Positions 1-64,000 of a DNA stretch of 64,000 nt are shown here, in pieces. Below the pieces are notes generated by a model, which was not told the origin of the DNA, did not search any database, and was given only the letters and a program-made list of their open reading frames with translations. A program made the translations under genes and the position numbers. The stretch covers positions 3,286,001 through 3,350,000 of the forward strand of contig NZ_CP116968.1 of the NCBI RefSeq assembly GCF_032051675.1, read 5' to 3'. Position 1 is the stretch's first letter. Each line of letters starts with the position of its first letter. The DNA comes from Candidatus Nitrospira neomarina (GTDB lineage Bacteria > Nitrospirota > Nitrospiria > Nitrospirales > UBA8639).

Positions 1-1613
1 GCGGGATGAGATTTTCCGGCAAAGATAATTTGAACAGGACGCCATGGATTCAACAGAATCTGTTTCAGCCGGTCCAGGTCTGAAAACAACAACGTGGCCC
101 GCTTATAGGAGGCAAATCGCCTGGCAAAGCCCAGCGTCATCGAATGCGGTTCAAGAAATGCCCCGCTCGCCAACACCTGGATAGGCTCCATCGTCCCATC
201 CATCCATCCCATCCGGGCGCGCTGACGGATAAACGTCAACAGCTTTCGTTTCAAAAATTGCCGGACTTCCCAAATTTCCCCATCCGGCACTTCTTGCATG
301 CCCTGCCACATGCTCGGATCGTCACACCGTTCACGCCAATCAGAGCCAAGATATTTTTGATACAACACATCCATTTCCTGGGCAATCCACGTGGGGACAT
401 GCACCCCATTGGTGACACTGTAAATAGGCACCTCCTGCAGTGGGCGTTCCGGCCACAGAATATGAAACATTTTTTTTGAAACCTGTTCGTGTTCCTTGCT
501 CACGCCATTAATGAACGACGCCAGGCGGATAGGTAATGTCGTCATATGGAATTGATCCGCTGATAATTCCGGATGACGCCCCAACGCCATAAAATCTTCC
601 TGCGTGAGCCCTACCTCCTCCCACCACCATTGACAATGCTCACGAATAAGGTCTCCCGAAAAGACATCGTGCCCGGCCGGGACAGGCGTATGGGTCGTAA
701 ACACGGTGCTCTGGCGAACCTGAGCGGCCGCCTCCGACAGGGACAGCCCCTGTTGAAGTTGTTCCCGCATCCGTTCGACCAGAAAAAAAGCCGGATGTCC
801 TTCATTGGCATGCCACACATCGGGATCACGCCCCACCGCACGAAGGGCCCGTACACCACCAATGCCCAACAACAACTCCTGACAAAGCCGTGTGCGATGA
901 TCTCCACCATAAAGCCGGGCAGTCAGATGACGATCCTCTGGTGAATTTTCCGGTGTATCGGTATCCAAGAGATACAGCGAAACCCGGCCCACCTGGATTT
1001 GCCAGACCACACATGCGACCATTCGAGAACCCAATTGGACTTGAACCTTTGCCAAATCCCCTGCCGGTGTCCGTGCCAACTCAATCGGCATCATCATCGG
1101 GTCGACGGAATCATACACGGCTTCCTGCCAACCGTTGGTATCCACGACCTGACGAAAATAGGCCTGGCTATACATAAATCCGACAGCCACCAGCGGCACT
1201 CCCAGATCACTGGCTTCTTTAAGATGATCACCAGCCAGAATCCCTAATCCCCCGCTATACAAGGGAACGGAACGATGCAAACCAAATTCTGCGGAAAAAT
1301 AGGCAATTGTGCGATCCTGCCACTGAGGATACGTTCGCCCAAACCAGTGGTCCTTGGCTTCCATATAGACATGAAACGCCTTCATCGCCTCGCGATACAG
1401 GGAAAGAAACACGACATCCTGTCCGAGAGCCTCCAACCGATCAGAGGCAATCTTCTGCAACTGCTTAATGGGATCGTGATACGTCAATCGCCAGAGGGTG
1501 GGATCAATATACGAAAAGACGGCCCGGCCTTCAGGAGACCAACTCCACCACACATTTTGAGCTAACTCAGAAAGATTACGAAATTCTTCCGTCAACGTAC
1601 GAGTTTGATTCAT
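1..1613 (-). CDS. glgP: Alpha-glucan (glycogen) phosphorylase, 3' end cut by window edge
   Basis: The reading frame opens at ATG 1613 and stays open to the left edge, giving about 537 residues of a longer enzyme. The first ~125 residues look like the DUF3417 domain found at the start of the bacterial/archaeal alpha-glucan phosphorylase group (TIGR02094 type). Recognisable stretches follow: YFSAEFGLH, YSGGLGILAGDH, DVWHANEGHPAFF, TTHTPVPAGHD, FARRFASYKR and IIFAGKSHP. These are typical of this phosphorylase branch. The enzyme releases glucose-1-phosphate from glycogen or maltodextrin using phosphate and pyridoxal phosphate; the PLP lysine lies in the missing part. No clear Shine-Dalgarno precedes the ATG. 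A hypothetical gene on the same strand ends 118 bp upstream, so joint transcription is possible. Family assignment is secure; substrate chain preference is not visible. Confidence 0.93.
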   Translation of the reverse strand, partial: MNQTRTLTEEFRNLSELAQNVWWSWSPEGRAVFSYIDPTLWRLTYHDPIKQLQKIASDRLEALGQDVVFLSLYREAMKAFHVYMEAKDHWFGRTYPQWQDRTIAYFSAEFGLHRSVPLYSGGLGILAGDHLKEASDLGVPLVAVGFMYSQAYFRQVVDTNGWQEAVYDSVDPMMMPIELARTPAGDLAKVQVQLGSRMVACVVWQIQVGRVSLYLLDTDTPENSPEDRHLTARLYGGDHRTRLCQELLLGIGGVRALRAVGRDPDVWHANEGHPAFFLVERMREQLQQGLSLSEAAAQVRQSTVFTTHTPVPAGHDVFSGDLIREHCQWWWEEVGLTQEDFMALGRHPELSADQFHMTTLPIRLASFINGVSKEHEQVSKKMFHILWPERPLQEVPIYSVTNGVHVPTWIAQEMDVLYQKYLGSDWRERCDDPSMWQGMQEVPDGEIWEVRQFLKRKLLTFIRQRARMGWMDGTMEPIQVLASGAFLEPHSMTLGFARRFASYKRATLLFSDLDRLKQILLNPWRPVQIIFAGKSHP

Positions 1614-1731
1614 AGGATATACTCACAAAAAAATGGCCTCATCCAATGGTAAACAGTGAAGGATCTTCACCAACCCTGGACACATGTTGAAGTGGTCAAA
1701 GAGAACACGCAGAAGAGTCAGTTAGAGAGGG

Positions 1732-2592
1732 TTAGGCATTCCCAACAGGTTGATTTGGATTTGTCCCCGCTTGCGCCAATGAAGCCACAACCGCAAACCG
1801 CTCGCCAACGATACGGGTCGCCCGGTTCATGTGCTTGGCCAATTCCTTGGCTTCATCAGGGGGAAGGTCGCGGCGAAATTGTGGATGAAGCCCCCACCAG
1901 GATTCGACTTCCTCACCCTGTGCGCGAGACACCACGCTGATTAATTTGATCAGATTTTTCCCCGCTGTCTCCGGACCACCGGATTGTGTCGAAGGGCTGC
2001 CTTTTTCATCAGCCGCAGACGGCGCCGGTTGGACTTTGGGTTTAGTCGCATCTTCAAAGAGGCTTTTGAGAGCCGGGACAACCGCGCTTCCACACAGAAA
2101 TGCCGCAGCGGTAATTTCCTGCTTGCCCGGGGCTCCGGCTTTAGAGGCAATGCGTTCCGAAAAAAACTGGAAATATTGATCCCGCTCTTTGGTTTGATCT
2201 GTGACCACAAACTTAAATTTTTCATAGGTTTTTCGACTATCCGCCACCACCTGGCCAACGGACAGCGTCACTTCCATGTCATCGACTTCACTTGAACTCA
2301 ATGAGGGGGCCAGGACCGTTTTTAATTGGTGGGCCACAGAATCTTCCAAACTGTTCATAAAGTCTTTTTGGCCCTGAATCGGGATATAAAATCCAGACAG
2401 GCGATCCACCAGATTGAACAGCATACGCAGAAATTCCAAATAAATTTCCCATTCCTGCTTCCGCTGCAGCTTCATGGCTAGCTTTTGATCAGACCGTTTG
2501 ATCAGGCCGACCGATTCCCGGGCCACACTCATCATGGTATGAGCAAGATCCTTCAGCACACTCTCGTAATTTTCTGCAGATTGTTTGGCCAT
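1732..2592 (-). CDS. Conserved-looking hypothetical protein, 286 aa
   Basis: The start is ATG 2592 (MAKQSAENYES), preceded by GGAG about six bases upstream; an in-frame ATG at 2679 has less support. The protein is soluble with no signal peptide. Its first half is helical and charged and includes FLRMLFNLVDRLSGFYIP. A proline/serine-rich linker (KPKVQPAPSAADEKGSPSTQ) sits around residues 190-215. The C-terminal part contains FRRDLPPDEAKELAKHMNRA. I do not recognise a named family. It lies just upstream of the glucan phosphorylase gene on the same strand and is divergent from the helicase gene. No function is proposed. Confidence 0.75.
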   Translation of the reverse strand: MAKQSAENYESVLKDLAHTMMSVARESVGLIKRSDQKLAMKLQRKQEWEIYLEFLRMLFNLVDRLSGFYIPIQGQKDFMNSLEDSVAHQLKTVLAPSLSSSEVDDMEVTLSVGQVVADSRKTYEKFKFVVTDQTKERDQYFQFFSERIASKAGAPGKQEITAAAFLCGSAVVPALKSLFEDATKPKVQPAPSAADEKGSPSTQSGGPETAGKNLIKLISVVSRAQGEEVESWWGLHPQFRRDLPPDEAKELAKHMNRATRIVGERFAVVASLAQAGTNPNQPVGNA

Positions 2593-2757
2593 TTTCAACT
2601 CCGTAATTGTGTTAAAGTATAACCGAGGGCCCGCGACCTGTCCAAGCCTAATATCGCCCGCGTTGCAACCCACCACCACGTATGCTATACACGGCCAAAG
2701 GTCTTCGAAAGACGAAACTCGGGTGCATATCTCCCCTTAATTCCTGCCCATGGATTC

Positions 2758-4770
2758 ATGGATTCCACGTCGCCATCATCTAAAGTTTATGTCCTGAAAC
2801 GTCCCCTGGAGGAGTCCACTCCGCCGAAATTATCGCGTAATTACGCGGAAGAATTGAACCCCCAACAACTCGCCGCCGTGGAAGCCGTGCAAGGCCCGGC
2901 CCTTGTCATCGCCGGGGCGGGCAGCGGGAAAACACGCACCCTCGTGTACCGGGTCGCCAGGCTCATCGACCTGGGCATTGTCCCCAGCTCAATTTTACTT
3001 CTGACCTTTACCCGAAAAGCCTCACAGGAAATGCTCAGCCGGGTCGGACTCCTCATCGGACTCCGCGCCCAGCAGGTCGGCGGTGGAACCTTTCATTCGA
3101 TGGCTAATATCCTCCTGCGGCGTTATGGCCGCCCCGTCGGACTGGAACCAGGGTTTACGATACTCGATCGGGGAGATTCCGAAGATCTGTTGAGCCTCCT
3201 CCGTGGTCAATTGGGGCTGAACGACACCGGCAAACGGTTCCCCCGCAAACATACCCTGGCCGAAATATTCGGCAAAACGGCCAACACCTTGGAAAGCCTG
3301 GAAGACATTGTCATCAATGAATACAGCCACTTCGGGGAGTATCTGGGAGAACTTCAGAAACTCCAGGCCGCCTATGACGCAGCCAAGCGCCAACGGCAAC
3401 TGGTCGATTATGACGACCTCTTAGTCAAACTCCTTGAACTCCTGGTCATCGACCAACAGGCCCGGGAAACCATTAGTCAGATCTTTCGCTATATTCTGGT
3501 GGATGAATATCAAGACACCAATCGCCTGCAAGCCTCACTGGTCCGCAATCTGGCGGCTACCCATGACAATGTCATGGTGGTGGGCGACGATTCGCAATCC
3601 ATCTATGCCTTTCGTGGCGCCACCTTCCGCAATATCATGGAATTTCCCGACCTCTTCCCGGGTGCGACCATTTACAAATTGGAGGAAAACTACCGGAGCA
3701 CGCAACCGATTCTCCAACTGGCAAACAAGCTCATTGAAGCGGCACCCGAAAAATACAGCAAAACGCTCTTCACACGAAAAGGAGAGGGACCATTACCCAC
3801 CGTCGTGGAGGCCATGGGAGAGAACGCCCAATCGCGATTCATCGCTCAAAAAATTCTGGAATTACGGGAAGAAGGTATCCCCTTACATGAGATCGCCGTG
3901 CTGTTCCGATCCAGCTTTCATGCCTTTGACCTCGAATTGGAACTCACCCGGCGAAACCTCCCCTTCATAAAGCGAGGCGGGTTCAAATTTATCGAAACCG
4001 CCCATGTCAAAGACCTCATGGCCCACTTGCGGATCATTCACAATCCTTTGGACACCGTCAGCTGGAACCGGCTCCTCTTGCTCCTCGAAGGGGTCGGCCC
4101 CAAAAAAGCCAAAGATCTGATCGCATCCATTCTCCAGGCCCATGGCCAGTATGAGATCTTGAAACATAGCACCGGCCGCTCCGCCTCCGGATTGCGTCAC
4201 CTGGCCGCCACACTGGACCAATTAACGGAAAATCCCCTCACCCCTGCCGTACTGCTCGGGGAAATGATGGAATACTATGTCCCTCTCCTCAAAGATCAGT
4301 ATGACGATTACCCCAAACGGATTCGAGACCTGGAACATTTATCCGTCATGGCGGAACGTTACGAAAGTCTCAACGACTTCCTGGCCGATCTCACGCTTGA
4401 GCCCCCCAATGAAAGTGTGGTGGACGTCGAAGCACCCGATCGGGACGACGAGCGGCTGATTCTTTCCACCATTCACTCGGCCAAGGGATTAGAATGGCAA
4501 TGCGTCTTTGTCATCTGGCTTGTGGACGGACGGTTTCCCTCAGCCTACTCCTTTATGGGCCCCGAAGAACTGGAAGAAGAGCGCCGACTGCTCTACGTCG
4601 CGGTCACCAGAGCCAAACATCACCTCTTCCTCACCTACCCCATCAATGTATACGATAAAATGACAGGGTCGGTCCTCACGAAACCCTCACGGTATCTGGA
4701 TCACATCCCGCCATCCTATTTCGACACCTGGAGTTTAGTTGAAGAAGATCAAACCTATTCCTGGAGGTAA
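2758..4770 (+). CDS. UvrD/Rep/PcrA-type superfamily 1 DNA helicase, 670 aa
   Basis: This is a superfamily 1A ATP-dependent 3'-5' DNA helicase. Visible motifs are the Q-motif region LNPQQLAAV (~33-41), Walker A AGAGSGKT (52-59), motif Ia LLTFTRKAS, Walker B DEYQDTN (~248-254), motif III GDDSQSIYAFRGA, motif IV EENYRST, motif V STIHSAKGLEW and motif VI EERRLLYVAVTRA. Members of this family unwind DNA in repair, replication restart or recombination. At 670 residues it is a little shorter than E. coli UvrD or PcrA, and it lacks an evident C-terminal tail beyond motif VI plus ~60 residues. The next gene begins inside its 3' end, so the two are probably co-transcribed. Which subtype it is (UvrD, Rep or PcrA) cannot be settled by eye. 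Confidence 0.95.
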   Translation: MDSTSPSSKVYVLKRPLEESTPPKLSRNYAEELNPQQLAAVEAVQGPALVIAGAGSGKTRTLVYRVARLIDLGIVPSSILLLTFTRKASQEMLSRVGLLIGLRAQQVGGGTFHSMANILLRRYGRPVGLEPGFTILDRGDSEDLLSLLRGQLGLNDTGKRFPRKHTLAEIFGKTANTLESLEDIVINEYSHFGEYLGELQKLQAAYDAAKRQRQLVDYDDLLVKLLELLVIDQQARETISQIFRYILVDEYQDTNRLQASLVRNLAATHDNVMVVGDDSQSIYAFRGATFRNIMEFPDLFPGATIYKLEENYRSTQPILQLANKLIEAAPEKYSKTLFTRKGEGPLPTVVEAMGENAQSRFIAQKILELREEGIPLHEIAVLFRSSFHAFDLELELTRRNLPFIKRGGFKFIETAHVKDLMAHLRIIHNPLDTVSWNRLLLLLEGVGPKKAKDLIASILQAHGQYEILKHSTGRSASGLRHLAATLDQLTENPLTPAVLLGEMMEYYVPLLKDQYDDYPKRIRDLEHLSVMAERYESLNDFLADLTLEPPNESVVDVEAPDRDDERLILSTIHSAKGLEWQCVFVIWLVDGRFPSAYSFMGPEELEEERRLLYVAVTRAKHHLFLTYPINVYDKMTGSVLTKPSRYLDHIPPSYFDTWSLVEEDQTYSWR

Positions 4771-4774
4771 GAAA

Positions 4775-5683
4775 GTGTCATATTTCGGTCGGACGTTGGG
4801 CCTGGCCATTCTGGTCAGTCTGATAAGTGTGAACATGCCAAGCCAAGCCTGGTCTGCTGAGGACACCAATTCAAATCGTCCTAATCCTCGTCATCCGTGG
4901 CCTGCCCTCCTGCAGCAAGCCGACACCCTGGGGCTGCCAACGGGGTTCCTCAAACACATCGACCCCAAATTTGTCACCGTACACTTTGAAGACCTCCGCA
5001 CATACGCCGCAGAATATCACCCACACGATCACACCATGATTCTCAACCTGCGGCTGTCCTTTAATGAGGCCGGCGGCGCGTTGGCCGACCTGGCCAGGAT
5101 GACCCATCATGATATTGCCCTTCTCTATCATGAACTCCTGCATGCCTATCTGGATTACCTCTATGCCACCGACCATGGACAAGCGCTGACTGCGGAGGAC
5201 CAGCAGGTCTTGGATGTAGCCAACAACCAGATGGCCTGTCATTACCGCTTTGTCCGGATCAATCCTATTCGCCAGCTCAAAGGGGCCACCGAACTGCGAT
5301 TTCTCTCGGATCAGGATGCGTGGGAAGTCATGAATGAAACCTGGGCGGTCTTTGTCGGCTGGGTGCTATGGACCAAATTGGAACTCTTCCAGGATCACCT
5401 GAGCACAAAAAGCTGGACTCCGGCACTCATTGAGCAATGGACCCAACGATTAACAGATGCGGTGAACTCCGGTGAATTATTGGGCTACTACGAACCCGAT
5501 GATCCGGAAGAACGCCAGGTCGCCCGTAAACGCTTCATTGCCCCTTCCAATGGCCTCACCCCGCAAGATGTCGAACTATTATTAACCACCGTCCTAGGAG
5601 AACCACCCGAACTGGTCCAAGCCTCCACCGCGGTGTTTGAGCAGTATCAAACCACCATGGAACCGGCTCCCTCTTGCGACTAA
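4775..5683 (+). CDS. Secreted protein with HExxH zinc-protease-like motif, 302 aa
   Basis: I place the start at GTG 4775 because a strong GGAGG lies seven bases upstream; an in-frame TTG at 4739 would only add charged residues. The N-terminus (SYFGRTLGLAILVSLISVNMP, ending near SQAWSA) reads as a Sec signal peptide, so the product is probably periplasmic. Residues ~119-123 are HELLH within ALLYHELLHAYLDY, the HExxH signature of zinc metallopeptidases. A later glutamate-containing stretch (WEVMNETWAVFVGW) could supply the third zinc ligand, but this is inference. The coding region overlaps the end of the helicase gene, which suggests translational coupling. I do not recognise the family; peptidase activity is plausible but unproven. 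Confidence 0.8.
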   Translation: MSYFGRTLGLAILVSLISVNMPSQAWSAEDTNSNRPNPRHPWPALLQQADTLGLPTGFLKHIDPKFVTVHFEDLRTYAAEYHPHDHTMILNLRLSFNEAGGALADLARMTHHDIALLYHELLHAYLDYLYATDHGQALTAEDQQVLDVANNQMACHYRFVRINPIRQLKGATELRFLSDQDAWEVMNETWAVFVGWVLWTKLELFQDHLSTKSWTPALIEQWTQRLTDAVNSGELLGYYEPDDPEERQVARKRFIAPSNGLTPQDVELLLTTVLGEPPELVQASTAVFEQYQTTMEPAPSCD

Positions 5684-5832
5684 ATTCAGGGCCTCCGGCA
5701 GGTAGACATCACCTAAACATCCATGCTAGCTTCAGAACTTTTCCGGGGCAGTTGCCCTCTGTTTTTCCTCTCCCAGGGCGGAGACGCCACAAGAACTAGA
5801 GGCCGGATGTAATTGCACATGAACACAATCTT

Positions 5833-5908
5833 GCGCCTGTAGCTCAGTGGATAGAGCACTTGCCTCCGGAGCAAGGGGCCACAGGTTCAAATCCTGTCAG
5901 GCGCACCA
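5833..5908 (+). tRNA. tRNA-Arg (anticodon CCG)
   Basis: A complete cloverleaf can be drawn: acceptor GCGCCTG pairs with CAGGCGC, D-stem GCTC/GAGC, anticodon stem CTTGC/GCAAG with loop CTCCGGA, and T-stem ACAGG/CCTGT with loop TTCAAAT. The CCA end is encoded. Anticodon CCG reads the CGG arginine codon. Confidence 0.97.
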
Positions 5909-5931
5909 TGCACATAGGTCATTCGACTTTC

Positions 5932-5952
5932 CCCTTTCTTTAAAGGAAAGGG
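5932..5952 (+). terminator. Hairpin after tRNA-Arg, possible terminator
   Basis: CCCTTTC (5932-5938) pairs with GAAAGGG (5946-5952) around a seven-base loop, 24 bases after the tRNA. There is no good T-run behind it, so a terminator role is only possible. Confidence 0.35.
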
Positions 5953-6014
5953 CCTAAAAAAGGTAGTTTCGAAATTCTTTCTCCTTATGTAAGTTGGGCA
6001 AGGGAAAAGAGTTC

Positions 6015-6055
6015 AAAATCCCCCTCCTTTGTAAGGAGGGTCTAGGGGAGGTAGA
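6015..6055. repeat. Short REP-like palindrome between two tRNA genes
   Basis: CCCTCCTT (6022-6029) and AAGGAGGG (6033-6040) form a hairpin with a three-base loop, followed by TCTAGGGGAGGT. This CCCCTCCTTTGTAAGGAGGG type of sequence is a common dispersed extragenic palindrome in bacteria. Only one copy is in the window, so membership of a repeat family is inference. Confidence 0.45.
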
Positions 6056-6125
6056 ATTCTTCGATATCCAGCCGTGGTTCTGGAAAAACCGTAAATACTT
6101 TCATAAAATATCCTGCATCTCGGTG

Positions 6126-6201
<76 letters not shown>

Positions 6202-6233
6202 TATTTCTCTTCACGAAAAAATAGCTTATACAT

Positions 6234-6268
6234 AAATTTCTTTGAGAATATATTCTCAAGAAAAATTT
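6234..6268. repeat. AT-rich 35 bp near-perfect palindrome after tRNA-Lys
   Basis: The core TTGAGAATATATTCTCAA is a perfect 18 bp palindrome. Flanking AAATTTC and GAAAAATTT extend the pairing to about 16 bp per arm with one bulge. It could be a transcription terminator for the tRNA, a protein-binding site or a cruciform remnant; the sequence does not decide. Confidence 0.45.
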
Positions 6269-6766
6269 GTAGGCATAGAGTAGGCTTTGATGAAAAGCCC
6301 AAAAATCAATAAAAACTCACACTTACCAAATAGAATCTTCACCAACCAACTTCTGGTTACACACCCTTTTCTTCCCTCCCTAATGTGAAGTCCTTTGATT
6401 CAGAAATGGCTAGTCTTTATTCCCTAGTCTGATTTCTCCTCGGCATAAGGCGAAGCAATTGCGTGGTGCTAACTCCCTTGAGTAGCTTGCCCTACTGGAT
6501 TTCCATCTTCATCAGATCCAGAAGGACGGCCAGTCTGTCCGGGGCGTAGCCAACGTGTCTCCACGACAGCGTTTGGCGGAAGACGCTATGTTTAGGTTCA
6601 CGTGTATCTTGGGTCTCAGGTTCAGAACGCGCCGGGGTGATACTCCGCCCACTGAAGGGTGGATGAAGTGTATGGTTCTGAACCGAATGGTAAACTTTGG
6701 CATCCCAAAGTCCGAGAGAATGTTATAAAGCGACAAACCTTCCAGGAATCCTGTCTGGGTGTTTGA
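6269..6766. other. Intergenic gap, no gene seen
   Basis: No convincing coding region. A widely spaced inverted repeat, GGTTCAGAAC near 6618 and GTTCTGAACC near 6674, is the only structure noted. The stretch separates the tRNA genes from the polysaccharide patch. Confidence 0.5.
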
Positions 6767-8023
6767 ATGATGCAACAACGCCCATTAAATAAGCACGTCC
6801 TCATTGTCTCGTACGATTTTCTTCCCTGTCCTGCAATAGGAGCGGCAGTACGCTCGAGCAAGTTTGCGCATTATCTTCCAGAATTCGGCTGGCGCACTAC
6901 AGTCATAGCACGATTACAATCTGAGTCTCCCAATGACGCCAAAACCGAAAATGTGGTCCGCATATCGGCACCGAAGTTCCCCTTATCTTACCAGCTAACC
7001 GCTTGGCTCTGGACAATCAAAGCATGGTTTAGATTGAAGGACATGATCCGGGAAAAAGACTTTCACTTACTGTACATTAGTTGCCCACCTTTTCCCCTGG
7101 GTGTGCTTGGTATCGCACTTGCTAGAAAAGCGTCACTGCCTTTGGTAGTCGACTTTAGGGATCCCTGGTCACTGGACCCTTACAGGCCAAGATGTCGTGT
7201 GAAGGCTAGGCTGAAAAGCTTACTTTGTAAATGGCTGTGGCCCTGCGTTGAAGAAAAGATTCTAGCGACGACTGACTGTTTTCTGGTGACTACTAAAAGT
7301 GTGAGAGATGCATATAAACCCCATGTCCCCGCCGGCACAAGAGGCCCGGTTTTACTACCAAACGGCTTTGACGAGAGCGACTTCAAACCCGTTGACAGCT
7401 CACAAACAGGGAGCGTTCACCGAGTGCCACATCCCTATCTGGACTTGTTGTATTGTGGCCGTTTTGCGGGAGTGGGAGATCGCTCCCCTGCATGGTTTTT
7501 CCGTTCGCTGCGGTCTTTAAACGACGAAGGCAAGTCTGTGCATTTAAGAATTATTGGTGACGATTCGAGAGAAATTAAACGTTTAATTCGGGAAACCGAT
7601 ACTGAGGATATTATCTCAGCACTCCCCATGATCGACCACCAATCTGCAATTGAAAATATGAGAGATTGTGATGCGCTTTTGGTTTATCAAGAGGCAACCA
7701 GTGCTGAGCTTTCTTCAGTGGCCGGAAAGACTTATGAATATCTCAGAAGTGGAAAACCCATATTAGCAGTCGCACCTCAGGGAGATAACATCGAACTCAT
7801 TGAGAGTTTCGGGGGATATTTTATTGCCTGTACTGAGCACAACCATGAGGCGATCATGGGAGCTCTTCGAACACTTCATAGTAGATGGCAGAGTCAATCT
7901 CTACCTACATTTTCATTTCCCAAAGCAGAATATCTTAATCAATATAATCGCCGCGCATTGACCGGTAGACTCGCCGAGATTTTCGATGAAGTACTACAGG
8001 CACGTCAAAAGATGTCGAATTGA
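6767..8023 (+). CDS. Family 4-like glycosyltransferase, 418 aa
   Basis: This looks like a GT-B glycosyltransferase of the GT4 type, transferring a nucleotide-activated sugar in surface polysaccharide synthesis. The N-terminal domain has HVLIVSYDFLPCPAIGAAVRS, with the usual glycine/alanine-rich loop, then VVDFRDPWS around residue 126. The linker has VLLPNGFDESDF around 200. The donor-binding C-terminal domain has LDLLYCGRF, LRIIGDD and AGKTYEYLRSGKPILAVAP, a usual GT4 region that includes the conserved glutamate. Start ATG 6767 is followed at once by a second ATG, and the Shine-Dalgarno is weak. It is the first gene of a co-directional group with an SGNH hydrolase, a wecB remnant and a GT2. 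Sugar specificity is unknown. Confidence 0.88.
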   Translation: MMQQRPLNKHVLIVSYDFLPCPAIGAAVRSSKFAHYLPEFGWRTTVIARLQSESPNDAKTENVVRISAPKFPLSYQLTAWLWTIKAWFRLKDMIREKDFHLLYISCPPFPLGVLGIALARKASLPLVVDFRDPWSLDPYRPRCRVKARLKSLLCKWLWPCVEEKILATTDCFLVTTKSVRDAYKPHVPAGTRGPVLLPNGFDESDFKPVDSSQTGSVHRVPHPYLDLLYCGRFAGVGDRSPAWFFRSLRSLNDEGKSVHLRIIGDDSREIKRLIRETDTEDIISALPMIDHQSAIENMRDCDALLVYQEATSAELSSVAGKTYEYLRSGKPILAVAPQGDNIELIESFGGYFIACTEHNHEAIMGALRTLHSRWQSQSLPTFSFPKAEYLNQYNRRALTGRLAEIFDEVLQARQKMSN

Positions 8024-8188
8024 AGCCGGGCCTAAGATGGTTGGAGCAATCAGCATTCAATGATCTACTGGACTTTCTATTAACCTGGGGCGTCCCGACG
8101 AAATGTCGCTCCATAAGCCTACCTTCTCTTACCGAACGAGCTTCACCAAAAATTATGCAAGCCAAAGGCAATCCTGACAGGCGAGTCG

Positions 8189-9352
8189 ATGAGGATAGAC
8201 CATACCCACTACAATAAAAAGATAGGGAGTCTATTGAATGTTTTACTTGCCTTTACCTCCATACTGGTCACGTACTCAATTCTAGAACTCGCCTTACGGA
8301 TTGTTGGATTTGAGCCGCTTGCTCAATTCATGGATGGGCGCGAGTTGATCATAAAGCCCTCTGATATTGACGAGAGACCATATATATTGAATCCGAATAC
8401 AGAGGGAAACGCATGGGGTACTTACATCAAGGTGAATTCGCATGGTTTTCGAGATCGTGAGTTTAAGGTCGAAAAGGAGCCCGACGTCTATAGGATCATC
8501 ACCCTCGGGGATTCAATCACATTCGGTAAATCATTGGCGGTTGAAAAGACCTTTCCCAAACAACTCGAAGGGCTGCTCAACGAGAAGGGCAATCGAGTCG
8601 AAGTGCTCAATTTGGGTCACGGCGGTTACAACACGTTGCAGGAAGTCGCCACCTTGGAGCAAATTGGGATTAAATTCAAACCGAATTTGGTCATTCTCGG
8701 CTATTGCATCAATGACCTGTGGGACATCTCTCCCAGCGCCGAATACATTAAGAAGGTAGAAACATATCGTTCGTCTTTCATATACCACTCGAGGTTAGCT
8801 CAGCTTATTAGAGTAAAGATCGATAGGATTCAGACGGCCCTGCTCAACACCCGCATCAATACTGAACCAGCCTTTGTCGGGAACAATAAACCGTATATCG
8901 TAGACGTATCTAGAGATCAGGCTCTACGGAGTCTGATGGCCAACTTGGGGCAGTTAATGCCTGCCGATGGAAGCGGCGGCTTCCAGCAGTATGTAGGAAT
9001 GTACGCCTCGCTCCCGTACATAGGACGACTGAGGTATGCTTTCGAACGTCTAAAAGAGTTAGAGCGAGAACACGGGTTTGAAGTTATTGTGGTACTGATT
9101 CCATATCTCCTGGAGACCTCTGAGACCAAAGATGCCTATCACGCAGTTTACAAAATTGTAGAGCACGAGCTGTCGAGACTAGATTTTCGGAGTATTCCTG
9201 TTTACGCTAAGTTTGAATCAGTCGGTTTCAAAAATCTCCTAATGAACGAGAAAGATGGCATACACCCCAATGCTCTAGGCCATAGATTAATTGCGACACG
9301 TGTAACCGAGGAACTCACCATCCCTTCGCTTGCTGGATCGGATCGCCGCTGA
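8189..9352 (+). CDS. Membrane-anchored SGNH/GDSL hydrolase, 387 aa
   Basis: A single N-terminal hydrophobic segment (LLNVLLAFTSILVTYSILELA, ~11-31) should anchor the protein in the inner membrane with its catalytic domain outside. The SGNH blocks are visible: GDSITFG with the nucleophile serine near residue 109, the glycine block LNLGHGGYN, the asparagine block GYCINDLWD, and the C-terminal DGIHPNALGH carrying the catalytic Asp and His. Such proteins act as esterases or O-acyl transferases, often modifying exopolysaccharide or peptidoglycan sugars. Its place between two glycosyltransferases fits acylation or deacylation of a surface glycan. Substrate is inference. Confidence 0.85.
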   Translation: MRIDHTHYNKKIGSLLNVLLAFTSILVTYSILELALRIVGFEPLAQFMDGRELIIKPSDIDERPYILNPNTEGNAWGTYIKVNSHGFRDREFKVEKEPDVYRIITLGDSITFGKSLAVEKTFPKQLEGLLNEKGNRVEVLNLGHGGYNTLQEVATLEQIGIKFKPNLVILGYCINDLWDISPSAEYIKKVETYRSSFIYHSRLAQLIRVKIDRIQTALLNTRINTEPAFVGNNKPYIVDVSRDQALRSLMANLGQLMPADGSGGFQQYVGMYASLPYIGRLRYAFERLKELEREHGFEVIVVLIPYLLETSETKDAYHAVYKIVEHELSRLDFRSIPVYAKFESVGFKNLLMNEKDGIHPNALGHRLIATRVTEELTIPSLAGSDRR

Positions 9353-9366
9353 ACGGCGGTGAGTCT

Positions 9367-9959
9367 TTGACGAAAATAGTTCTTGTCGCTGGGGCACGAC
9401 CGAATTTTATGAAAAATGCTCCACGCATGGAGGAAATGGAAAATTCTTCACTGATTTCTTCTTTCCTCGGGCACACCGGCCAACCTTATAATGCAAAAAT
9501 GTCCCAGTATTTTTTCGATGACCTGGGCATTCCCAAGCCAGACATGAATTTAGAAGTTGGCTCAGAACCTCCTATTGAGCAAATGGCAACCTTTATGCGG
9601 CGGTTCGAATCTGTTGTTCTTAGGGAAAAAACAGACATGGTCTTGGTCGTTGGAGATGTGAATCCACCCTCGTTTGTCGAAGTTATGCTCGCTCGATGCC
9701 ACAAGAAATCAATCGTGTCTTCACTAATTGGGTTTCAGATTATTTATTCATTACCGAAGAAAGTGCAAAGGAGAATCTTCTGAGCAAGGGTATTGTCTAG
9801 CGACATTACACAGACCAGGGAATGGTGACACCTGAGCACCCTCTTATCATCTCCCATGGAACGAATAAGCTTATTGGAAATAGTAAGGACGATATTATTC
9901 GAGAAGCCCTTTCTCACACCAAAGGTAATGGAAATGATCAAGTGACCACACCGTTATGA
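9367..9959 (+). pseudogene. Decayed UDP-N-acetylglucosamine 2-epimerase (wecB-like)
   Basis: Three pieces of the WecB fold lie in order. 9367-9690 encodes the N-terminus (IVLVAGARPNFMK, GHTGQPYNAKMS, KTDMVLVVGDVN). 9696-9800 encodes MPQEINRV...DYLFITEESAKENL in a different frame and ends at TAG. 9825-9959 encodes the C-terminal HGTNKLIGNSKDDIIREA in that same second frame, after the stop. The part between GDVN and MPQEINR is almost wholly lost, as is the large central section before the C-terminus, so the residues add up to only about half of a ~370-residue enzyme. A 138-residue product could still be made from TTG 9367, but it lacks most of the active site. The enzyme would have made UDP-ManNAc for polysaccharide synthesis. 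Confidence 0.88.
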
Positions 9960-9960
9960 G

Positions 9961-10989
9961 ATGACAAAGCAACTGAGAAAATCTTGCAGGTTCTTTGTCA
10001 GAAATAACAAAACGAATAAAGGTTCTATCGACACCCTTCTAAAAAGTGCCTCAGTGGAAACCAATTTTCCCAGTTTTTCCATCTTTATAGAAACCGCCAA
10101 TCTGCGTCTTGCCAAGGTGGGACGGCTTCGGACTGCACTCGAATCAATTTCCAAACAGAAACCATCGCCACATTGCGCGGATCAAGTCGCGTTGCTTGAA
10201 GATGGCAACCTGCCGGAGGGGGTTCTTGAAGAACTATGTAGGGAATTCTCCTGGCTGAAGATCTATAGAATTCCTGAGGGCCAAACCTATGGCGATCAGA
10301 AAGCTTTGGGTGCCAACAATCTGGAGTCTGAGGTCATCGTTTTTGCAGACCCTGATTGCATATATCGACAAGACTGGCTTTTCTCCCTTCTTCGGACCTT
10401 TGTAGAGTACCCCGAGGTTGGAGCCGTTGCAGGAGAGACAACGATCCCAATAACCGGACCGTTTACATTTTCAGCTGCGCTTTTTTACTTTTTCCCAAGG
10501 TTTTCGAACGATCGTGATCCTGCCCCAGCACGTGGGATGTACTTCAACAATGTGGCTATTCGCCGGCAAACCCTTGCCACCTGTCCTATCAATATGGGCT
10601 TGCAGCTTCGCGGAGGCCAGAACGTTATTTACTCGCGTCAATTAATGACAGCTCACATTCCGATACTGCGTCAGCCCCTAGCCCAATGCGAGCACGCACC
10701 GCCGGAAAGTGTCTGGATGGCCATGAAAATTTTGTACTGGACCGGGCGTGATACCGCACGATTCGATAACATCATTCTAGCTCACATTCCCTTTGCCGGT
10801 GATTATGAACCTTATCATTATCCTGGCGGGCGTCTAACGAAGCTTATTTTAAGATTAAAGGACATATCACGACACGAGTCGGCCATGCTGCTATGGTTCC
10901 CAATGGCCGTGCCGATCCTTGGTCTTGTTTTTGGCGCATTCTTCGCCGGGAGATCTGTTGAGCGATTACTCAAACTAACCGGCAAGTGA
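9961..10989 (+). CDS. Family 2 glycosyltransferase, 342 aa
   Basis: The core is a GT-A domain of GT2 type. PSFSIFIETANL (~38-49) is the first strand, EVIVFADPDCIYRQDWL (~123-139) carries the metal-binding DxD-like DPD, and GAVAGETTIP plus RGMYFNNVAIRRQTL fill the acceptor half. The C-terminus has a hydrophobic stretch (LLWFPMAVPILGLVFGAFFAG) that could anchor it to the membrane. The first ~35 residues are basic and unlike a normal GT2 start, so translation may begin further in. ATG 9961 lies one base after the wecB remnant ends. It probably builds a surface polysaccharide with the GT4 upstream; donor and acceptor are unknown. Confidence 0.82.
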   Translation: MTKQLRKSCRFFVRNNKTNKGSIDTLLKSASVETNFPSFSIFIETANLRLAKVGRLRTALESISKQKPSPHCADQVALLEDGNLPEGVLEELCREFSWLKIYRIPEGQTYGDQKALGANNLESEVIVFADPDCIYRQDWLFSLLRTFVEYPEVGAVAGETTIPITGPFTFSAALFYFFPRFSNDRDPAPARGMYFNNVAIRRQTLATCPINMGLQLRGGQNVIYSRQLMTAHIPILRQPLAQCEHAPPESVWMAMKILYWTGRDTARFDNIILAHIPFAGDYEPYHYPGGRLTKLILRLKDISRHESAMLLWFPMAVPILGLVFGAFFAGRSVERLLKLTGK

Positions 10990-11049
10990 CATCTAACTCT
11001 GACGAATGGCTGGTTTTTTTTAAGATTCTGTTGGCAGGGTTATGAAATC

Positions 11050-11898
11050 TCAATACGCGGTTCTATACGCTGCTACCAACTTTCGAAAAGGATAAACATA
11101 CTGGCGGACCACCTGGCGAAATAAAGCTAACGGATGTGCCGATGTTTCTTTGGGATAATCTGGATCGGGAATTCCTGTTGATGGGTAAAGATCATTACGG
11201 GGACACCAGGTACCGAACATTTGATCCCAAATCACCAACCTTGCTGAGAAATTACAGTCATAATATTCCGGGTCCACAGAATGATGGATGCGATGATATT
11301 GTGGGCTAACTACAACACGGCCGATCGGGCCAAAATTCCAATGGATGTTTGAATGAATCAGGTGGGACCATAACCAATTGAAACCACGAACTGCGACCCA
11401 CGTTGAGTAACCCACTCCGAGGATAGCCAGAGGGAGAAACTGGATTCCATCCTCGATGAAATCTTCGATAAAGTGAGTACGATGTGTTGTGAGTGGGTTT
11501 ATGTTTTTTTGGCTGTGATGGACGGCATGGAAGTACCACAATGGCTTGACTTTATGCATCATCACGTGGGTTGCAAAGACCATAAAATCACCCGCCAAGT
11601 AGCCTACAACAAGCTGCACACCCAACGGCCACTCTCGTGCAAGATTCCACGTTTCTGGTGGGAACAGTATTTCGTAGAAATCCTTGTATAAGGCGGCATA
11701 CACGAGGAAGGCCGGCAAAAACACCCACCGTTTGAACACCGCAAACACGAAATCCTCTGCCAATTCCCTGGTAAGCAGTGGCCTCTTATATACGTAGAAG
11801 GCATATTCAAGGACAAGGCAAATACCCAGGACTGCGTAGGCCTTCCAACTAAGGAGGTAGGTGGGCAGCAGGTCTATGTACATCTGGATGAATTCCAT
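11050..11898 (-). CDS. Sterol desaturase / fatty acid hydroxylase family membrane protein, 282 aa
   Basis: This is a non-haem di-iron membrane hydroxylase of the fatty acid hydroxylase superfamily. It has several hydrophobic segments (LLSWKAYAVLGICLVLEYAFY, VFLPAFLVYAALY, LVVGYLAGDFMVFATH). The three histidine clusters are present: HVMMH, HAVHHSQKNINPLTTHR, and, after HLIHSNIHWN, the last cluster HRIHH. Together these ligate two irons and carry out O2-dependent hydroxylation or desaturation of lipid substrates. It stands alone, convergent with the GT2 gene, and its lipid target cannot be inferred. Confidence 0.9.
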   Translation of the reverse strand: MEFIQMYIDLLPTYLLSWKAYAVLGICLVLEYAFYVYKRPLLTRELAEDFVFAVFKRWVFLPAFLVYAALYKDFYEILFPPETWNLAREWPLGVQLVVGYLAGDFMVFATHVMMHKVKPLWYFHAVHHSQKNINPLTTHRTHFIEDFIEDGIQFLPLAILGVGYSTWVAVRGFNWLWSHLIHSNIHWNFGPIGRVVVSPQYHRIHHSVDPEYYDCNFSARLVIWDQMFGTWCPRNDLYPSTGIPDPDYPKETSAHPLALFRQVVRQYVYPFRKLVAAYRTAY

Positions 11899-12259
11899 CG
11901 GGAGGGTATTATACAGCTACTTGACACTGGGGCAAGTAATTCAAAATGGCTATAACACAGTTCTCACACAGTAATAACGATGGGGTAAGCGGGCATGCGA
12001 CGAGCGCTCGAACCAACAACTCTGACACATTACGGGAACGGTTGTAACGAAAGTTACTCTTCCGCACGTGCTATCCGTATGGCCAAAATCACCGAATGTA
12101 ATGCATCCAAAATTTGACCTCCTATCCAGACTCCATTTCCCACAAAACCTGTTTTTGATCTGTTTTCTGAAAATGAGGCGATGGCATCATTGAGGCATTA
12201 AATTCTCGTGTCCAGCATGCCGGATTTATTCGATAGGATCCTGTCGATCCCTTCTGGGA
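11899..12259. other. Intergenic gap upstream of repeat copy A
   Basis: No coding region or tRNA seen. The stretch lies between the hydroxylase start and the dispersed repeat at 12260. Confidence 0.5.
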
Positions 12260-12558
12260 GTGTTGATTAATAAAGATGTTCAATGGCAAATTTGCTCAGA
12301 ATTAGATAACTCATCAAAGGCTCCGGGTCGGTTAAAAAAAAGCATGCCCTGGGTCTTCCCGAAGGGTCAGTCCAGTCCTGCCCTGAGTCATGTCCAAGGG
12401 AAGGCCGCGCATGGGTTAGCGTATCCCGCAGGGGACCTCCCTTGCTTTACGCACGGAGCGTACGCTTAGTAAGTGATCACGGAAAATGGCGACCTGCCTG
12501 CGCGAAGCCGCTCCGGCGAAGGCAGGGAACGCCGCTGGCGGCTTTTTCAACCGACCCC
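12260..12558. repeat. Dispersed MITE-like intergenic repeat, copy A (~300 bp)
   Basis: The left end GTGTTGATTAATAAAGAT and the right end GGCTTTTTCAAC resemble inverted terminal sequences (GTTGA against TCAAC). About 80 bp at the left, including CTCATCAAAGGCTCCGGGTC, and the right block ACGCACGGAGCGTACGC through GAACGCCGCTGGCGGC match copy B at 43643. The middle of copy A is longer and different. It also shares CTCCGGCGAAGGCAGGGAAC with copy C at 46281. It has no coding capacity of its own. A GTG inside its right end is in frame with the next gene but is probably not its start. Confidence 0.8.
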
Positions 12559-12607
12559 TCTGCCCGGCTTGCCCTCAGGATTTTACATCTCTATCCTTTT
12601 CCTTCCC

Positions 12608-13288
12608 ATGGGATCTGAATTGAACAGCTCTGCATCCGATCATTCGAACACATCTCCGCTTGGGGGAGTTCTCTCAGCTATCCTTCCAGGACTTGGACTC
12701 CTGGTCCGGGGATATCCCGTTCAGATGATCTGGGTGCTGATAGTGGGAGGGCTGCTCGGGGTCGTCACGTGGGCTCTGGGAGCCGTCGGGGGGCCGGGAG
12801 CGGGTTTGTTCTTTAGCATGTTAATAATCTTGCCGTGGTGGTGCCTGCAAGCCTATCAAGCCTATCTCCCAGCTCCCCAAGGTCAATTGGCCACATTACG
12901 CCATGCCTGGAAACGTGGTCACGACATCCGATTTCTTGGCGGGTTATTTCTGTGGACAGCCCTCATGGACCTGTACATTATTGTGGCGAACCCTGAATAC
13001 CACCTGTCCGTCTTTTGCACCAAACCTACCGGCATCTTAGGTCTGTTATTCAAAGTGCAATCACCCACGCTGCATGTTGCCATCGGGTATGGCTTTCTCA
13101 AACTGCGTCGTTGGGCCTTGTTTGTCTACCTGGCCTATGCCGGATTCGGCATTCTCAATGCCACCTCCAATTTCGCCTGCTTTGGATACGGACGCATTCG
13201 CACCGTGTTCTTCATTTCACTCCTGGCCTTTACGGCATACGTCATTTGGCGTCGAGACTGTTTGGTGACACGATCCCGACGATCGTAG
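12608..13288 (+). CDS. Multi-pass membrane protein of unknown function, 226 aa
   Basis: The start is ATG 12608 (MGSELNSS). The frame is open back to GTG 12473, but that extension is repeat-derived sequence. Hydrophobic segments include GGVLSAILPGLGLLVRGY, WVLIVGGLLGVVTWALGAV, LFFSMLIILPWWCLQ, FLGGLFLWTALMDLYIIV, ALFVYLAYAGFGIL and TVFFISLLAFTAYVIW, so about six membrane passes are likely. The middle contains CTKPTGILGLLFKVQSPTLH. No known family is recognised. Confidence 0.7.
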   Translation: MGSELNSSASDHSNTSPLGGVLSAILPGLGLLVRGYPVQMIWVLIVGGLLGVVTWALGAVGGPGAGLFFSMLIILPWWCLQAYQAYLPAPQGQLATLRHAWKRGHDIRFLGGLFLWTALMDLYIIVANPEYHLSVFCTKPTGILGLLFKVQSPTLHVAIGYGFLKLRRWALFVYLAYAGFGILNATSNFACFGYGRIRTVFFISLLAFTAYVIWRRDCLVTRSRRS

Positions 13289-13520
13289 AAATGGGAGTTG
13301 GATCACAAACGTTCGCCCAAGCTTCTGGCTAGACTTTCTGCGTTTCTCCATCTCACGTCCCCTTGGCTCGTATGGTGCTATTCAGATGAGTCCACTAAAT
13401 CGGAGATAAACCAAACTCACTCTCATCTAACCGGTAAGGGTTCCCCAAACCCCGTTTTCAATCTTCCTGGGAAGGTTTGTAAGAACTTCATTAAAAGAAG
13501 ACAAATACCGACACGAGGGT

Positions 13521-14336
13521 ATGGCTCACTCCTCTGCCTTAGAGTCTTCTACCTCGCCCTTTTCTTCCACTGAACCCAATCCCTGGTTCGGAGCCAAGGG
13601 GGCGTTTCTCGTTTTATTAGGATTTATTCTCACCCGTGAGCTTCTACAAGTTTCTTTAGATTTTAGTTTAGGGTTTTTCGTTGGATTCGGCGAAGGGATC
13701 GTCGGCACATTTTCTGATGCTTTTTTGATTGAATTGAACCTATGGACGGCTCCCTTTTTGGCCATAGTGAGTATGGTAGGGGGAGCTTGGGCAGGATTTT
13801 GGATTATTTATAAGCGGACAAAAAACCAAAGTTTATTTCAATGGTTCATAAAAATGGTATGGAAGCCAAATCATGATTCGTTTTTCATGTGGCCATTTTT
13901 TATAGGGTTAAGCCTCAGTCTTGGCTGGGGCTTGTGTTTTTTCTATTGGTTTTCTCCAACCCAGACTTTACCCAGGCCCTTCACTTCCCAAATGCTGAAC
14001 GCTCCCTTTATTCCGCAATTATTCTGGATCATATTATTCGTGGTAATCGCTCCCTTCATAGAAGAATGTTTATTTAGAGGTATCCTGTATACCGGATTTT
14101 CACAAACATGGGGCCCCCTTCTGGGAGGTATAATAGTTACCGGCATGTATGTGGCACTGCATTTTCCCAAAATCTACGTTTATCCCCCTGCAGCTTTAGC
14201 CATTCTCTGCTTGGGCCTTGCCACACTTTTGTTACGCTTGAGAACCCACGCTCTTACATCAGGGATGGTTTGTCATATGTCCTATAATGCTTTTTGTGTT
14301 ATGGGAATGTTCTTGTTTCATTCTTCTGTAGATTAA
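13521..14336 (+). CDS. CPBP family intramembrane glutamic protease, 271 aa
   Basis: This is a member of the CAAX protease and bacteriocin-processing (CPBP/Abi) family, which cleaves within or near membranes with a glutamate-based active site. Motif 1 is EECLFRG (about residues 181-187, giving EExxxR), motif 2 is YVALHF, and motif 3 is HMSYN in the last helix (HxxxN). Six or more hydrophobic segments are visible. The gene runs tail to tail into a second CPBP gene and the two coding regions overlap by four bases. Family members process prenylated proteins or peptides, or confer bacteriocin immunity; which applies here is unknown. Confidence 0.88.
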   Translation: MAHSSALESSTSPFSSTEPNPWFGAKGAFLVLLGFILTRELLQVSLDFSLGFFVGFGEGIVGTFSDAFLIELNLWTAPFLAIVSMVGGAWAGFWIIYKRTKNQSLFQWFIKMVWKPNHDSFFMWPFFIGLSLSLGWGLCFFYWFSPTQTLPRPFTSQMLNAPFIPQLFWIILFVVIAPFIEECLFRGILYTGFSQTWGPLLGGIIVTGMYVALHFPKIYVYPPAALAILCLGLATLLLRLRTHALTSGMVCHMSYNAFCVMGMFLFHSSVD

Positions 14337-15124
14337 CGCGACAGCAACACGGCCATTGTATTATTAAAAATATGTAAGAGAATAGACACGCTTAATCGAC
14401 TGTTCATATAGGCCAAGGTAAATACGCCTGCTAAGAAAAAATGCCAAAAGATATAGAACCAGGTGATATCCGAGTGCCAGTGTAAAAGGGTGCCGATACA
14501 GACGGTAACGACTAAGGCTGCCGTCCGCGAGTATAAAGTAGCGAGCATTTCGTAAAAGTATCGCCGAAGAAAGACTTCCTCTAGCAAAGGCCCAAAGAGA
14601 GTCAGCGCCAAAACAATAAATCCATACTGGTACCCCGTGAGAATTTGCCAGTCAGGGTCTGCCTTGATTCCCTCACGCCCTATAATTAATCCAAATGCCC
14701 AAAATATGATCAGTAACCCTATGGCTAAAACGGCATAATCCTTACCACGAGGTACAAATTCTGACCATTTGATAGGCCCATATTGTTTAAGGCAATAAAG
14801 GACTAATAAAAGGTTTGCAAGTAACACCTCTCGCCGGTCAAACTCCTCAAGAGAAAGCAGGAGATTGGTGCCCTCAAGCACAATCGACATAAAAACTGAA
14901 GTAACCAAGCAAAGGACAAATAAGGAAAGAAAGGCCACTAGAATGAACCAAGGTTCCCACGCATTGACTGAATGAATTTTTATCCGTTCTTCCATATGTG
15001 TTTTCGAATATCCTCTGCGTTCAATCTTTTTTATTTCTTTTCGGTTATTTGGAAAGGAAATAAAAGCAAGGAGAACTTGGCCTTGAAAACCGGGATTAAC
15101 TGACATTGAATATGGGAAGAACAA
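14333..15124 (-). CDS. Second CPBP family intramembrane protease, 263 aa or shorter
   Basis: The motifs of the CPBP family appear again: EEVFLRR (about residue 183), GTLLHWH and LLHIFNN (HxxxN). The transmembrane pattern is similar but the sequence differs greatly from the neighbour at 13521, so they are not recent duplicates. Start is uncertain: ATG 15124 gives 263 residues with a polar basic lead, while in-frame ATG 14995 (MEERIKIHS) sits just before the first hydrophobic segment and gives 220. Neither has a well-placed Shine-Dalgarno. The stop region overlaps the convergent CPBP gene. Confidence 0.85.
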   Translation of the reverse strand: MFFPYSMSVNPGFQGQVLLAFISFPNNRKEIKKIERRGYSKTHMEERIKIHSVNAWEPWFILVAFLSLFVLCLVTSVFMSIVLEGTNLLLSLEEFDRREVLLANLLLVLYCLKQYGPIKWSEFVPRGKDYAVLAIGLLIIFWAFGLIIGREGIKADPDWQILTGYQYGFIVLALTLFGPLLEEVFLRRYFYEMLATLYSRTAALVVTVCIGTLLHWHSDITWFYIFWHFFLAGVFTLAYMNSRLSVSILLHIFNNTMAVLLSR

Positions 15125-15332
15125 AATGAATTGTAAGGCAAGATTGAGGAGTCCCTGGTCAAATTATGATTCGGTCCCCGCCTCAAAATCACTTCCTCTA
15201 CTTACAAACCCTCCCACATGACTTGCATTGTCTGTAGGACCTGTCAAACGGATTACGAGAGGCCAACGCCTATTATGGAAGCTAGAAACCTGAACCGTGT
15301 TTCACATAGATTCTGGTCGGAAGGCTGACGAC

Positions 15333-16376
15333 ATGGACCTTTATCGTGTATTCCTCATCGCGCTGTTGTGGTGTGGGTTGGGCGGACTCGTCCACCCACC
15401 ACAAGGGAAGGCGGGTGATATCCCAACGACCGTGGGGCTGGATCTGGACACCATGTACTTAGATGTGGTCTCCCCTCCTGAACTGAAAGATCGTTTAGTG
15501 GTCCAAGCGCGTGACCTTTTTACTCAGTATGAATTCTCTCCGCTTGCGGGGAAACCGCTGGGTCACCACCGATCAACGTTGCAGCTTCACCTGATGGCGG
15601 AACCAATCGGAGCGTTATGTCCTGACGCGTTGTTTTATGAACCCATGATAACGTTGACTTCGGCGGTTTTGTTGGAGAGGAAGCCCCGTCCCATTCAAGT
15701 TCAGGCTCTAACCTGGTCCATGGAGGCACCAGCTCATACCATAGAAAAGAGCAATGCCCTCAAAGTGATAGAGGCGGATGGGAAAGAATTCATCGAAAAG
15801 TTTATTGGGTATAATCGGCTCAGTCGTGCCGCCTACCCGGATTATTACACAAAGCCTCCCACCGTACCCTTAGCGGGAGAAAATGAATCATCCTCTCCTA
15901 ATCTACCGGTCCCAACCGAACAGGCTATTTTAGAAGGGCTGGAACTTGATCAACTGGAGTTTACTGTGGGGGGTCATGGTCCGTTAGAAGCGTTTAGTAT
16001 GGATCGTGCTAAATATGCAGCATGGACAGAACAATACAAAAGGAAATTTAAGAGTTTTGTTCAAAGTCAGAATCAGGACTCCGGATTGTCCTTGAGCCAG
16101 AGCCATTCAGGGACCATAAACAAACGACTGCTTTTGAGTTTGGAAATGTGGCCCGCGCAAACTGCGTGTCCTCATCTCCGCATCTATGAAGCCTCCATGC
16201 GATTATCGGAACCGGTGCAGATCAAAAGAAATGGGCTGTCATTTACGACGGATACATGGATCCGAAGAAAGGTGTCGGTGGTCAGAGAGGTAGACAGTAA
16301 ACAATTGAGTGCTGAGGCCGATGCCTTAATGGCCGAATTTATTTCAGACCACAAGGCTGCTAATCGAAAACCTTAA
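15333..16376 (+). CDS. Secreted hypothetical protein, 347 aa
   Basis: ATG 15333 is chosen because GGAAGG lies eight bases upstream and a signal peptide (MDLYRVFLIALLWCGLGGL, cleavage near GKA) begins there; the frame is also open from 15297. The mature part has no obvious repeats or catalytic signature. Features such as LDLDTMYLDVVSPPELKDRL near the start and CPHLRIYEASMRLSEPVQIK near the end suggest a beta-rich periplasmic protein. I do not recognise the family. Confidence 0.7.
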   Translation: MDLYRVFLIALLWCGLGGLVHPPQGKAGDIPTTVGLDLDTMYLDVVSPPELKDRLVVQARDLFTQYEFSPLAGKPLGHHRSTLQLHLMAEPIGALCPDALFYEPMITLTSAVLLERKPRPIQVQALTWSMEAPAHTIEKSNALKVIEADGKEFIEKFIGYNRLSRAAYPDYYTKPPTVPLAGENESSSPNLPVPTEQAILEGLELDQLEFTVGGHGPLEAFSMDRAKYAAWTEQYKRKFKSFVQSQNQDSGLSLSQSHSGTINKRLLLSLEMWPAQTACPHLRIYEASMRLSEPVQIKRNGLSFTTDTWIRRKVSVVREVDSKQLSAEADALMAEFISDHKAANRKP

Positions 16377-16519
16377 TCATTCTGGCTTGGGTGCAAGTGT
16401 CTGAAGACGACAAATATTTATCTTGTCTTACGTTTTATCCCTGTGGAAACTCACATCCATGATTTTGCACTCATACTTAGTCTTGCTTTGGGTAGGGGGT
16501 AGATAATGCCACATCAGGC

Positions 16520-16908
16520 AACGCATCAGCGGCAGAGCGCACGCGTGGTGAGTGGTTTTCCAGACTGCATGCGCTTGTTGGTCCACACCTCGCTCTACGT
16601 CACGAATCTTGCCGGTGTCACCGGCCTTCGTCCACGGCCACAGCGATTACGATAAGAACCGCATAGTCTTGCTTCTTGCAGCCCTCCACTGAAGGCATCG
16701 CCCCACCTGGAGTGCAGGAAACGCAGCCTTCTGCACGTTTGCCGGAGAACACGAACCCTCACTGCTCGTCGGTGTATAGCGCGCGGAGCGGCACCTCAGA
16801 TGCGTCACGTCATAGAGCGTCGCCTGTGCATTGAGCTCCCAGCGGCTATTTCCATCCTTGTCGGGGGGATGAATGGTCAGCACGGTCGTGACCTCGCGGT
16901 CCCCCTTG
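16520..16908 (-). pseudogene. Partial duplicate of the 3' part of the gene at 18362, frameshifted
   Basis: About 390 bp match 18267-18658 at roughly four bases in five, including the last ~95 codons of that gene and ~95 bp beyond its stop. Shared protein text includes DREVTTVLTIHP, DKDGNSRWEL, LRCRSARYTP and NVQKAAFP. One base is missing after AAFP (GTCACTCC became GCACTCC), which throws the rest out of frame. The 5' half with the signal peptide is absent. The duplicated block ends about ten bases from the stop codon of the lipoprotein gene at 16918. Confidence 0.85.
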
Positions 16909-16917
16909 ACGCTGGCA

Positions 16918-17799
16918 TCAATTCGTTGATGGAAAGTAGGACGCATACTCGCTGTACTGGACAAAACCGGTATCCTTGGTCGCCAGAATTGCATTGGCCA
17001 CGGCCGTGGGGATCGGGGTCCAATAGGCAGGCATGTATGCCGCGATTTCTGGTTTCAAGGTGTAGAGCAGGGCGAAGTTGGTCAGCCAGAGAGCAGGCGC
17101 CATTGACATCCCTACCTGCGTGCTTACGTCATCTTTGGTGTTGGTCACAAGTTGCCACGGGTCCGAGATGGTTTGGGCATGGTTGCCGTACAAGGCTTCC
17201 GCCGTGTAGGCCGAACTGTAGAGCTGGACCAGGGAATCCTTCGCGTCATTGGCGAGGAACCAGGTATTGATGTAGCCACACAGGGGCTTCTCAGGGCAGG
17301 CAGCGGCCGGCGTCAATAAGACGTTCGCTATTCGTGTCGGTGCGATTTGGTTGGCCAAGCTCATTAGTAGACCATCTTTGTTCACGAAGAGCCCGTAACT
17401 GGCGAGCACCGATTGCGTTGGGACGCCGTTGACATTGGAAGTCAGCGGGCGCCCATTCGTATTGGTGAAGATTTGGACGCTCCTGTCCGCCAAAGCCGCG
17501 CCCTCCTTGCTGCCCTGGTTGCCCCCGCCCGTGATGAAGTCGCGAAACTGCTCGTCGGTGAGAACATCCTCTCTCTTCAGACCCAACCACCGCGCAATCT
17601 CATCGGCGCGCCGTAGCCCGATTGGCACGTTGATCTGACTTGAATCAGTGGCTTTCGTGGGTGCCAAGTACTCGTAGGGTTCCGGTCCAGAAAACGGTTT
17701 CGAAAACCCGGTGTCCGTCAAGTTCGGGGGCGCAGTCGACGCACACCCCACAGCGACCAAGCAGATCAGCAGTCCGGCAGCAACACCGAATCGTGTCAT
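16918..17799 (-). CDS. Lipoprotein of unknown function, 293 aa
   Basis: Start ATG 17799 follows GGAG by seven bases. The N-terminus MTRFGVAAGLLICLVAVGC is a lipoprotein signal peptide with lipobox VAVGC, so the mature protein is lipid-anchored at Cys19. The body contains repeated references to Asn/Thr-rich segments (FTNTNGRPLTSNVNG) and two further cysteines in AACPEKPLCGY that could form a disulfide. No family recognised. Its stop codon sits next to the junction with the duplicated fragment, so the original C-terminus may have been lost or altered. Confidence 0.72.
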   Translation of the reverse strand: MTRFGVAAGLLICLVAVGCASTAPPNLTDTGFSKPFSGPEPYEYLAPTKATDSSQINVPIGLRRADEIARWLGLKREDVLTDEQFRDFITGGGNQGSKEGAALADRSVQIFTNTNGRPLTSNVNGVPTQSVLASYGLFVNKDGLLMSLANQIAPTRIANVLLTPAAACPEKPLCGYINTWFLANDAKDSLVQLYSSAYTAEALYGNHAQTISDPWQLVTNTKDDVSTQVGMSMAPALWLTNFALLYTLKPEIAAYMPAYWTPIPTAVANAILATKDTGFVQYSEYASYFPSTN

Positions 17800-18266
17800 G
17801 AACGTTTCTCCATCTCTCCGTTGAGGAATAGGCATTATAAAGGATTTTTTTGACTGGGCCGGAAAGTACCAAAGACCTTATGAGGAATCAATCCCGTATG
17901 GTCAAACAATGATCTGCCCTTACATCTCATTTCAATCCCGGCCCGTTCCACCAGGTTCTAATACTAATTTCACGACGTTGGCCAACGAAACAAACCCTTC
18001 ACCGGTAGGGACTTTTCCTGCACAGGCCCACTGACTGTGAAACAGCTGCTCTCTTCTTTGCCTCGGGAAGGACCATTCGTTCATATTCGAAATGATGGCC
18101 TAAATTGACCTCCGGTCAGGAGCAGCAGGGATAGGATAGGGAGGGAAACCTACAGTTTTTGTAGCTTCACATCCTGCCTGGGTAATAGGTCGGCATGAAA
18201 AATATTGCCCTCACGGCTTACACATCCCCCTACTTTGGGTTGGGAGTGGTTCAGGCCATACCACCC
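17800..18266. other. Intergenic gap between lipoprotein gene and duplicated block
   Basis: No convincing gene. Short open stretches near 18040-18100 (TVKQLLSSLPREGPFV in one frame) may be a coding remnant, but nothing identifies it. Confidence 0.4.
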
Positions 18267-18361
18267 AATGCATCAGTCTCAGACCGAAAGCGTAGTAAGT
18301 GGTTTGCCGGACTGCATGCGCTTGTTTGGCGACATCTCGCTATACGTTACGAATTTCGGCA

Positions 18362-19093
18362 TCACCGGCCTTCGTCTTCCACGGCCACAGCAATCACGAT
18401 GAGAACCGCATAGTCCTGCTTCTTACAGCCCTTGACTGGCGGCATCGTCCCGCCTGGAGTGACAGGAAACGCAGCCTTCTGCACGTTTACCGGAGAACAC
18501 GAACCCTCACCGGTCGTCGGTGTATAGCGCGCGGAGCGGCACCTCAGGTGCGTCACGTCATAGAGCGTCGCCTGATCATCAAGCTCCCAGCGACTATTAC
18601 CATCCTTGTCAGCGGGATGAATGGTTAGCACGGTCGTGACCTCGCGATCACCCGTGACCAGGTATTTGCCGGAAGGGACCGGAAATGTCGGCTGCTCCAT
18701 GATGAGGCCGTGTTCCTCCAGCCACCAGTCTGTATGGTCGAATTTCCAGCGTGCCGGGGCGACGCCACCCGCTTCCTCCAACTCTTCCAAGCGGCTCAAC
18801 CGCACCCCCCGTGGGCCCGGATCCAGCGGCCAGAGGCCCCACGACTCCGCGCCATTCCCGGAGGTTGCATCCGGATCACCTAATGCTGCGATGTACTGCG
18901 TCGAAATGCGTTGAAACTTCGGCTGACCTCCGCCTGCGGCATAAACCGATTGACCTAAGCCGGCCATCATCACGAGCATTGCCGTCGCAAGGCATGCGCG
19001 ACCAATCAGGAGCATCGTTCCGAGAGTCGGCAACCAAAGAGTACTTTGCTGTAAAGGGGTTCGCACTCTGAGTATCCTGGTACTTGAAATCAT
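18362..19093 (-). CDS. Secreted hypothetical protein, 243 aa (parent copy of a partial duplication)
   Basis: ATG 19093 is preceded by AGGAGG eleven bases upstream. A long N-terminus leads into a hydrophobic segment (ACLATAMLVMMAGLGQSVYAA) that fits a Sec signal with cleavage near VYA-AGG. The mature part carries GNGAESWGLWPLDPGPRGVRL, EHGLIMEQPTFPVPSGKYLVT and paired cysteines (LRCRSARYTP, GSCSP, VKGCKK). It ends in VIVIAVAVEDEG-type hydrophobic text. No named family recognised. Its 3' part is duplicated at 16520-16908 as a frameshifted remnant. Confidence 0.72.
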   Translation of the reverse strand: MISSTRILRVRTPLQQSTLWLPTLGTMLLIGRACLATAMLVMMAGLGQSVYAAGGGQPKFQRISTQYIAALGDPDATSGNGAESWGLWPLDPGPRGVRLSRLEELEEAGGVAPARWKFDHTDWWLEEHGLIMEQPTFPVPSGKYLVTGDREVTTVLTIHPADKDGNSRWELDDQATLYDVTHLRCRSARYTPTTGEGSCSPVNVQKAAFPVTPGGTMPPVKGCKKQDYAVLIVIAVAVEDEGR

Positions 19094-19149
19094 AAATTGA
19101 CTTTCCTCCTTGGATGGGAAGGAACTCCCCGAATAGGTTAGGCTATATA

Positions 19150-19224
19150 GCCTAACGCCAACTATAACGAACCGACAAACTTGTGCTGCGAGTTTGTCAG
19201 TCCGGGTTGATTATTTTGTTATGC
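19150..19224 (-). other. Possible integron attC-like recombination site
   Basis: On the minus strand the site reads GCATAACAA... ending ...GGCGTTAGGC. The outer 7-mers GCATAAC and GTTAGGC pair except at one position and fit the R'/R'' boxes (RYYYAAC and GTTRRRY, with one deviation). Inside is an imperfect inverted repeat, GACAAACT/AGTTTGTC with flanking AACC/GGTT offset by a bulge, around a nine-base loop. Length 75 bp is within the attC range. It lies directly behind the minus-strand gene ending at 19399, as a cassette attC would. GTTAGGC is also half of a perfect 20 bp palindrome (19137-19156). No integrase and no second attC were seen, so the call is tentative. Confidence 0.35.
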
Positions 19225-19398
19225 GGTCCTCTCGGCTTTATACCGCCCACCATTTAAATTAACCATTTATATCATCCTAACTGAAGCGTGCTAGAAAGGT
19301 CGCATTAAATCCAGTCTGACCCTATTTTTGTAATCTGTACTGGAGCATTTATTAAGGCAAATCCTGCCTGTCTTCTACCCGTGGATTAAATACCTTAT

Positions 19399-21141
19399 TT
19401 ACGCACAATGGATCTCGGAATTTCTATACCGGTTTAAGTTCGAGGATATTTGCCGCTGTATACTGCCACTATTCGACCAATGCGCCTGATCCAGTAGTTT
19501 TTTGGCATACATAGAATCACCGTGTCTAGCCAACGCCCTTAATACATATTGTTCGTATGGGCTGGCGCGCTCTTTGTGTAACTCATTTGATGTGATCAAA
19601 GGCCGTAACACTGAAAGAATGTCCTCGCTCCAACGTAGTTCCGCTCGGCACAGTCCTTTGATTTGGGCTGCCGTATATTGTCCGGGGTTCTGTAAATTTA
19701 TTGAGCCAAGAATCGGGATTGGATTTATACCGATCTTTCCAACCACATAGAGCAATTGTTCACGGGTTTCTCCAGGACGTGATTGCATGAGCTGAAGAAT
19801 CCGATTGGCATGAGGTGCTAGTAAATCCGCGTTGAGATACTTGAGTGCAAACCCTCCCTTGTATGCCGCATTTTGTTGACGATCGATCCCTTTGGCCTCA
19901 ATCGTGTCCAGCACATCAGGAAGGAGCGCTTTTGTGACCTCTTTATGCCGTCGAAAGATTGTATCGAAATTGGACGCAAATGTGAGACGGGGGTCGCGAA
20001 TAATCTTGCGAAGAAACGCAATACGTTCTGGCGTCCATTCTTCATACCCACTCGCCCGTGCAATCCAGTCACTAATGACCCGGCTTTGCTCTTGGTTGAA
20101 GGGTTCATGGCCTGGCTGCTCTAATATCCACAGTACAAGCTGGCGTTGTTCCTCGGTCGGAGGTCCTTTCAAGTCTTCAGAAGTTTGTCGCTTGGTCTTG
20201 CCTTTTTCGATACCTGACAGATCATAACCAAGATCCTTCAAGATCGCGCCTAAATTGATGGCATTATAATGTTTTCCGATCGACCACATGACTGTTGTGC
20301 CGGCGCTGCTCGTTCCCGAGCCTTCCGGCTGAAACACCAAAGGCCTGAAAATCGTTTGAATCGTCGATTCAGATTGGCGAAATACTTCTTGGTACGCATT
20401 GTCTTGACGATTCTGTATGCTCACCATTCTCCACCTCACGGGCTTGATCAGCCAAAACGCATCAGGTTCAAAAGGGAAAGTTCTCTTCATGTCATGGAAG
20501 AGGATTTGGATATCCGCGACCAAATGGGGATCTTTCACTAGCCGTATACAGTGTTGTTCGGCTTGAACCGGAAGACCGGGAATTTGACAATGGTAGCCCT
20601 TCACAGGCTCGAAGTAGGAAGTCTTTTGAACCTCTCCAATCTTTGATGGGGTTAAACCATCTTGATGTGTAGAAAACCGTATCCAATCGACTTGTCCGCT
20701 TATAAGGAGCGTTTCCCACACTTCTCCCCAAGAGTCTTTCGCAAACGGTCGCCAGGCGACCTGAGGTGTGTAGTCGCTCTCACGGATGATCTCTAGACTC
20801 CGTCCCGTAACGGGAGCAGTGGCACGAAAATCATTCACCGTAATGCGTTCGGTCATCCACGCTGCTCGCTTTTCAGATAACCAGCTTGGAAGAAACGCCA
20901 CCGCTGTGCATAAGACTAGTGAAAAGAGAACCCCTGGCCATAGCAGGCGTTCTTTGTTCCAACACACGACTAGCGGAGCTAGGCAAGCAAGATAGACGAA
21001 AATCGTGGCAGAATATAACAGAGGGACAATGAGTGGACCGACGATGAAGATGCTCCATGCGAGCATTATGGCCACATCTTTGATACTCAGTACTACAGCC
21101 AAAACCCCAAAGATGAAGAGGCTGATGAAATAGATACGCAA
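19399..21141 (-). CDS. Membrane-anchored hypothetical protein, 580 aa
   Basis: The first ~90 residues contain three or four hydrophobic segments (YFISLFIFGVLAVVLSI, IMLAWSIFIVGPLIVPLLYS, FVYLACLAPLVVCW, LWPGVLFSLVLCTAVAFLP), and the remaining ~490 residues are soluble. The C-terminal third is helical and repeat-like (for example LLYVVGKIGINPIPIL, YEQYVLRALARHGDSMYAKKLLDQAH), reminiscent of HEAT-type solenoids, though I cannot define repeats. Probably a periplasmic or cytoplasmic domain tethered to the inner membrane. No family recognised. An attC-like structure follows its stop codon. Confidence 0.7.
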   Translation of the reverse strand: MRIYFISLFIFGVLAVVLSIKDVAIMLAWSIFIVGPLIVPLLYSATIFVYLACLAPLVVCWNKERLLWPGVLFSLVLCTAVAFLPSWLSEKRAAWMTERITVNDFRATAPVTGRSLEIIRESDYTPQVAWRPFAKDSWGEVWETLLISGQVDWIRFSTHQDGLTPSKIGEVQKTSYFEPVKGYHCQIPGLPVQAEQHCIRLVKDPHLVADIQILFHDMKRTFPFEPDAFWLIKPVRWRMVSIQNRQDNAYQEVFRQSESTIQTIFRPLVFQPEGSGTSSAGTTVMWSIGKHYNAINLGAILKDLGYDLSGIEKGKTKRQTSEDLKGPPTEEQRQLVLWILEQPGHEPFNQEQSRVISDWIARASGYEEWTPERIAFLRKIIRDPRLTFASNFDTIFRRHKEVTKALLPDVLDTIEAKGIDRQQNAAYKGGFALKYLNADLLAPHANRILQLMQSRPGETREQLLYVVGKIGINPIPILGSINLQNPGQYTAAQIKGLCRAELRWSEDILSVLRPLITSNELHKERASPYEQYVLRALARHGDSMYAKKLLDQAHWSNSGSIQRQISSNLNRYRNSEIHCA

Positions 21142-22157
21142 TGAGATCTCCCAGATTTTTCCAAACTATTTCCTACCGACATACTTGACAGCTCTCCTTG
21201 ACCTATTTTCTAGGCCGTAAACCACAGTGACCGCTATCCATGGAAATCTGTTCCGATGATCCGACCAATGTTCATCCCTGGGAATTGTTCCAAGCCACCG
21301 CTGCAGGCCATTCTTTCACGTTGTTCACCAAGTCCAGGTGATGAGACCAAGCCCCAAGATCTGGCGGATTCCTTCGACTAGCCTTCTAATATAGGTAAAA
21401 ATTTCAATTGATCGGTAAAGGCCATCAAGGCGGCCAGCATGGCTAGACTACCAATCAGCTGTGATAGCTCCCAGATTAAGGAATTTAGGAGGAAAAAGCT
21501 TACATGGTTCGGAGTTCGATCATAAAAAATCCTTCACCCTTACCCTGCTTCTGATGACTTTGCTATCGAAAAATAAAGAAGACAAAGGATTCTTTAAAAA
21601 TCCTTTACTTTTTCGGTTCAAACTCAAGGTGGATTAAGGATAAAACGTTTGGTCGGAGATGGGGCACACGTTCGGACAAGGCTCTTATATTTGAAACAGG
21701 AGGGTTATTAAGGAAACAGCACACCAATTCGACCGACCCTCCTTGTCTAGGTGAAGAGGTCGGAACCGTCTCATCCCAAAAATGGTTCCAGAAGGAGTGT
21801 TTCCAAACTCGTATCGGAAATGAGCATCCAAAATACTGGATTTATGCGGACTTGGAATGAAGGAATTTGGTGTTCATTAACCGGATGGTTTTGGTGGTGG
21901 AGAGGAAATAGATGTAAAGTTGCCAAAAGAATCACCTTGGATACTAGCCGCAGTGTAATCGGTAAAGAATTGGGCTTTTAAGGCAACGGCATTCAATAAA
22001 TGAGTGCTAGCGAGGATCAAGAAGCAGATGAAGATGTTGGTGTGAGACAAGTCATCTCATGCTGAGATATTCTACGCCTTCGCTGCCTATTCATTAGAAT
22101 CAGTGCGATCCTTTTCGTCTCGAACGCTTGTTTGCGTCAGAACCATCGGGAGACAAT
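21142..22157. other. 1 kb intergenic gap
   Basis: No convincing gene on either strand. A hairpin AAAGGATT (21584-21591) / AATCCTTT (21599-21606) followed by ACTTTTT could terminate a plus-strand transcript, but no gene lies before it. The AT-rich stretch 21500-22100 looks non-coding. Confidence 0.45.
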
Positions 22158-25100
22158 ATGTCGACATTTCGATCACGAAACGAGCTTGAAACGATTGAGC
22201 TAGCCAACTCAAGCGGCCTTGTCTTTGAATTTTTTCAGAATGGCGGGTTATTCCGGGCCATGTGTCATGAGGTGATGATTAATCAGATACTGGGCAACCC
22301 GCTTGAAGGATCATTGAACAATATCTATTTACGCCTCCGTACGGTTGATTCAATCACGTTCGTCCCGCTGATCGGACCCTCGTCACCCAGTGCGTTCGCG
22401 TACGCACCACACCAAGCCAGATGGCAAGGGAACTGGCAGGATCTGGCTTATACGTGTTCACTGACGATCCACCCGGAGGCCACGCTGTGGTTTTGGACTA
22501 TCGACATTCGCAACACCGCCTCGACGGATCGTCTTTGCGATGTGATCTATACCCAGGATATCGGCCTGGCCCACGAAGGGGCGGTCCGAAACAATGAAGC
22601 GTATTGCAGCCACTACATTGACCACCATGTTCTGACCCACGACAAATACGGTCCTGTCGTCTGTTCACGCCAGAATCAAGCCTGCGGAGATCACCATCCC
22701 TGGTTGATTCAGGGGAGTACCACCCATACCAGAGGCTTCGTGACCGATGGTCTGGCCTTTTATGGATTGGCGTATAAACACACCAATACCCCGGTTGGAC
22801 TCACACAGGATTGTCTCGTGAGTGTCAAACAACAATATGAAATGGCCTTCTGCGGTTTGCAATCCGATATCCTCCGGATTGCTCCTGGTGAGTCCCGATC
22901 GGTCACGTTTTATGCCGAATATGTGCCGCACCATCCGGAGCCCAGCCAGGCCGCTGATGCCGATCGTATTCGGCCCACGATAAATCGTATCGAACAATTA
23001 CAAGAACAACCACCCGATCGCGTTTTCACGCCGCAACCAGCCGCCGACTCGATCTTGCACAACCTTCAGATGCTGACCGGACAGGATGTAACCGAGGACG
23101 AGGTCCAAGCCCTATACATGGATCGGCGACGCCATGAGGAAGGCCAGGATGGAACATTGTTGTCGTTTTTTTATGCGGATGCCACCCACGTGGTATTAAA
23201 AGCCAAAGAGCGGCTCGTCGAACGCCCCCACGGCCATATTTTGCGCAGTGGGAGCGCCAGAATTCCGCAGGACGATGGGCTGAGTTCCACCACGCATATG
23301 GCCGGCGTCTTTCACTCTCATCTCACCATTGGCAACACGTCGTTCAACAAACTGTTATCGATCACCAGAACTCCATTCAACATCTTCAAAACGAGCGGCC
23401 TGCGCATTTTCATCAAGCGAGGCGCCACGTATCATATTCTCGGGATGCCGTCGTGTTATGAAATCGGCTTGCACTCCTGCCGATGGCGTTACAAGACCGA
23501 TCAGGGATGGATTGTGGTCGATGCCTGGGTCAGCCCCGAAGACGCCGCAGCGTTTGTGAATATCGAGTCCGATCAGGCCAATACCTTCGTCATCCTCGGC
23601 AATCTGGTTCTGGGTAACCATGAACTGGATCATCAAGGCCAAATCGATATTGATGCCCGGACAGCCACCGCCACCTTGAGGCCACATGCCAGTACGGAGA
23701 TGGCCCAACGATATCCGGATTCCGTGTTCTTTCTCACCACGTCAGAGCCGGCCAAGGTCGAGCACATCGGGACAGATGAAGAATTGTTTTCCGATCACCA
23801 GTCCCGTGAACTTCCCTATCTCACATTTCGTACAAAACCGGTGCAGACGTTTTCTTTGGCGATCACCGGTTCAATCGTCAACGCGGATCACGCCAAAACC
23901 CTATGCAAGAAATATCAGACTCAGTCGGCAAATCTGAAGCTAGACCAACAAGCCGGCTGGTCATTTTGGCAATCACTTGGAAGACAATTTCACCTATCCC
24001 TCACCAGGACGAATCCGCTGTGTGACAAACTCAATGACATCTTTTACTGGTACGTCCACAATGCCATGGTGCACTACACGACCCCCCATGGCCTTGAACA
24101 ATTTTCCGGTGCGGCATGGGGTGTCCGCGATGTCTGCCAAGGCCCGATCGAACTCCTGTTAGCCACCCAACACCATCCTGAAGCGAAACAGATCCTGTTA
24201 ACGGTCTTTGCCCAGCAATATGAGAAGACGGCTGATTGGCCACAGTGGTTTATGTTTGACCGGTTCGCCAACATCCAGCACCCAGAGAGCCATGGGGACA
24301 TCATCCTTTGGCCCTTGAAAGCGTTGGCGATGTATCTCGAAGCCAGCAATGATTTCAGTATCCTGGAAATTGAGTTGCCCTATACCGACATAGCAACGTT
24401 TGTTCGCAGTCCCACCAGTTCGACTCTATTACGCCATGTTCGGCGCACGATTGACGCCATCGAATCCCGCTTTATCCCGGGTACGGCGTTATCAGCCTAC
24501 GGCGCCGGGGATTGGGACGATACCCTTCAACCGGCTCAATCCGCTATGCGCGAGCATATGGTCAGCACCTGGACGGTCGCCTTAACCTATCAAGTTTTCC
24601 AACAATTGGGTACCGCCTTTAAGCAGGCCGGGCTCCATACAGATGAACAACGGCTGCTCCAGTTAGCCGGGCGCATCAAAGCAGACTTTAATCAGCATCT
24701 TCTACCGGATGAAGTTGTCAGCGGATTTGGCTATCGTCACCCCGATGGGCGGATAGAACCCATCATTCACCCAAGCGATACGCGCACGAAGATTCACTAC
24801 CGGCTGCTGCCGATGACCCGCAGCATGATTGGCGAGTTATTTACTCCTGAGCAAGTGCAAGCTCACCTGCAGCTCATCGAATCTCATTTACGGTTCCCGG
24901 ACGGTGTCCGCCTCATGAACACACCCGTGTCCTATCAAGGCGGGGTGCGGGTGCTATTCCGTCGGGCCGAAGAGTCGGCTCATTTCGGGCGTGAGATCGG
25001 TTTGCAATATGTCCACGCCCACATCCGCTATATCGAAGCGATGTGTAAAATCGGCCAAGCCGAAAAAGCCTACGATGGGATCCTGCAGATTTTACCGATT

Positions 25101-25589
25101 ACGATTCAGGATCAGGTCTCCAATGCGGTCACACGGCAAAGCAATGCCTATTTCAGTAGCTCGGATGCGGATGTGCGTGATCGTGATGAGGCCGAACAGC
25201 TTTGGGATGCGCTGCGGGCAGGTCACGTTCGGGTGAAAGGGGGTTGGCGCATCTACTCCAGTGGACCCGGCATCTTGATCAATCAAGTCGTCAGCAATTT
25301 TTTGGGCTTGAGACTGTCGTATGACGATGTCGTCATCGATCCCGTCCTGCCGAAACAACTAGATGGATTACGCTTTACCTTTGTCATCGATGGAAAACCC
25401 ATCACTGTGATCTTCTCCATTGCCGGTGATGCACCAGCGATGGTGCAAACCGTGACCATCAATGGAACCGAAATGGGATTTAGACGCGATCACAATCCCT
25501 ACCGCCCAGGCGGGGTCCGGATACCCGGCGCGAACGTTTACCCCCTTCTGACCGACGGCCCCAACCGCATTCTCATCAGCGTAGCCTAA
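22158..25589 (+). CDS. 1,2-beta-oligoglucan phosphorylase-like GH94 enzyme, 1143 aa
   Basis: Start ATG 22158 has GGAG five bases upstream; a TTG at 22128 is less likely. From memory, the protein closely resembles Listeria Lin1839 (LiSOGP), a glycoside hydrolase family 94 enzyme that phosphorolyses beta-1,2-linked gluco-oligosaccharides to alpha-glucose-1-phosphate. Shared stretches include NNEAY, ERPHG, TSGLRI, HGLEQ-SGAAWG-RDV-QGP, DWPQWFMFD, SHGD, GDWDDTLQPA (~residue 784), GREIGLQYVHAHIRYIEAM, RQSN-YFSSSDA and VKGGWRIYSSGPGI. The Asp cluster in GDWDD matches the general-acid position of GH94 phosphorylases. There is no signal peptide, so it acts in the cytosol. It stands alone with no transporter or beta-1,2-glucanase nearby. 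Length matches the family. Confidence 0.9.
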   Translation: MSTFRSRNELETIELANSSGLVFEFFQNGGLFRAMCHEVMINQILGNPLEGSLNNIYLRLRTVDSITFVPLIGPSSPSAFAYAPHQARWQGNWQDLAYTCSLTIHPEATLWFWTIDIRNTASTDRLCDVIYTQDIGLAHEGAVRNNEAYCSHYIDHHVLTHDKYGPVVCSRQNQACGDHHPWLIQGSTTHTRGFVTDGLAFYGLAYKHTNTPVGLTQDCLVSVKQQYEMAFCGLQSDILRIAPGESRSVTFYAEYVPHHPEPSQAADADRIRPTINRIEQLQEQPPDRVFTPQPAADSILHNLQMLTGQDVTEDEVQALYMDRRRHEEGQDGTLLSFFYADATHVVLKAKERLVERPHGHILRSGSARIPQDDGLSSTTHMAGVFHSHLTIGNTSFNKLLSITRTPFNIFKTSGLRIFIKRGATYHILGMPSCYEIGLHSCRWRYKTDQGWIVVDAWVSPEDAAAFVNIESDQANTFVILGNLVLGNHELDHQGQIDIDARTATATLRPHASTEMAQRYPDSVFFLTTSEPAKVEHIGTDEELFSDHQSRELPYLTFRTKPVQTFSLAITGSIVNADHAKTLCKKYQTQSANLKLDQQAGWSFWQSLGRQFHLSLTRTNPLCDKLNDIFYWYVHNAMVHYTTPHGLEQFSGAAWGVRDVCQGPIELLLATQHHPEAKQILLTVFAQQYEKTADWPQWFMFDRFANIQHPESHGDIILWPLKALAMYLEASNDFSILEIELPYTDIATFVRSPTSSTLLRHVRRTIDAIESRFIPGTALSAYGAGDWDDTLQPAQSAMREHMVSTWTVALTYQVFQQLGTAFKQAGLHTDEQRLLQLAGRIKADFNQHLLPDEVVSGFGYRHPDGRIEPIIHPSDTRTKIHYRLLPMTRSMIGELFTPEQVQAHLQLIESHLRFPDGVRLMNTPVSYQGGVRVLFRRAEESAHFGREIGLQYVHAHIRYIEAMCKIGQAEKAYDGILQILPITIQDQVSNAVTRQSNAYFSSSDADVRDRDEAEQLWDALRAGHVRVKGGWRIYSSGPGILINQVVSNFLGLRLSYDDVVIDPVLPKQLDGLRFTFVIDGKPITVIFSIAGDAPAMVQTVTINGTEMGFRRDHNPYRPGGVRIPGANVYPLLTDGPNRILISVA

Positions 25590-26304
25590 AGCGATTTCCG
25601 GCGAAAGACTTCCGGCGATGGGGTTTTCGGAATGGCGGAGTCCACCGATTGTTTTTTTTTAATCCAATCTTTACTAACCAAAAACAGGCTCAGTTTCCCA
25701 ATTCGTCCCTACGTTCATGACCCAATCTCATTTTTTGGGTAGGGTGGGTGCCTACGGAAACGAAGCAAGTCCATGTGCGACTTAGCATAGAACAACAGAC
25801 GTAATCTCTAATTTGGATTTTTACAAAACAGCCGGATTTCAAGTTCGGGCATCATGCGAAAAGATATGATGCCTAATTTGAGCCGATTGGGATCCGTTTG
25901 TTGTTTGTCGCTTTTGAGCCCGCTAAGGATCAAGTCTTTCTCCAATATTGCGATCTTTCTTGCATCTCACACCCAAAGACTAACTATTTTTCGGCGCCGA
26001 TGGACACAAATCTTTCGACATTTTAGTTTAGATATTCATTGTCTGATGGAAGATTTTTTCATGCCTGTTTCAAAGACTCGACTGAAGAAACGTGAGATAT
26101 GTCTTTTAACAAATGTATCCTTTTGTGACTTAATCGTATCTCATTAGATAATCTCCCCCCCTTTCCATTTCTGGTTATACGAGATCGCTATTCTTCAAAA
26201 AATTAAATGAAATGCCTAGATAACCTCAAGAATTAGGTACCGAGAAAGAGGCACAGAGCTTGCGTGACCATAAAGCGTATCTCAATGCTAACAGGGAGGT
26301 TGTC
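25590..26304. other. Intergenic gap between GH94 gene and secreted HEAT protein
   Basis: A T8 run at about 25653-25660 after a GC-rich stretch may mark the end of the GH94 transcript, but no strong stem is visible. A 97-residue open frame at 25854-26147 has atypical composition and no ribosome-binding site; I do not call it. Confidence 0.4.
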
Positions 26305-27906
26305 ATGAAAATGATTACATCAAAGCTTCTAAGGTGGCATTTTGTTCTTATGATAATGGTGAGTTTTACGGGTCTTACCCAGGTTGGTGCAGAGCCCCTG
26401 TCCCCTCAATCTTATCAACCCACGTACTTAGTGATTCTCCAACCTGATACGCCGGAAGAAGAATTTGAACAGTGGCTCCAAAAGGAAGTCTTCCCCAAAC
26501 TTGAAATTTTTCAACGGAATGTTTATGGCGTAACCCACGAACTGTTTAAAACCAAGGGCCAGGAAGGGAACCCTCGCTACCTCTGGAGACCGAACATTCA
26601 ATTTATTGGAACACCCACACATGATTTGTATGACCGATTGTCTGCAGAAATGACCAAGTTGTTAGGTGAAAAAGCCCACATTCTGCCAAAGTTCTCCTTC
26701 GTATCGGATCAACCAGGAAATGGAGAAGGAAAAGATCATACGCACCTGGTAGTCAGGAAAACACCGTATTACCTAACCAGTCCTCAGCAAGGCCTGCCTC
26801 CTGATGGTGAATGGGAACCTGGAACACAAGTGGCACTCCTGGAGGAGGAGTCAGGTAGTTTTCATCTCGTGCGTGGCAAAGATGGGGTTCAAGGCTTTGT
26901 CCAGGCAGATGATATTCAGCCACTTGGGACACACGGGCCTCAAGTTTCTGCCCATATGAACGCGCTACAAGAACAAGACGTCCCCTCACGAATACGCGCG
27001 GCCCAAGCCTTGGGCGGAATCGGCCACCCTGCGACTCCAGCCGTTCCCCTATTACAGAAAGTTGCAGAAAAGGATGTTGATGAATATGTTCGCCACTTTG
27101 CTAAAGAGGCTGTGGGCATGATTCAACAACCCAATCCTTTAGAACTCGGCATCCACGGTATGTTAGTGGTGAGTCATCGTTCCCCAGAAGCGACCTCCCC
27201 AATTTATCTTAGTCATCTACCAATGTATGTGGCCCCTCATCGATTCCAGGGTATTTGGGAAGTATCCTTAGACAAAGAAGGTGAAGACAGCTATCGCCAT
27301 GCCCAGATGTTAGATAATCGAGGAGGAAAGCCTCTCTACCCCTATTTCACCCTGGTGCCAACCGAACGATTTGCCTTACGGGAATTAAACAATACTCGCA
27401 CAACCTTTCAAGCCAAATTATTTGGGGGACATTTTGAACGGTCATCTGGCAAGTTTCTGAAAGTCGTAGACGTGACGATTAAAAATCCGGTGTATTGGAG
27501 CAAACTACATCCAAAGGGAAAACGGCCCTCTTCCTCAGAGTTTATCGCATTTGGTCAACAGTCAGACGATGAGAATAATCCTGTAGGAACCGCTTTTTTT
27601 TCCCATAAAATTACCATTCCAGAAAATTATGACCAAATTTTGAATGTGCGCGTGATGACTGCCCCAAGTTCACTGCCGATTAACCCGGTCTTACAAGATG
27701 GGACAATCGTCACGGCCAAAGGACGCGATGATACTAAAGCACGTAAGTTTGCTTCGAGTGACAAACATTCACCTGCATTTACCAAACACATTTCCGCAGG
27801 TTCATCAGATACGGAAGCCCATCAATATGTCTTAGGCATACTAGGTCAGTACTACTTAGAAGAAGAGGAATTACGTGAAAATCATCTGGCCGAAAATATG
27901 CCATAA
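26305..27906 (+). CDS. Secreted protein with SH3-like and HEAT-like segments, 533 aa
   Basis: ATG 26305 is preceded by GGGAGG five bases upstream. MKMITSKLLRWHFVLMIMVSFTG and cleavage near VGA-EP give a Sec signal peptide. Residues ~150-210 (VVRKTPYYLTSP ... GVQGFVQADDIQPLG) resemble a bacterial SH3-like domain. Residues ~220-275 (SRIRAAQALGGIGHPATPAVPLLQK, FAKEAVGMI) read as HEAT repeats. The C-terminal ~250 residues, including RFALRELNNTRTTFQAKLFGGHFER, are unfamiliar. It probably works in the periplasm. The combination is unusual and no function is proposed. Confidence 0.75.
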   Translation: MKMITSKLLRWHFVLMIMVSFTGLTQVGAEPLSPQSYQPTYLVILQPDTPEEEFEQWLQKEVFPKLEIFQRNVYGVTHELFKTKGQEGNPRYLWRPNIQFIGTPTHDLYDRLSAEMTKLLGEKAHILPKFSFVSDQPGNGEGKDHTHLVVRKTPYYLTSPQQGLPPDGEWEPGTQVALLEEESGSFHLVRGKDGVQGFVQADDIQPLGTHGPQVSAHMNALQEQDVPSRIRAAQALGGIGHPATPAVPLLQKVAEKDVDEYVRHFAKEAVGMIQQPNPLELGIHGMLVVSHRSPEATSPIYLSHLPMYVAPHRFQGIWEVSLDKEGEDSYRHAQMLDNRGGKPLYPYFTLVPTERFALRELNNTRTTFQAKLFGGHFERSSGKFLKVVDVTIKNPVYWSKLHPKGKRPSSSEFIAFGQQSDDENNPVGTAFFSHKITIPENYDQILNVRVMTAPSSLPINPVLQDGTIVTAKGRDDTKARKFASSDKHSPAFTKHISAGSSDTEAHQYVLGILGQYYLEEEELRENHLAENMP

Positions 27907-28612
27907 GGGATACAAGCCGGAAAAAAAATAGGAGAAGCCGGGTGAATCTCTAAGGTAGAGGGGTCACCCATGAGCAGCCTCTGTCAAGTCGGCGCACTCC
28001 TCCGTTGTTGGTCATTCATTTTTTCAGCCTTCTTTTCTTCTCTCTCTGCGATCATGAACCTGATTCGCACCTGGGCCAACATTGGATTCAGTGTCGCCTT
28101 CGTGGCCTGAGGCGCACCAGTCACCCATCAGGATTAAGGCCATGGAAGCCGGGTCATATGACTCGGCCGGTGGCCCTTGGCACGTTCGTGCCCCAGAAAA
28201 CCGTCAGTGCCCGACGAGTGTCTATTCCAAAGGATCACAAATCGTCTGGTTTACCGTGCCAGCGGTGTGGCTTCTCGGCCCCTAACCCCTTCGTGGCTCA
28301 TCGTCGAGGCGACTCAGGGCCTCCCTGCCGCGGGAGAAAACCAGGGGTGCGAACGTGGCCAATCAAATCTGATGGTTCCAAGCCAATCCCTATTCAAGCT
28401 CACGTTCACCAGACTCGTTGCATCTTTGATGGGCAACACATAATGGGTCAGACAAAGCTACTAGACGTGGTGCAGAACTGACGGGTCCAACAACCGGCAT
28501 GCCGTCGTTTCATGCCGTTGACTTCACCTCTTTCTGTATGCGAATTTTTTAGTGGGTCGCACGCAAATCGTTTCGGAAGAACCATTTTTAACCTTATTGA
28601 TTGAGGAACATC
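27907..28612. other. Intergenic gap with one hairpin
   Basis: GGGTGA (27940-27945) pairs with TCACCC (27964-27969), and CTCT/AGAG pair inside it, forming a stable stem 34 bases after the upstream stop codon. It lacks a T-run. Open frames between 28005 and 28481 overlap each other and have no ribosome-binding site; none is called. Confidence 0.4.
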
Positions 28613-29062
28613 ATGGTGGTGAAAAGATTTCTCCGGTCTTTCTCCTTGGCGAGGGCAGCTTCTATCATAATGACGTGGGTCTTGTTGCTCTATGGGAGCG
28701 GTGGACAAGCGGCAGGCGCGGCCTCTCCCGCCACGCAACAAGCCCCCGTAGTATTCCCGCCGGGCTATTCCCCTCCCGGCTATAATCCGCCTCAGCCAGG
28801 ATACGAATACGTTCCCAACCCGCAGCACAATTTCTACAGACCCTTTGAAGAAAATTATGGAGGGCCGACCTACCTTCAACGGAAAGCTCAAGCTCCCTAC
28901 GTGACACAATATGGGGAACCCGTTCTGGAGGAATGGCAGTATTCCGGTGGCTACCAGGGAGCATTAGACCGTGGAGAAATCCACTATCAACCCGGGACCG
29001 GGTACAACCCCCCACTCAAGTCAGGGGGCAATGAACGGGCAGGTGTTGTCGAACACTCGTAA
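28613..29062 (+). CDS. Small secreted Pro/Tyr/Gly-rich protein, 149 aa
   Basis: ATG 28613 (MVVKRFLRSF) has GAGG six bases upstream; a TTG at 28601 is also in frame. A signal peptide runs to about residue 37 (IIMTWVLLLYGSGGQAAGA). The mature part is rich in Pro, Tyr and Gly with a repeated pattern (PPGYSPPGYNPPQPGYEY), then Gln/Tyr-rich text. This is low-complexity, extended and surface or periplasmic in character. No family recognised. Confidence 0.65.
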   Translation: MVVKRFLRSFSLARAASIIMTWVLLLYGSGGQAAGAASPATQQAPVVFPPGYSPPGYNPPQPGYEYVPNPQHNFYRPFEENYGGPTYLQRKAQAPYVTQYGEPVLEEWQYSGGYQGALDRGEIHYQPGTGYNPPLKSGGNERAGVVEHS

Positions 29063-29328
29063 TGAGGATCAACAAACCCGTTCAGTCTTCCCATCTACTA
29101 CCCCTTCTTTCAAAAATTCATGACTTCATGGCCAGGATGAAACCGTTCAAGGATCTGCAATGTCGGTGGCTACTACAGAAGATGCGGCTGGATGTGGATC
29201 GGGCATAAGACGTTTATTATTCGTTTGGCCTTCGACATCAGGAAGGGAGATGTCGATGGCTGTGAATACATCTTTGATCACTAGACAGCACCGTTATTTC
29301 CTTTTACCTGTCAGGTCATTGGCAAATT

Positions 29329-30192
29329 ATGATCAAGGTTTCTGTCATCGTTCCTTTTTATAATTCAGAGCGGTATATCAAGGGATGTATCGAAGGGTTG
29401 CTTCAGCAAAGCTATCCTCGGGAACAATATGAAATTCTCATGATCGATAATAATTCTACGGACACCTCCGCTGAAACCGTGCGACAATATCCCGGCATTC
29501 AATTGCTGCACGAAACGATGCAGGGCTCGTATGCCGCGAGGAATCGCGGGCTTCGGGAAGCGAAAGGCGAAGTTATGGCCTTTATTGATGCGGATTGTGT
29601 CCCCTCCCATGATTGGTTGCACGAAATCATGCTGGCCATGGAGAAGCCGGATCTCAGTATTGTTCTTGGTCGAAGGACATTTGCGGGAGACTCTATTCTT
29701 CTGTCTCTGTTTGCAGACTATGAGGATGAAAAGCACAAATATGTGTTTACTAGCGACAAGCAAGAAATCTATTACGGGCATACGAATAACATGGCGGTGA
29801 AGAAACAACTCTTTGATGAACTCGGTCTTTTCGTGGAGCGGCTACGGGGAAGCGATACGATCTTTGTTCGACACGCTGTCAATACCTATTCCTGTGAAGT
29901 CGTTCGATATTGTCCGCGGATTCAAGTCCGGCATTTGGAAATTGAGAATCTCCAGCAATTGTTCCAAAAATTTTCCATATACGGGCGTACAAACATTGGC
30001 ACTAGACATGTCGTGTGTCAAAAAACGTTAACCGCTAAGGAAAAATTTCATGTGTTTCGCAACGTCGTTCGCCATCAAGAGTACTCATGGAAAGAATCCA
30101 TCGTCCTCATGGGAGTTCTGGGGATGGGTGTTGTTTACTGGGTCTTGGGGAAGATCAAACTCTCCGGACGTGAGCGAGATTCAGTAGAATAA
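29329..30192 (+). CDS. Family 2 glycosyltransferase, 287 aa
   Basis: A GT-A fold begins at once: KVSVIVPFYNSERYIKGCIEGL (first strand), ILMIDNNSTDTS, SYAARNRGLREAKGEVMAFIDADCVPSHDWL with the metal-binding DAD at about residues 87-89. NNMAVKK and the C-terminal hydrophobic segment IVLMGVLGMGVVYWVLGKI follow, suggesting membrane association. It transfers a sugar from a nucleotide donor to a glycan or lipid acceptor. It is isolated from the polysaccharide patch at 6.7-11 kb and only distantly similar to the GT2 at 9961. Specificity unknown. Confidence 0.87.
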   Translation: MIKVSVIVPFYNSERYIKGCIEGLLQQSYPREQYEILMIDNNSTDTSAETVRQYPGIQLLHETMQGSYAARNRGLREAKGEVMAFIDADCVPSHDWLHEIMLAMEKPDLSIVLGRRTFAGDSILLSLFADYEDEKHKYVFTSDKQEIYYGHTNNMAVKKQLFDELGLFVERLRGSDTIFVRHAVNTYSCEVVRYCPRIQVRHLEIENLQQLFQKFSIYGRTNIGTRHVVCQKTLTAKEKFHVFRNVVRHQEYSWKESIVLMGVLGMGVVYWVLGKIKLSGRERDSVE

Positions 30193-30603
30193 AGAAAATT
30201 GGATCTCTGACAATGGCGAAAAGGCCTGATTCCCCGTGAGGGCCATATTTTCGATTCCTACAAATTTCACCAATCTTTCAAGGACTCTGTAAAAGTGTTA
30301 GCCTGGTAGTTCCTGAGGATCTGATATTTTGTGATAATCCCTCCTGTAAGCTTGCAGAGGAATGATGGGTACACCGATGGATCGGGATCGAGGGCCGACA
30401 CCATCGTCTTCACACCTTCTTTACATCTACCGCCGTTTGCACTAATCGGGCGGCAACGGTGGAATTGCCAAATGGGTTCTACACGGATACATAACTCAGT
30501 ATTCTTTCAGCATTCTTGTTGCTGGCATAAAATAAAACATCTGCTCAATTCGTTTTGGGAAGATCATGTCAGGACGGACCAATCCCCAATTACCGGTTAG
30601 CCT
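30193..30603. other. Intergenic gap before adenine deaminase
   Basis: No gene, tRNA or clear regulatory structure seen. Confidence 0.45.
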
Positions 30604-31623
30604 ATGAATCAGAACGAACTCGAACAATGGATTCTTCAACTTCCCAAAGTAGAACTTCACCTTCATATCGAAGGGACCCTCGAACCGGAGTTGATGTTCG
30701 ATCTCGCGAAGCGTAACGGCCTCTCTCTTCCCTTTGCGACAAGTGAGGAGCTGAAGCGGGCTTACAACTTTCAAGATCTCCAGTCCTTCTTAAATCTTTA
30801 CTATGAAGGCTCACAGGTTTTACGACATGAACGGGATTTCTTTGATCTGACCTGGGCCTACCTGAAACGCGTGGAGAAGGAACATGTCCGCCACGTGGAA
30901 ATCTTTTTTGACCCCCAGGCGCATATGAACCGTGGGGTAGACTTTCACACCGTCATTTCAGGAATTCACGCCGCACTCGAACAAGCTCGCACCGAGCTGA
31001 AAATCACTTCCAAGCTGATTCCCTGTTTCCTTCGCGATCTCCCTCCCGATTCTGCCAGGCAGACGCTGGATATGATCCTGGAATATCGCGACTGGGTATG
31101 TGCGGTGGGGCTCGATTCTTCCGAGAAGGGACGTCCCCCGGAGCTTTTTCTGGATGTCTTCGACCGCGCACGGACCGAAGGATTGCTGACCGTGGCTCAT
31201 GCCGGGGAGGAAGGCCCTCCGGAATATATTTGGCAGGCCCTCGAGCTACTCAAGGTCGTCCGCATCGATCACGGAATCCGTTGTCTGGAGGATGAATCCC
31301 TGGTCCGGCATCTGGCTCACACCCAAATTCCTCTTACGGTTTGTCCACTCTCCAATGTGAAACTCAAAGTGTTCCGCTCACTGGATCACCATAATTTAAA
31401 GGTGCTTCTCCAACGAGGTTTATGCGTGTCGATCCACTCCGATGACCCTGCCTACTTTGGGGGGTACATTACCGACAATTATCTCGCCGCCCAGCGCGCG
31501 CTCAATCTCCAGCCCACCGACATCGTTCAATTGGCCAAGAATGGCGTGAAGGCCAGTTTCCTGTCAGACACAGAAAAGGAAAAACTCATTGGTGAAATTC
31601 AGGACCATGCCGGAAGACTGTAG
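30604..31623 (+). CDS. Adenine deaminase of the adenosine deaminase superfamily, 339 aa
   Basis: Zinc and active-site motifs are clear: HLHIEG with ligands His19 and His21, HAGEEGPPEY near residue 199, a histidine in RIDHGIRC, and HSDDPAYFGGY near residue 278. HAGEEGP and the DDPAYFGGY region are typical of the fungal/bacterial adenine deaminase branch rather than true adenosine deaminases. The reaction converts adenine to hypoxanthine and ammonia (EC 3.5.4.2) in the cytosol. The next gene, convergent, encodes hypoxanthine phosphoribosyltransferase, which would use the product. Adenosine as substrate cannot be ruled out by eye. Confidence 0.9.
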   Translation: MNQNELEQWILQLPKVELHLHIEGTLEPELMFDLAKRNGLSLPFATSEELKRAYNFQDLQSFLNLYYEGSQVLRHERDFFDLTWAYLKRVEKEHVRHVEIFFDPQAHMNRGVDFHTVISGIHAALEQARTELKITSKLIPCFLRDLPPDSARQTLDMILEYRDWVCAVGLDSSEKGRPPELFLDVFDRARTEGLLTVAHAGEEGPPEYIWQALELLKVVRIDHGIRCLEDESLVRHLAHTQIPLTVCPLSNVKLKVFRSLDHHNLKVLLQRGLCVSIHSDDPAYFGGYITDNYLAAQRALNLQPTDIVQLAKNGVKASFLSDTEKEKLIGEIQDHAGRL

Positions 31624-31761
31624 CATTGGGAGTTTTTAGATCGTACAGAATATAGGGTCTCCGTCCTACAGCCCCCATCATTCTGAGCAGATGAATCCTG
31701 ATGGAGTCCATTAAACGTCTGATAATGACAAAAAATCGGTGGGAGACACCCTCAACAAAAT

Positions 31762-31869
31762 GGTCATGCTGAGCCCCTCAATTCCGTTCAGGGCAGACGC
31801 CCGAAGCATTTGGCTGAGACATGGCGTGGTTGGGCTGGGCTCAGATCCTTCGTTGCTCTCAGGATGACA
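31762..31869. repeat. Dispersed inverted-repeat element between salvage genes
   Basis: Ends GGTCATGCTGAGC and GCTCTCAGGATGACA are imperfect inverted repeats of each other. The right part contains AGATCCTTCGTTGCTCTCAGGATGACA-like text. Elements ending in CTCAGGATGACA occur widely as extragenic repeats in bacterial genomes. No second copy is in the window. It lies between the convergent adenine deaminase and hpt genes. Confidence 0.5.
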
Positions 31870-31926
31870 AGGAGTGGCACAGAGAAGGGCTCGAACTATA
31901 ATTTCCGTATGATCCTTCTCAACACC

Positions 31927-32493
31927 CTATTTGTGGCCTTCCTGGCCCTCCCGCTCAACTGCCGCTAAATAGGGTAATGCCCGTCCCTCACCTCCTAAAT
32001 CCAAACCATACCCAATGATCCAGACATCCGGAATCTCAAATCCGACGTAGTCGGCCCTGAGAGCCACCTGATGGCGGTTTGGCTTATCCAAGAGGGTACA
32101 GAAACGCACCCAGGCCGGTTTCTGTTGCTTCAGATGTTCATTGACCGCGAGCAATGAGAACCCCGAATCGAAAATATCATCGACGACCACTACCACTTCA
32201 TCTGTGATATGAGGGAGCTCCTCCTTCAGAAAGCTGACTGACCCGCTGGCCTCACTGGTGCCACCATAGTGCGAAACTTTTATGAATTCGACTTGGGGCT
32301 CGATACCATGGTGGGAAAGGTGTCGCACGAGATCAGCCAGGAAAACAAAGCTTCCGGTCAACAATCCAAGCAGGATGGGTTGTCGGGACGGCAAATCGGT
32401 TGCGATCAGTTTGGCTAATTCGCCAACCCGCGCCTCAATGGTTTTCTCATCAATCAGGACTGAATGAGGAAGCACGAAGTCCCTTCTATCCAT
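31927..32493 (-). CDS. hpt: Hypoxanthine phosphoribosyltransferase, 188 aa
   Basis: This is a type I phosphoribosyltransferase. The PRPP-binding motif VVVVDDIFDSG is at residues 101-111. An upstream LLTGSFVFLADL (~44-55) supplies the pyrophosphate loop, and the conserved flexible-loop region VEFIKVSHYGGTS follows. The C-terminal VGFEIPDVWIIGYGLD binds the purine base. It makes IMP (and perhaps GMP) from hypoxanthine (or guanine) and PRPP. Convergent with adenine deaminase, so both steps from adenine to IMP lie side by side. The length is normal for the family. Confidence 0.93.
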   Translation of the reverse strand: MDRRDFVLPHSVLIDEKTIEARVGELAKLIATDLPSRQPILLGLLTGSFVFLADLVRHLSHHGIEPQVEFIKVSHYGGTSEASGSVSFLKEELPHITDEVVVVVDDIFDSGFSLLAVNEHLKQQKPAWVRFCTLLDKPNRHQVALRADYVGFEIPDVWIIGYGLDLGGEGRALPYLAAVEREGQEGHK

Positions 32494-33159
32494 TCGTGTG
32501 TCATGTAATTCTTTGACTATTATACATAGCCACCGCTAGACAAGGAGACAAAAAAAGTCCCCATGCTTAGAAAGGCATACCCTTAGGATCTGTCTGAAAC
32601 AATACAGGCTCTTAATATGGCTGGGCTTAATCTGAATGTGAGAATGTGCCATCACGAAACCGGAGCAAAACCATACGGTTTATTCGCGCCAAACACATCA
32701 ATCAGGCTCAGCTTCTCGAAAACTGCCCACTAAGCCTTCGGACGCTCTCCACGTGTCTTTCCTTCACAGGCCGGTTCCTAAAACTTCACTCCAAAAGGAG
32801 AAGGATTGCCAGGGTAGTAAAAATTACTGGAGGGTACATACAAGGAAGGAAGATATAGAACCACGCAATCTCGCCGTCGAAAAAATATTCGCACCATTGA
32901 TATACTGACGATCGTGAGCCCCATGCGTTTAAAGACCATGCGAGGGTCAGATGAAGGACGCTGAACCTGACGATGTCGTTGAGGGGCGCCATTGTTGGAA
33001 AGGACTTTTGCTACCGACAAAGCTGGCACTGACAATCGTCAGCGTTTTTGATTGTGCACCCATGCCGAGGAATCGCCCGACTGACTCGTCGAATGCCCTG
33101 TGGCGTTCGAATTGCACTTACACAAGATATCCATTTTAATCCAAATTCCAGGCAACCAT
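32494..33159. other. Intergenic gap between hpt and SLT lipoprotein
   Basis: Overlapping short open frames on the minus strand (32778-33035 and 32786-32992), one with a hydrophobic tail (VIFTTLAILLLLE), may be a membrane-protein remnant. None has a Shine-Dalgarno and I do not call them. Confidence 0.4.
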
Positions 33160-33786
33160 ATGAATTCAACGCGGATGATTCCTTGTCTTCTTGCAATGGC
33201 CATCGCACTCTTGGCGGGATGCGCGGCCATGCCCCCTAAACATCAGGAGAATCTGTGCACCATTTTCGATCAATACCCCGAGTGGTACGATGCGGCCAAA
33301 GAATCCCAGGAAAAATGGGGCACACCACCCCATATTCTCATGGCTTTCGTCAAACAGGAGTCGGCGTTTCACCACGACGCCACGCCCCCATGGGATTGGT
33401 TCCTGTTTATTCCCCTCGGACCCCTATCGTCGGCGGAGGGCTATGCCCAGGCTAAGGACGAGACCTGGGAGGAGTATGAGGAGGAGGCCGGGGATTTTTT
33501 CAATAGCCGCTCATCCATGGAGGACGCCCTGGACTTCATCGGCTGGTACAACCATAAAAGCAACAGAGAGCTCGGCATTTCCAAATGGGATCCCAAGCGC
33601 CTGTATCTCGCTTATCATGAAGGTCGCGGGGGCTATCGGCGTGGGAGCTACAAGAGGAAGCCGAAGATCGTGCGTATCGCGAATCGTGTGGATTGGCAAG
33701 CCAGGGAATATGGGGCACAGCTGCGCCAATGCGAACATCGGTTTAGATGTCGACACTGGTATCAATTCTGGCCGTTTTGCAGCTGA
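33160..33786 (+). CDS. SLT-type lytic transglycosylase-like lipoprotein, 208 aa
   Basis: ATG 33160 begins a lipoprotein signal MNSTRMIPCLLAMAIALLAGC with lipobox LLAGC, so the mature protein is anchored at Cys21. ILMAFVKQESAFHHDA (about residues 58-73) matches the catalytic-glutamate block of the SLT lysozyme-like fold (ESxF). SSAEGYAQAKDETW and the late FIGWYNHKSN and YLAYHEGRGGYRRGSY correspond to later SLT blocks. It likely cleaves peptidoglycan glycan strands at the cell envelope. The tail RCRHWYQFWPFCS is unusual in its aromatic/cysteine content. The Shine-Dalgarno is weak. Confidence 0.82.
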   Translation: MNSTRMIPCLLAMAIALLAGCAAMPPKHQENLCTIFDQYPEWYDAAKESQEKWGTPPHILMAFVKQESAFHHDATPPWDWFLFIPLGPLSSAEGYAQAKDETWEEYEEEAGDFFNSRSSMEDALDFIGWYNHKSNRELGISKWDPKRLYLAYHEGRGGYRRGSYKRKPKIVRIANRVDWQAREYGAQLRQCEHRFRCRHWYQFWPFCS

Positions 33787-33840
33787 TAATCCAGCTTCTG
33801 TTCAGGGCAGGGTATTATAACGGGGACATTTAGAATCGAG

Positions 33841-34878
33841 TTATCGTAATTCGTCATGAATGCCTTCGGCGGTTCTCTTGTGATCACCCGGCACGTTTTC
33901 GAGTTCCCGCACCGCTTTGATCCGGCCGTAGAGACGTCTCAAGTGGTCCTCATATTCGCCTCGTTTGAGACCGGCGTGATCTCGTTCAAAGATACGACCC
34001 AACAGGTAGCCGATGATTTCCATGACGTCCAGAAGCTTGCCGTCCGGCTCCATCGCTTCTTCCGAGAAAAACTCCATCACCGCCACCACCTTCGGTCCAA
34101 TAAGGATGGGAAAGGCAAAGCCGGCCTTCACGCCTATTTCCTTGGCAAGGCGGGCGCGAGGGAAATTGGGATCCTTCGTCACATTTTTAATCCAGGCCAC
34201 CTTTCCACTGGCCAACACCCGACCTGGCAACCCCTCTCCAGGAGCAAATTTCGTCGATTCTGTCACCTGTCGAAACGTCTCGAATTTCCCCCAGTCCCTC
34301 AAAATCCAAATTTTGCTTGGATTCAAGAGGTCCTTATCGCCGTCACGAATATAGAGATGGGCGACCGGCCACCCCGTATAGTCGCAAATGATTTTCATGG
34401 CACCTTTTAACGCATCCTCTACCGGGTCATTGGTATTAGATAAGACAGCAATCTCCTGATTTAGTTTCAGAAAAGTCGTTTCCTGTTTCAAGAGTTCATA
34501 GGCCATTTTCATTTTTTCCGATTCCTTCTGCTCTTCGATAAACCGCAATTGTCCTAGGGCAAACACGGCGACCAGCCAGATGACAAAGATAGAAAGCGCC
34601 CGATTGATTTCTGCCATCCATAAGGCCACGCCAGGATCGGAAATAAACGCCCCTTCTAAGGTCAGAATCGTCCCGGCAATTGCCCCGCCATAGATCAACC
34701 GCTTGTCTTTTGCCATGAAGCCCATTAAGACCAAAATGGTATAGGCTTCGCCAATTGACACACCCAACGGCAACATGCCATCCACGAGAGAAATGACCAG
34801 GGAAACGCCGACCATCAGAACGACATAGCCAACGATCGGGATCGAAAAACCGGAAAAGTTTAAAAAGGGTTTTAGCAT
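33841..34878 (-). CDS. Membrane protein with cytoplasmic GAF domain, 345 aa
   Basis: Four or so hydrophobic segments occupy the first ~115 residues (IPIVGYVVLMVGVSLVISLV, AYTILVLMGFMA, LIYGGAIAGTILTLEG, ALSIFVIWLVAVFALGQL). A charged helix (EEQKESEKMKMAYELLKQE) leads into a GAF domain at ~145-310 (IICDYTGWPVAHLYIRDG, GEGLPGRVLASGKVAWIKNV, GFAFPILIGPKVVAVMEFF). No kinase, GGDEF or effector domain follows, only ~35 residues of charged C-terminal tail. It probably senses a small molecule and signals through partner contact. It starts 93 bp after the SulP transporter gene on the same strand, so it is likely co-transcribed with it. Confidence 0.82.
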   Translation of the reverse strand: MLKPFLNFSGFSIPIVGYVVLMVGVSLVISLVDGMLPLGVSIGEAYTILVLMGFMAKDKRLIYGGAIAGTILTLEGAFISDPGVALWMAEINRALSIFVIWLVAVFALGQLRFIEEQKESEKMKMAYELLKQETTFLKLNQEIAVLSNTNDPVEDALKGAMKIICDYTGWPVAHLYIRDGDKDLLNPSKIWILRDWGKFETFRQVTESTKFAPGEGLPGRVLASGKVAWIKNVTKDPNFPRARLAKEIGVKAGFAFPILIGPKVVAVMEFFSEEAMEPDGKLLDVMEIIGYLLGRIFERDHAGLKRGEYEDHLRRLYGRIKAVRELENVPGDHKRTAEGIHDELR

Positions 34879-34971
34879 AGGGTACCTGCGATCCTTACAA
34901 AATGCGGTTGTGGTTCGTGAGCGTTGTCATTTCCTTGCCGACACCTTCATTTTGGAATCGACTCCCTAGAA

Positions 34972-36672
34972 TTAAATCACCCGTGGATTCAAGGTCGTTT
35001 TGTCTGAGACAAACTCTTCCTCCAGCCATCGTACGCAATCAAAAATATCTTCAAAAATATGGTGTTCCGGAACGATTCTTGGCGTCAGATCAACCGCGCG
35101 GAGCATCTCTAATGGTTGAGGGTTAATGTTGGCCAACAGGACTCGAATACCCCGCTTTTGCATGTATTCAAAGACTAATTCCAGGGCATGTGCGGCTGAT
35201 TGGTCGAGATACGGTACGCGATTCATCTCAAAAATCAGAATGTTGACCGTGGGTAATTGTTTAACATTATCGATTAAAAAATGAGAAAAGCCGAAGAAAA
35301 CCGGACCGGTAAATGTTTTGATATACACGGTATCTAAATAATCCTGTGGTAAGACAAACTCTTCCCTCAGGTCGCAAGGTTTTCGAATTTTTAGCGACCG
35401 AAGGGGAAACAGGACAATTTTTTCTTCTCCGATGTCCCCCATTTTTTTCATGAACACAAAGACGGAGAGAGTCATCCCTGCTCCGACGGCTGTGATCAAA
35501 TCGACAAACACGGTCAGAAACAACACGATGAAGAGGATGGCGCTTTCAGCCCGGTCCACTTTCACCACTTCCTTGAGCCCCTTATAGTCGATAATGTCCA
35601 AACCGACAGTAATGAGTATGGCCGCCAGAACGGGAATGGGCACAAATTGAACATATGCACCCAGGCCTAAGAGCACAGTCAGCAGAAAAAGACTGGAAAC
35701 CACCCCGGCGAGCCGTGTACGACCTCCAGCCTTTACATTGACGATCGACGACATGGTCGTTCCCGCACCGGGTAATCCACCAAAGAGCGCCGATGCCACA
35801 TTGCCCATACCCTGACCAATTAATTCCCGGTTACTCTGATGCTTGGTTTCGGTAATTTTGTCGACAATGACGGCGGTCAAGAGGGTGTCGATGCATCCCA
35901 AGGCTCCAAGGGTCAGCGCGGCGGTGATGATAAATGACGGTTGGGAAACGTCCACATTCAATAACCGTTCAAATTGAAAGGAAGGCAAGCCCTGGGACAC
36001 CTCCCCAATCAGTGGAACAGACAAACCGGTCGCCAGTGCCAGGAAGGTTCCAACCAACAAGGCCATCAGCGCAGCCGGAATGGTGGTACTGACCTTAGGG
36101 GCCGCATACAGAATCACCAGGGTCAGGCCCCCCAACGCAAGCGCTTGGATATTCATGTCGCGTAAAGCCTGCGCCGCCCCCGTAAACACTCCATAGATGG
36201 TGGAGGGCGCCGACAAGCCCATTAACGGAAACACTTCAAATAAGATCAGAATAATCCCAATGCCGGTCATAAATCCGGAAAGGACCGGATAGGGAATATA
36301 TTTGATATTGCCGCCAATTTTGAGAAGTCCGAAGACGATTTGCACCACACCCGCTAAGATGAATATTCCGATGATCGTCCCAAGGGCCAATTCCAAGCTC
36401 CCGGCGATACTGATGGCTTGAGACACAGTCAACGCGGCGACCACCGTCATGGGGCCGGTTGGAGTACTGATGAGCGTGCGCGTGCCGCCAAAAAGAATGG
36501 CAATGGCCCCCAGCAGAATTGCACAATACAGCCCGGAAACCGCTCCCAGTCCGGATTGAAGGCCAAAGGCCAGGGCCAAGGGTAAGGTCACCACTCCAGC
36601 GGTCAACCCACCGAGAACATCTCCCTTGACATGATGGAAATTAAATTGTGATTCCTGCGCGGCGTATGTCAT
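34972..36672 (-). CDS. SulP family anion transporter with STAS domain, 566 aa
   Basis: The N-terminal part has the SulP signature near the start (DVLGGLTAGVVTLPLALAFGL) and ten or more hydrophobic segments through ~residue 410. The cytoplasmic STAS domain follows (about 445-555: VNILIFEMNRVPYLDQSAAHALE, with the usual Asp-Gln-Ser site). Family members move sulfate, bicarbonate or other anions with Na+ or H+. The full-length permease and STAS arrangement is typical. Bicarbonate uptake would suit an autotroph, but specificity is not readable. The membrane GAF protein gene follows directly and could modulate it. Confidence 0.92.
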   Translation of the reverse strand: MTYAAQESQFNFHHVKGDVLGGLTAGVVTLPLALAFGLQSGLGAVSGLYCAILLGAIAILFGGTRTLISTPTGPMTVVAALTVSQAISIAGSLELALGTIIGIFILAGVVQIVFGLLKIGGNIKYIPYPVLSGFMTGIGIILILFEVFPLMGLSAPSTIYGVFTGAAQALRDMNIQALALGGLTLVILYAAPKVSTTIPAALMALLVGTFLALATGLSVPLIGEVSQGLPSFQFERLLNVDVSQPSFIITAALTLGALGCIDTLLTAVIVDKITETKHQSNRELIGQGMGNVASALFGGLPGAGTTMSSIVNVKAGGRTRLAGVVSSLFLLTVLLGLGAYVQFVPIPVLAAILITVGLDIIDYKGLKEVVKVDRAESAILFIVLFLTVFVDLITAVGAGMTLSVFVFMKKMGDIGEEKIVLFPLRSLKIRKPCDLREEFVLPQDYLDTVYIKTFTGPVFFGFSHFLIDNVKQLPTVNILIFEMNRVPYLDQSAAHALELVFEYMQKRGIRVLLANINPQPLEMLRAVDLTPRIVPEHHIFEDIFDCVRWLEEEFVSDKTTLNPRVI

Positions 36673-37292
36673 AGGAAATTGGGGGTCACCTGTTCAGAAT
36701 TTCAACCCTTCACCCGTGCATTGTGTGTAAACGCCGTCCGGAGCCTTGCCGGCTAATGAATGTGTGTTTCGCGCTACACCAGCTAAAGACGAGATAGTAT
36801 AGGCTATGAGCCAAATGTTTTAAACCCAAAGCTGGCTTGCTGGAAGGTGCGAACGATGTCCGATCTCAGGGAACACGATGGAGGGAGGACAATATGACAA
36901 ATCGGGCTCGCTTGGCCCCCTTCTCGGAACAATATTCAGGAGGCTTTTTCGCTAGGAAGAAATGAAAGATTGCGCATGTTTTCGGGATACAATCGTGTCC
37001 TCAAAAAGACATCCTCCGCGTTAAAACATTTGGCTTTTCTCAATAATCCCGGCGGCCTTTACCTTAATATTCCTTACTTCAATGGGCCGCGAATACCCTT
37101 CTGGTGAAATTCCATATGAGCCAACAACTCCTTCTTGAAAATTCCCTCTGCAGCCACAGCTTTGAATTTTGACCCGGTCGTGGAGGAGCCAATAGCCAGA
37201 CTCGGATACCGTCAATAATCTCCTCTGACCTTTTAAGGGAAAATCGTCGGATGAAAGGCCTGTTCAATTTTCGTGAGGTTGACAATACCGTG
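36673..37292. other. Intergenic gap upstream of SulP gene
   Basis: Mostly non-coding. Minus-strand open text near 37021-37215 (ending ISPEGYSRPIEVRNIKVKA) looks protein-like but has no ribosome-binding site. It could be a remnant of a secreted protein gene. Confidence 0.4.
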
Positions 37293-38174
37293 CTATGGTC
37301 TATGCGCGGCCACATCGACTTCTTTCAACGTCCAGCCGAGCTTGGCAACTGTTTCTCTATTCAGCTTCCCCTCCCGGGTCAGGATGCCATTGGAGATCAA
37401 TAGCATTCTCATAGTCTTAATCGTGAGATCATCTTTCTTCGCATAGGCGTCTTCAAAATCCGCTGCTCGTTTCTGGTCTGCAGTGAGGTGGGTGTTCGGC
37501 TGGATTGGCGCATGCCCTTCAAAACCGCCCCGCTTAGCCGTGATGAAATAATCGAACTCATAGGTGCTTGTTACTCCTTTGAGCTCCCGCACTTCAATGT
37601 GTTCTTTTGTTACGCCAATCGCAGCAAGGCCAAACGTGTCCGTGGAGCGTGGCGTGAACTGCACCGTGATATCTTCATCCTTACCGGCCACAACTCGAAA
37701 GTGTTCAGGCGTCTCGATGGTAGCGCGTCCATCGACCAGCCTAGCCTTACCTCTCAGAAAGACGGCATGCTCGGGACCCTCGAAAAAGGCATAGACCACT
37801 TCTTTGGCGGGATCGGATGGATGTGGCTGGACAAATGCACCTGACCCTTTGGTGAGACTACCTGTGATATTGACATCCCCGTTAAAAGTAAGGTCATTGG
37901 ATGAGAAATCGCCGTCAATGAGGGGACTCGTGGTTTGAGAATTATTAATATAGAGCTTGTTGGAACCGGTCGCGGTATACCCTGCCCGATAGCCATTAAA
38001 GACATTGGAACTCCCCCACTGATTGGTGTAGCCGACATAATCTCCCATGAAGGTATTGTAAATTCCGGTGGACATGTTGTAGCCAGTCCCGTATCCAAGG
38101 AAAATGTTGAGGGCACCAGCGGTGTTATTGAAACCGGCATATCTTCCGACAAAGGTATTATAGGGACCTGACAC
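37293..38174 (-). pseudogene. Surface protein with YadA-like head repeats, 5' end apparently missing
   Basis: About 290 residues are open. The first ~70 are head repeats of the YadA/hemagglutinin kind, spaced ~24 residues: NTFVGRYAGFNNTAG, NIFLGYGTGYNMSTG, NTFMGDYVGYTNQWG, NVFNGYRAGYTATG, then NKLYINNSQ. A neck-like NDLTFNGDVNITGSL follows and then a conserved C-terminal domain (PHPSDPAKEVVYAFFEGPE, VQFTPRSTD, STYEFDYFITAKRGGFE). No ATG lies upstream in frame. The frame meets TAA just before VENAQQSYHR, there is no signal peptide, and only GTG 38174 could start it. I read it as the 3' remnant of a longer adhesin or fibre gene, though a short expressed protein is possible. Confidence 0.65.
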
Positions 38175-38369
38175 TCTGTGATAAGATTGCTGGGCATTCT
38201 CAACTTAACTCAGATTTGGTTCCGGCAACGCCTGGAACTTGGATCCCGATCCCTGACCCATCAACAGATGATGTCCAGGCAAATTGTTCATTCGGAGTCG
38301 AATATTCGTTTACGTGACAATTCCCTCGCCTCTCTTATTTAAGCGTAGCCATTGGCTCTTTCGCTGGGT

Positions 38370-40172
38370 CTATTTCAGGCCCCTTAGAAGCTCCGTCTCA
38401 ACCAATTTCCCCAGGTCTCTCAAGAGGTTGATCTTCCCGCCATCAAGATGGCGGGGGCGTGAGTCAATGAGGCAAAGGGTGCCAATCAGATATCCATCGG
38501 GTAGCCTGAGCGGACAACCGGCATAAAACCGAATACGCGGCTCGCCCGTCACCAAGGGGTTGTCGGCAAAACGCGTGTCGAGGAACGTATCGGGAACAAT
38601 CAGCACTCGATTTTCTAAGATGGCATGAGCGCAGAACGCCATGTCGCGCGGGGTTTCTTTTACGTTGAGACCAATACACGCTTTGAACCACTGTCGGTCG
38701 CGATCAATGAGACTGACAAGGGCGATTGGAACATTGAACGCTTCAGAAGCTATTCGGGCTATTCGATCAAACCGTTCTTCCGGCTCGGTATCCAGAATCT
38801 TCAGTTTTACCAGAGCGGCTAGTCGGGCTTCTTCATTTTCCGGCCACTGCGCTCTAATCCATCGACAGGTGGTTCGCAAAATCCATGCACGTATCCGTGT
38901 ACGGGCATACGGCTGTGAAAAAGGTCTTAGCATCCAGTCTGTAGCAAAATCAGCTAAGGCCGAGGCTGTATTTTCCCTGTCAGCCACCACCACAATAGGT
39001 GCTTGGGGAGTCACGCGCGTGCCTAATGCTTTCACCCTTCGACATACAGCAAGTGCATCACCTCCTACCGATTGCTCGTCCACGATGACCAGCGATGGTG
39101 GCTCTGCTTCTATGGTTTGTATTGCGTTTTGAGTACGTGTCGCTGAAATCAAACGCACATCTTCAGCTTCTGCAGCACCCTTAATCACCTCAGCGGTTTG
39201 AGCGTCCGTCGCGCCTAAAAAGATCAAACTTTCTGAAAGAACTGGCGCAATTGGGGTAACAGCTGAAAATTCTTTGGTGCCCTTCGTTGTCTCTCTGTCG
39301 GCTCTGGATTTTAGTTTAATGGTCTCCCCTTCTGCAGCCGCGAACACATGAAGAGGCTTGTTCGTCAATTTCAATCTAGCCCTCATCGCATGGACAATCT
39401 GATCCAGACTTTCGTCATCGCGCGTCGGATCATGATGGGTCAACGCTAATTGCTTGACCTCGGCGGCATGACATAATTCAATCGCATACTCAGCCGGACT
39501 GTGGCCCCAACCGATCTTCTCGGCATATTCCAAAGCGATATATTGGGCGTCGTGAATGACCAGATCAGCTCCCCGCATGAACTCTGCATGTTGACGGTCC
39601 TGCTCGCCGACCTCGATCCGGTCAGTCGATGACTTGCGGGAAAAGGGTTCGTGATCGCATGCGTACACAATCGAAACACCGTCAGCGTCAAGTCGGTAGC
39701 CTAGCGTCAAAGCCGGGTGATTGAGATAGCGAGACCGAACGGTGATGTCACCGACCTCGAACATGCCCTCCACCAGGTCGTGATAGGTAATGCTTGCGCC
39801 AAGCGCTTCAATGGTCATCGGAAAGTAGGTGTACTGCATCTGTCCAGCAAGCGTATCTCGAATCGACTCCCTCAGGCTGTGGGGTGCATATATGTCCCAC
39901 TCATTACCGGATGCGAACAACGGCGCGAAGAAAGGAATGCCCTGAATGTGGTCCCAATGCGTGTGGCTGATTAGCAGATGACCGCGTAGGGGTTGTATGA
40001 CCTCGGCCACCAGCGATTGGCCAAGACCATGGGCCCCTGTTCCGCAATCGATGACGACCAGCGTTCCTGAGTCGGAGCGCACCTCAACACAGGACGTATT
40101 GCCGCCGTAACGAACGGTGCTTGGACCCGCTTTGGCTATGGAGCCTCGTGTGCCCCAGAATCGAACGCGCAT
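38370..40172 (-). CDS. Fusion of metallo-beta-lactamase hydrolase, receiver-like and GAF domains, 600 aa
   Basis: Domain 1 (~1-285) is a metallo-beta-lactamase fold of the PhnP/phosphodiesterase-like kind: FWGTRGS at the start, HTHWDH at 70-75, YACDHEP, ADLVIHDAQY, GWGHS and LALTHHDP supply metal ligands. Domain 2 (~310-430) resembles a receiver (SLVIVDEQSVGGDAL, PIVVVADRE) but lacks the N-terminal acidic pair, and the usual KP is RP (WMLRPFSQ), so it is probably non-phosphorylatable. Domain 3 (~455-600) is a GAF of the type that often precedes GGDEF domains (LDTEPEERFDRI, ALVSLIDRDRQWFK, DMAFCAHAI, CLIDSRPR). Cytosolic, no signal peptide. It may couple a hydrolase to a sensor input; substrate unknown. 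Confidence 0.9.
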   Translation of the reverse strand: MRVRFWGTRGSIAKAGPSTVRYGGNTSCVEVRSDSGTLVVIDCGTGAHGLGQSLVAEVIQPLRGHLLISHTHWDHIQGIPFFAPLFASGNEWDIYAPHSLRESIRDTLAGQMQYTYFPMTIEALGASITYHDLVEGMFEVGDITVRSRYLNHPALTLGYRLDADGVSIVYACDHEPFSRKSSTDRIEVGEQDRQHAEFMRGADLVIHDAQYIALEYAEKIGWGHSPAEYAIELCHAAEVKQLALTHHDPTRDDESLDQIVHAMRARLKLTNKPLHVFAAAEGETIKLKSRADRETTKGTKEFSAVTPIAPVLSESLIFLGATDAQTAEVIKGAAEAEDVRLISATRTQNAIQTIEAEPPSLVIVDEQSVGGDALAVCRRVKALGTRVTPQAPIVVVADRENTASALADFATDWMLRPFSQPYARTRIRAWILRTTCRWIRAQWPENEEARLAALVKLKILDTEPEERFDRIARIASEAFNVPIALVSLIDRDRQWFKACIGLNVKETPRDMAFCAHAILENRVLIVPDTFLDTRFADNPLVTGEPRIRFYAGCPLRLPDGYLIGTLCLIDSRPRHLDGGKINLLRDLGKLVETELLRGLK

Positions 40173-40712
40173 GGTTCATTGAACTCCATGACGTCGGATT
40201 AACAGAGGGGTGAGCTTAGCCCTTATAGTGGCGATAAGAAAAATGAACGCCATTTTTGGACAAACAGATCATCTTGAAAACAACAATCTTCCCAACCACA
40301 TTCGACCTAGGGAAGATGTGAAATACTACTCCTTCCAGCTTAATAATCAACATCTTCTCAAGAAATCGGGAGAGAAAATCGAATGGGAATAAAACGAAAA
40401 AGACAGGTTTGTTCATCCGACCTTCTCAGAGACGAATGGGGACCTGGCATTTAACGTTTATGAGTCATGCCAAAAGTCACAATATTACAACATGTTATTG
40501 CGCTGAGAGCCAGGTTTGGACACTTATCCCATCTGCGGGAAGTCTGCATGTGTTAAAGCTGCCATACTCCGCCCTCACAGCTCCTTTGAAATTATTGAAA
40601 GAAGAGAATACAGTAATCCCGTTCCGGTAAAGCTCACTCCGATCGGGGAGATTCGGTCTTTGCTTCATTAAGGATAGAAAGGTCTTCACCTTTCTGGAAC
40701 AGGTCGTCCCTC
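40173..40712. other. Intergenic gap between divergent MBL-GAF and response regulator genes
   Basis: No gene seen. Regulatory sites for both divergent genes may lie here, but no clear promoter or operator could be picked out. Confidence 0.45.
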
Positions 40713-41084
40713 ATGAAACGCATTCTTCTTGTCGATGATCATGAGATGGCCAGGAAAGCCATGAAGCATTTTCTTGAGCATCATGGGTATGCCTGCGAGG
40801 AAGCCGAACACGGAGCCGTCGCCCTAGCTAAATTGGAGCAAGGACCGAGCATAGATCTCATCGTTTCCGATAACCACATGCCGGTCATGACCGGCATGGA
40901 TTTACTCCTCCAGGTAAAGGGCAACCCAAATTTTGGCCTTATCCCTTTCATTCTGTATTCGGGAAATGTCACCGACGAGATGTACCAACAGGCCAATGAG
41001 GCGGGAGCTCTGGCTGTACTCAACAAACCGTACAATTTTTCAGATTTTGTCGGGATGGTTAATAATGCTCTTCAAACGCCGTAA
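40713..41084 (+). CDS. Single-domain response regulator (CheY-like), 123 aa
   Basis: A stand-alone receiver domain: LLVDDHE (acidic pair near residues 8-9), phosphoacceptor Asp53 in VSDNHMP, serine of YSGN (~84), and Lys105 in NKPY. No output domain follows. Such proteins are phosphorylated by a histidine kinase and act by protein contact. It is divergent from the MBL/receiver-like/GAF fusion gene. It resembles the regulator at 62170 (SDxHMPV, SGN-T, KP-F), suggesting paralogs. No kinase gene is in the window. Confidence 0.92.
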   Translation: MKRILLVDDHEMARKAMKHFLEHHGYACEEAEHGAVALAKLEQGPSIDLIVSDNHMPVMTGMDLLLQVKGNPNFGLIPFILYSGNVTDEMYQQANEAGALAVLNKPYNFSDFVGMVNNALQTP

Positions 41085-41343
41085 ATCGTAGAGAGGGCAC
41101 TCCCGGCATTCCTCATCTCCAAAAGATTGTGATAGTTGAGCTTGTCCGTGAGCTGACAGGTTTCACAGAGAAGCAATATTCAGCCTGGAAACCGGGCTCT
41201 TTGAAGTAGGGAGAGGAGAGTACAGTCAAAAAGAATTTGATCGAAGCACCAATACGGTATTGGAAGGGATCTGTGAACCATGCTCTGACATGATCAATCA
41301 CCCGCAATCATGAGGCAAATGGAAAATCCTGCCAGAGGACAGG

Positions 41344-43518
41344 TCAAGGCGCTACTACTTGAAAAAGATTACTGTAGTCGTCTGTCCAGAGGATTTCTTC
41401 GAGTGATCGCCAGGGTGCAATCCGGAAGTTGACGAAGGGGTCTTTTACAAACGCCTGGTTGTTCGTGACCAGGATCCAATCACTATAGCTATTCCCTTTC
41501 TCAGGGTCGGCCACGTCCTTGATCCAGAGCGCCTGTTTGCCGAACTCTCGGGCCAGGGCCCGGACCACGGGGCTGAAGTCAAAGTGGCGATTCGAGACAT
41601 GGAGGGCGAGAATCCCGTCGGGTTGTAAATGCTCCCAGTAGAGAGCAAAGGCCTCCCTCGTCAGCAGGTGAACCGGAATGCCGTCCCCACTGAAAGCATC
41701 CACCGCTAAAATATCGAACTGTTGTCGATGTCCGTTCTCCAATTCCCGCTCGAGAGAAATTCGTCCATCTCCAAGGACAATCTGCTGGGATCCCTTGGCA
41801 TCTTTGAGAAACGTGAAGTACTCCCTGGCCATTTGATCCACCTCAGGATTGATTTCATAAAATCGATACATATCGCCGGGCCGGGCATACACTGTGGTGG
41901 TTCCAACCCCCAACCCGATGTTCCCAACCCGCAAGCCCCCTTGCCCTTTTCTGTCCTTGAGCGTGTTCAACTTCAGTTGTTGAGGATGACGGCTGATGGC
42001 TAAGCTGATTCCACTGAAAGGCCCGTAATAGGCAGTGGGATACGAGTGCCGGGAGGGAGTCAGGAATTGCCGGCCATGGTTGATGCGACCGTGATAGAGG
42101 AAACGGCTGGCGGACTTCGTCCCTTGGTCCGTCTCCTTTATTCGCAGGACACCATAAAAATTACGCGATGTCAGGATAGTACTCGCTTGCTGCTCGTGAA
42201 TATGCAGTGCCAGAAAACCTATAAGAGTGGCAATTCCCCCAACAAACACAACTCTTTCTGACCAGAAGATGAGTGGCGATCTGAGTGGATCCTTCGTCCG
42301 AAACAGGCAGATTCCCAGAAGCATCATCGTGGCCACCAGCCCAAAATGAAATTCCCAGTATCCTTGAAAAAGAACGGGTGCGACCAGGTTGACAAACACC
42401 CCACCCAACGCTCCCCCTAACGCGACCATGAGATAGAAGGATGTGAGAAATCTGGCGGGAGGCTTCAAGCGAACCAGTTCGCCATGGCACACCATGCAAC
42501 AGGCAAAAAGGACCGCCGAATAGATGAAAATCTGGAGGTAGATATTGATCTCCGTTTCCGCATATTCCTGATGCAGCAGGTAGACAACCCCGGAGAGCAA
42601 TACCAGCAACACGGGTACCCAGATTCGTCGGTGGTACCATCGCGGGTGATCGAAACAAAGAATGAAAGAAATAAGGTAGAGACCCAGCGGGAGAACCCAA
42701 AGAAAAGGGATAACCGCGATATCCCGGCAAATCTGATTCGTGCTTGCGAGGAGGACCACTGATCCGCAAGCTGCAAGAGCGAGGGTCAGAAGGCTCTCAG
42801 GCAAACCCGGCTTCTTGGCCGGTCCATACTCAAGATTTTCTGAGAATCCGCTCTTTGTGGCTAATCGAAACAGCGGCCTGGCACCCCACGCACATATGAC
42901 CGCATATAGGCCGTACCCGCCCGACCAGAAGAGGGTCTGCGTATGCAAACCCAGTTGCGGCTCGATAAAAAAAGGATAGGAGACCAATCCCAAAAGTGAG
43001 CCAAGATTCGATAAGGCGAAAAGTCGATACGGAGAGACAGTGGGATGGACTCGATTAAACCAATGTTGCAGGAGAGGGCCCGAAGCCGAGATGAGGAGAA
43101 ACGGCACCCCAATGGTCACCAGGAGAAGAAAAAGAATCGCCAGCATCGGATTTTGTGTGCCATCCGGCTTCCATCCCTCCCCTGGGGTGATAGGGAGAAA
43201 GACCAGAGAACACACCACCAGACTCAGGTGAACCAGCGCCTGGTGCCGGGGGGAGAGGTGGCTTGCGAGAAGATGGGCATAGGCATACCCGACCAAAAGA
43301 CAGACCTGAAAGAAGAGCATGCACGTCGTCCAGACCGCCGGGGTGCCTCCAAACCAGGGAAGAATATACCGGGCGATAATGGGCTCTACTTGAAACAGCA
43401 GAAAGGCACTGAGAAAGATCGCAACGGCATACGGGAGGACAAACACCCGTGGCATTTTTGATGGGAAAGAAGTCATGACCTTCATGTTGACAGACGGTGG
43501 CGATGGGGCATTGTTCAT
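41344..43518 (-). CDS. Fused membrane transporter-like / spermidine synthase-like protein, 724 aa
   Basis: The first ~470 residues are membrane-embedded with about a dozen hydrophobic segments (VLPYAVAIFLSAFLLFQVEPI, LPWFGGTPAVWTTCMLFFQ, YRLFALSNLGSLLGL). The C-terminal ~220 residues form a Rossmann methyltransferase-like domain of the polyamine synthase fold: VGNIGLGVGTT (nucleotide loop), YEINPEV, IVLGDGRISLERE, DILAVDAFSGDGIP and LALHVSNRHFD. This is the known MFS/spermidine-synthase fusion family. Its reaction is not settled, and the key polyamine-binding residues cannot be judged by eye. It ends 259 bp from the response regulator gene, convergent with it. Confidence 0.87.
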   Translation of the reverse strand: MNNAPSPPSVNMKVMTSFPSKMPRVFVLPYAVAIFLSAFLLFQVEPIIARYILPWFGGTPAVWTTCMLFFQVCLLVGYAYAHLLASHLSPRHQALVHLSLVVCSLVFLPITPGEGWKPDGTQNPMLAILFLLLVTIGVPFLLISASGPLLQHWFNRVHPTVSPYRLFALSNLGSLLGLVSYPFFIEPQLGLHTQTLFWSGGYGLYAVICAWGARPLFRLATKSGFSENLEYGPAKKPGLPESLLTLALAACGSVVLLASTNQICRDIAVIPFLWVLPLGLYLISFILCFDHPRWYHRRIWVPVLLVLLSGVVYLLHQEYAETEINIYLQIFIYSAVLFACCMVCHGELVRLKPPARFLTSFYLMVALGGALGGVFVNLVAPVLFQGYWEFHFGLVATMMLLGICLFRTKDPLRSPLIFWSERVVFVGGIATLIGFLALHIHEQQASTILTSRNFYGVLRIKETDQGTKSASRFLYHGRINHGRQFLTPSRHSYPTAYYGPFSGISLAISRHPQQLKLNTLKDRKGQGGLRVGNIGLGVGTTTVYARPGDMYRFYEINPEVDQMAREYFTFLKDAKGSQQIVLGDGRISLERELENGHRQQFDILAVDAFSGDGIPVHLLTREAFALYWEHLQPDGILALHVSNRHFDFSPVVRALAREFGKQALWIKDVADPEKGNSYSDWILVTNNQAFVKDPFVNFRIAPWRSLEEILWTDDYSNLFQVVAP

Positions 43519-43642
43519 ACATGCAACCGATTTGGCATGGTCATTGAGAGATGAGTACTATCCTGGCTCGAATACGGCCTGGTATCAACTCTTTATTCAG
43601 TTCATATCCATGCACTCGATCCAAGCCCTGTCCTATAAATGA

Positions 43643-43833
43643 AGTGTTGAATAATAAAGATTTTCAAGGGAAAATTTGCCCAGGATTAGATTACTCATCA
43701 AAGGCTCCGGGTCGGTTCAAAAAAGTCCGTCCAGCAAGGCCGCAGCCGTTTTTACGCACGGAGCGTACGCTGCTTAGTACGTGAGCACGGAAAAATGGCG
43801 AGAACGCCGCTGGCGGCTTTTTTCAACAGACCC
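43643..43833. repeat. Dispersed MITE-like intergenic repeat, copy B (~190 bp)
   Basis: Left end GTGTTGAATAATAAAGAT and right end GGCTTTTTTCAACAGACC are imperfect terminal inverted repeats. About 80 bp on the left and the right block (ACGCACGGAGCGTACGC, ACGGAAAAATGGCGAG, GAACGCCGCTGGCGGC) match copy A at 12260. GTCCGTCCAGCAAGGCC is shared with copy C. Short internal palindromes (CGCCGCTGGCGGC, GCACGGAGCGTACGC) suggest a folded RNA or DNA. It has no coding capacity. Confidence 0.82.
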
Positions 43834-43952
43834 ATAAAACAAGTGGCCTAAATGTCGGGCATCATACTATTCTTTTTCTAGACGATCCACGCTCCCCAGG
43901 TCCAATGTGGCATATTTGGATTTGACCATACATTCAAACTGCTGAATTTTGA

Positions 43953-43990
43953 CAAAAAAAGGGAGAGATCGTATTGACCTCTCCCTTTTA
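43953..43990 (-). terminator. Rho-independent terminator of the RRM protein gene
   Basis: Read on the minus strand, AAAAGGGAGAG pairs with CTCTCCCTTTT around a loop and is followed by TTTTTTT. It begins about 20 bases after the RRM gene stop at 44012. This is a canonical intrinsic terminator. Confidence 0.85.
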
Positions 43991-44011
43991 TGAAACGTAT
44001 TGGTGGTCTGG

Positions 44012-44335
44012 TTAGAACCGGCTGCGACGTTTATCGCCGCCAAAATCTCCACCGCCGCCGCCATACCCTCCACCACCCGTTCGTGGAGCTTGGGGTTTAG
44101 CTTCGTTGACCGTCAATGTGCGGCCACCAAACTCGGTAGAATTCAGGGCTGAAATCGCGGCTTGCGCTTCCTCTCCCGAAGACATTTCGACAAATCCGAA
44201 CCCGCGCGATTGGCCGGTAAACTTGTCGCTGATGACATTGGCTGACTCGACGGTGCCGTGTGCCGAAAACAAGTCGGTTAATTCTGCTTGAGTCGCGGAA
44301 TACGGCAAACCACCTACATACAATTTTGAACCCAT
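44012..44335 (-). CDS. RRM-type glycine-rich RNA-binding protein, 107 aa
   Basis: ATG 44335 has AGGAGG six bases upstream; the frame is open further upstream but that extension is not needed. One RNA recognition motif is complete: RNP2 LYVGGL (residues 5-10) and RNP1 RGFGFVEM (44-51), followed by AQAAISALNSTEFGGRTLTVNEA. A Gly-rich tail (TGGGGYGGGGGDFGG) and a basic end (DKRRSRF) complete it. This is the small bacterial Rbp type also seen in cyanobacteria, binding single-stranded RNA, often under stress or cold. It has its own intrinsic terminator, so it is probably a single-gene transcript. Confidence 0.95.
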   Translation of the reverse strand: MGSKLYVGGLPYSATQAELTDLFSAHGTVESANVISDKFTGQSRGFGFVEMSSGEEAQAAISALNSTEFGGRTLTVNEAKPQAPRTGGGGYGGGGGDFGGDKRRSRF

Positions 44336-45002
44336 GGGGGTCCTCCTTTTGAAAAATGATATTGTCTTAGGCTCGAGAAAGGGTAAAACCTGGAGAAGGA
44401 GTAGGCCGCGGACGCTGCATTCATGCGACAGTGGACAGACACTTTTCGAGTAATCTCTCGGGCAAAACAACACCGGTTACGGGCTTTGGTAATTTGATTG
44501 CTCATCGCCAAGCCCTAGGCGTTAAGTTCATTCAAACTAGCACAAGAGAAGGGAAGAAGATAGCCAATTCCAGGAAGAGGGAACGGAAAATTTGACTAAA
44601 GATAAGCCTGGCTCTGAGGCAATTGAGGCGAGAAGGTCTTTTTCTTTAGCATTTTCAGGGTTCTGCAAGAAAGCCATCCCTTCCTGGCATGAAAGTACAG
44701 TGTCGAAAACACGCTGGAAATACAGTATCCAAATCCGAATTTCCCCTCGGCTTCCACACTTATTCTTCGCGGAATTCCCAAACGGTCAGGCTGTGGCTGG
44801 CCAAATGAATGGATTTCCCCTCAGCCACCCTGACTTGGATAGCCGATTTGTCGTCGTGAAGAGAGAGGCATAGGTTTCATTTATAACGAAACGAGAAATA
44901 TAAATATCCAACAGGAGTGACTGACCCATTCAATGTGCTTCCCATGATGGAATAAAGTTACAGATACCGCATTCACGTTGGAACCCTGGTGGAAATTGAC
45001 TC
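44336..45002. other. Intergenic gap between RRM gene and lipase gene
   Basis: Upstream region of the RRM gene plus non-coding sequence. A 93-residue open frame on the plus strand (44592-44873) has no ribosome-binding site and no recognisable features. Confidence 0.4.
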
Positions 45003-45980
45003 CTAGCCACCTTGGAGTTCCTGCTCATAACAATTCCATATACGAAGGGCATAATACAGGGGAGCATGATCATTGAAACAATCAATGGGTATGTCACTAA
45101 ACTCGCCATTGGACCATTGACTCATCACCTCACGAAGAAGTTGAACCTGGCCTCCCACACCACGCTGTACCCTTTCCAACATAGAGGGATTATCGAAAAG
45201 CTTACCAGTTTCATCGATGTATTTAAGGAGACCGACATGTTCATAACGACCCCACTTCATCAGGTTCAACGCATTGGGACCCCAGAGTGGTATTCGAGCA
45301 ACCACATCATTATTGTTCACAAAGCGATACCCACTGACATAGAAATCCCTCGCAAAACTCTCATCCCCTACCAACGGAGACCCAAAGGTGTAGACCCCTT
45401 GCACATCACCATAGCGGTCGGCAGCTAATGTCGCCAGAGCCGCGCCAAGACTATGGCCGGTAAACCAAAAAGTTCGAGTTGGCTTTTCCTCTTTCAATCC
45501 ATGTAAATACGCCTTGAGAGGGTCCCACACTTCGTCCAATGCCTTTTTAAAACCCTCATGCACAGACCCACCTTGACCAGATACGATTAACAGAAATTTC
45601 CCGTCCGTCCACAAATCCTTGACTACCTGACGCCAGATCTCACCAGGGAGCTTACCTCCTACCGGCTTCAGCACCTGCGTGCCGCGAAATGCCACAATCA
45701 CAATATCCTGTGTATGGGCCACATAGCACTGGGTACTTCCACCATTGCTAAAGGGCTGATTGCCTTCCACGATTAAGCCGGCTTTAGTGTATTGAGGAAT
45801 AGCAAATTCATTTTCGGCATACGCCAGTAAGGCGGCTTCCGCCAACCACCACGCATTCACCAATTGAAAATTTTGGGACCTAAATCGGAATGGATGTTGG
45901 CTGGCCTCGGCGAAGTATGTATGGTTCAAATTGGGAGGTAACACCACCTCTATGTTGGGTCCAGGAATAATCTTTGGCAT
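45003..45980 (-). CDS. Class 3 lipase family protein, 325 aa
   Basis: An alpha/beta hydrolase of the lipase_3 type: DIVIVAFRGTQ (~95-105), the nucleophile elbow GHSLGAALATLAA (~173-185), GSPLVGDESFA, then NNDVVARIP with the likely catalytic Asp and YEHVG with the likely His. It has no signal peptide, so it may be cytosolic or exported by another route. The family hydrolyses acylglycerols or other lipid esters. Start ATG 45980 (MPKIIPGPN). No partner genes adjoin it. Confidence 0.9.
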   Translation of the reverse strand: MPKIIPGPNIEVVLPPNLNHTYFAEASQHPFRFRSQNFQLVNAWWLAEAALLAYAENEFAIPQYTKAGLIVEGNQPFSNGGSTQCYVAHTQDIVIVAFRGTQVLKPVGGKLPGEIWRQVVKDLWTDGKFLLIVSGQGGSVHEGFKKALDEVWDPLKAYLHGLKEEKPTRTFWFTGHSLGAALATLAADRYGDVQGVYTFGSPLVGDESFARDFYVSGYRFVNNNDVVARIPLWGPNALNLMKWGRYEHVGLLKYIDETGKLFDNPSMLERVQRGVGGQVQLLREVMSQWSNGEFSDIPIDCFNDHAPLYYALRIWNCYEQELQGG

Positions 45981-46280
45981 GAGCTGAGACTTGTTATGGA
46001 CTGAACCTATGTCGCCATGTGACTGAAAACAGGTCCATCGCCACAGAATGATCCCAAACGATGACGTTTACAATTTGCCTGTAAAAGGCGTCGATGGAGG
46101 GGAAGGCGAATCCTACGATGCATCCTTTATCGAGGAGAAGGAACGCTCTTTGAAGTTTGACCACAGACATCGCGATTGCTGGATTCTAATGAGAAAAAAA
46201 AGTGTTGAATCCTCATTTTCCCGGCGGCTTGTGGCGGAAATCCTTTATTTGAACTGTGCCAAAATTGCCAATTAAAAGCT
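45981..46280. other. Intergenic gap upstream of lipase gene
   Basis: No gene seen. A 75-residue plus-strand frame at 46048-46275 is not supported by a ribosome-binding site or any motif. Confidence 0.4.
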
Positions 46281-46512
46281 AGCAGCCTGCTAAAACTCAA
46301 AAACCTGCAAAGGTCTATATTGACTCAACACTTCAGAGACTTTAGCCACCAACGGCAGGATGTTCAAACGGGCCCGTCCAGCAAGGCCCCAGGCATTTTG
46401 GCGGGCTGAGCGTACAAAGGAATACGTGAGCACGACGCAGAGCCGACCGGCTTGCGCGTAGCCACTCCGGCGAAGGCAGGGAACGCAGCTGGCCAACTTT
46501 CAACACCCTGTT
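46281..46512. repeat. Dispersed MITE-like intergenic repeat, copy C (~230 bp)
   Basis: Ends AGCAGCCTGCTAAAACTCA and CTTTCAACACCCTGTT are imperfect inverted repeats. Internal CCCGTCCAGCAAGGCC and ACGTGAGCAC match copy B, and CTCCGGCGAAGGCAGGGAACGC matches copy A. It is more diverged than A and B, mainly in the left half. Confidence 0.7.
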
Positions 46513-46760
46513 AGACATGAAACGGGGAGGAATCCTGGATTAGAGAGACCATCACAACGCGAAGATGTCATTCATCAACAGGACAGGAATGGGTCGGTCA
46601 CGAAAGGTTTAGTGGCTAAACGAAATAGCGATCCCACACTCATCTACCGTCGCTCTGGAGGAACTCAACCACAGAGACAATTTAAAACCCATGTTGGCCC
46701 TCAACCTCCATACAGGTCCGCCTTCTCATTTTTCAAACAGGCGTCAATGGGGCATTCCCC

Positions 46761-47387
46761 TCAGCCCTTCGACACATCCTTCCCGGAATAGGCTGACTCC
46801 TGAAATACGACCCTCTTACCCAAAGGCAAATCAAACGTGCCCGTGGCTGAAATCTGTCCCCCTTCGCTGCTTTCCGTCACAAATTGAAACGTTCCGGTAA
46901 TATTACTATCACCGGGACCGGAACTGTTGGGAGCGAAATCCTCTAGAGTAATGGTCCCCTCGGTATTGGATTGGTATGAAATGGATCTTCCCTCTTCTAC
47001 CATTTCAACCTGCACCTCAAAATTTTCACCCACCCTCAACGGATCGGGTGTCACCAAATCATAATCGCCGGGCTGTGCCTCACCAGGGACTCGAAAAATT
47101 ATGAGAAACTCTCTTTTGTCATTCCTATCTGAATTGAGATTCGCAACCAAAAAGTAACCGGGGCGCACTCCAGTCACGGGGTCTCCTTCCTTGGGGGGCA
47201 GGTAGGTCACCACACCTGCCCCCGACACTTCACCACTCACAGATCCGGATAGGCTTGCGGTAAATCCTGACTGATCCACCTTAGGCTCTTGGGAAGCAGG
47301 GTCAGTGGATGAGTCCGAACATCCACTGCTGACAAGCAACATAATCAAGGCCGCTGTTTGTGCAAGAATCTGATACATTGCTGACAT
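46761..47387 (-). CDS. Lipoprotein of unknown function, 208 aa
   Basis: ATG 47387 (MSAMYQILAQ) has GGAGG six bases upstream. The signal peptide ends in lipobox LVSSGC, so Cys23 would carry the lipid. The mature part is beta-rich and Ser/Gly/Glu-rich (TASLSGSVSGEVSGAG, GTITLEDFAPNSSG, GTFQFVTESSEGGQISATGTF). It resembles small beta-sandwich lipoproteins with SGxxSGE repeats, but I know no named family. It lies upstream on the same strand, with a 373 bp repeat-containing gap before the lipase gene. Confidence 0.75.
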   Translation of the reverse strand: MSAMYQILAQTAALIMLLVSSGCSDSSTDPASQEPKVDQSGFTASLSGSVSGEVSGAGVVTYLPPKEGDPVTGVRPGYFLVANLNSDRNDKREFLIIFRVPGEAQPGDYDLVTPDPLRVGENFEVQVEMVEEGRSISYQSNTEGTITLEDFAPNSSGPGDSNITGTFQFVTESSEGGQISATGTFDLPLGKRVVFQESAYSGKDVSKG

Positions 47388-47504
47388 TTGCTCCCTCCCC
47401 AATTGCCCCTTTGGCCTCTCCCACTCTGAGAAACCGGATTGTATGTCGTTTGAGATATTATTCTTTATTAAAAAATCGAGTAGAGCGGGGATTAGGACAT
47501 TCTT

Positions 47505-47912
47505 TTATTGCGTTCGATTCAGTACCATCATGAATTCTTCCTTGAGGGCCGGGTCATTTTGAATTGATTGAAAAATTGTATTGTAGTCCTTGATGGTCAA
47601 TCCATGATCTGTCACGGCCTGACTCATCTTCCGGTTGGCCTCTTCTTGAAGAGCTTCACTTTTGGTGGGGTCACCTGCCTGGATGATTCGCTCCTTGTAG
47701 GACGTATGGATCTGGGAAATTTCCTTGTAGGCTCCAGCAAAGGGTTCAAGATTCGGCCCAATCAATTCCTTCTGCATATGTTGGGATTCAACTTTCTGAG
47801 GTTGGGCATTAACATTTTGCGCATGTACCACAGAAAAAAGTCCCAAGCCACATAGACTCGGAATCACTAGCAGCACACTCAATTTCTGTAAACTCGTTGC
47901 CATGGAATTCAT
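47505..47912 (-). CDS. DUF4168 family secreted protein, 135 aa
   Basis: ATG 47912 has GGAG seven bases upstream. A signal peptide is evident (LSVLLVIPSLCGLGLFSVVHA). The mature protein matches the DUF4168 pattern: LEPFAGAYKEISQIHTSYKERI, then EANRKMSQAVTDHGLTIKDYNTIFQSIQNDPALKEEF. These small helical proteins are probably periplasmic and their function is unknown. It precedes the lipoprotein gene at 46761 on the same strand by 117 bp. Confidence 0.85.
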   Translation of the reverse strand: MNSMATSLQKLSVLLVIPSLCGLGLFSVVHAQNVNAQPQKVESQHMQKELIGPNLEPFAGAYKEISQIHTSYKERIIQAGDPTKSEALQEEANRKMSQAVTDHGLTIKDYNTIFQSIQNDPALKEEFMMVLNRTQ

Positions 47913-48971
47913 ACCAGCTCTCCTTTGTTAGTTTGAATAAATATTCCCCAGCAAGCTGAGATCGAGTAACCGTTCATTCCTGTCAGGTCTTTTTATCTTT
48001 TAAAAACGGGAACGCCGCAAACTCAAGTAGGGGTCTCCCGAAAAATCATTTCCTCTTCTATAGCAATGAATGAGATAATAGGAACATGAAACCCATTCAT
48101 AACCATATTTTCCATCCCATACTGTTTCCTATAAGGCAAAAGCCAGGCCAAAATCAGCGGGCGGAGTAGGGAAGTATCGTTTTCTAGGGCATAACTTAAG
48201 TCAAGAACGCAAATTCCGCCTCGAGGGTTTATTTTTTGTTGATCCTGTTTTTTCCAGGCGTAGCGTAGGGAAGACCCTACGAAAGCACATGAAAATCCCT
48301 ACAGTTTCAAACGAAAATAAACTGGGAAAACGTGAATAGTCATTGGGCTTGTCCGCATTTAGAATCCATATTTTATCCATTGACATGGTATTTTTTTCTT
48401 TCGTACAGAGATCACTTTTGCATGCATTCCGTTGAAAAGAATTCTTCGTCCTATTCACAAAGGGAAAGCCCAAGAAGAAGTAGATGTATCTCAAAGGGAA
48501 TACGAGAATGGAGGAACCATACTCGATCAATGACGCTAGGCAGATTATCAAATGATATGAGATAGACTGAACCACATGCCCTAAAAGCCTCTCTTAATAA
48601 ATGACCCGGATGATTCTCGACATATAGGCATTTCCTCTCATATCTCTCGCCAACCTCTTGGCATGGATTATTTGACCAATAGCGTCATCACAGAAAAGTA
48701 TGGGAAGGGCGGGCGATTTGACTACCGAGTATCTCTTTTCGCAAGAAAACCACGACTGCATGCTATTTGGGAATACCTGGCATGATTGAGGGGGATAATC
48801 GGGAAAACCAGGAAAATGGTGAGGAGCATTCGTCAACCCAGTATGAGTCCAAATGCGATAAATCCTTCTCTGCAATTCCTTCCTGGATCTGCCTGCAAAT
48901 AACGGGGGAACGCTCTACTTCAATTTCAGAGACCACTTACCATTCGAACAGCGAATCATGCCACGCGACGA
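47913..48971. other. 1 kb intergenic gap
   Basis: No convincing gene. CGTAGGG (48264-48270) and CCCTACG (48275-48281) form a perfect seven-pair hairpin with a four-base loop and no T-run. Open frames of 60-124 codons here have poor composition and no ribosome-binding sites. Confidence 0.45.
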
Positions 48972-50381
48972 CTACGCGATAATTTCATAACACGGCTTGA
49001 AGTTCTGTTGATCAATTTTCATGCGATGCTGATTGACGAAGGATTGCAGGAGTTCATCCATGAGTTTCATAATCATTGAATCCCCGTGTATGGTAAATGG
49101 CCCATTTTTTTCAATAGCATTGAGCACTTGGGACTTCACATGGCCGGCGACAATTCCTGAAAATGCCCGACGCAAATTCGCGGCCAACATATGGATGGGT
49201 TGGTCGACATGGAGATTCAATTGCGCCATCGACTCATGTGTGGGCTCAAACGGTTTTTGAAATTCATGGTCGATGGTTAGATGCCAGTTGAAATAGAAGG
49301 CGTCATGGGTCCGTTTTCGAAATTCCCGTACGCGTTGTATGCCTGTTGTCATTTCATAGGCCCCACGCTGAGGATCGTCAATGATAATTTGATATCGTTG
49401 CGCGGCTTGAGGTCCGAGCGTTTGCTTGATAAAGGTATCAATCGTTCCAAAATAGCTGGCACTGCCTTTGGGGCCGGTAAAGATAAGCGGAAAGGGCACC
49501 TCATTATTGTTTGGGTGCAACAGAACGCCGAGGAGGTACAGAATCTCTTCCAAGGTCCCCGCCCCGCCGGGAAATACGATAAACCCATGTCCGACACGCA
49601 CAAACGCTTCAAGGCGTTTTTCAATATCCGGCATGATAACCAGTTCATTCACAATGGGGTTCGGGGCTTCAGCCGTAATGATGCCCGGTTCCGTAATGCC
49701 CAAATATCGCCCGTTTTTGATACGTTGTTTCGCGTGAGCGATCGTGGCTCCCTTCATCGGTCCCTTCATCGCCCCTGGCCCACAACCCGTGCAAATATCC
49801 ATGGAACGCAAACCTAGTTGATGTCCCACTTCTTTCGTGTAACGATATTCCACCTCGCTGATCGAATGGCCTCCCCAGCACACCACCAAATGTGGATCAT
49901 CAACAGAATGAATGATCTCGGCGTTCCGTAAGATATGGAAAATCGCATTGGTGATCCCATTGGATGTTGTTAAATCAAATTTTTTATTGTGATGGATTTC
50001 GTTATGGACATAGATGATGTCACGTAGCACCGAAAAGAGATGCTCTTTGATCCCTTGAATAATCTTCCCATCCACAAACGCACTGGCCGGAGCATTGATG
50101 AGCTCAAGCTTCACTCCGCGATCCCGTTGCTCCAAGGCAATGTCGAAATCTGCATAGCGCGCGAAAAATGCTTTCGTGTCGTCCGTATCATTGCCACTCG
50201 TCAGAACCGCTAAGGCACTGCTTCTGAAAATTTCATGAAGGCCGCCCTCACTGGTCTCCCTGAGCTTCTCAACTTCATGCTGCGATAGCATGTGCATTGA
50301 GGTATCCGGAGTGATGCTCACACTCACGCCCTGACCTGAGGATGTGCGCTTCGACGTTATGTACTCTCGATTGTTTTCCAT
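48972..50381 (-). CDS. ppnN: Pyrimidine/purine nucleotide 5'-monophosphate nucleosidase, 469 aa
   Basis: The protein is collinear with E. coli PpnN (YgdH): MDMLSQ-EV-like start (MHMLSQHEVEKL), RDRGVKLELINAPASAFVDGKII, VVCWGGHSI, LDICTGCGPGAM-type block (MDICTGCGPGAMKGPMKGA), MPDIEKRLEAFVR, the LOG-family loop FPGGAGTLEE, and the C-terminal ANLRRAFSGIVAGHVK and HRMKIDQQNFKPCYEI. It hydrolyses nucleoside monophosphates to base and ribose-5-phosphate; the E. coli enzyme is controlled by (p)ppGpp. Together with adenine deaminase and Hpt it adds to purine salvage, though the genes are not clustered. Confidence 0.95.
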   Translation of the reverse strand: MENNREYITSKRTSSGQGVSVSITPDTSMHMLSQHEVEKLRETSEGGLHEIFRSSALAVLTSGNDTDDTKAFFARYADFDIALEQRDRGVKLELINAPASAFVDGKIIQGIKEHLFSVLRDIIYVHNEIHHNKKFDLTTSNGITNAIFHILRNAEIIHSVDDPHLVVCWGGHSISEVEYRYTKEVGHQLGLRSMDICTGCGPGAMKGPMKGATIAHAKQRIKNGRYLGITEPGIITAEAPNPIVNELVIMPDIEKRLEAFVRVGHGFIVFPGGAGTLEEILYLLGVLLHPNNNEVPFPLIFTGPKGSASYFGTIDTFIKQTLGPQAAQRYQIIIDDPQRGAYEMTTGIQRVREFRKRTHDAFYFNWHLTIDHEFQKPFEPTHESMAQLNLHVDQPIHMLAANLRRAFSGIVAGHVKSQVLNAIEKNGPFTIHGDSMIMKLMDELLQSFVNQHRMKIDQQNFKPCYEIIA

Positions 50382-50590
50382 TCTTGCGCCCTAACTCTTA
50401 GTCAAATGAGAGCCATTTTTGTGTGAACGTTGCCCAATGCTGGCCACGAGGAAGAGGTCAATTTATCATACCAACGTGTTCAGGCTCCATGGGCGGTGTC
50501 AGAACACGCTCTATTGCGCAATGAAATGGGAACACATCCTGCAAAATATACCGTGCCACGATTATGTAGAGGATCTGGAAAATCCGTTGA

Positions 50591-50991
50591 GTTATTCAGC
50601 ATCTCAGTTTTGCCAATACAGAAAAATCCCTATTTGACCGTCTGGGAGGCAATGATGCCATCTCCGCCGTCATTGATGTTCTTTTGATAAAGGCTTGGGA
50701 CGACCCGGTGGTCGGTCGGTTTTTTGTGGGAATGGGAACTGACATCCGGAATCAATTACGCCAAAAAAGTTAACACCTCTTGTGCTTTCACAAGGGGAAC
50801 CCTGCCAGAAGATCATTCGACCACTAGAACCGACCCATAAGGGTTTGAGAATCACCAACACGGAGTTCGATATCCTGGTTAACCATTCGGCTGCGACACT
50901 CAAAGAATTTAAAGTGCCTGAACGGGAACATAACGTGGTGATGGTCAAAATCGGCAATCTGCGATCCTATTTTGTTGAACGGAAAAGTTAA
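50591..50991 (+). pseudogene. Frameshifted group 1 truncated haemoglobin gene
   Basis: One frame encodes KSLFDRLGGNDAISAVIDVLL...DDPVVGRFFVGMGTDIRNQLRQKS and stops at TAA 50771. The overlapping -1 frame continues through THKGLRITNTEFDILVNHSAATLKEFKVPEREHN to the end at 50991. Joined, these give the layout of a ~125-residue 2-over-2 (trHbN-type) haemoglobin. The break is at an A6 run (50763-50768), so a one-base indel explains it. There is also no ATG or GTG at the expected start; the frame meets TGA just upstream. Alternatives are a sequence error in the homopolymer or slippage. Confidence 0.82.
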
Positions 50992-51114
50992 AAAGCATAT
51001 CGGGGTATCCGGGTCATGTCATGTCCTGCCTTTGAGGCCCGCGCTCATGGCGTGCAAGTTCAGATCCTCATACACCTTCCAACAATATGGAGAGCTTTTT
51101 TTCCGTGAGTCTGC

Positions 51115-51876
51115 TTAGGAACTACGCAACCAGGTTAATCGTTGGCGATCATCCTCATACTGTGGGAGCCGATAGGTCAGATCGATTTGCACGACACGCT
51201 CCATGCAGCGAATCGCCGAGAAGTGATCATTTCGCTCAATGTAGACGGCAGCCAGTAGACGCAAGGCTCCTGCCTCCCCCGTACTATGTCCCAGCTTGAT
51301 GAAATGTTCAGTCGCATTATTGAGACAGGCCTCGGCCCGTGTAAGATTGCCCAGATGAAAAAATGTTTTTCCAAGTTGCCCATAGGTGGTAGCCAGGCCG
51401 TCTTCATTTCCGACTTTGCGGTGGTAGTCTAAGGCCGTATGAAAGGCTTGAATGGCAGGTTCGGACCGATGTAACTTCAATTCTTGCAGGGCCAGATTGC
51501 TATATAAAATTCCCAACGCCCGGTCATGGCCTAAAGGGGTCAAATAATCTATAGCTTCCAAATAGAACGCGTGAGCCGTTTCCGGTTCACCCCTATCGGC
51601 TTTGAGACTTCCTAAATTCACCAGGGTTTCCCCGATCGCATGCCCTTCTTGCAAGGTTCGTTGAATTTCCAGGACTTCTCGATAACAGGCCTCGGCTTGT
51701 TCATAGAGTCCTAACAAGGCGCTGACATTTCCCAGATTACCCAAAGCATCTGACAAAGCCTTGGGTGATTCCAGCCGTCTTGCCTCTGCGGTAGCCTGTT
51801 CATAGCACTCGCGCGCTTTTGACAGATCGCCACGATGGAGGAAAATTTCGCCGAGACGAGAAGCAGAGCTGGCCAT
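51115..51876 (-). CDS. Tetratricopeptide repeat protein, 253 aa
   Basis: The whole protein is TPR solenoid, about six repeats of ~40 residues in the tetratricopeptide-12/NPHP3 style: LGEIFLHRGDLSKARECYEQA, LGNVSALLGLYEQAEACYREV, LGSLKADRGEPETAHAFYLEA, LALQELKLHRSEPAIQAFHTA, LGKTFFHLGNLTRAEACLNNA, AAVYIERNDHFSAIRCMERV. No catalytic domain or signal peptide. Likely a protein-binding scaffold in the cytosol; partner unknown. Confidence 0.88.
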   Translation of the reverse strand: MASSASRLGEIFLHRGDLSKARECYEQATAEARRLESPKALSDALGNLGNVSALLGLYEQAEACYREVLEIQRTLQEGHAIGETLVNLGSLKADRGEPETAHAFYLEAIDYLTPLGHDRALGILYSNLALQELKLHRSEPAIQAFHTALDYHRKVGNEDGLATTYGQLGKTFFHLGNLTRAEACLNNATEHFIKLGHSTGEAGALRLLAAVYIERNDHFSAIRCMERVVQIDLTYRLPQYEDDRQRLTWLRSS

Positions 51877-52127
51877 GATAGCAATGAAAATCCCGTAACA
51901 ATTGTTCAGTTCTCAAACGAAAGCCGGTTAAACATACATCCTGACCGACTCTCTAGGCTTGTCCCTGCCTGAAAACCTATGACCGGTAAACGCGCCTTAG
52001 CAAGATTACACCATTTCTCTGACAAGGATCAGAAAGACCTCATCGGATCGAAAGGCTGTTGCGACATTCAGTCTGAACAGCGTCCCATTCACATTGGTCT
52101 GTCCGGAGCCCACTCGGCCTAAAAACA

Positions 52128-52163
52128 CAACAGCCGAGTCCAGACATCTGGACTCGGCTGTTG
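52128..52163 (-). terminator. Very strong rho-independent terminator behind the HU gene
   Basis: CAACAGCCGAGTCCAG (52128-52143) and CTGGACTCGGCTGTTG (52148-52163) form a perfect 16 bp stem with a four-base loop. On the minus strand it is followed by TGTTTTTAGG, which fits intrinsic termination of transcripts from the HU gene. Confidence 0.85.
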
Positions 52164-52179
52164 AGAGAAATTCAAAATA

Positions 52180-52201
52180 AAAAGGCAGGGCCACGCCTTT
52201 T
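52180..52201 (-). terminator. Second, smaller terminator hairpin behind the HU gene
   Basis: On the minus strand AAAAGGC pairs with GCCTTTT around GTGGCCCT and runs into TTTTTATTTT. It lies between the HU stop at 52269 and the longer hairpin at 52128, giving tandem terminators. Confidence 0.6.
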
Positions 52202-52268
52202 CATTCATTCAAACCAACCGGCTTAGAGAGGGGAAAGCCGACAGGATCATGCCTTGAGAAGGGTAACG

Positions 52269-52559
52269 TTACTTTTTAACCCCCAAGATCGCATCTTTAG
52301 CCGCCTTGGCTACGCGGAACTTCACGACACGTTTGGCTGGGATTTTAATCGCAGCTCCAGTTTGGGGATTTCTGCCCATTCTGGCTTTTCGGTGTGCAAG
52401 GACCAACTTGCCGATTCCAGGTACCACAAACGCATTTTTGGCTTCCTTGTAAGCCAACGCAGCAAAATCATCAAGAATTTGCGTGGCAATTTTCTTGGTA
52501 ACATCCGCTTTTTTAGCCAGGTGATCGGCAATCTGCGACTTTGTCATGGCCTTTCCCAT
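52269..52559 (-). CDS. HU family histone-like DNA-binding protein, 96 aa
   Basis: ATG 52559 (MGKAMTKSQ) is spaced eight bases from GGAGG; ATG 52565 two codons earlier is too close to it. The HU/IHF fold is clear: MTKSQIADHLAKKADVTKKIATQILDDF (first helices), then the beta arm with GIGKLVLAHRKARMGRNPQTGAAIKIPAKRV, including the conserved RNPQTG and the arm-tip Pro. It bends and compacts DNA as a dimer. It appears as a single-gene transcript with tandem terminators. Confidence 0.94.
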   Translation of the reverse strand: MGKAMTKSQIADHLAKKADVTKKIATQILDDFAALAYKEAKNAFVVPGIGKLVLAHRKARMGRNPQTGAAIKIPAKRVVKFRVAKAAKDAILGVKK

Positions 52560-52894
52560 ACACATTTCCTCCTCATTTGAATTGTTTTAGTAAGAGACAC
52601 CATTTGTTGATTCTAAAATTCCAAGGAAGGGTTGCCTTGTCTGTCATTTTGGAAGAAGGGTTTAACGCGGGAACACCTCTCCCTTCTGTCACAACGGCGG
52701 CAGAGTCTACCGAATGCCTCAAAAACTGTCAACAAAAAACAAGCCCAGTGCGGCGAATATTCTTTTGTCATAAGTTTCCCAATGACTTTTCTGTCTTGCT
52801 GCCTCGGCTTTTGTCACGGTAAAGTAGCCGAAAGACCCATTTTACATACTTTAATCATTCGTGCAATTGGCACAACACACACGAGGCATCGATC

Positions 52895-53497
52895 ATGGCA
52901 AAAGAATTACCTGTTATCCCATTCCCCAAACAATCAGAATCCTCAGAACAAGAAGAACTGATATATTCCAGGGTGTTTTGCACGCGGGAGGATAGCCCAC
53001 CCCTGAAGTTGCTTCTGGACTTTCTCAAATCCAAAAATCAGGTTCCACTCATTCCCAAAATGGACCCGGCCGCCCTGGAAGATTGGGACTGGCTCCATGT
53101 ATCCCTTGGGTATAGCCGGGAGAGAAAGCCCATCCGCTTATTTTGCTTGCGTGACCGGGGTACCTATCAGGACGTGTTTGAGGGAGAAAAAACCTCATTT
53201 TTCAACCGCATATCTGTCTTTGATGATATCGAAGCCGGGATTGCCCGGGAATGTATTTCAAAAGCCCGCTTCATTGCCACCACTCAATTGGTGAAAAAAG
53301 ATATGACTGATGAGGGCTATGATTTTAACGGATGGATTCTGGAATTTTTTCAAGAAAACTGCAATGGCATTGTGCAAATCGACGGACAGGGATTTTATTC
53401 TCCGAAGGGCGAACTCATTGTGGACATGGAAGAAGTCGCTGAAACTGGGGATGATATAGCGCCTACACCCAAGACTGATACCGAATCATTGGCCTAA
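52895..53497 (+). CDS. Hypothetical cytosolic protein, 200 aa
   Basis: ATG 52895 has GAGG eight bases upstream. The protein is acidic with no signal peptide or membrane segment. Noticeable stretches are VFCTREDSPPLKLLLDFLKSKN, WDWLHVSLGYSRERKPIRLFCLRD, YDFNGWILEFFQENCNGIVQIDGQGFYSP, and a Thr/Asp/Pro tail. It reads like a single compact alpha/beta domain. I do not recognise a family. It is divergent from the HU gene and convergent with the amidohydrolase gene. Confidence 0.75.
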   Translation: MAKELPVIPFPKQSESSEQEELIYSRVFCTREDSPPLKLLLDFLKSKNQVPLIPKMDPAALEDWDWLHVSLGYSRERKPIRLFCLRDRGTYQDVFEGEKTSFFNRISVFDDIEAGIARECISKARFIATTQLVKKDMTDEGYDFNGWILEFFQENCNGIVQIDGQGFYSPKGELIVDMEEVAETGDDIAPTPKTDTESLA

Positions 53498-53528
53498 GAC
53501 ACGTTCAATCCTGCTCTGAAGAAGAGCC

Positions 53529-54836
53529 TCACGAAGAGCTTGACTCGAGGGCCAACTCCACGCAATCCGGAAAGGTCCGTTGCCTCATACCCGAAAGTCC
53601 ATTGCGATAACCCCAGCCATCTTTTAACACCTCAAGAAGGGCTCCGTATTCAAATCGTGACGGATCCTCCACCACATCTTCCCTGCAGATCAAAATATCG
53701 GCGCGTTTCCCTTCCAATAGTGTTCCTGTATCGGTTTGTCCAAGTTGATCCGCCGCCAACCCCGTCGCTCCGAACCATGCCGCCAGAGGCGGTATGCCCT
53801 CTGCGATCAATGCCACCAACTCCATGTAATTCCGGCCATGCATATCGGGTAATACCGGATCAGTGCCAGCCAACAATTTGAGCCCGCTAGCTTGCGCAGA
53901 TTTGACTGCCTGAGCATGGCTCTCGGCCACCTGCTGAACTTTGGCGCGAATGAAGGCATTGAACCCCTCTGACTGAGCCAATTTTTGCCCTACCCATGCA
54001 GTCGGAGTCACCACACACCCCTTCGCATAGGCCAATTCGGCCAGGTCCTCATTCATAAATGAAATGTGTTGGATATCCTTCACTCCAGCCTGAATGGCCA
54101 ACTTGATGCCATTTCGACTATGGGCATGGGCCGCCACATACATCCCCCGCCCAGCCGCTTCGTCACAGATCGCTTCCATTTCCTCAAGAGTAAAATCCCG
54201 ATGTTCCAAATGGTCGGTAGGAGACACCACACCCGGGCTGGCACAAATTTTCACAAGATCGCCCCCGCAGGCGGCAATCTCTCTTACCCGCTTTCGGCAT
54301 TCCCACGGCCCATCGACGATACTGGACGGACGACCGGGACCAGCAGGCCACAAACGGGAAAGCTCCCCACAGCACCGGTCCGGCCCTCGAAAATCCGCAT
54401 GCCCTCCAGTAGTGGAGAGCATGCAAATGGCCAACTTGAGACGTGGACCCAACATCACCCCCTGATCCACGAGTCGTTTCAGAACAGAGGTGGCTCCACC
54501 CACATCACGCAGGGTCGTCACGCCTCCCTGAACGAGGGTGCGATATAAGATACGTTCAGCCCAAAACGGGGCTTCCGGTGAATTCATTCGGTCCAGTTCA
54601 GCACTTCCCACTCCCCAAAGTGTCACATGCCCATGACAGTCGATAAGTCCTGGAGTGACGGTATAGGTTGCACAGTCGATCCGGTGGACATCAGATCCCT
54701 GAGGACGAGCGGGGTTATGAGGAGAAACGGCCTTGATGGTTCCATCATCTATCCACACATCAACTCGTTCGTGAATAGACCTGGATGTTGCGGACGTCCC
54801 ATCATAGAGTTTGTGTATATTTGAGAGAACAATCAT
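53529..54836 (-). CDS. Metal-dependent amidohydrolase (imidazolonepropionase/prolidase-like), 435 aa
   Basis: ATG 54836 follows AGAGG by six bases. The family layout is complete: an N-terminal beta sandwich, TPGLIDCHGHVT with the metal HxH (~residues 68-70), GDLVKICASPG whose Lys is the likely carboxylated bridge, AAHAHS, IQHISF, AGTDP with the catalytic Asp, and a C-terminal LLEGKRADILIC. Members of this amidohydrolase subgroup include Xaa-Pro dipeptidases and imidazolonepropionase-like enzymes. The exact substrate is not readable and no hut genes adjoin it. Cytosolic, no signal peptide. Confidence 0.9.
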   Translation of the reverse strand: MIVLSNIHKLYDGTSATSRSIHERVDVWIDDGTIKAVSPHNPARPQGSDVHRIDCATYTVTPGLIDCHGHVTLWGVGSAELDRMNSPEAPFWAERILYRTLVQGGVTTLRDVGGATSVLKRLVDQGVMLGPRLKLAICMLSTTGGHADFRGPDRCCGELSRLWPAGPGRPSSIVDGPWECRKRVREIAACGGDLVKICASPGVVSPTDHLEHRDFTLEEMEAICDEAAGRGMYVAAHAHSRNGIKLAIQAGVKDIQHISFMNEDLAELAYAKGCVVTPTAWVGQKLAQSEGFNAFIRAKVQQVAESHAQAVKSAQASGLKLLAGTDPVLPDMHGRNYMELVALIAEGIPPLAAWFGATGLAADQLGQTDTGTLLEGKRADILICREDVVEDPSRFEYGALLEVLKDGWGYRNGLSGMRQRTFPDCVELALESSSS

Positions 54837-55285
54837 CACATTCCTCTCTTCAAGATATAAATCTTATGAATCCTCCACTTTGTCTTTACCGTATGTCCGT
54901 CAATATCTGCAACACATTCGATCAGGCTCCTTCCTGGACGACTCCTCCGGACAAGCAGGGGATGTTTGGCGCCCCTTTCTGAGCGTCCCTTATTCTGGTC
55001 GCGTTCATTTTTTAACACCTGGTAATCAATCACATCAATAACATTTGGTGGCATTGAAATTTTGCGGATTCATCATAAACATGATAATCTTCGAAGATAT
55101 TGACTTATCTCTTTCTCTATTCATGAGAGACACATTTGTCAGTTATGTTTTCTTTCGGAATACCTCTCGAAGTTTTTCACCATTGGTCTAAAACTAGAAA
55201 TCATCATTTCCTCAATACGGTTATCGCAACGAATTTCCCATCCGCTTGAGGGATAACCTTCACATCACATGAGGTGTAGCCAGGC
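54837..55285. other. Intergenic gap upstream of gcvP
   Basis: No gene found. I looked for a glycine riboswitch leader before gcvP and did not see the characteristic paired aptamer sequences. Confidence 0.5.
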
Positions 55286-58138
55286 ATGACCACGTTCGCC
55301 CACCGCCATATCGGATCAAGTGAGAGCCAAATTCAAGAAATGTTGGGAGCGTTGGGGCTCTCTTCACTCAATGCCCTAATGCAAGCCACGGTTCCGCAGG
55401 AAATTCGCCTCGCCCGATCTTTGGATTTGCCCGCAGCACAATCGGAAGAAGAGGTGCTTGCTGAACTCCGCCACCTCAGCGCACGTAATCAGGTCTATCG
55501 ATCATTTCTCGGCATGGGTTATTACGATTGTCTGACCCCCCCGGTGATTGGACGGAATATTCTGGAAAATCCCGCCTGGTATACCCAATATACGCCTTAT
55601 CAAGCGGAAATTGCCCAGGGACGATTGGAGGCATTACTCAATTTCCAAACCATGGTCGCCGATCTGACTGCGCTTCCCCTGGCAAATGCCTCACTGCTAG
55701 ACGAAGCCACGGCCGCGGCGGAAGCCATGAGTATGTGTCGGGCACTCAGCACCCTGCAGGGACGTACATTTTTCGTCGCGGAGGATTGTCACCCGCAAAT
55801 CATTGGCGTCCTACAGACTCGGGCCAAGCCATTGAATATCTCAATTACCATAGGAAATCCAGATACCTTAGATTTTTCAAACGACGAGACCTTCGGCATT
55901 CTCCTCTCCTATCCGTCCACTGACGGCACGCTTCGCTCCTATGAAGCCCTGGTCCAGAAGGCGCATGAAGCCGGGGCACTCGTCGTGGTCAGTACGGATC
56001 TTCTCGCCCTTACCCTCTTAGTGCCACCCGGAGAATGGGGAGCGGATATCGCGGTGGGGTCATCGCAACGATTTGGGGTTCCGCTGGGCTATGGCGGTCC
56101 CCATGCGGCATTTCTGGCCACAAAAGATTCTTTTAAACGAAACATCCCAGGCCGGATGGTGGGAGTATCCAAGGACGCTCATGGCCAAACGGCATATCGC
56201 TTGGCCCTCCAAACCCGGGAGCAACATATCCGGCGCGATCGAGCAACGAGTAACATTTGTACCGCACAAGTGCTGCTGGCAAATATTGCCGGCATGTATG
56301 CGGTCTACCATGGGCCAGAAGGATTAAAAAACATCGCCACCAATGTTCATCACCTCACTGCGCTCACAGCCGAAGGACTTCGTCGCCTGGGATGTCAACT
56401 CGACTCCAATGCCTTTTTTGATACCCTCCGGGTTCGGTGCCCGCACCTGAGCCCGTCCCAAATCATGAAGAAGGGTCAGCAGAGTTTCATCAATCTTCGA
56501 CAATTTCCAGATGGGTCCTTTGGCATCGCGTTGGACGAAGCGACCACCATCACAGACGTGAGTCAGCTCCTGACCCTTTTCACCGACAATACCTCACTTC
56601 CCTTCTCCTTAAACGATCTGGCGGAACAACTCGGTTCCTCCATCCCAAATACCTTTCATCGCCATTCTCCTTTTCTCACACACCCTGTTTTTCACGACTA
56701 CCATTCCGAGCACGAATTGCTCAGGTATATGTATCGGCTCCAATCGAAGGACCTCTCCCTTGTCCACTCCATGATTCCATTGGGATCATGCACCATGAAG
56801 CTCAATGCGACAACGGAGATGGTTCCCGTGACATGGCCGGAATTCAGTCGGATGCACCCCTTTGCCCCCAGTGACCAAGCGCAAGGGTATCAATTGTTGT
56901 TTCGGCAATTGGAGGCCTGGCTCGCCGAGATCACCGGGTTTGAGGCTGTTTCACTTCAACCCAATGCCGGCTCTCAAGGAGAATATACCGGATTGATGGT
57001 CATTCGGGCCTATCATGAGGAGCGAGGGCAAAAAGGACGGAATATCTGCCTTATTCCGGTTTCCGCGCACGGGACCAACCCCGCCAGTGCGGTCATCGCC
57101 GGATTGAAGGTTGTTCCTGTCGCCTGTGATAACCATGGAAACATCGATATTAAGGATTTAGAAGCCAAGTCAGCCCAATACCATGACACCCTCTCCTGTT
57201 TAATGGTGACCTACCCATCTACCCATGGCGTATTCGAAGAAGGTATCCGCAAGGTTTGTGAAATCGTGCACACGCATGGAGGCCAAGTGTATTTGGATGG
57301 CGCCAATATGAATGCCATGGTTGGCTTGGTGCATCCGGCTGCATTCGGGGCGGATGTGTGCCATCTCAACCTGCACAAAACTTTTTGTATCCCCCACGGT
57401 GGCGGAGGCCCAGGGATGGGCCCCATTGCCGTCGCATCGCACCTGGCACCCTTTCTACCAGGTCATCCCCTGGTACAGGTGGGAGGACCAAAAGGTATCG
57501 GCCCCATCGCCGCTGCCCCGTATGGCAGCCCGAATATTCTTCCCATCTCTTGGGTCTTCATTAAACTCATGGGCGGAGAGGGACTCACCAAAGCCTCACA
57601 AGTGGCCATCCTCAATGCCAACTATATGGCCAACAAATTGGATAAATATTATTCGATGCTCTTTGCCGGTAAAAACGGTATGGCGGCCCACGAATTTATT
57701 TTAGATCTTCGCCCTTTCAAAAAATCAGCGGACATTGAAGTGGAAGATGTGGCCAAACGGCTCATGGATTTCGGATTCCATGCTCCCACGATTTCATGGC
57801 CGGTCCCCGGCACCATGATGATCGAGCCAACCGAAAGTGAATCCAAGGCCGAGTTAGACCGGTATTGCGATGCGCTCATCCTGATCCGCCAGGAAATTGC
57901 CGAAATTGAAGCAGGTCGTCTCCCCCGTGACAATAATCCTTTAAAACATGCGCCCCATACTATTGAGACCATCGCCCAATCCGACTGGCCGCACCCCTAT
58001 TCCCGTGAAACTGCGGCATTTCCAGCCCCCTGGTTACGGCAGCATAAATTCTGGCCATCTGTTTCGAGGATTGATAATGTTTACGGAGACCGGAACCTGA
58101 TATGCACCTGTCCACCCATGGACACCTATTCATCCTAG
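55286..58138 (+). CDS. gcvP: Glycine dehydrogenase (decarboxylating), P-protein, 950 aa
   Basis: Full-length single-chain P-protein of the glycine cleavage system. [18 protein letters not shown] is the classic start. [13 protein letters not shown] is the N-half active-site loop. C-half blocks are [48 protein letters not shown] and the PLP-lysine site [20 protein letters not shown] (Lys at about residue 698). It decarboxylates glycine and passes aminomethyl to the H-protein lipoyl arm, linking to one-carbon metabolism and, in reverse, to glycine synthesis. gcvT and gcvH are not nearby. The symporter gene follows after 73 bp on the same strand. Confidence 0.97.
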
Positions 58139-58211
58139 ACTTCCTCTAGGCTTTTCATCGACCATTGGATAGCCCGTTCCTATTCGTGATGGGGAAACAG
58201 CATCCAACCAC

Positions 58212-59471
58212 ATGAAAGCCTCCAGCCCGCACCATCTGCTCATTGGCATGCTTTCGGGCATTGTCGTCGGCATTCTCCTGGGTGGGCTTGCACCATCCAT
58301 CGGATTGAGCCTCGCCTTTATCGGTGACCTGTTTTTACAAGCCTTGTTCGCGCTCGTCGTCCCCTTGGTCATGAGCTCAATGATTGTCGGCATTGCCAGC
58401 TTAGGCGATGTGCGGCAACTCGGATCTATTGGCCTTCGCACCATCCTATTTTTCATGACCACGACTGGACTGGCGGTGTTGGTCGGCCTGATCTTGGTCA
58501 TCGTCATTCACCCTGGAACCCCAACCGAACAAGCCGGCCCTGAGACACCAACGGAACAGACCACAAGCCTGTCAGAACGCATAGAAGACAAACCCACGAC
58601 CCTGAGTGATTTGTTTAAATCCATCCTCTCGAGCTTAGTCCCCAAAAATTTATTCGCAGCCATGGCCGAAACACAAATCTTGCCGTTGATTGTTTTTGCC
58701 TTAGTCTTTGGTGGCGTCCTCACCACCATTGGCGAAAAAGGCACGTTAGTCATTCGGGTCTTTGAGGGTATCAACGAGGCTATGATGGCTATCGTCCACC
58801 TGCTCATGTGGATCGCCCCGGTAGGCATCGGCGCCTTGTTAGCGGGGCGGTTAGGGGAGGCCGGAGGGTTCACAGGATTCGGGCCCCAATTAGCGAGTTT
58901 AGGAACCTATGTAGGTACAGTGCTTCTTGCCTTAGCCATTCATGGCTTGGTCACACTTCCTTTATCTTTACGATTTCTCGGTCAACGTTCCGTTCCAGCT
59001 TATGCCAAAGCCATGAGTACCCCACTGATGACCGCCTTCTCAACCAGCTCCAGTTCGGCCACCCTACCCCTCACGATGGAACGCCTGATTGAGGAAGCAA
59101 AGGTTTCTCGACGGGTCGTGAGTTTCGTCGTTCCCCTAGGAGCCACCATCAACATGAATGGGACCGCACTCTATGAAGCGGTAGCCGCCATGTTTATCGC
59201 ACAAACCTATGGAATTGAAATGGGTGTAGGGGAAACCATTGTGGTGTTGCTCACGGCCACCCTCTCTGCGATAGGCGCTGCAGGTATCCCAGAGGCCGGA
59301 CTCGTAACGATGGTCATTGTGCTCAAAGCCGTGGACCTGCCAATTGAAGGCATTTCCCTGATCTTGGTGGTGGATTGGTTTTTAGATCGTTGCAGGACCA
59401 CCGTCAACGTCTGGGGCGATGCCGTCGGGGCAGCCGTCATTGATCGCTGGGAATCTGGTACTAAGGAATAA
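58212..59471 (+). CDS. Dicarboxylate/amino acid:cation symporter, 419 aa
   Basis: A DAACS-family (GltP/DctA) Na+ or H+ coupled transporter. Hallmarks are LFLQALFALVVPLVMSSMIVGIA, the serine-rich re-entrant loop FSTSSSSATLP, NMNGTALYEAVAAMFIAQ (NMNGT-type block), and the last-helix DRCRTTVNVWGDAVGA, which carries substrate-binding Asp, Arg and Asn. About eight transmembrane segments are evident. Likely substrates are glutamate, aspartate or C4-dicarboxylates. It lies just downstream of gcvP and is probably co-transcribed, so amino acid uptake is a fair guess. Confidence 0.93.
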   Translation: MKASSPHHLLIGMLSGIVVGILLGGLAPSIGLSLAFIGDLFLQALFALVVPLVMSSMIVGIASLGDVRQLGSIGLRTILFFMTTTGLAVLVGLILVIVIHPGTPTEQAGPETPTEQTTSLSERIEDKPTTLSDLFKSILSSLVPKNLFAAMAETQILPLIVFALVFGGVLTTIGEKGTLVIRVFEGINEAMMAIVHLLMWIAPVGIGALLAGRLGEAGGFTGFGPQLASLGTYVGTVLLALAIHGLVTLPLSLRFLGQRSVPAYAKAMSTPLMTAFSTSSSSATLPLTMERLIEEAKVSRRVVSFVVPLGATINMNGTALYEAVAAMFIAQTYGIEMGVGETIVVLLTATLSAIGAAGIPEAGLVTMVIVLKAVDLPIEGISLILVVDWFLDRCRTTVNVWGDAVGAAVIDRWESGTKE

Positions 59472-59669
59472 TTCCCTCTCCTCCCCCAAACCCCATTTTT
59501 GCTAGAACTTCGCTAGAGAAATGCCCCCGAGAACAAGATTTTGCTCCCTTTTTCCGGGTTGACGCATGCCGCTTTTCGGCCCGGCATCACCAATAATCGA
59601 TAGGACATTATAAAAGACAAGATGGATTCCCGATAAAAACTGTGAATGACAGCGGAGGAAAGATATTGT

Positions 59670-60596
59670 CTAGAGTCCCTTGCGATCTTCTCGCGGAATA
59701 GTCAGCTTGGCATCAAGAAAATCCTGGTGACTGAGATCCATGCCTTTCGCAATGCTTCGAATTTCCTCAATCTCCTCAAAAGAAGTCTGTTCGGCCGCAT
59801 TGGCCACTTCAAATAAACAATGGAGAAACTCTTTCCGTTCAGTCCTCGTCGTTAATTCCTTAAAACGTTTCACCAATCGTACGCTATCCAACCCCCGGAA
59901 AATCCGGTGATGACTAATTTCCGCCACCAGTTGCGCCTGTTCGTCTGTTAATGCCCAATGACGTTTAAGTACGGCACTCATGGCCGTGGTTTCTACTGAA
60001 TCCACCACATGATCAACGCCGGCTACTCGTGCCATCAATCCTGCCGCCAGACACAGCTTGCGAATCTCAGTATCAGGGAGATCAAAGGTGATGCCCCGAT
60101 CACGCAATTCCATCGTGACCTGGAAATAAATGGTGTTTTTAATGAAATCTTCCAATCGACTTTCACGATCATGCTCGTCGGTATAACGCTGCCCCCGCAG
60201 ATTCAATATTTGCCGAAATGGTCGTCGAAGATGTTCTAAAAACCCGCTACTCCCCTCCTCAAGATCGGCCCTAAGCTGTTGGACCACTTCTGTTTGTTGA
60301 TCCCCACCGGATGTTTCTGAGGACAGAAGCTTTCCAAGCGTCGCTAAAGCCAGAGCTTTATCCTCTGCCGATCCCATACGTCCTAGCACCCGATGTAAAA
60401 GACGTTGCCGTTCTTCCTCGCTCACCGGGGAAACCATATACAGCTCCAATTCCATCCATTCCTCTCCGGAAATATCCGGCAATTGAAACAAGAGTTCTTT
60501 TAATCCGTTCACTTCGGTGGACGACAGTTTCCCATCAGCCCATGCGGCACCGATCAAAAGTTTGCCAAGTTCAAGAATAAAGCTTTTATCGACCAT
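59670..60596 (-). CDS. TerB-like domain protein, 308 aa
   Basis: LELGKLLIGAAWADGKLSSTEVNGLKELL (~8-36) is a TerB-type helical start, where the DGKL acidic turn is usual. The second half (LCLAAGLMARVAGVDHVVDSVETTAMSAVLKRHW, ~183-216) looks like a second TerB copy, so this may be a tandem TerB protein. The proteins are cytosolic, helical and of uncertain role, associated with tellurite/stress-response clusters, but no ter genes adjoin. No signal peptide or membrane segment. Confidence 0.78.
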   Translation of the reverse strand: MVDKSFILELGKLLIGAAWADGKLSSTEVNGLKELLFQLPDISGEEWMELELYMVSPVSEEERQRLLHRVLGRMGSAEDKALALATLGKLLSSETSGGDQQTEVVQQLRADLEEGSSGFLEHLRRPFRQILNLRGQRYTDEHDRESRLEDFIKNTIYFQVTMELRDRGITFDLPDTEIRKLCLAAGLMARVAGVDHVVDSVETTAMSAVLKRHWALTDEQAQLVAEISHHRIFRGLDSVRLVKRFKELTTRTERKEFLHCLFEVANAAEQTSFEEIEEIRSIAKGMDLSHQDFLDAKLTIPREDRKGL

Positions 60597-60793
60597 CCCT
60601 ATCCTCCCTTTCTGTAGACTCTAGGCTTAACATACCTGTAATTCACCAGGCTCGCCTGCCTCGTCAACAAGATTCATAATGATATGGGAAATTCTAGGGT
60701 CAGTATACCGAAGGGAATCCAGAGGCTAAAGAACCCGGTGAAATGAGGAACAAGCGGCACCCCCGCCACCGACCGAAACCGACGCGAAGATAC

Positions 60794-61240
60794 TTATGAA
60801 TTACCGGTGAAACCATGGGAATCCAGAATTGCTCTCAACACATCTTTCCACGTGACAACACCCAAAACTTCTCCACCAATGGTCGTGATGGGGAGGCAAG
60901 AGACCCCTCGGGCTAACATTAGTTCGGCCGCTTCCTGCAAAGAGCAGGATGAACGAACCGTCACCGGATGATGCGACATAATTTGATGGACACGTTTATT
61001 GAGGGTCGCTCGATCCCGGGTGGTTTCCGACATCGTTCCGACAAACGGACTGACGGCTTTCAACATATCCCGGTCGGAAATTATTCCCACTAGCTTGTCA
61101 TTGTCCACGACGAGTAGATGATGAAAGGGGACTTTCTTGAAGATATCCTTGACCACCTCAAGTGGATCATCCATCTCAACGGTCACAACTCTGGACGTCA
61201 TAATTCTGCCGATTACCCTGGTTCTCGTCTCTGACTCCAC
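60794..61240 (-). CDS. Tandem CBS-domain protein, 148 aa
   Basis: Two CBS motifs cover the protein: IMTSRVVTVEMDDPLEVVKDIF...HHLLVVDNDKLVGIISDRDML (~14-62) and IMSHHPVTVRSSCSLQEAAELML...CLPITTIGGEVLGVVTWKDVLRAI (~87-140). CBS pairs bind adenosine nucleotides or similar ligands and act as sensors. GTG 61240 is taken as start; ATG at residue 14 is an alternative. It is downstream of the TerB gene only in map order; both lie on the minus strand, with the CBS gene first and 197 bp between. Confidence 0.9.
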   Translation of the reverse strand: MESETRTRVIGRIMTSRVVTVEMDDPLEVVKDIFKKVPFHHLLVVDNDKLVGIISDRDMLKAVSPFVGTMSETTRDRATLNKRVHQIMSHHPVTVRSSCSLQEAAELMLARGVSCLPITTIGGEVLGVVTWKDVLRAILDSHGFTGNS

Positions 61241-61656
61241 CTTACGAAGTCCTCATGGTATAGGGTGACTGAAATCAGTCCTTTCCACAATACTTGGCCG
61301 TCAGCTGCAATAGCCGTCACCCTTCCTATTCGGCATCCTAGAAATAAAAGTTTACAGGTGGGTTTGTACTTCGTCCCATCAACATTGCAATGGGCAAGGG
61401 GGCGTCAATCATTGGGAAAGCCCTTCTGTCCGCAGGATTCCACAGAGCAGTCCTTGGAAGAATCCCGGGCCAAGACTGCGAATACCTACTTCACTTGTTA
61501 CACAATTTCAGCATTCGCCTACTAGGCTCATTGCCCTGTTCACCTCAGGAAGGGGGCCTTCCTCGCTCTCGTCTTCATACCACAGTACGTGAGATCATCT
61601 TGTTGCAGATTCATGGGATCTTTGCACCCGTCGCTCGTCGGAGTTGAACAAAAGAT
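61241..61656. other. Intergenic gap upstream of CBS gene
   Basis: No gene seen; a plus-strand open frame at 61265-61525 has no ribosome-binding site and no recognisable content. Confidence 0.4.
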
Positions 61657-62043
61657 TCATGTCGATGAATGGGGCAGGGTACTCAGCAGTTCTTTCACAA
61701 GGCTCACCAGATCACTCAGGAGAAAGGGTTTAGGGAGTGTGCGGGTTGCACCAAACTCAGCCGCCTCTACCAAAAATTCTAAATCACGGTTCCCACCCCC
61801 CGACATGGCAATTATCAATGGAGGTGAAGGTGTCCCAGCAAGTTCCCGTATTACTTCTAGCCCGTCCATTTCAGGCATGAGCACATCTGTAATGACCAGA
61901 TCAACAGGACTCTCATGATAGAGCCTCAATCCTAGTCGGCCATTGGAGGCCGTCCGAACGTCATACCCTTCCATTACCAACCGATCTCTCAAAGCTGAAC
62001 ATAATTCGGAGTTATCGTCTAGAAGTAAAATTTTCGCTTTCAC
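61657..62043 (-). CDS. Single-domain response regulator, 128 aa
   Basis: A receiver domain alone: LLLDDN acidic pair (~9-10), phosphoacceptor Asp53 in ITDVLMPEMDG, Ser in MSGGG (~80) and Lys in LPKPF (~107). No output domain. It probably acts by protein contact after phosphorylation. It lies 126 bp downstream of the regulator gene at 62170 on the same strand, and the two differ substantially. Confidence 0.92.
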   Translation of the reverse strand: MKAKILLLDDNSELCSALRDRLVMEGYDVRTASNGRLGLRLYHESPVDLVITDVLMPEMDGLEVIRELAGTPSPPLIIAMSGGGNRDLEFLVEAAEFGATRTLPKPFLLSDLVSLVKELLSTLPHSST

Positions 62044-62169
62044 ATATCCACCTCACCAGGGTCTCGATACCGTTCCTCCCGACGTAACATTGTATATTTT
62101 TTGTGGGTGTTGTCGGATTTCATGGTCAAGAAATTAATGCCATTTCCTCACAAAAGGCCTTTGAGAAGT

Positions 62170-62541
62170 CTATTGTTTACCTGCCCGGGACACCAACGCC
62201 AGAAGCTCTTGAAAATCAAATGGTTTTGACAGAAGAGCAAAAGCCCCTGCTTGTTTTGCTTCCTTTTCAATTTCCTTTGTCATATTACCACTCACGAGAA
62301 TGACTCGCACATCCTGTCCCTTCACACGATAGGACAGGGCTTTGAGAAAATCGATCCCATTGATAACGGGCATATGATAATCTGATATGATGATATCCAC
62401 GTCGAGCCCTCCATCCAACAAGACTAAGGCCTCCCGACCATCCTCGGCTTCCTTAGCTGTAAAGCCGTGACTCTCCAAATACAGACGCAAGGCCTGCCTG
62501 TAAGGCCGGTCGTCTTCAATTAATAGAATTGGTTTTTTCAT
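62170..62541 (-). CDS. Single-domain response regulator, 123 aa
   Basis: ATG 62541 (MKKPILLIEDD) is chosen; the frame is open further upstream to 62622 but that adds non-receiver residues. Acidic pair at 10-11, phosphoacceptor Asp54 in ISDYHMPVING, VSGNMT, and Lys in LSKPFDF. The blocks SDYHMPV, SGNMT and KPF resemble those of the regulator at 40713 (SDNHMPV, SGNVT, KPY), so they may be paralogs. Likely co-transcribed with the regulator at 61657. No kinase adjoins. Confidence 0.9.
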   Translation of the reverse strand: MKKPILLIEDDRPYRQALRLYLESHGFTAKEAEDGREALVLLDGGLDVDIIISDYHMPVINGIDFLKALSYRVKGQDVRVILVSGNMTKEIEKEAKQAGAFALLSKPFDFQELLALVSRAGKQ

Positions 62542-63109
62542 ATGGTACGCCCATGGAATAGCCACATAGGTGTCGGAGATCACTCCTTGGCCTGCGACCT
62601 CGCCTATCGTTCCCAGGTTCATGAATCGCTACCTGATAAAAAGTTTATCAATCAATTGGTCCCAGTTCCGCCCAACTTCCTATATAAGCAAAAGTATTGC
62701 CAAGCTCTTCCTGCCATAGCTTTCAATAAATTATTTGAAGTAACATCTTGAAATTAAAAGTAAAATTTTCTTAGCGCTCTACCCGTTATCTATTAGGAGT
62801 GAGGAAAGTCCCAATTCAGTTATCTAAATGGATAAGGGGCGTATCCCTTGTGATGCTTGTAGAACAAGGCATTTAGAAGATGCCTAAGGAAATATTTATC
62901 ATCCTTCCTACAACCTCCTGGTTTTCTCAAGAAACGAGAAAACGTCTCTAGCGATGAGACGGGGGCACAATCTCTTCACCCAGAGCCTTTAAAGGGCTTC
63001 TTATGCCGAACATGCCTCTCATTTCTCATTTGATACCCTATGAGAAACTTGCTAAAAGAAATCTCCAAGTTTTCTTCATCCACTCCTAACTTTTGATTGC
63101 CCCTGAAGT
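62542..63109. other. Intergenic gap before the 2OG oxygenase gene
   Basis: No gene seen. AT-rich stretches 62690-62780 could hold promoters for the divergent genes, but no confident pair of promoter boxes was found. Confidence 0.4.
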
Positions 63110-63760
63110 ATGAAATCCAATTTCTCTCAATTTCATCCTGACCGATTTTCGTTTGCCGAGGATCCGGTGTTGATCCTGGAAGATTTTTGGAGTCAGGAAG
63201 AACGGAAGGTTGTTCGGGAAGCCATGGCACAATCAAAATGGATTGCCCTGGCCGATATGCCACCCGTGGCTCAAGCCTTTCCCAATTGCGGAAATTGGCA
63301 GAAATCGGACATTGGCCACTCTGAGGCTACTTACTTCATCCAACGGGTCGGAATGTCCTGCATTGCCGCCTATGTTGAATCCTTCCCACACATCAAAAAG
63401 CGACATGTTAATTTTAACTATTATTCGTATGGCGCGGGTGATTGTCTCCCAACCCACGACGATACCGACGACCTCTATACCTATGCCGAGGGTCGTCGAC
63501 CGCCAACTCGTCGTCTCGCCTTGGTCACCTATTTCCATGAGGAGTGGCATCCGGACTGGGGAGGGGAACTTATCTTGTATGGTCCTCCCACGAACTCTAA
63601 AAAGAATACGTCATTACAGGTGACACATTGCATTCCTCCATTGCCGGGATCATTGGTCATTTTCGCGGTGCCTCGACAACATCGGGTCTGCCGGGTAGAC
63701 ATTCTTGCAGGAGACCATACACGCCTTTCCATCGCCGGATGGTTCATGACGGAGCATTGA
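63110..63760 (+). CDS. 2-oxoglutarate/Fe(II)-dependent oxygenase (prolyl 4-hydroxylase-like), 216 aa
   Basis: The double-stranded beta-helix core is readable. RHVNFNYYSYGAGDCLPTHDDTDD gives the iron ligands HxD; PRQHRVCRVD gives the distal His; TRLSIAGWF gives the Arg that binds 2-oxoglutarate. WGGELILYGPP is the usual connecting strand. The family hydroxylates proteins or small molecules using O2. It has no signal peptide and stands alone. Substrate unknown. ATG 63110 is the clear start. Confidence 0.88.
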   Translation: MKSNFSQFHPDRFSFAEDPVLILEDFWSQEERKVVREAMAQSKWIALADMPPVAQAFPNCGNWQKSDIGHSEATYFIQRVGMSCIAAYVESFPHIKKRHVNFNYYSYGAGDCLPTHDDTDDLYTYAEGRRPPTRRLALVTYFHEEWHPDWGGELILYGPPTNSKKNTSLQVTHCIPPLPGSLVIFAVPRQHRVCRVDILAGDHTRLSIAGWFMTEH

Positions 63761-63937
63761 AACACTTCACACCACCCGAACATATTTCAATCCTATCATT
63801 TCTACTCCGGAAGAGATCCCAGTTCTAAAGGCTGGGATGCAGCAAAGCTTCCCAGCTTAAAGTTCCATAATGTGAAGGTTCACAAAGTGCCTCAGTTGGG
63901 TGAGACGTTGCCAAACCCTAGCGAGCTGTTGAAAAAT

Positions 63938-64000
63938 TCAAACTTTCTCTGAGAGCTTTTTAGGATCAAAAACTTCACGACCTTCCATGAGCAAAGCAGG
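63938..64000 (-). CDS. 3' end of a gene continuing beyond the right edge
   Basis: The minus frame is open from the edge and ends at TGA 63938, giving 20 residues: PALLMEGREVFDPKKLSEKV. The GREVFDP-like text recalls the end of nucleotide-sugar dehydrogenases (GRN-DP), but the match is too short to name. It could also be chance. Confidence 0.3.
   Translation of the reverse strand, partial: PALLMEGREVFDPKKLSEKV

Follow-up and report, generated by a model that had tools for sequence, protein, structure and literature searches.

The window analyzed here, a stretch of 64,000 nucleotides from the genome of Candidatus Nitrospira neomarina (4.80 Mb, single contig), carries on its minus strand a gene at positions 38370–40172, which starts with ATG and encodes 600 amino acids followed by a stop codon. 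In the first-pass annotation, the product was described as a metallo-β-lactamase (MBL) hydrolase fused to a degenerate receiver (REC) and a GAF domain, and this layout was borne out by Pfam, AlphaFold2 models, and structure comparison. The MBL-fold hydrolase domain (aa 1–289; 39306–40172, as all features of this gene on the minus strand) matches Lactamase_B_2 (PF12706) over aa 38–246 with 61.3 bits against a cut-off of 27, and its fold matches RNase Z (Z 22.4) and YhfI (Z 21.4) in VIA-align. The HTHWDH motif and the other MBL ligands noticed earlier were located as seven residues, H70, H72, D74, H75, H152, D173, and H246. The motif S-H-T-H-W-D-H (aa 69–75; 39948–39968) is read directly, and it is followed by His152 (39717–39719), Asp173 (39654–39656), presumably the bridging Asp of MBL hydrolases, and His246 (39435–39437). 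All seven are intact in each of the 28 MBL-REC-GAF members described below, and [S/T]HTHWDH is found in 27 of them. A variable linker (aa 290–314; 39231–39305; mean pairwise identity of 16.5%, pLDDT below 50 at aa 291–299) leads to the degenerate receiver (aa 315–434; 38871–39230), which was delimited by AlphaFold2 models and structure comparison and whose Response_reg match (14.3 bits, aa 325–418) lies below the Pfam cut-off of 30.2. The C-terminal module (aa 439–597; 38382–38858) is a GAF domain with an N-terminal helix of the type found in Dcsbis (PA2771). It matches PF01590 over aa 463–594 with 66.8 bits (cut-off of 22.4), and together with its leading helix it matches Dcsbis (4zmu), the nearest GAF of solved structure, both in sequence (E 1.4e-40) and in structure (Z 27.9, rmsd 1.1, 162 residues). 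Dcsbis carries a C-terminal GGDEF output, whereas in the window protein the GAF is terminal and the enzyme N-terminal; as claimed earlier, no output or other further domain lies C-terminal of the GAF, where the protein ends. The full-length AlphaFold2 model (pLDDT 77) gives the order of MBL fold, strands and helices in the receiver pattern (aa 316–434), and GAF, with pLDDT below 50 at aa 10–18, 73–75, 109–119, 180–185, and 291–299; because ligands 74 and 75 lie in the stretch at 73–75, the predicted model does not prove the metal site. The window protein has a relative of near-equal length and 72% identity in another phylum, and comparisons of the gene with L010 and L039 gave dN/dS of 0.08–0.21 across MBL, REC, and GAF (NG86, dS partly saturated), so that the fused gene, of which further full-length relatives exist, is not a product of chance.

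Several neighboring genes were also inspected. The divergent CheY-like gene at 40713–41084 (plus strand), pointed out in the first-pass annotation, is real (Response_reg 78 bits in Pfam), but it seems incidental: no tblastn match (E 1e-3) was found at 31 loci with 27 other MBL-REC-GAF genes, several of which lie on short contigs. It was for this reason dropped as a partner and is probably outside the system. Downstream, the gene at 37293–38174 (minus strand) has a GTG start, contains YNTFVGRYAG-like repeats, gives no Pfam match, and looks like a 5'-truncated surface or tail-fiber protein. The gene at 33841–34878 (minus strand) encodes a GAF protein of 345 aa, which is probably membrane-anchored, and adjoins a SulP transporter with a STAS domain. 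The gene at 41344–43518 (minus strand) encodes a probable membrane protein of 724 aa with no Pfam match above cut-off, the C-terminus of which has, in our view, a methyltransferase- or spermidine-synthase-like look.

Distribution of the MBL-REC-GAF Family

The rarity that the first-pass annotation had implied for this architecture was contradicted by a search for it, since proteins of approximately 600 aa with the same domains are present in six phyla. MBL-REC-GAF is a sparse cross-phylum family, not a one-off: 29 genomes carry the architecture, in 28 distinct genes (the G517 gene is identical to the G516 gene), and it is sparse in each phylum. A scan across 84,980 species genomes turned up at least 561 related places, and among the 80 best of these, 14 are MBL-REC-GAF genes, full-length or cut at a contig end (as in L041), from Pseudomonadota, Verrucomicrobiota, Thermodesulfobacteriota, Actinomycetota, and Myxococcota. 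Because most of these carriers are MAGs, with one MAG each for Thermodesulfobacteriota and Myxococcota, an individual phylum assignment could be mistaken; no MAG label is attached to Sphingomonas sp. YR710 or to two Methylobacterium species. The architecture was found in 1 of 395 sampled Nitrospirota genomes, the window's own (three candidates scored per genome), in 9 of 347 Sphingomonadaceae genomes, and in 7 of 111 genomes of the genus of the Methylobacterium match G429. Among 19 genomes of the same genus as the window, G017 was the only one with a full-length ortholog (83% identity). Across the 28 members, mean pairwise identity is 61% for the MBL domain, 26% for the receiver (aa 315–418), and 54% for the GAF.

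In the MBL tree, which is of a quick type without bootstraps, leaves out half of the unfused MBL rows, and gives L120 a very long branch, the window row joins G017 and next a MAG of Ectothiorhodospiraceae. Together with Verrucomicrobiota and Desulfosarcina rows, these form a six-row group with 89% support, and this cross-phylum grouping of sequences suggests horizontal transfer. None of 2794 matching plasmid records covers 80% of the query. A phage origin was rejected, as the matches comprised one phage record with the GAF only and seven viral contigs with MBL relatives at 24–37% identity; the phage record, MT838032.1 (5.8 kb, labeled Bacteriophage sp.), encodes a Dcsbis-type GAF at 51% identity and is perhaps a bacterial contig. 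None of the papers listed in searches of the open-access literature describes, as far as titles or abstract openings tell, an MBL-REC-GAF protein, which does not prove that no description exists; the part of PMC554113 consulted describes another MBL fusion.

Receiver Decay and Control of the Enzyme

The middle domain had been called a receiver on its sequence features, and structure prediction agrees with this. Folded separately in a 20-row alignment, which included canonical receivers that help the prediction, it forms a (β–α)5 receiver with a pLDDT of 85, and the 50 matches listed are all, judged by their titles, receivers or response-regulator chains (Z 15.7–17.1); the full-length model, obtained from the GAF-bearing family alone, shows the same receiver order. 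The sequence reading of its degeneracy also proved correct. The end of β1 reads Gly-Ala-Thr-Asp-Ala, without the N-terminal acidic pair, and Arg416-Pro417 (38922–38927) replaces Lys-Pro, at which position 2 of the 28 members have Lys, 4 have Arg, and all 28 keep the Pro. To this can be added that Asp365 (39078–39080) is kept at the phospho-acceptor position, where 9 of the 28 members have Asp, and that Ala397 occupies the Thr/Ser position.

Two sister architectures place this loss in context. The full phosphorylation set, which consists of the acidic pair, acceptor Asp, Thr, and Lys, is found in 9 of 12 complete MBL-REC proteins, in none of the 28 MBL-REC-GAF members, and in none of 15 rows in which the same MBL-REC core is followed by a cNMP-binding domain and GGDEF. 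Left out of the 12 were L015 and L065 (contig ends), L013, L066, L087, and L116 (stops or frameshifts), and L133 (not recovered), and the alignment gives L132 an Asn in place of the acceptor Asp. The 15 rows (14 distinct, with L063 and L130 as copies) come from Nitrospirota and Rokubacteria, and the assignment of L128, L130, and L134 used length, alignment, and motif. These MBL-REC-cNMP-GGDEF proteins share with the window protein the MBL-REC core and the loss of the acidic pair (0 of 15), but their cNMP-binding and GGDEF tail replaces the GAF and their receivers are less decayed, as most keep Asp, Thr, and Lys and several pass the Pfam cut-off. A binding-cassette pattern is seen in 12 of the 15 rows, and 11 of these 12 read R-[S/T]-A. 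The exception, with R-P-T, is the protein at L020:526-2790 (minus strand), in which alone the metal site is broken as well: its motif reads HTHWDD, and Asn replaces Asp173. On these counts, receivers tend to be decayed where a new C-terminal domain is present. Among REC-only proteins, the four rows closest to the GAF group include two, L054 and L068, whose receivers have decayed with no added domain. All REC-fused rows fall into one clade of the MBL tree (SH-aLRT 99), which also contains one unfused Chloroflexota row. The GAF-tailed and cNMP-GGDEF-tailed rows sit in different parts of this clade, and L050 branches apart from the remaining 27 GAF rows, with no starred support. We infer that the decay came after the fusion. 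The ancestor may have been an MBL-receiver protein under phosphorylation control, and in the simplest reading new C-terminal domains would have been gained at least twice, with phosphorylation lost in those lines. In the line of the window protein, a Dcsbis-type GAF would have been added at the C-terminus, after which the receiver could have shed its phosphorylation chemistry and become a structural relay. In three pairwise comparisons (NG86; dS near or over 1 in most), dN/dS is 0.19–0.29 for the receiver versus 0.07–0.09 for the GAF, and this purifying selection suggests that the decayed receiver is likely to be a working connector.

It is also conceivable, but improbable, that the receiver still works in the classical way, with a kinase or acetyl phosphate as the phosphate donor for Asp365 and a part for the CheY-like neighbor. 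Such a mechanism would be in keeping with the acceptor position of Asp365, with the receiver fold, which is predicted to be intact, and with the distance of only 0.5 kb to the CheY-like gene, but the receiver of the window protein has lost the acidic pair as well as Thr/Ser and Lys, the acceptor Asp is restricted to the above minority of family members, and the CheY-like gene goes unmatched at their loci. The proposal of the first-pass annotation, a hydrolase gated by a pseudo-receiver and a GAF, stands in its domain content and remains the best reading, although not in the rarity it implied. In this gated hydrolase, the GAF probably dimerizes, and binding of a small ligand to it would change MBL activity via the receiver relay. 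A less favored but still sizable alternative is that the GAF is a dimerization module without a ligand and that activity is constitutive and set by expression. According to the portions of PMC4937426 consulted, the Dcsbis GAF dimerizes via α2 and α5 and shows no meaningful affinity for cAMP or cGMP, which fits a purely structural role; on the other hand, the same portions describe a large GAF pocket and much lower activity of Dcsbis without its GAF, and the low dN/dS given above marks the GAF of the present family as strongly conserved.

Substrate of the MBL Domain and Cyclase Neighborhoods

Regarding the substrate, to which the first-pass annotation had not committed itself, the window protein is proposed to be a cyclic mononucleotide (cNMP) phosphodiesterase like YhfI and Rv1339, in which a phosphorylation-dead receiver links the enzyme to a GAF dimer or sensor; we put the probability of this reading at roughly 0.5. 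The protein would be soluble and would hydrolyze a cyclic mononucleotide, most likely cAMP, in its MBL catalytic domain, with catalysis like that of the atypical class-II enzymes YhfI of B. subtilis, Rv1339 of M. tuberculosis, and CpdA of C. glutamicum. Domains, metal ligands, the loss of receiver chemistry, the tree, and the sphingomonad cyclase neighborhood described below are read from the sequence, and from them we infer catalysis, substrate, dimerization, the GAF ligand, and the direction of control. YhfI, Rv1339, and CpdA are single-domain enzymes of approximately 250–275 aa; they share with the window protein the PF12706 MBL fold, the [T/S]HXHXDH motif, and the metal-bridging Asp (Asp173 is by fold position the counterpart of the metal-bridging D180 of Rv1339), while the window protein adds a receiver and a GAF. 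In the portions of the literature consulted, [T/S]HXHXDH is given as the signature of atypical class-II phosphodiesterases (PMC9293780), and YhfI prefers cAMP and cGMP over cCMP and cUMP (PMC9117128). The window protein fits this signature (SHTHWDH), with Trp instead of a small residue at the second X, but the signature is not discriminating because RNase Z sequences fit such a motif.

The sequence scores themselves favor RNase Z. The best profile match is RNase Z (E 4e-18, versus 1e-5 for YhfI), and the RNase Z model TIGR02651 gives about 71–75 bits with the window protein and matches all 28 members, whereas the cNMP phosphodiesterase model NF041851 gives 36.6 bits (E 3e-9) and matches 27 of the 28, more weakly; neither cut-off (293 and 400, respectively) is reached. 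The substrate assignment therefore leans mainly on gene context. One alternative accordingly weighed, and an unlikely one, is that the MBL domain, regulated by REC and GAF, is an RNase Z-like nuclease or a 2',3'-cyclic phosphodiesterase whose targets are RNA molecules or their ends. In addition to the score far under the cut-off (75 versus 293 bits), the arm region of the MBL domain is short, with 36 residues between the aligned stretches versus 65 in 2cbn, where we take the tRNA-binding arm (exosite) of RNase Z to be located. The spacing between H152 and D173 is 20–21 residues in 105 of 105 rows, which also speaks against RNase Z, and the genome has other RNase Z-like matches, the best of which, at 2775117, has 114 bits, is below the cut-off, and runs across one stop. 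Furthermore, RNase Z would leave the cyclase operon of sphingomonads unexplained. It is about as doubtful that the MBL domain hydrolyzes some other substrate, for which lactones, sulfate esters, and cyclic phosphates from phosphonate metabolism would be examples. The MBL arylsulfatase 8gyg gives a profile match (E 2.7e-11) and PhnP appears among the fold matches, but the former is weaker than that of RNase Z, and both the cyclase operon and the sister architecture with a cNMP-binding domain would remain without explanation. Gene neighborhoods and sister architectures point to cyclic mononucleotides as the substrate.

In 6 of the 9 Sphingomonadaceae genomes with MBL-REC-GAF, the next gene on the same strand encodes a class III cyclase of approximately 900 aa, the start of which is overlapped by the preceding MBL-REC-GAF gene in three cases and lies 3–4 bases beyond its end in the other three. 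The cyclase consists of GAF, PAS, and Guanylate_cyc domains (Pfam, three scanned), and its catalytic domain has Lys and Asp where, as we take it, adenylate cyclases have them, from which cAMP is the predicted product. The two genes have stayed paired even between MBL-REC-GAF proteins with no more than 59–62% identity, although the six operons represent one lineage. A full-length ortholog of the cyclase (64–100% identity) is present in 13 of 347 genomes, namely 6 of the 9 with and 7 of the 338 without MBL-REC-GAF (Fisher p 6e-8, with kinship ignored and two candidates scored per genome), so three carriers have no cyclase ortholog and seven genomes have the cyclase alone. In L189, which has no cyclase, the next gene belongs to a cluster (c29) of which a relative comes after the cyclase in L188, so that the cyclase has been gained or lost. 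A general adjacency to cyclases was considered and dropped: at the best 80 of at least 561 loci, a cyclase lies in the flanks of 3 (L042, L047, and L068) versus 1.3 expected from the cyclase density in 49 genomes (50 of the 80 loci), and for this reason the sphingomonad operon alone is used as evidence. No cyclase was found in the flanks of the Methylobacterium loci or adjoining the window gene, whose genome has its cyclases elsewhere.

At the level of whole genomes, class III cyclases are common in genomes of this kind (49 of 49), which counts against the link, although no more than 5 of 14 control genomes have them. Within Nitrospirota, the class III cyclase domain PF00211 is found in all 48 genomes that have this MBL family versus 234 of the 347 that lack it (p 2.7e-8, uncorrected for genome size and ancestry), and by genus in 29 of 29 versus 94 of 140 (p 3.5e-5). 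When the search was repeated with an MBL-only profile in 285 Nitrospirota genomes, the family was found in 33, all of which have PF00211; 32 of them were already among the 48, and G071 was added. As three candidates per genome were scored in Nitrospirota and up to eight in the repeat, absences are uncertain in these searches, as they are in the cyclase search in Sphingomonadaceae, with its two candidates per genome. The host genome has five PF00211 matches, none of them within the window. A cluster at 3.125–3.144 Mb (L198, G000:C1:3124500-3144000) contains two CHASE2 cyclases, tandem AAA-TPR cyclase genes (one scanned with Pfam), a Crp-like gene, and a 270-aa MBL protein with matches to PF12706 and, at 47 bits, to PF02112 (class-II cAMP phosphodiesterase). 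This cluster is probably a cAMP island in the host and makes cyclic-nucleotide signaling likely in this organism, in which the window protein, encoded approximately 0.18 Mb away, would be an additional and differently controlled phosphodiesterase. That the host already has this other candidate enzyme also counts against the proposal. At three loci from one Nitrospirota genus (L199–L201, in G112, G129, and G359), an unfused MBL, an OmpA-like protein, a PAS histidine kinase, and a REC-GAF protein are encoded on the same strand, convergent to a CHASE2 cyclase (Pfam, L199). The domains of the window protein occur there as separate neighbors, with another GAF type; this is suggestive, but concerns one genus and was not counted.

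Mammalian PDE2, 5, 6, 10, and 11 are GAF-regulated cNMP phosphodiesterases. Many known bacterial cAMP phosphodiesterases are small enzymes without a sensor domain. The window protein would work like the mammalian enzymes, by cNMP breakdown under GAF control, although these have an unrelated HD catalytic fold and two N-terminal GAF domains. More tentatively, the family may be a bacterial counterpart of the mammalian enzymes on the MBL fold, in which the input of an ancestral MBL-receiver phosphodiesterase, once switched by phosphorylation, has been swapped at least twice, through gain of the GAF and of the tail with a cNMP-binding domain and GGDEF, and the receiver, in which phosphorylation chemistry is gone or impaired, serves as a mechanical relay; in sphingomonads, the enzyme and an adenylate cyclase of its own would be paired in one make-and-break operon. 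If this is true, cAMP breakdown, beyond its synthesis, would be under signal control in bacteria, and the architectures with live and dead receivers would provide a natural series for the conversion of a phosphorylation switch into a relay.
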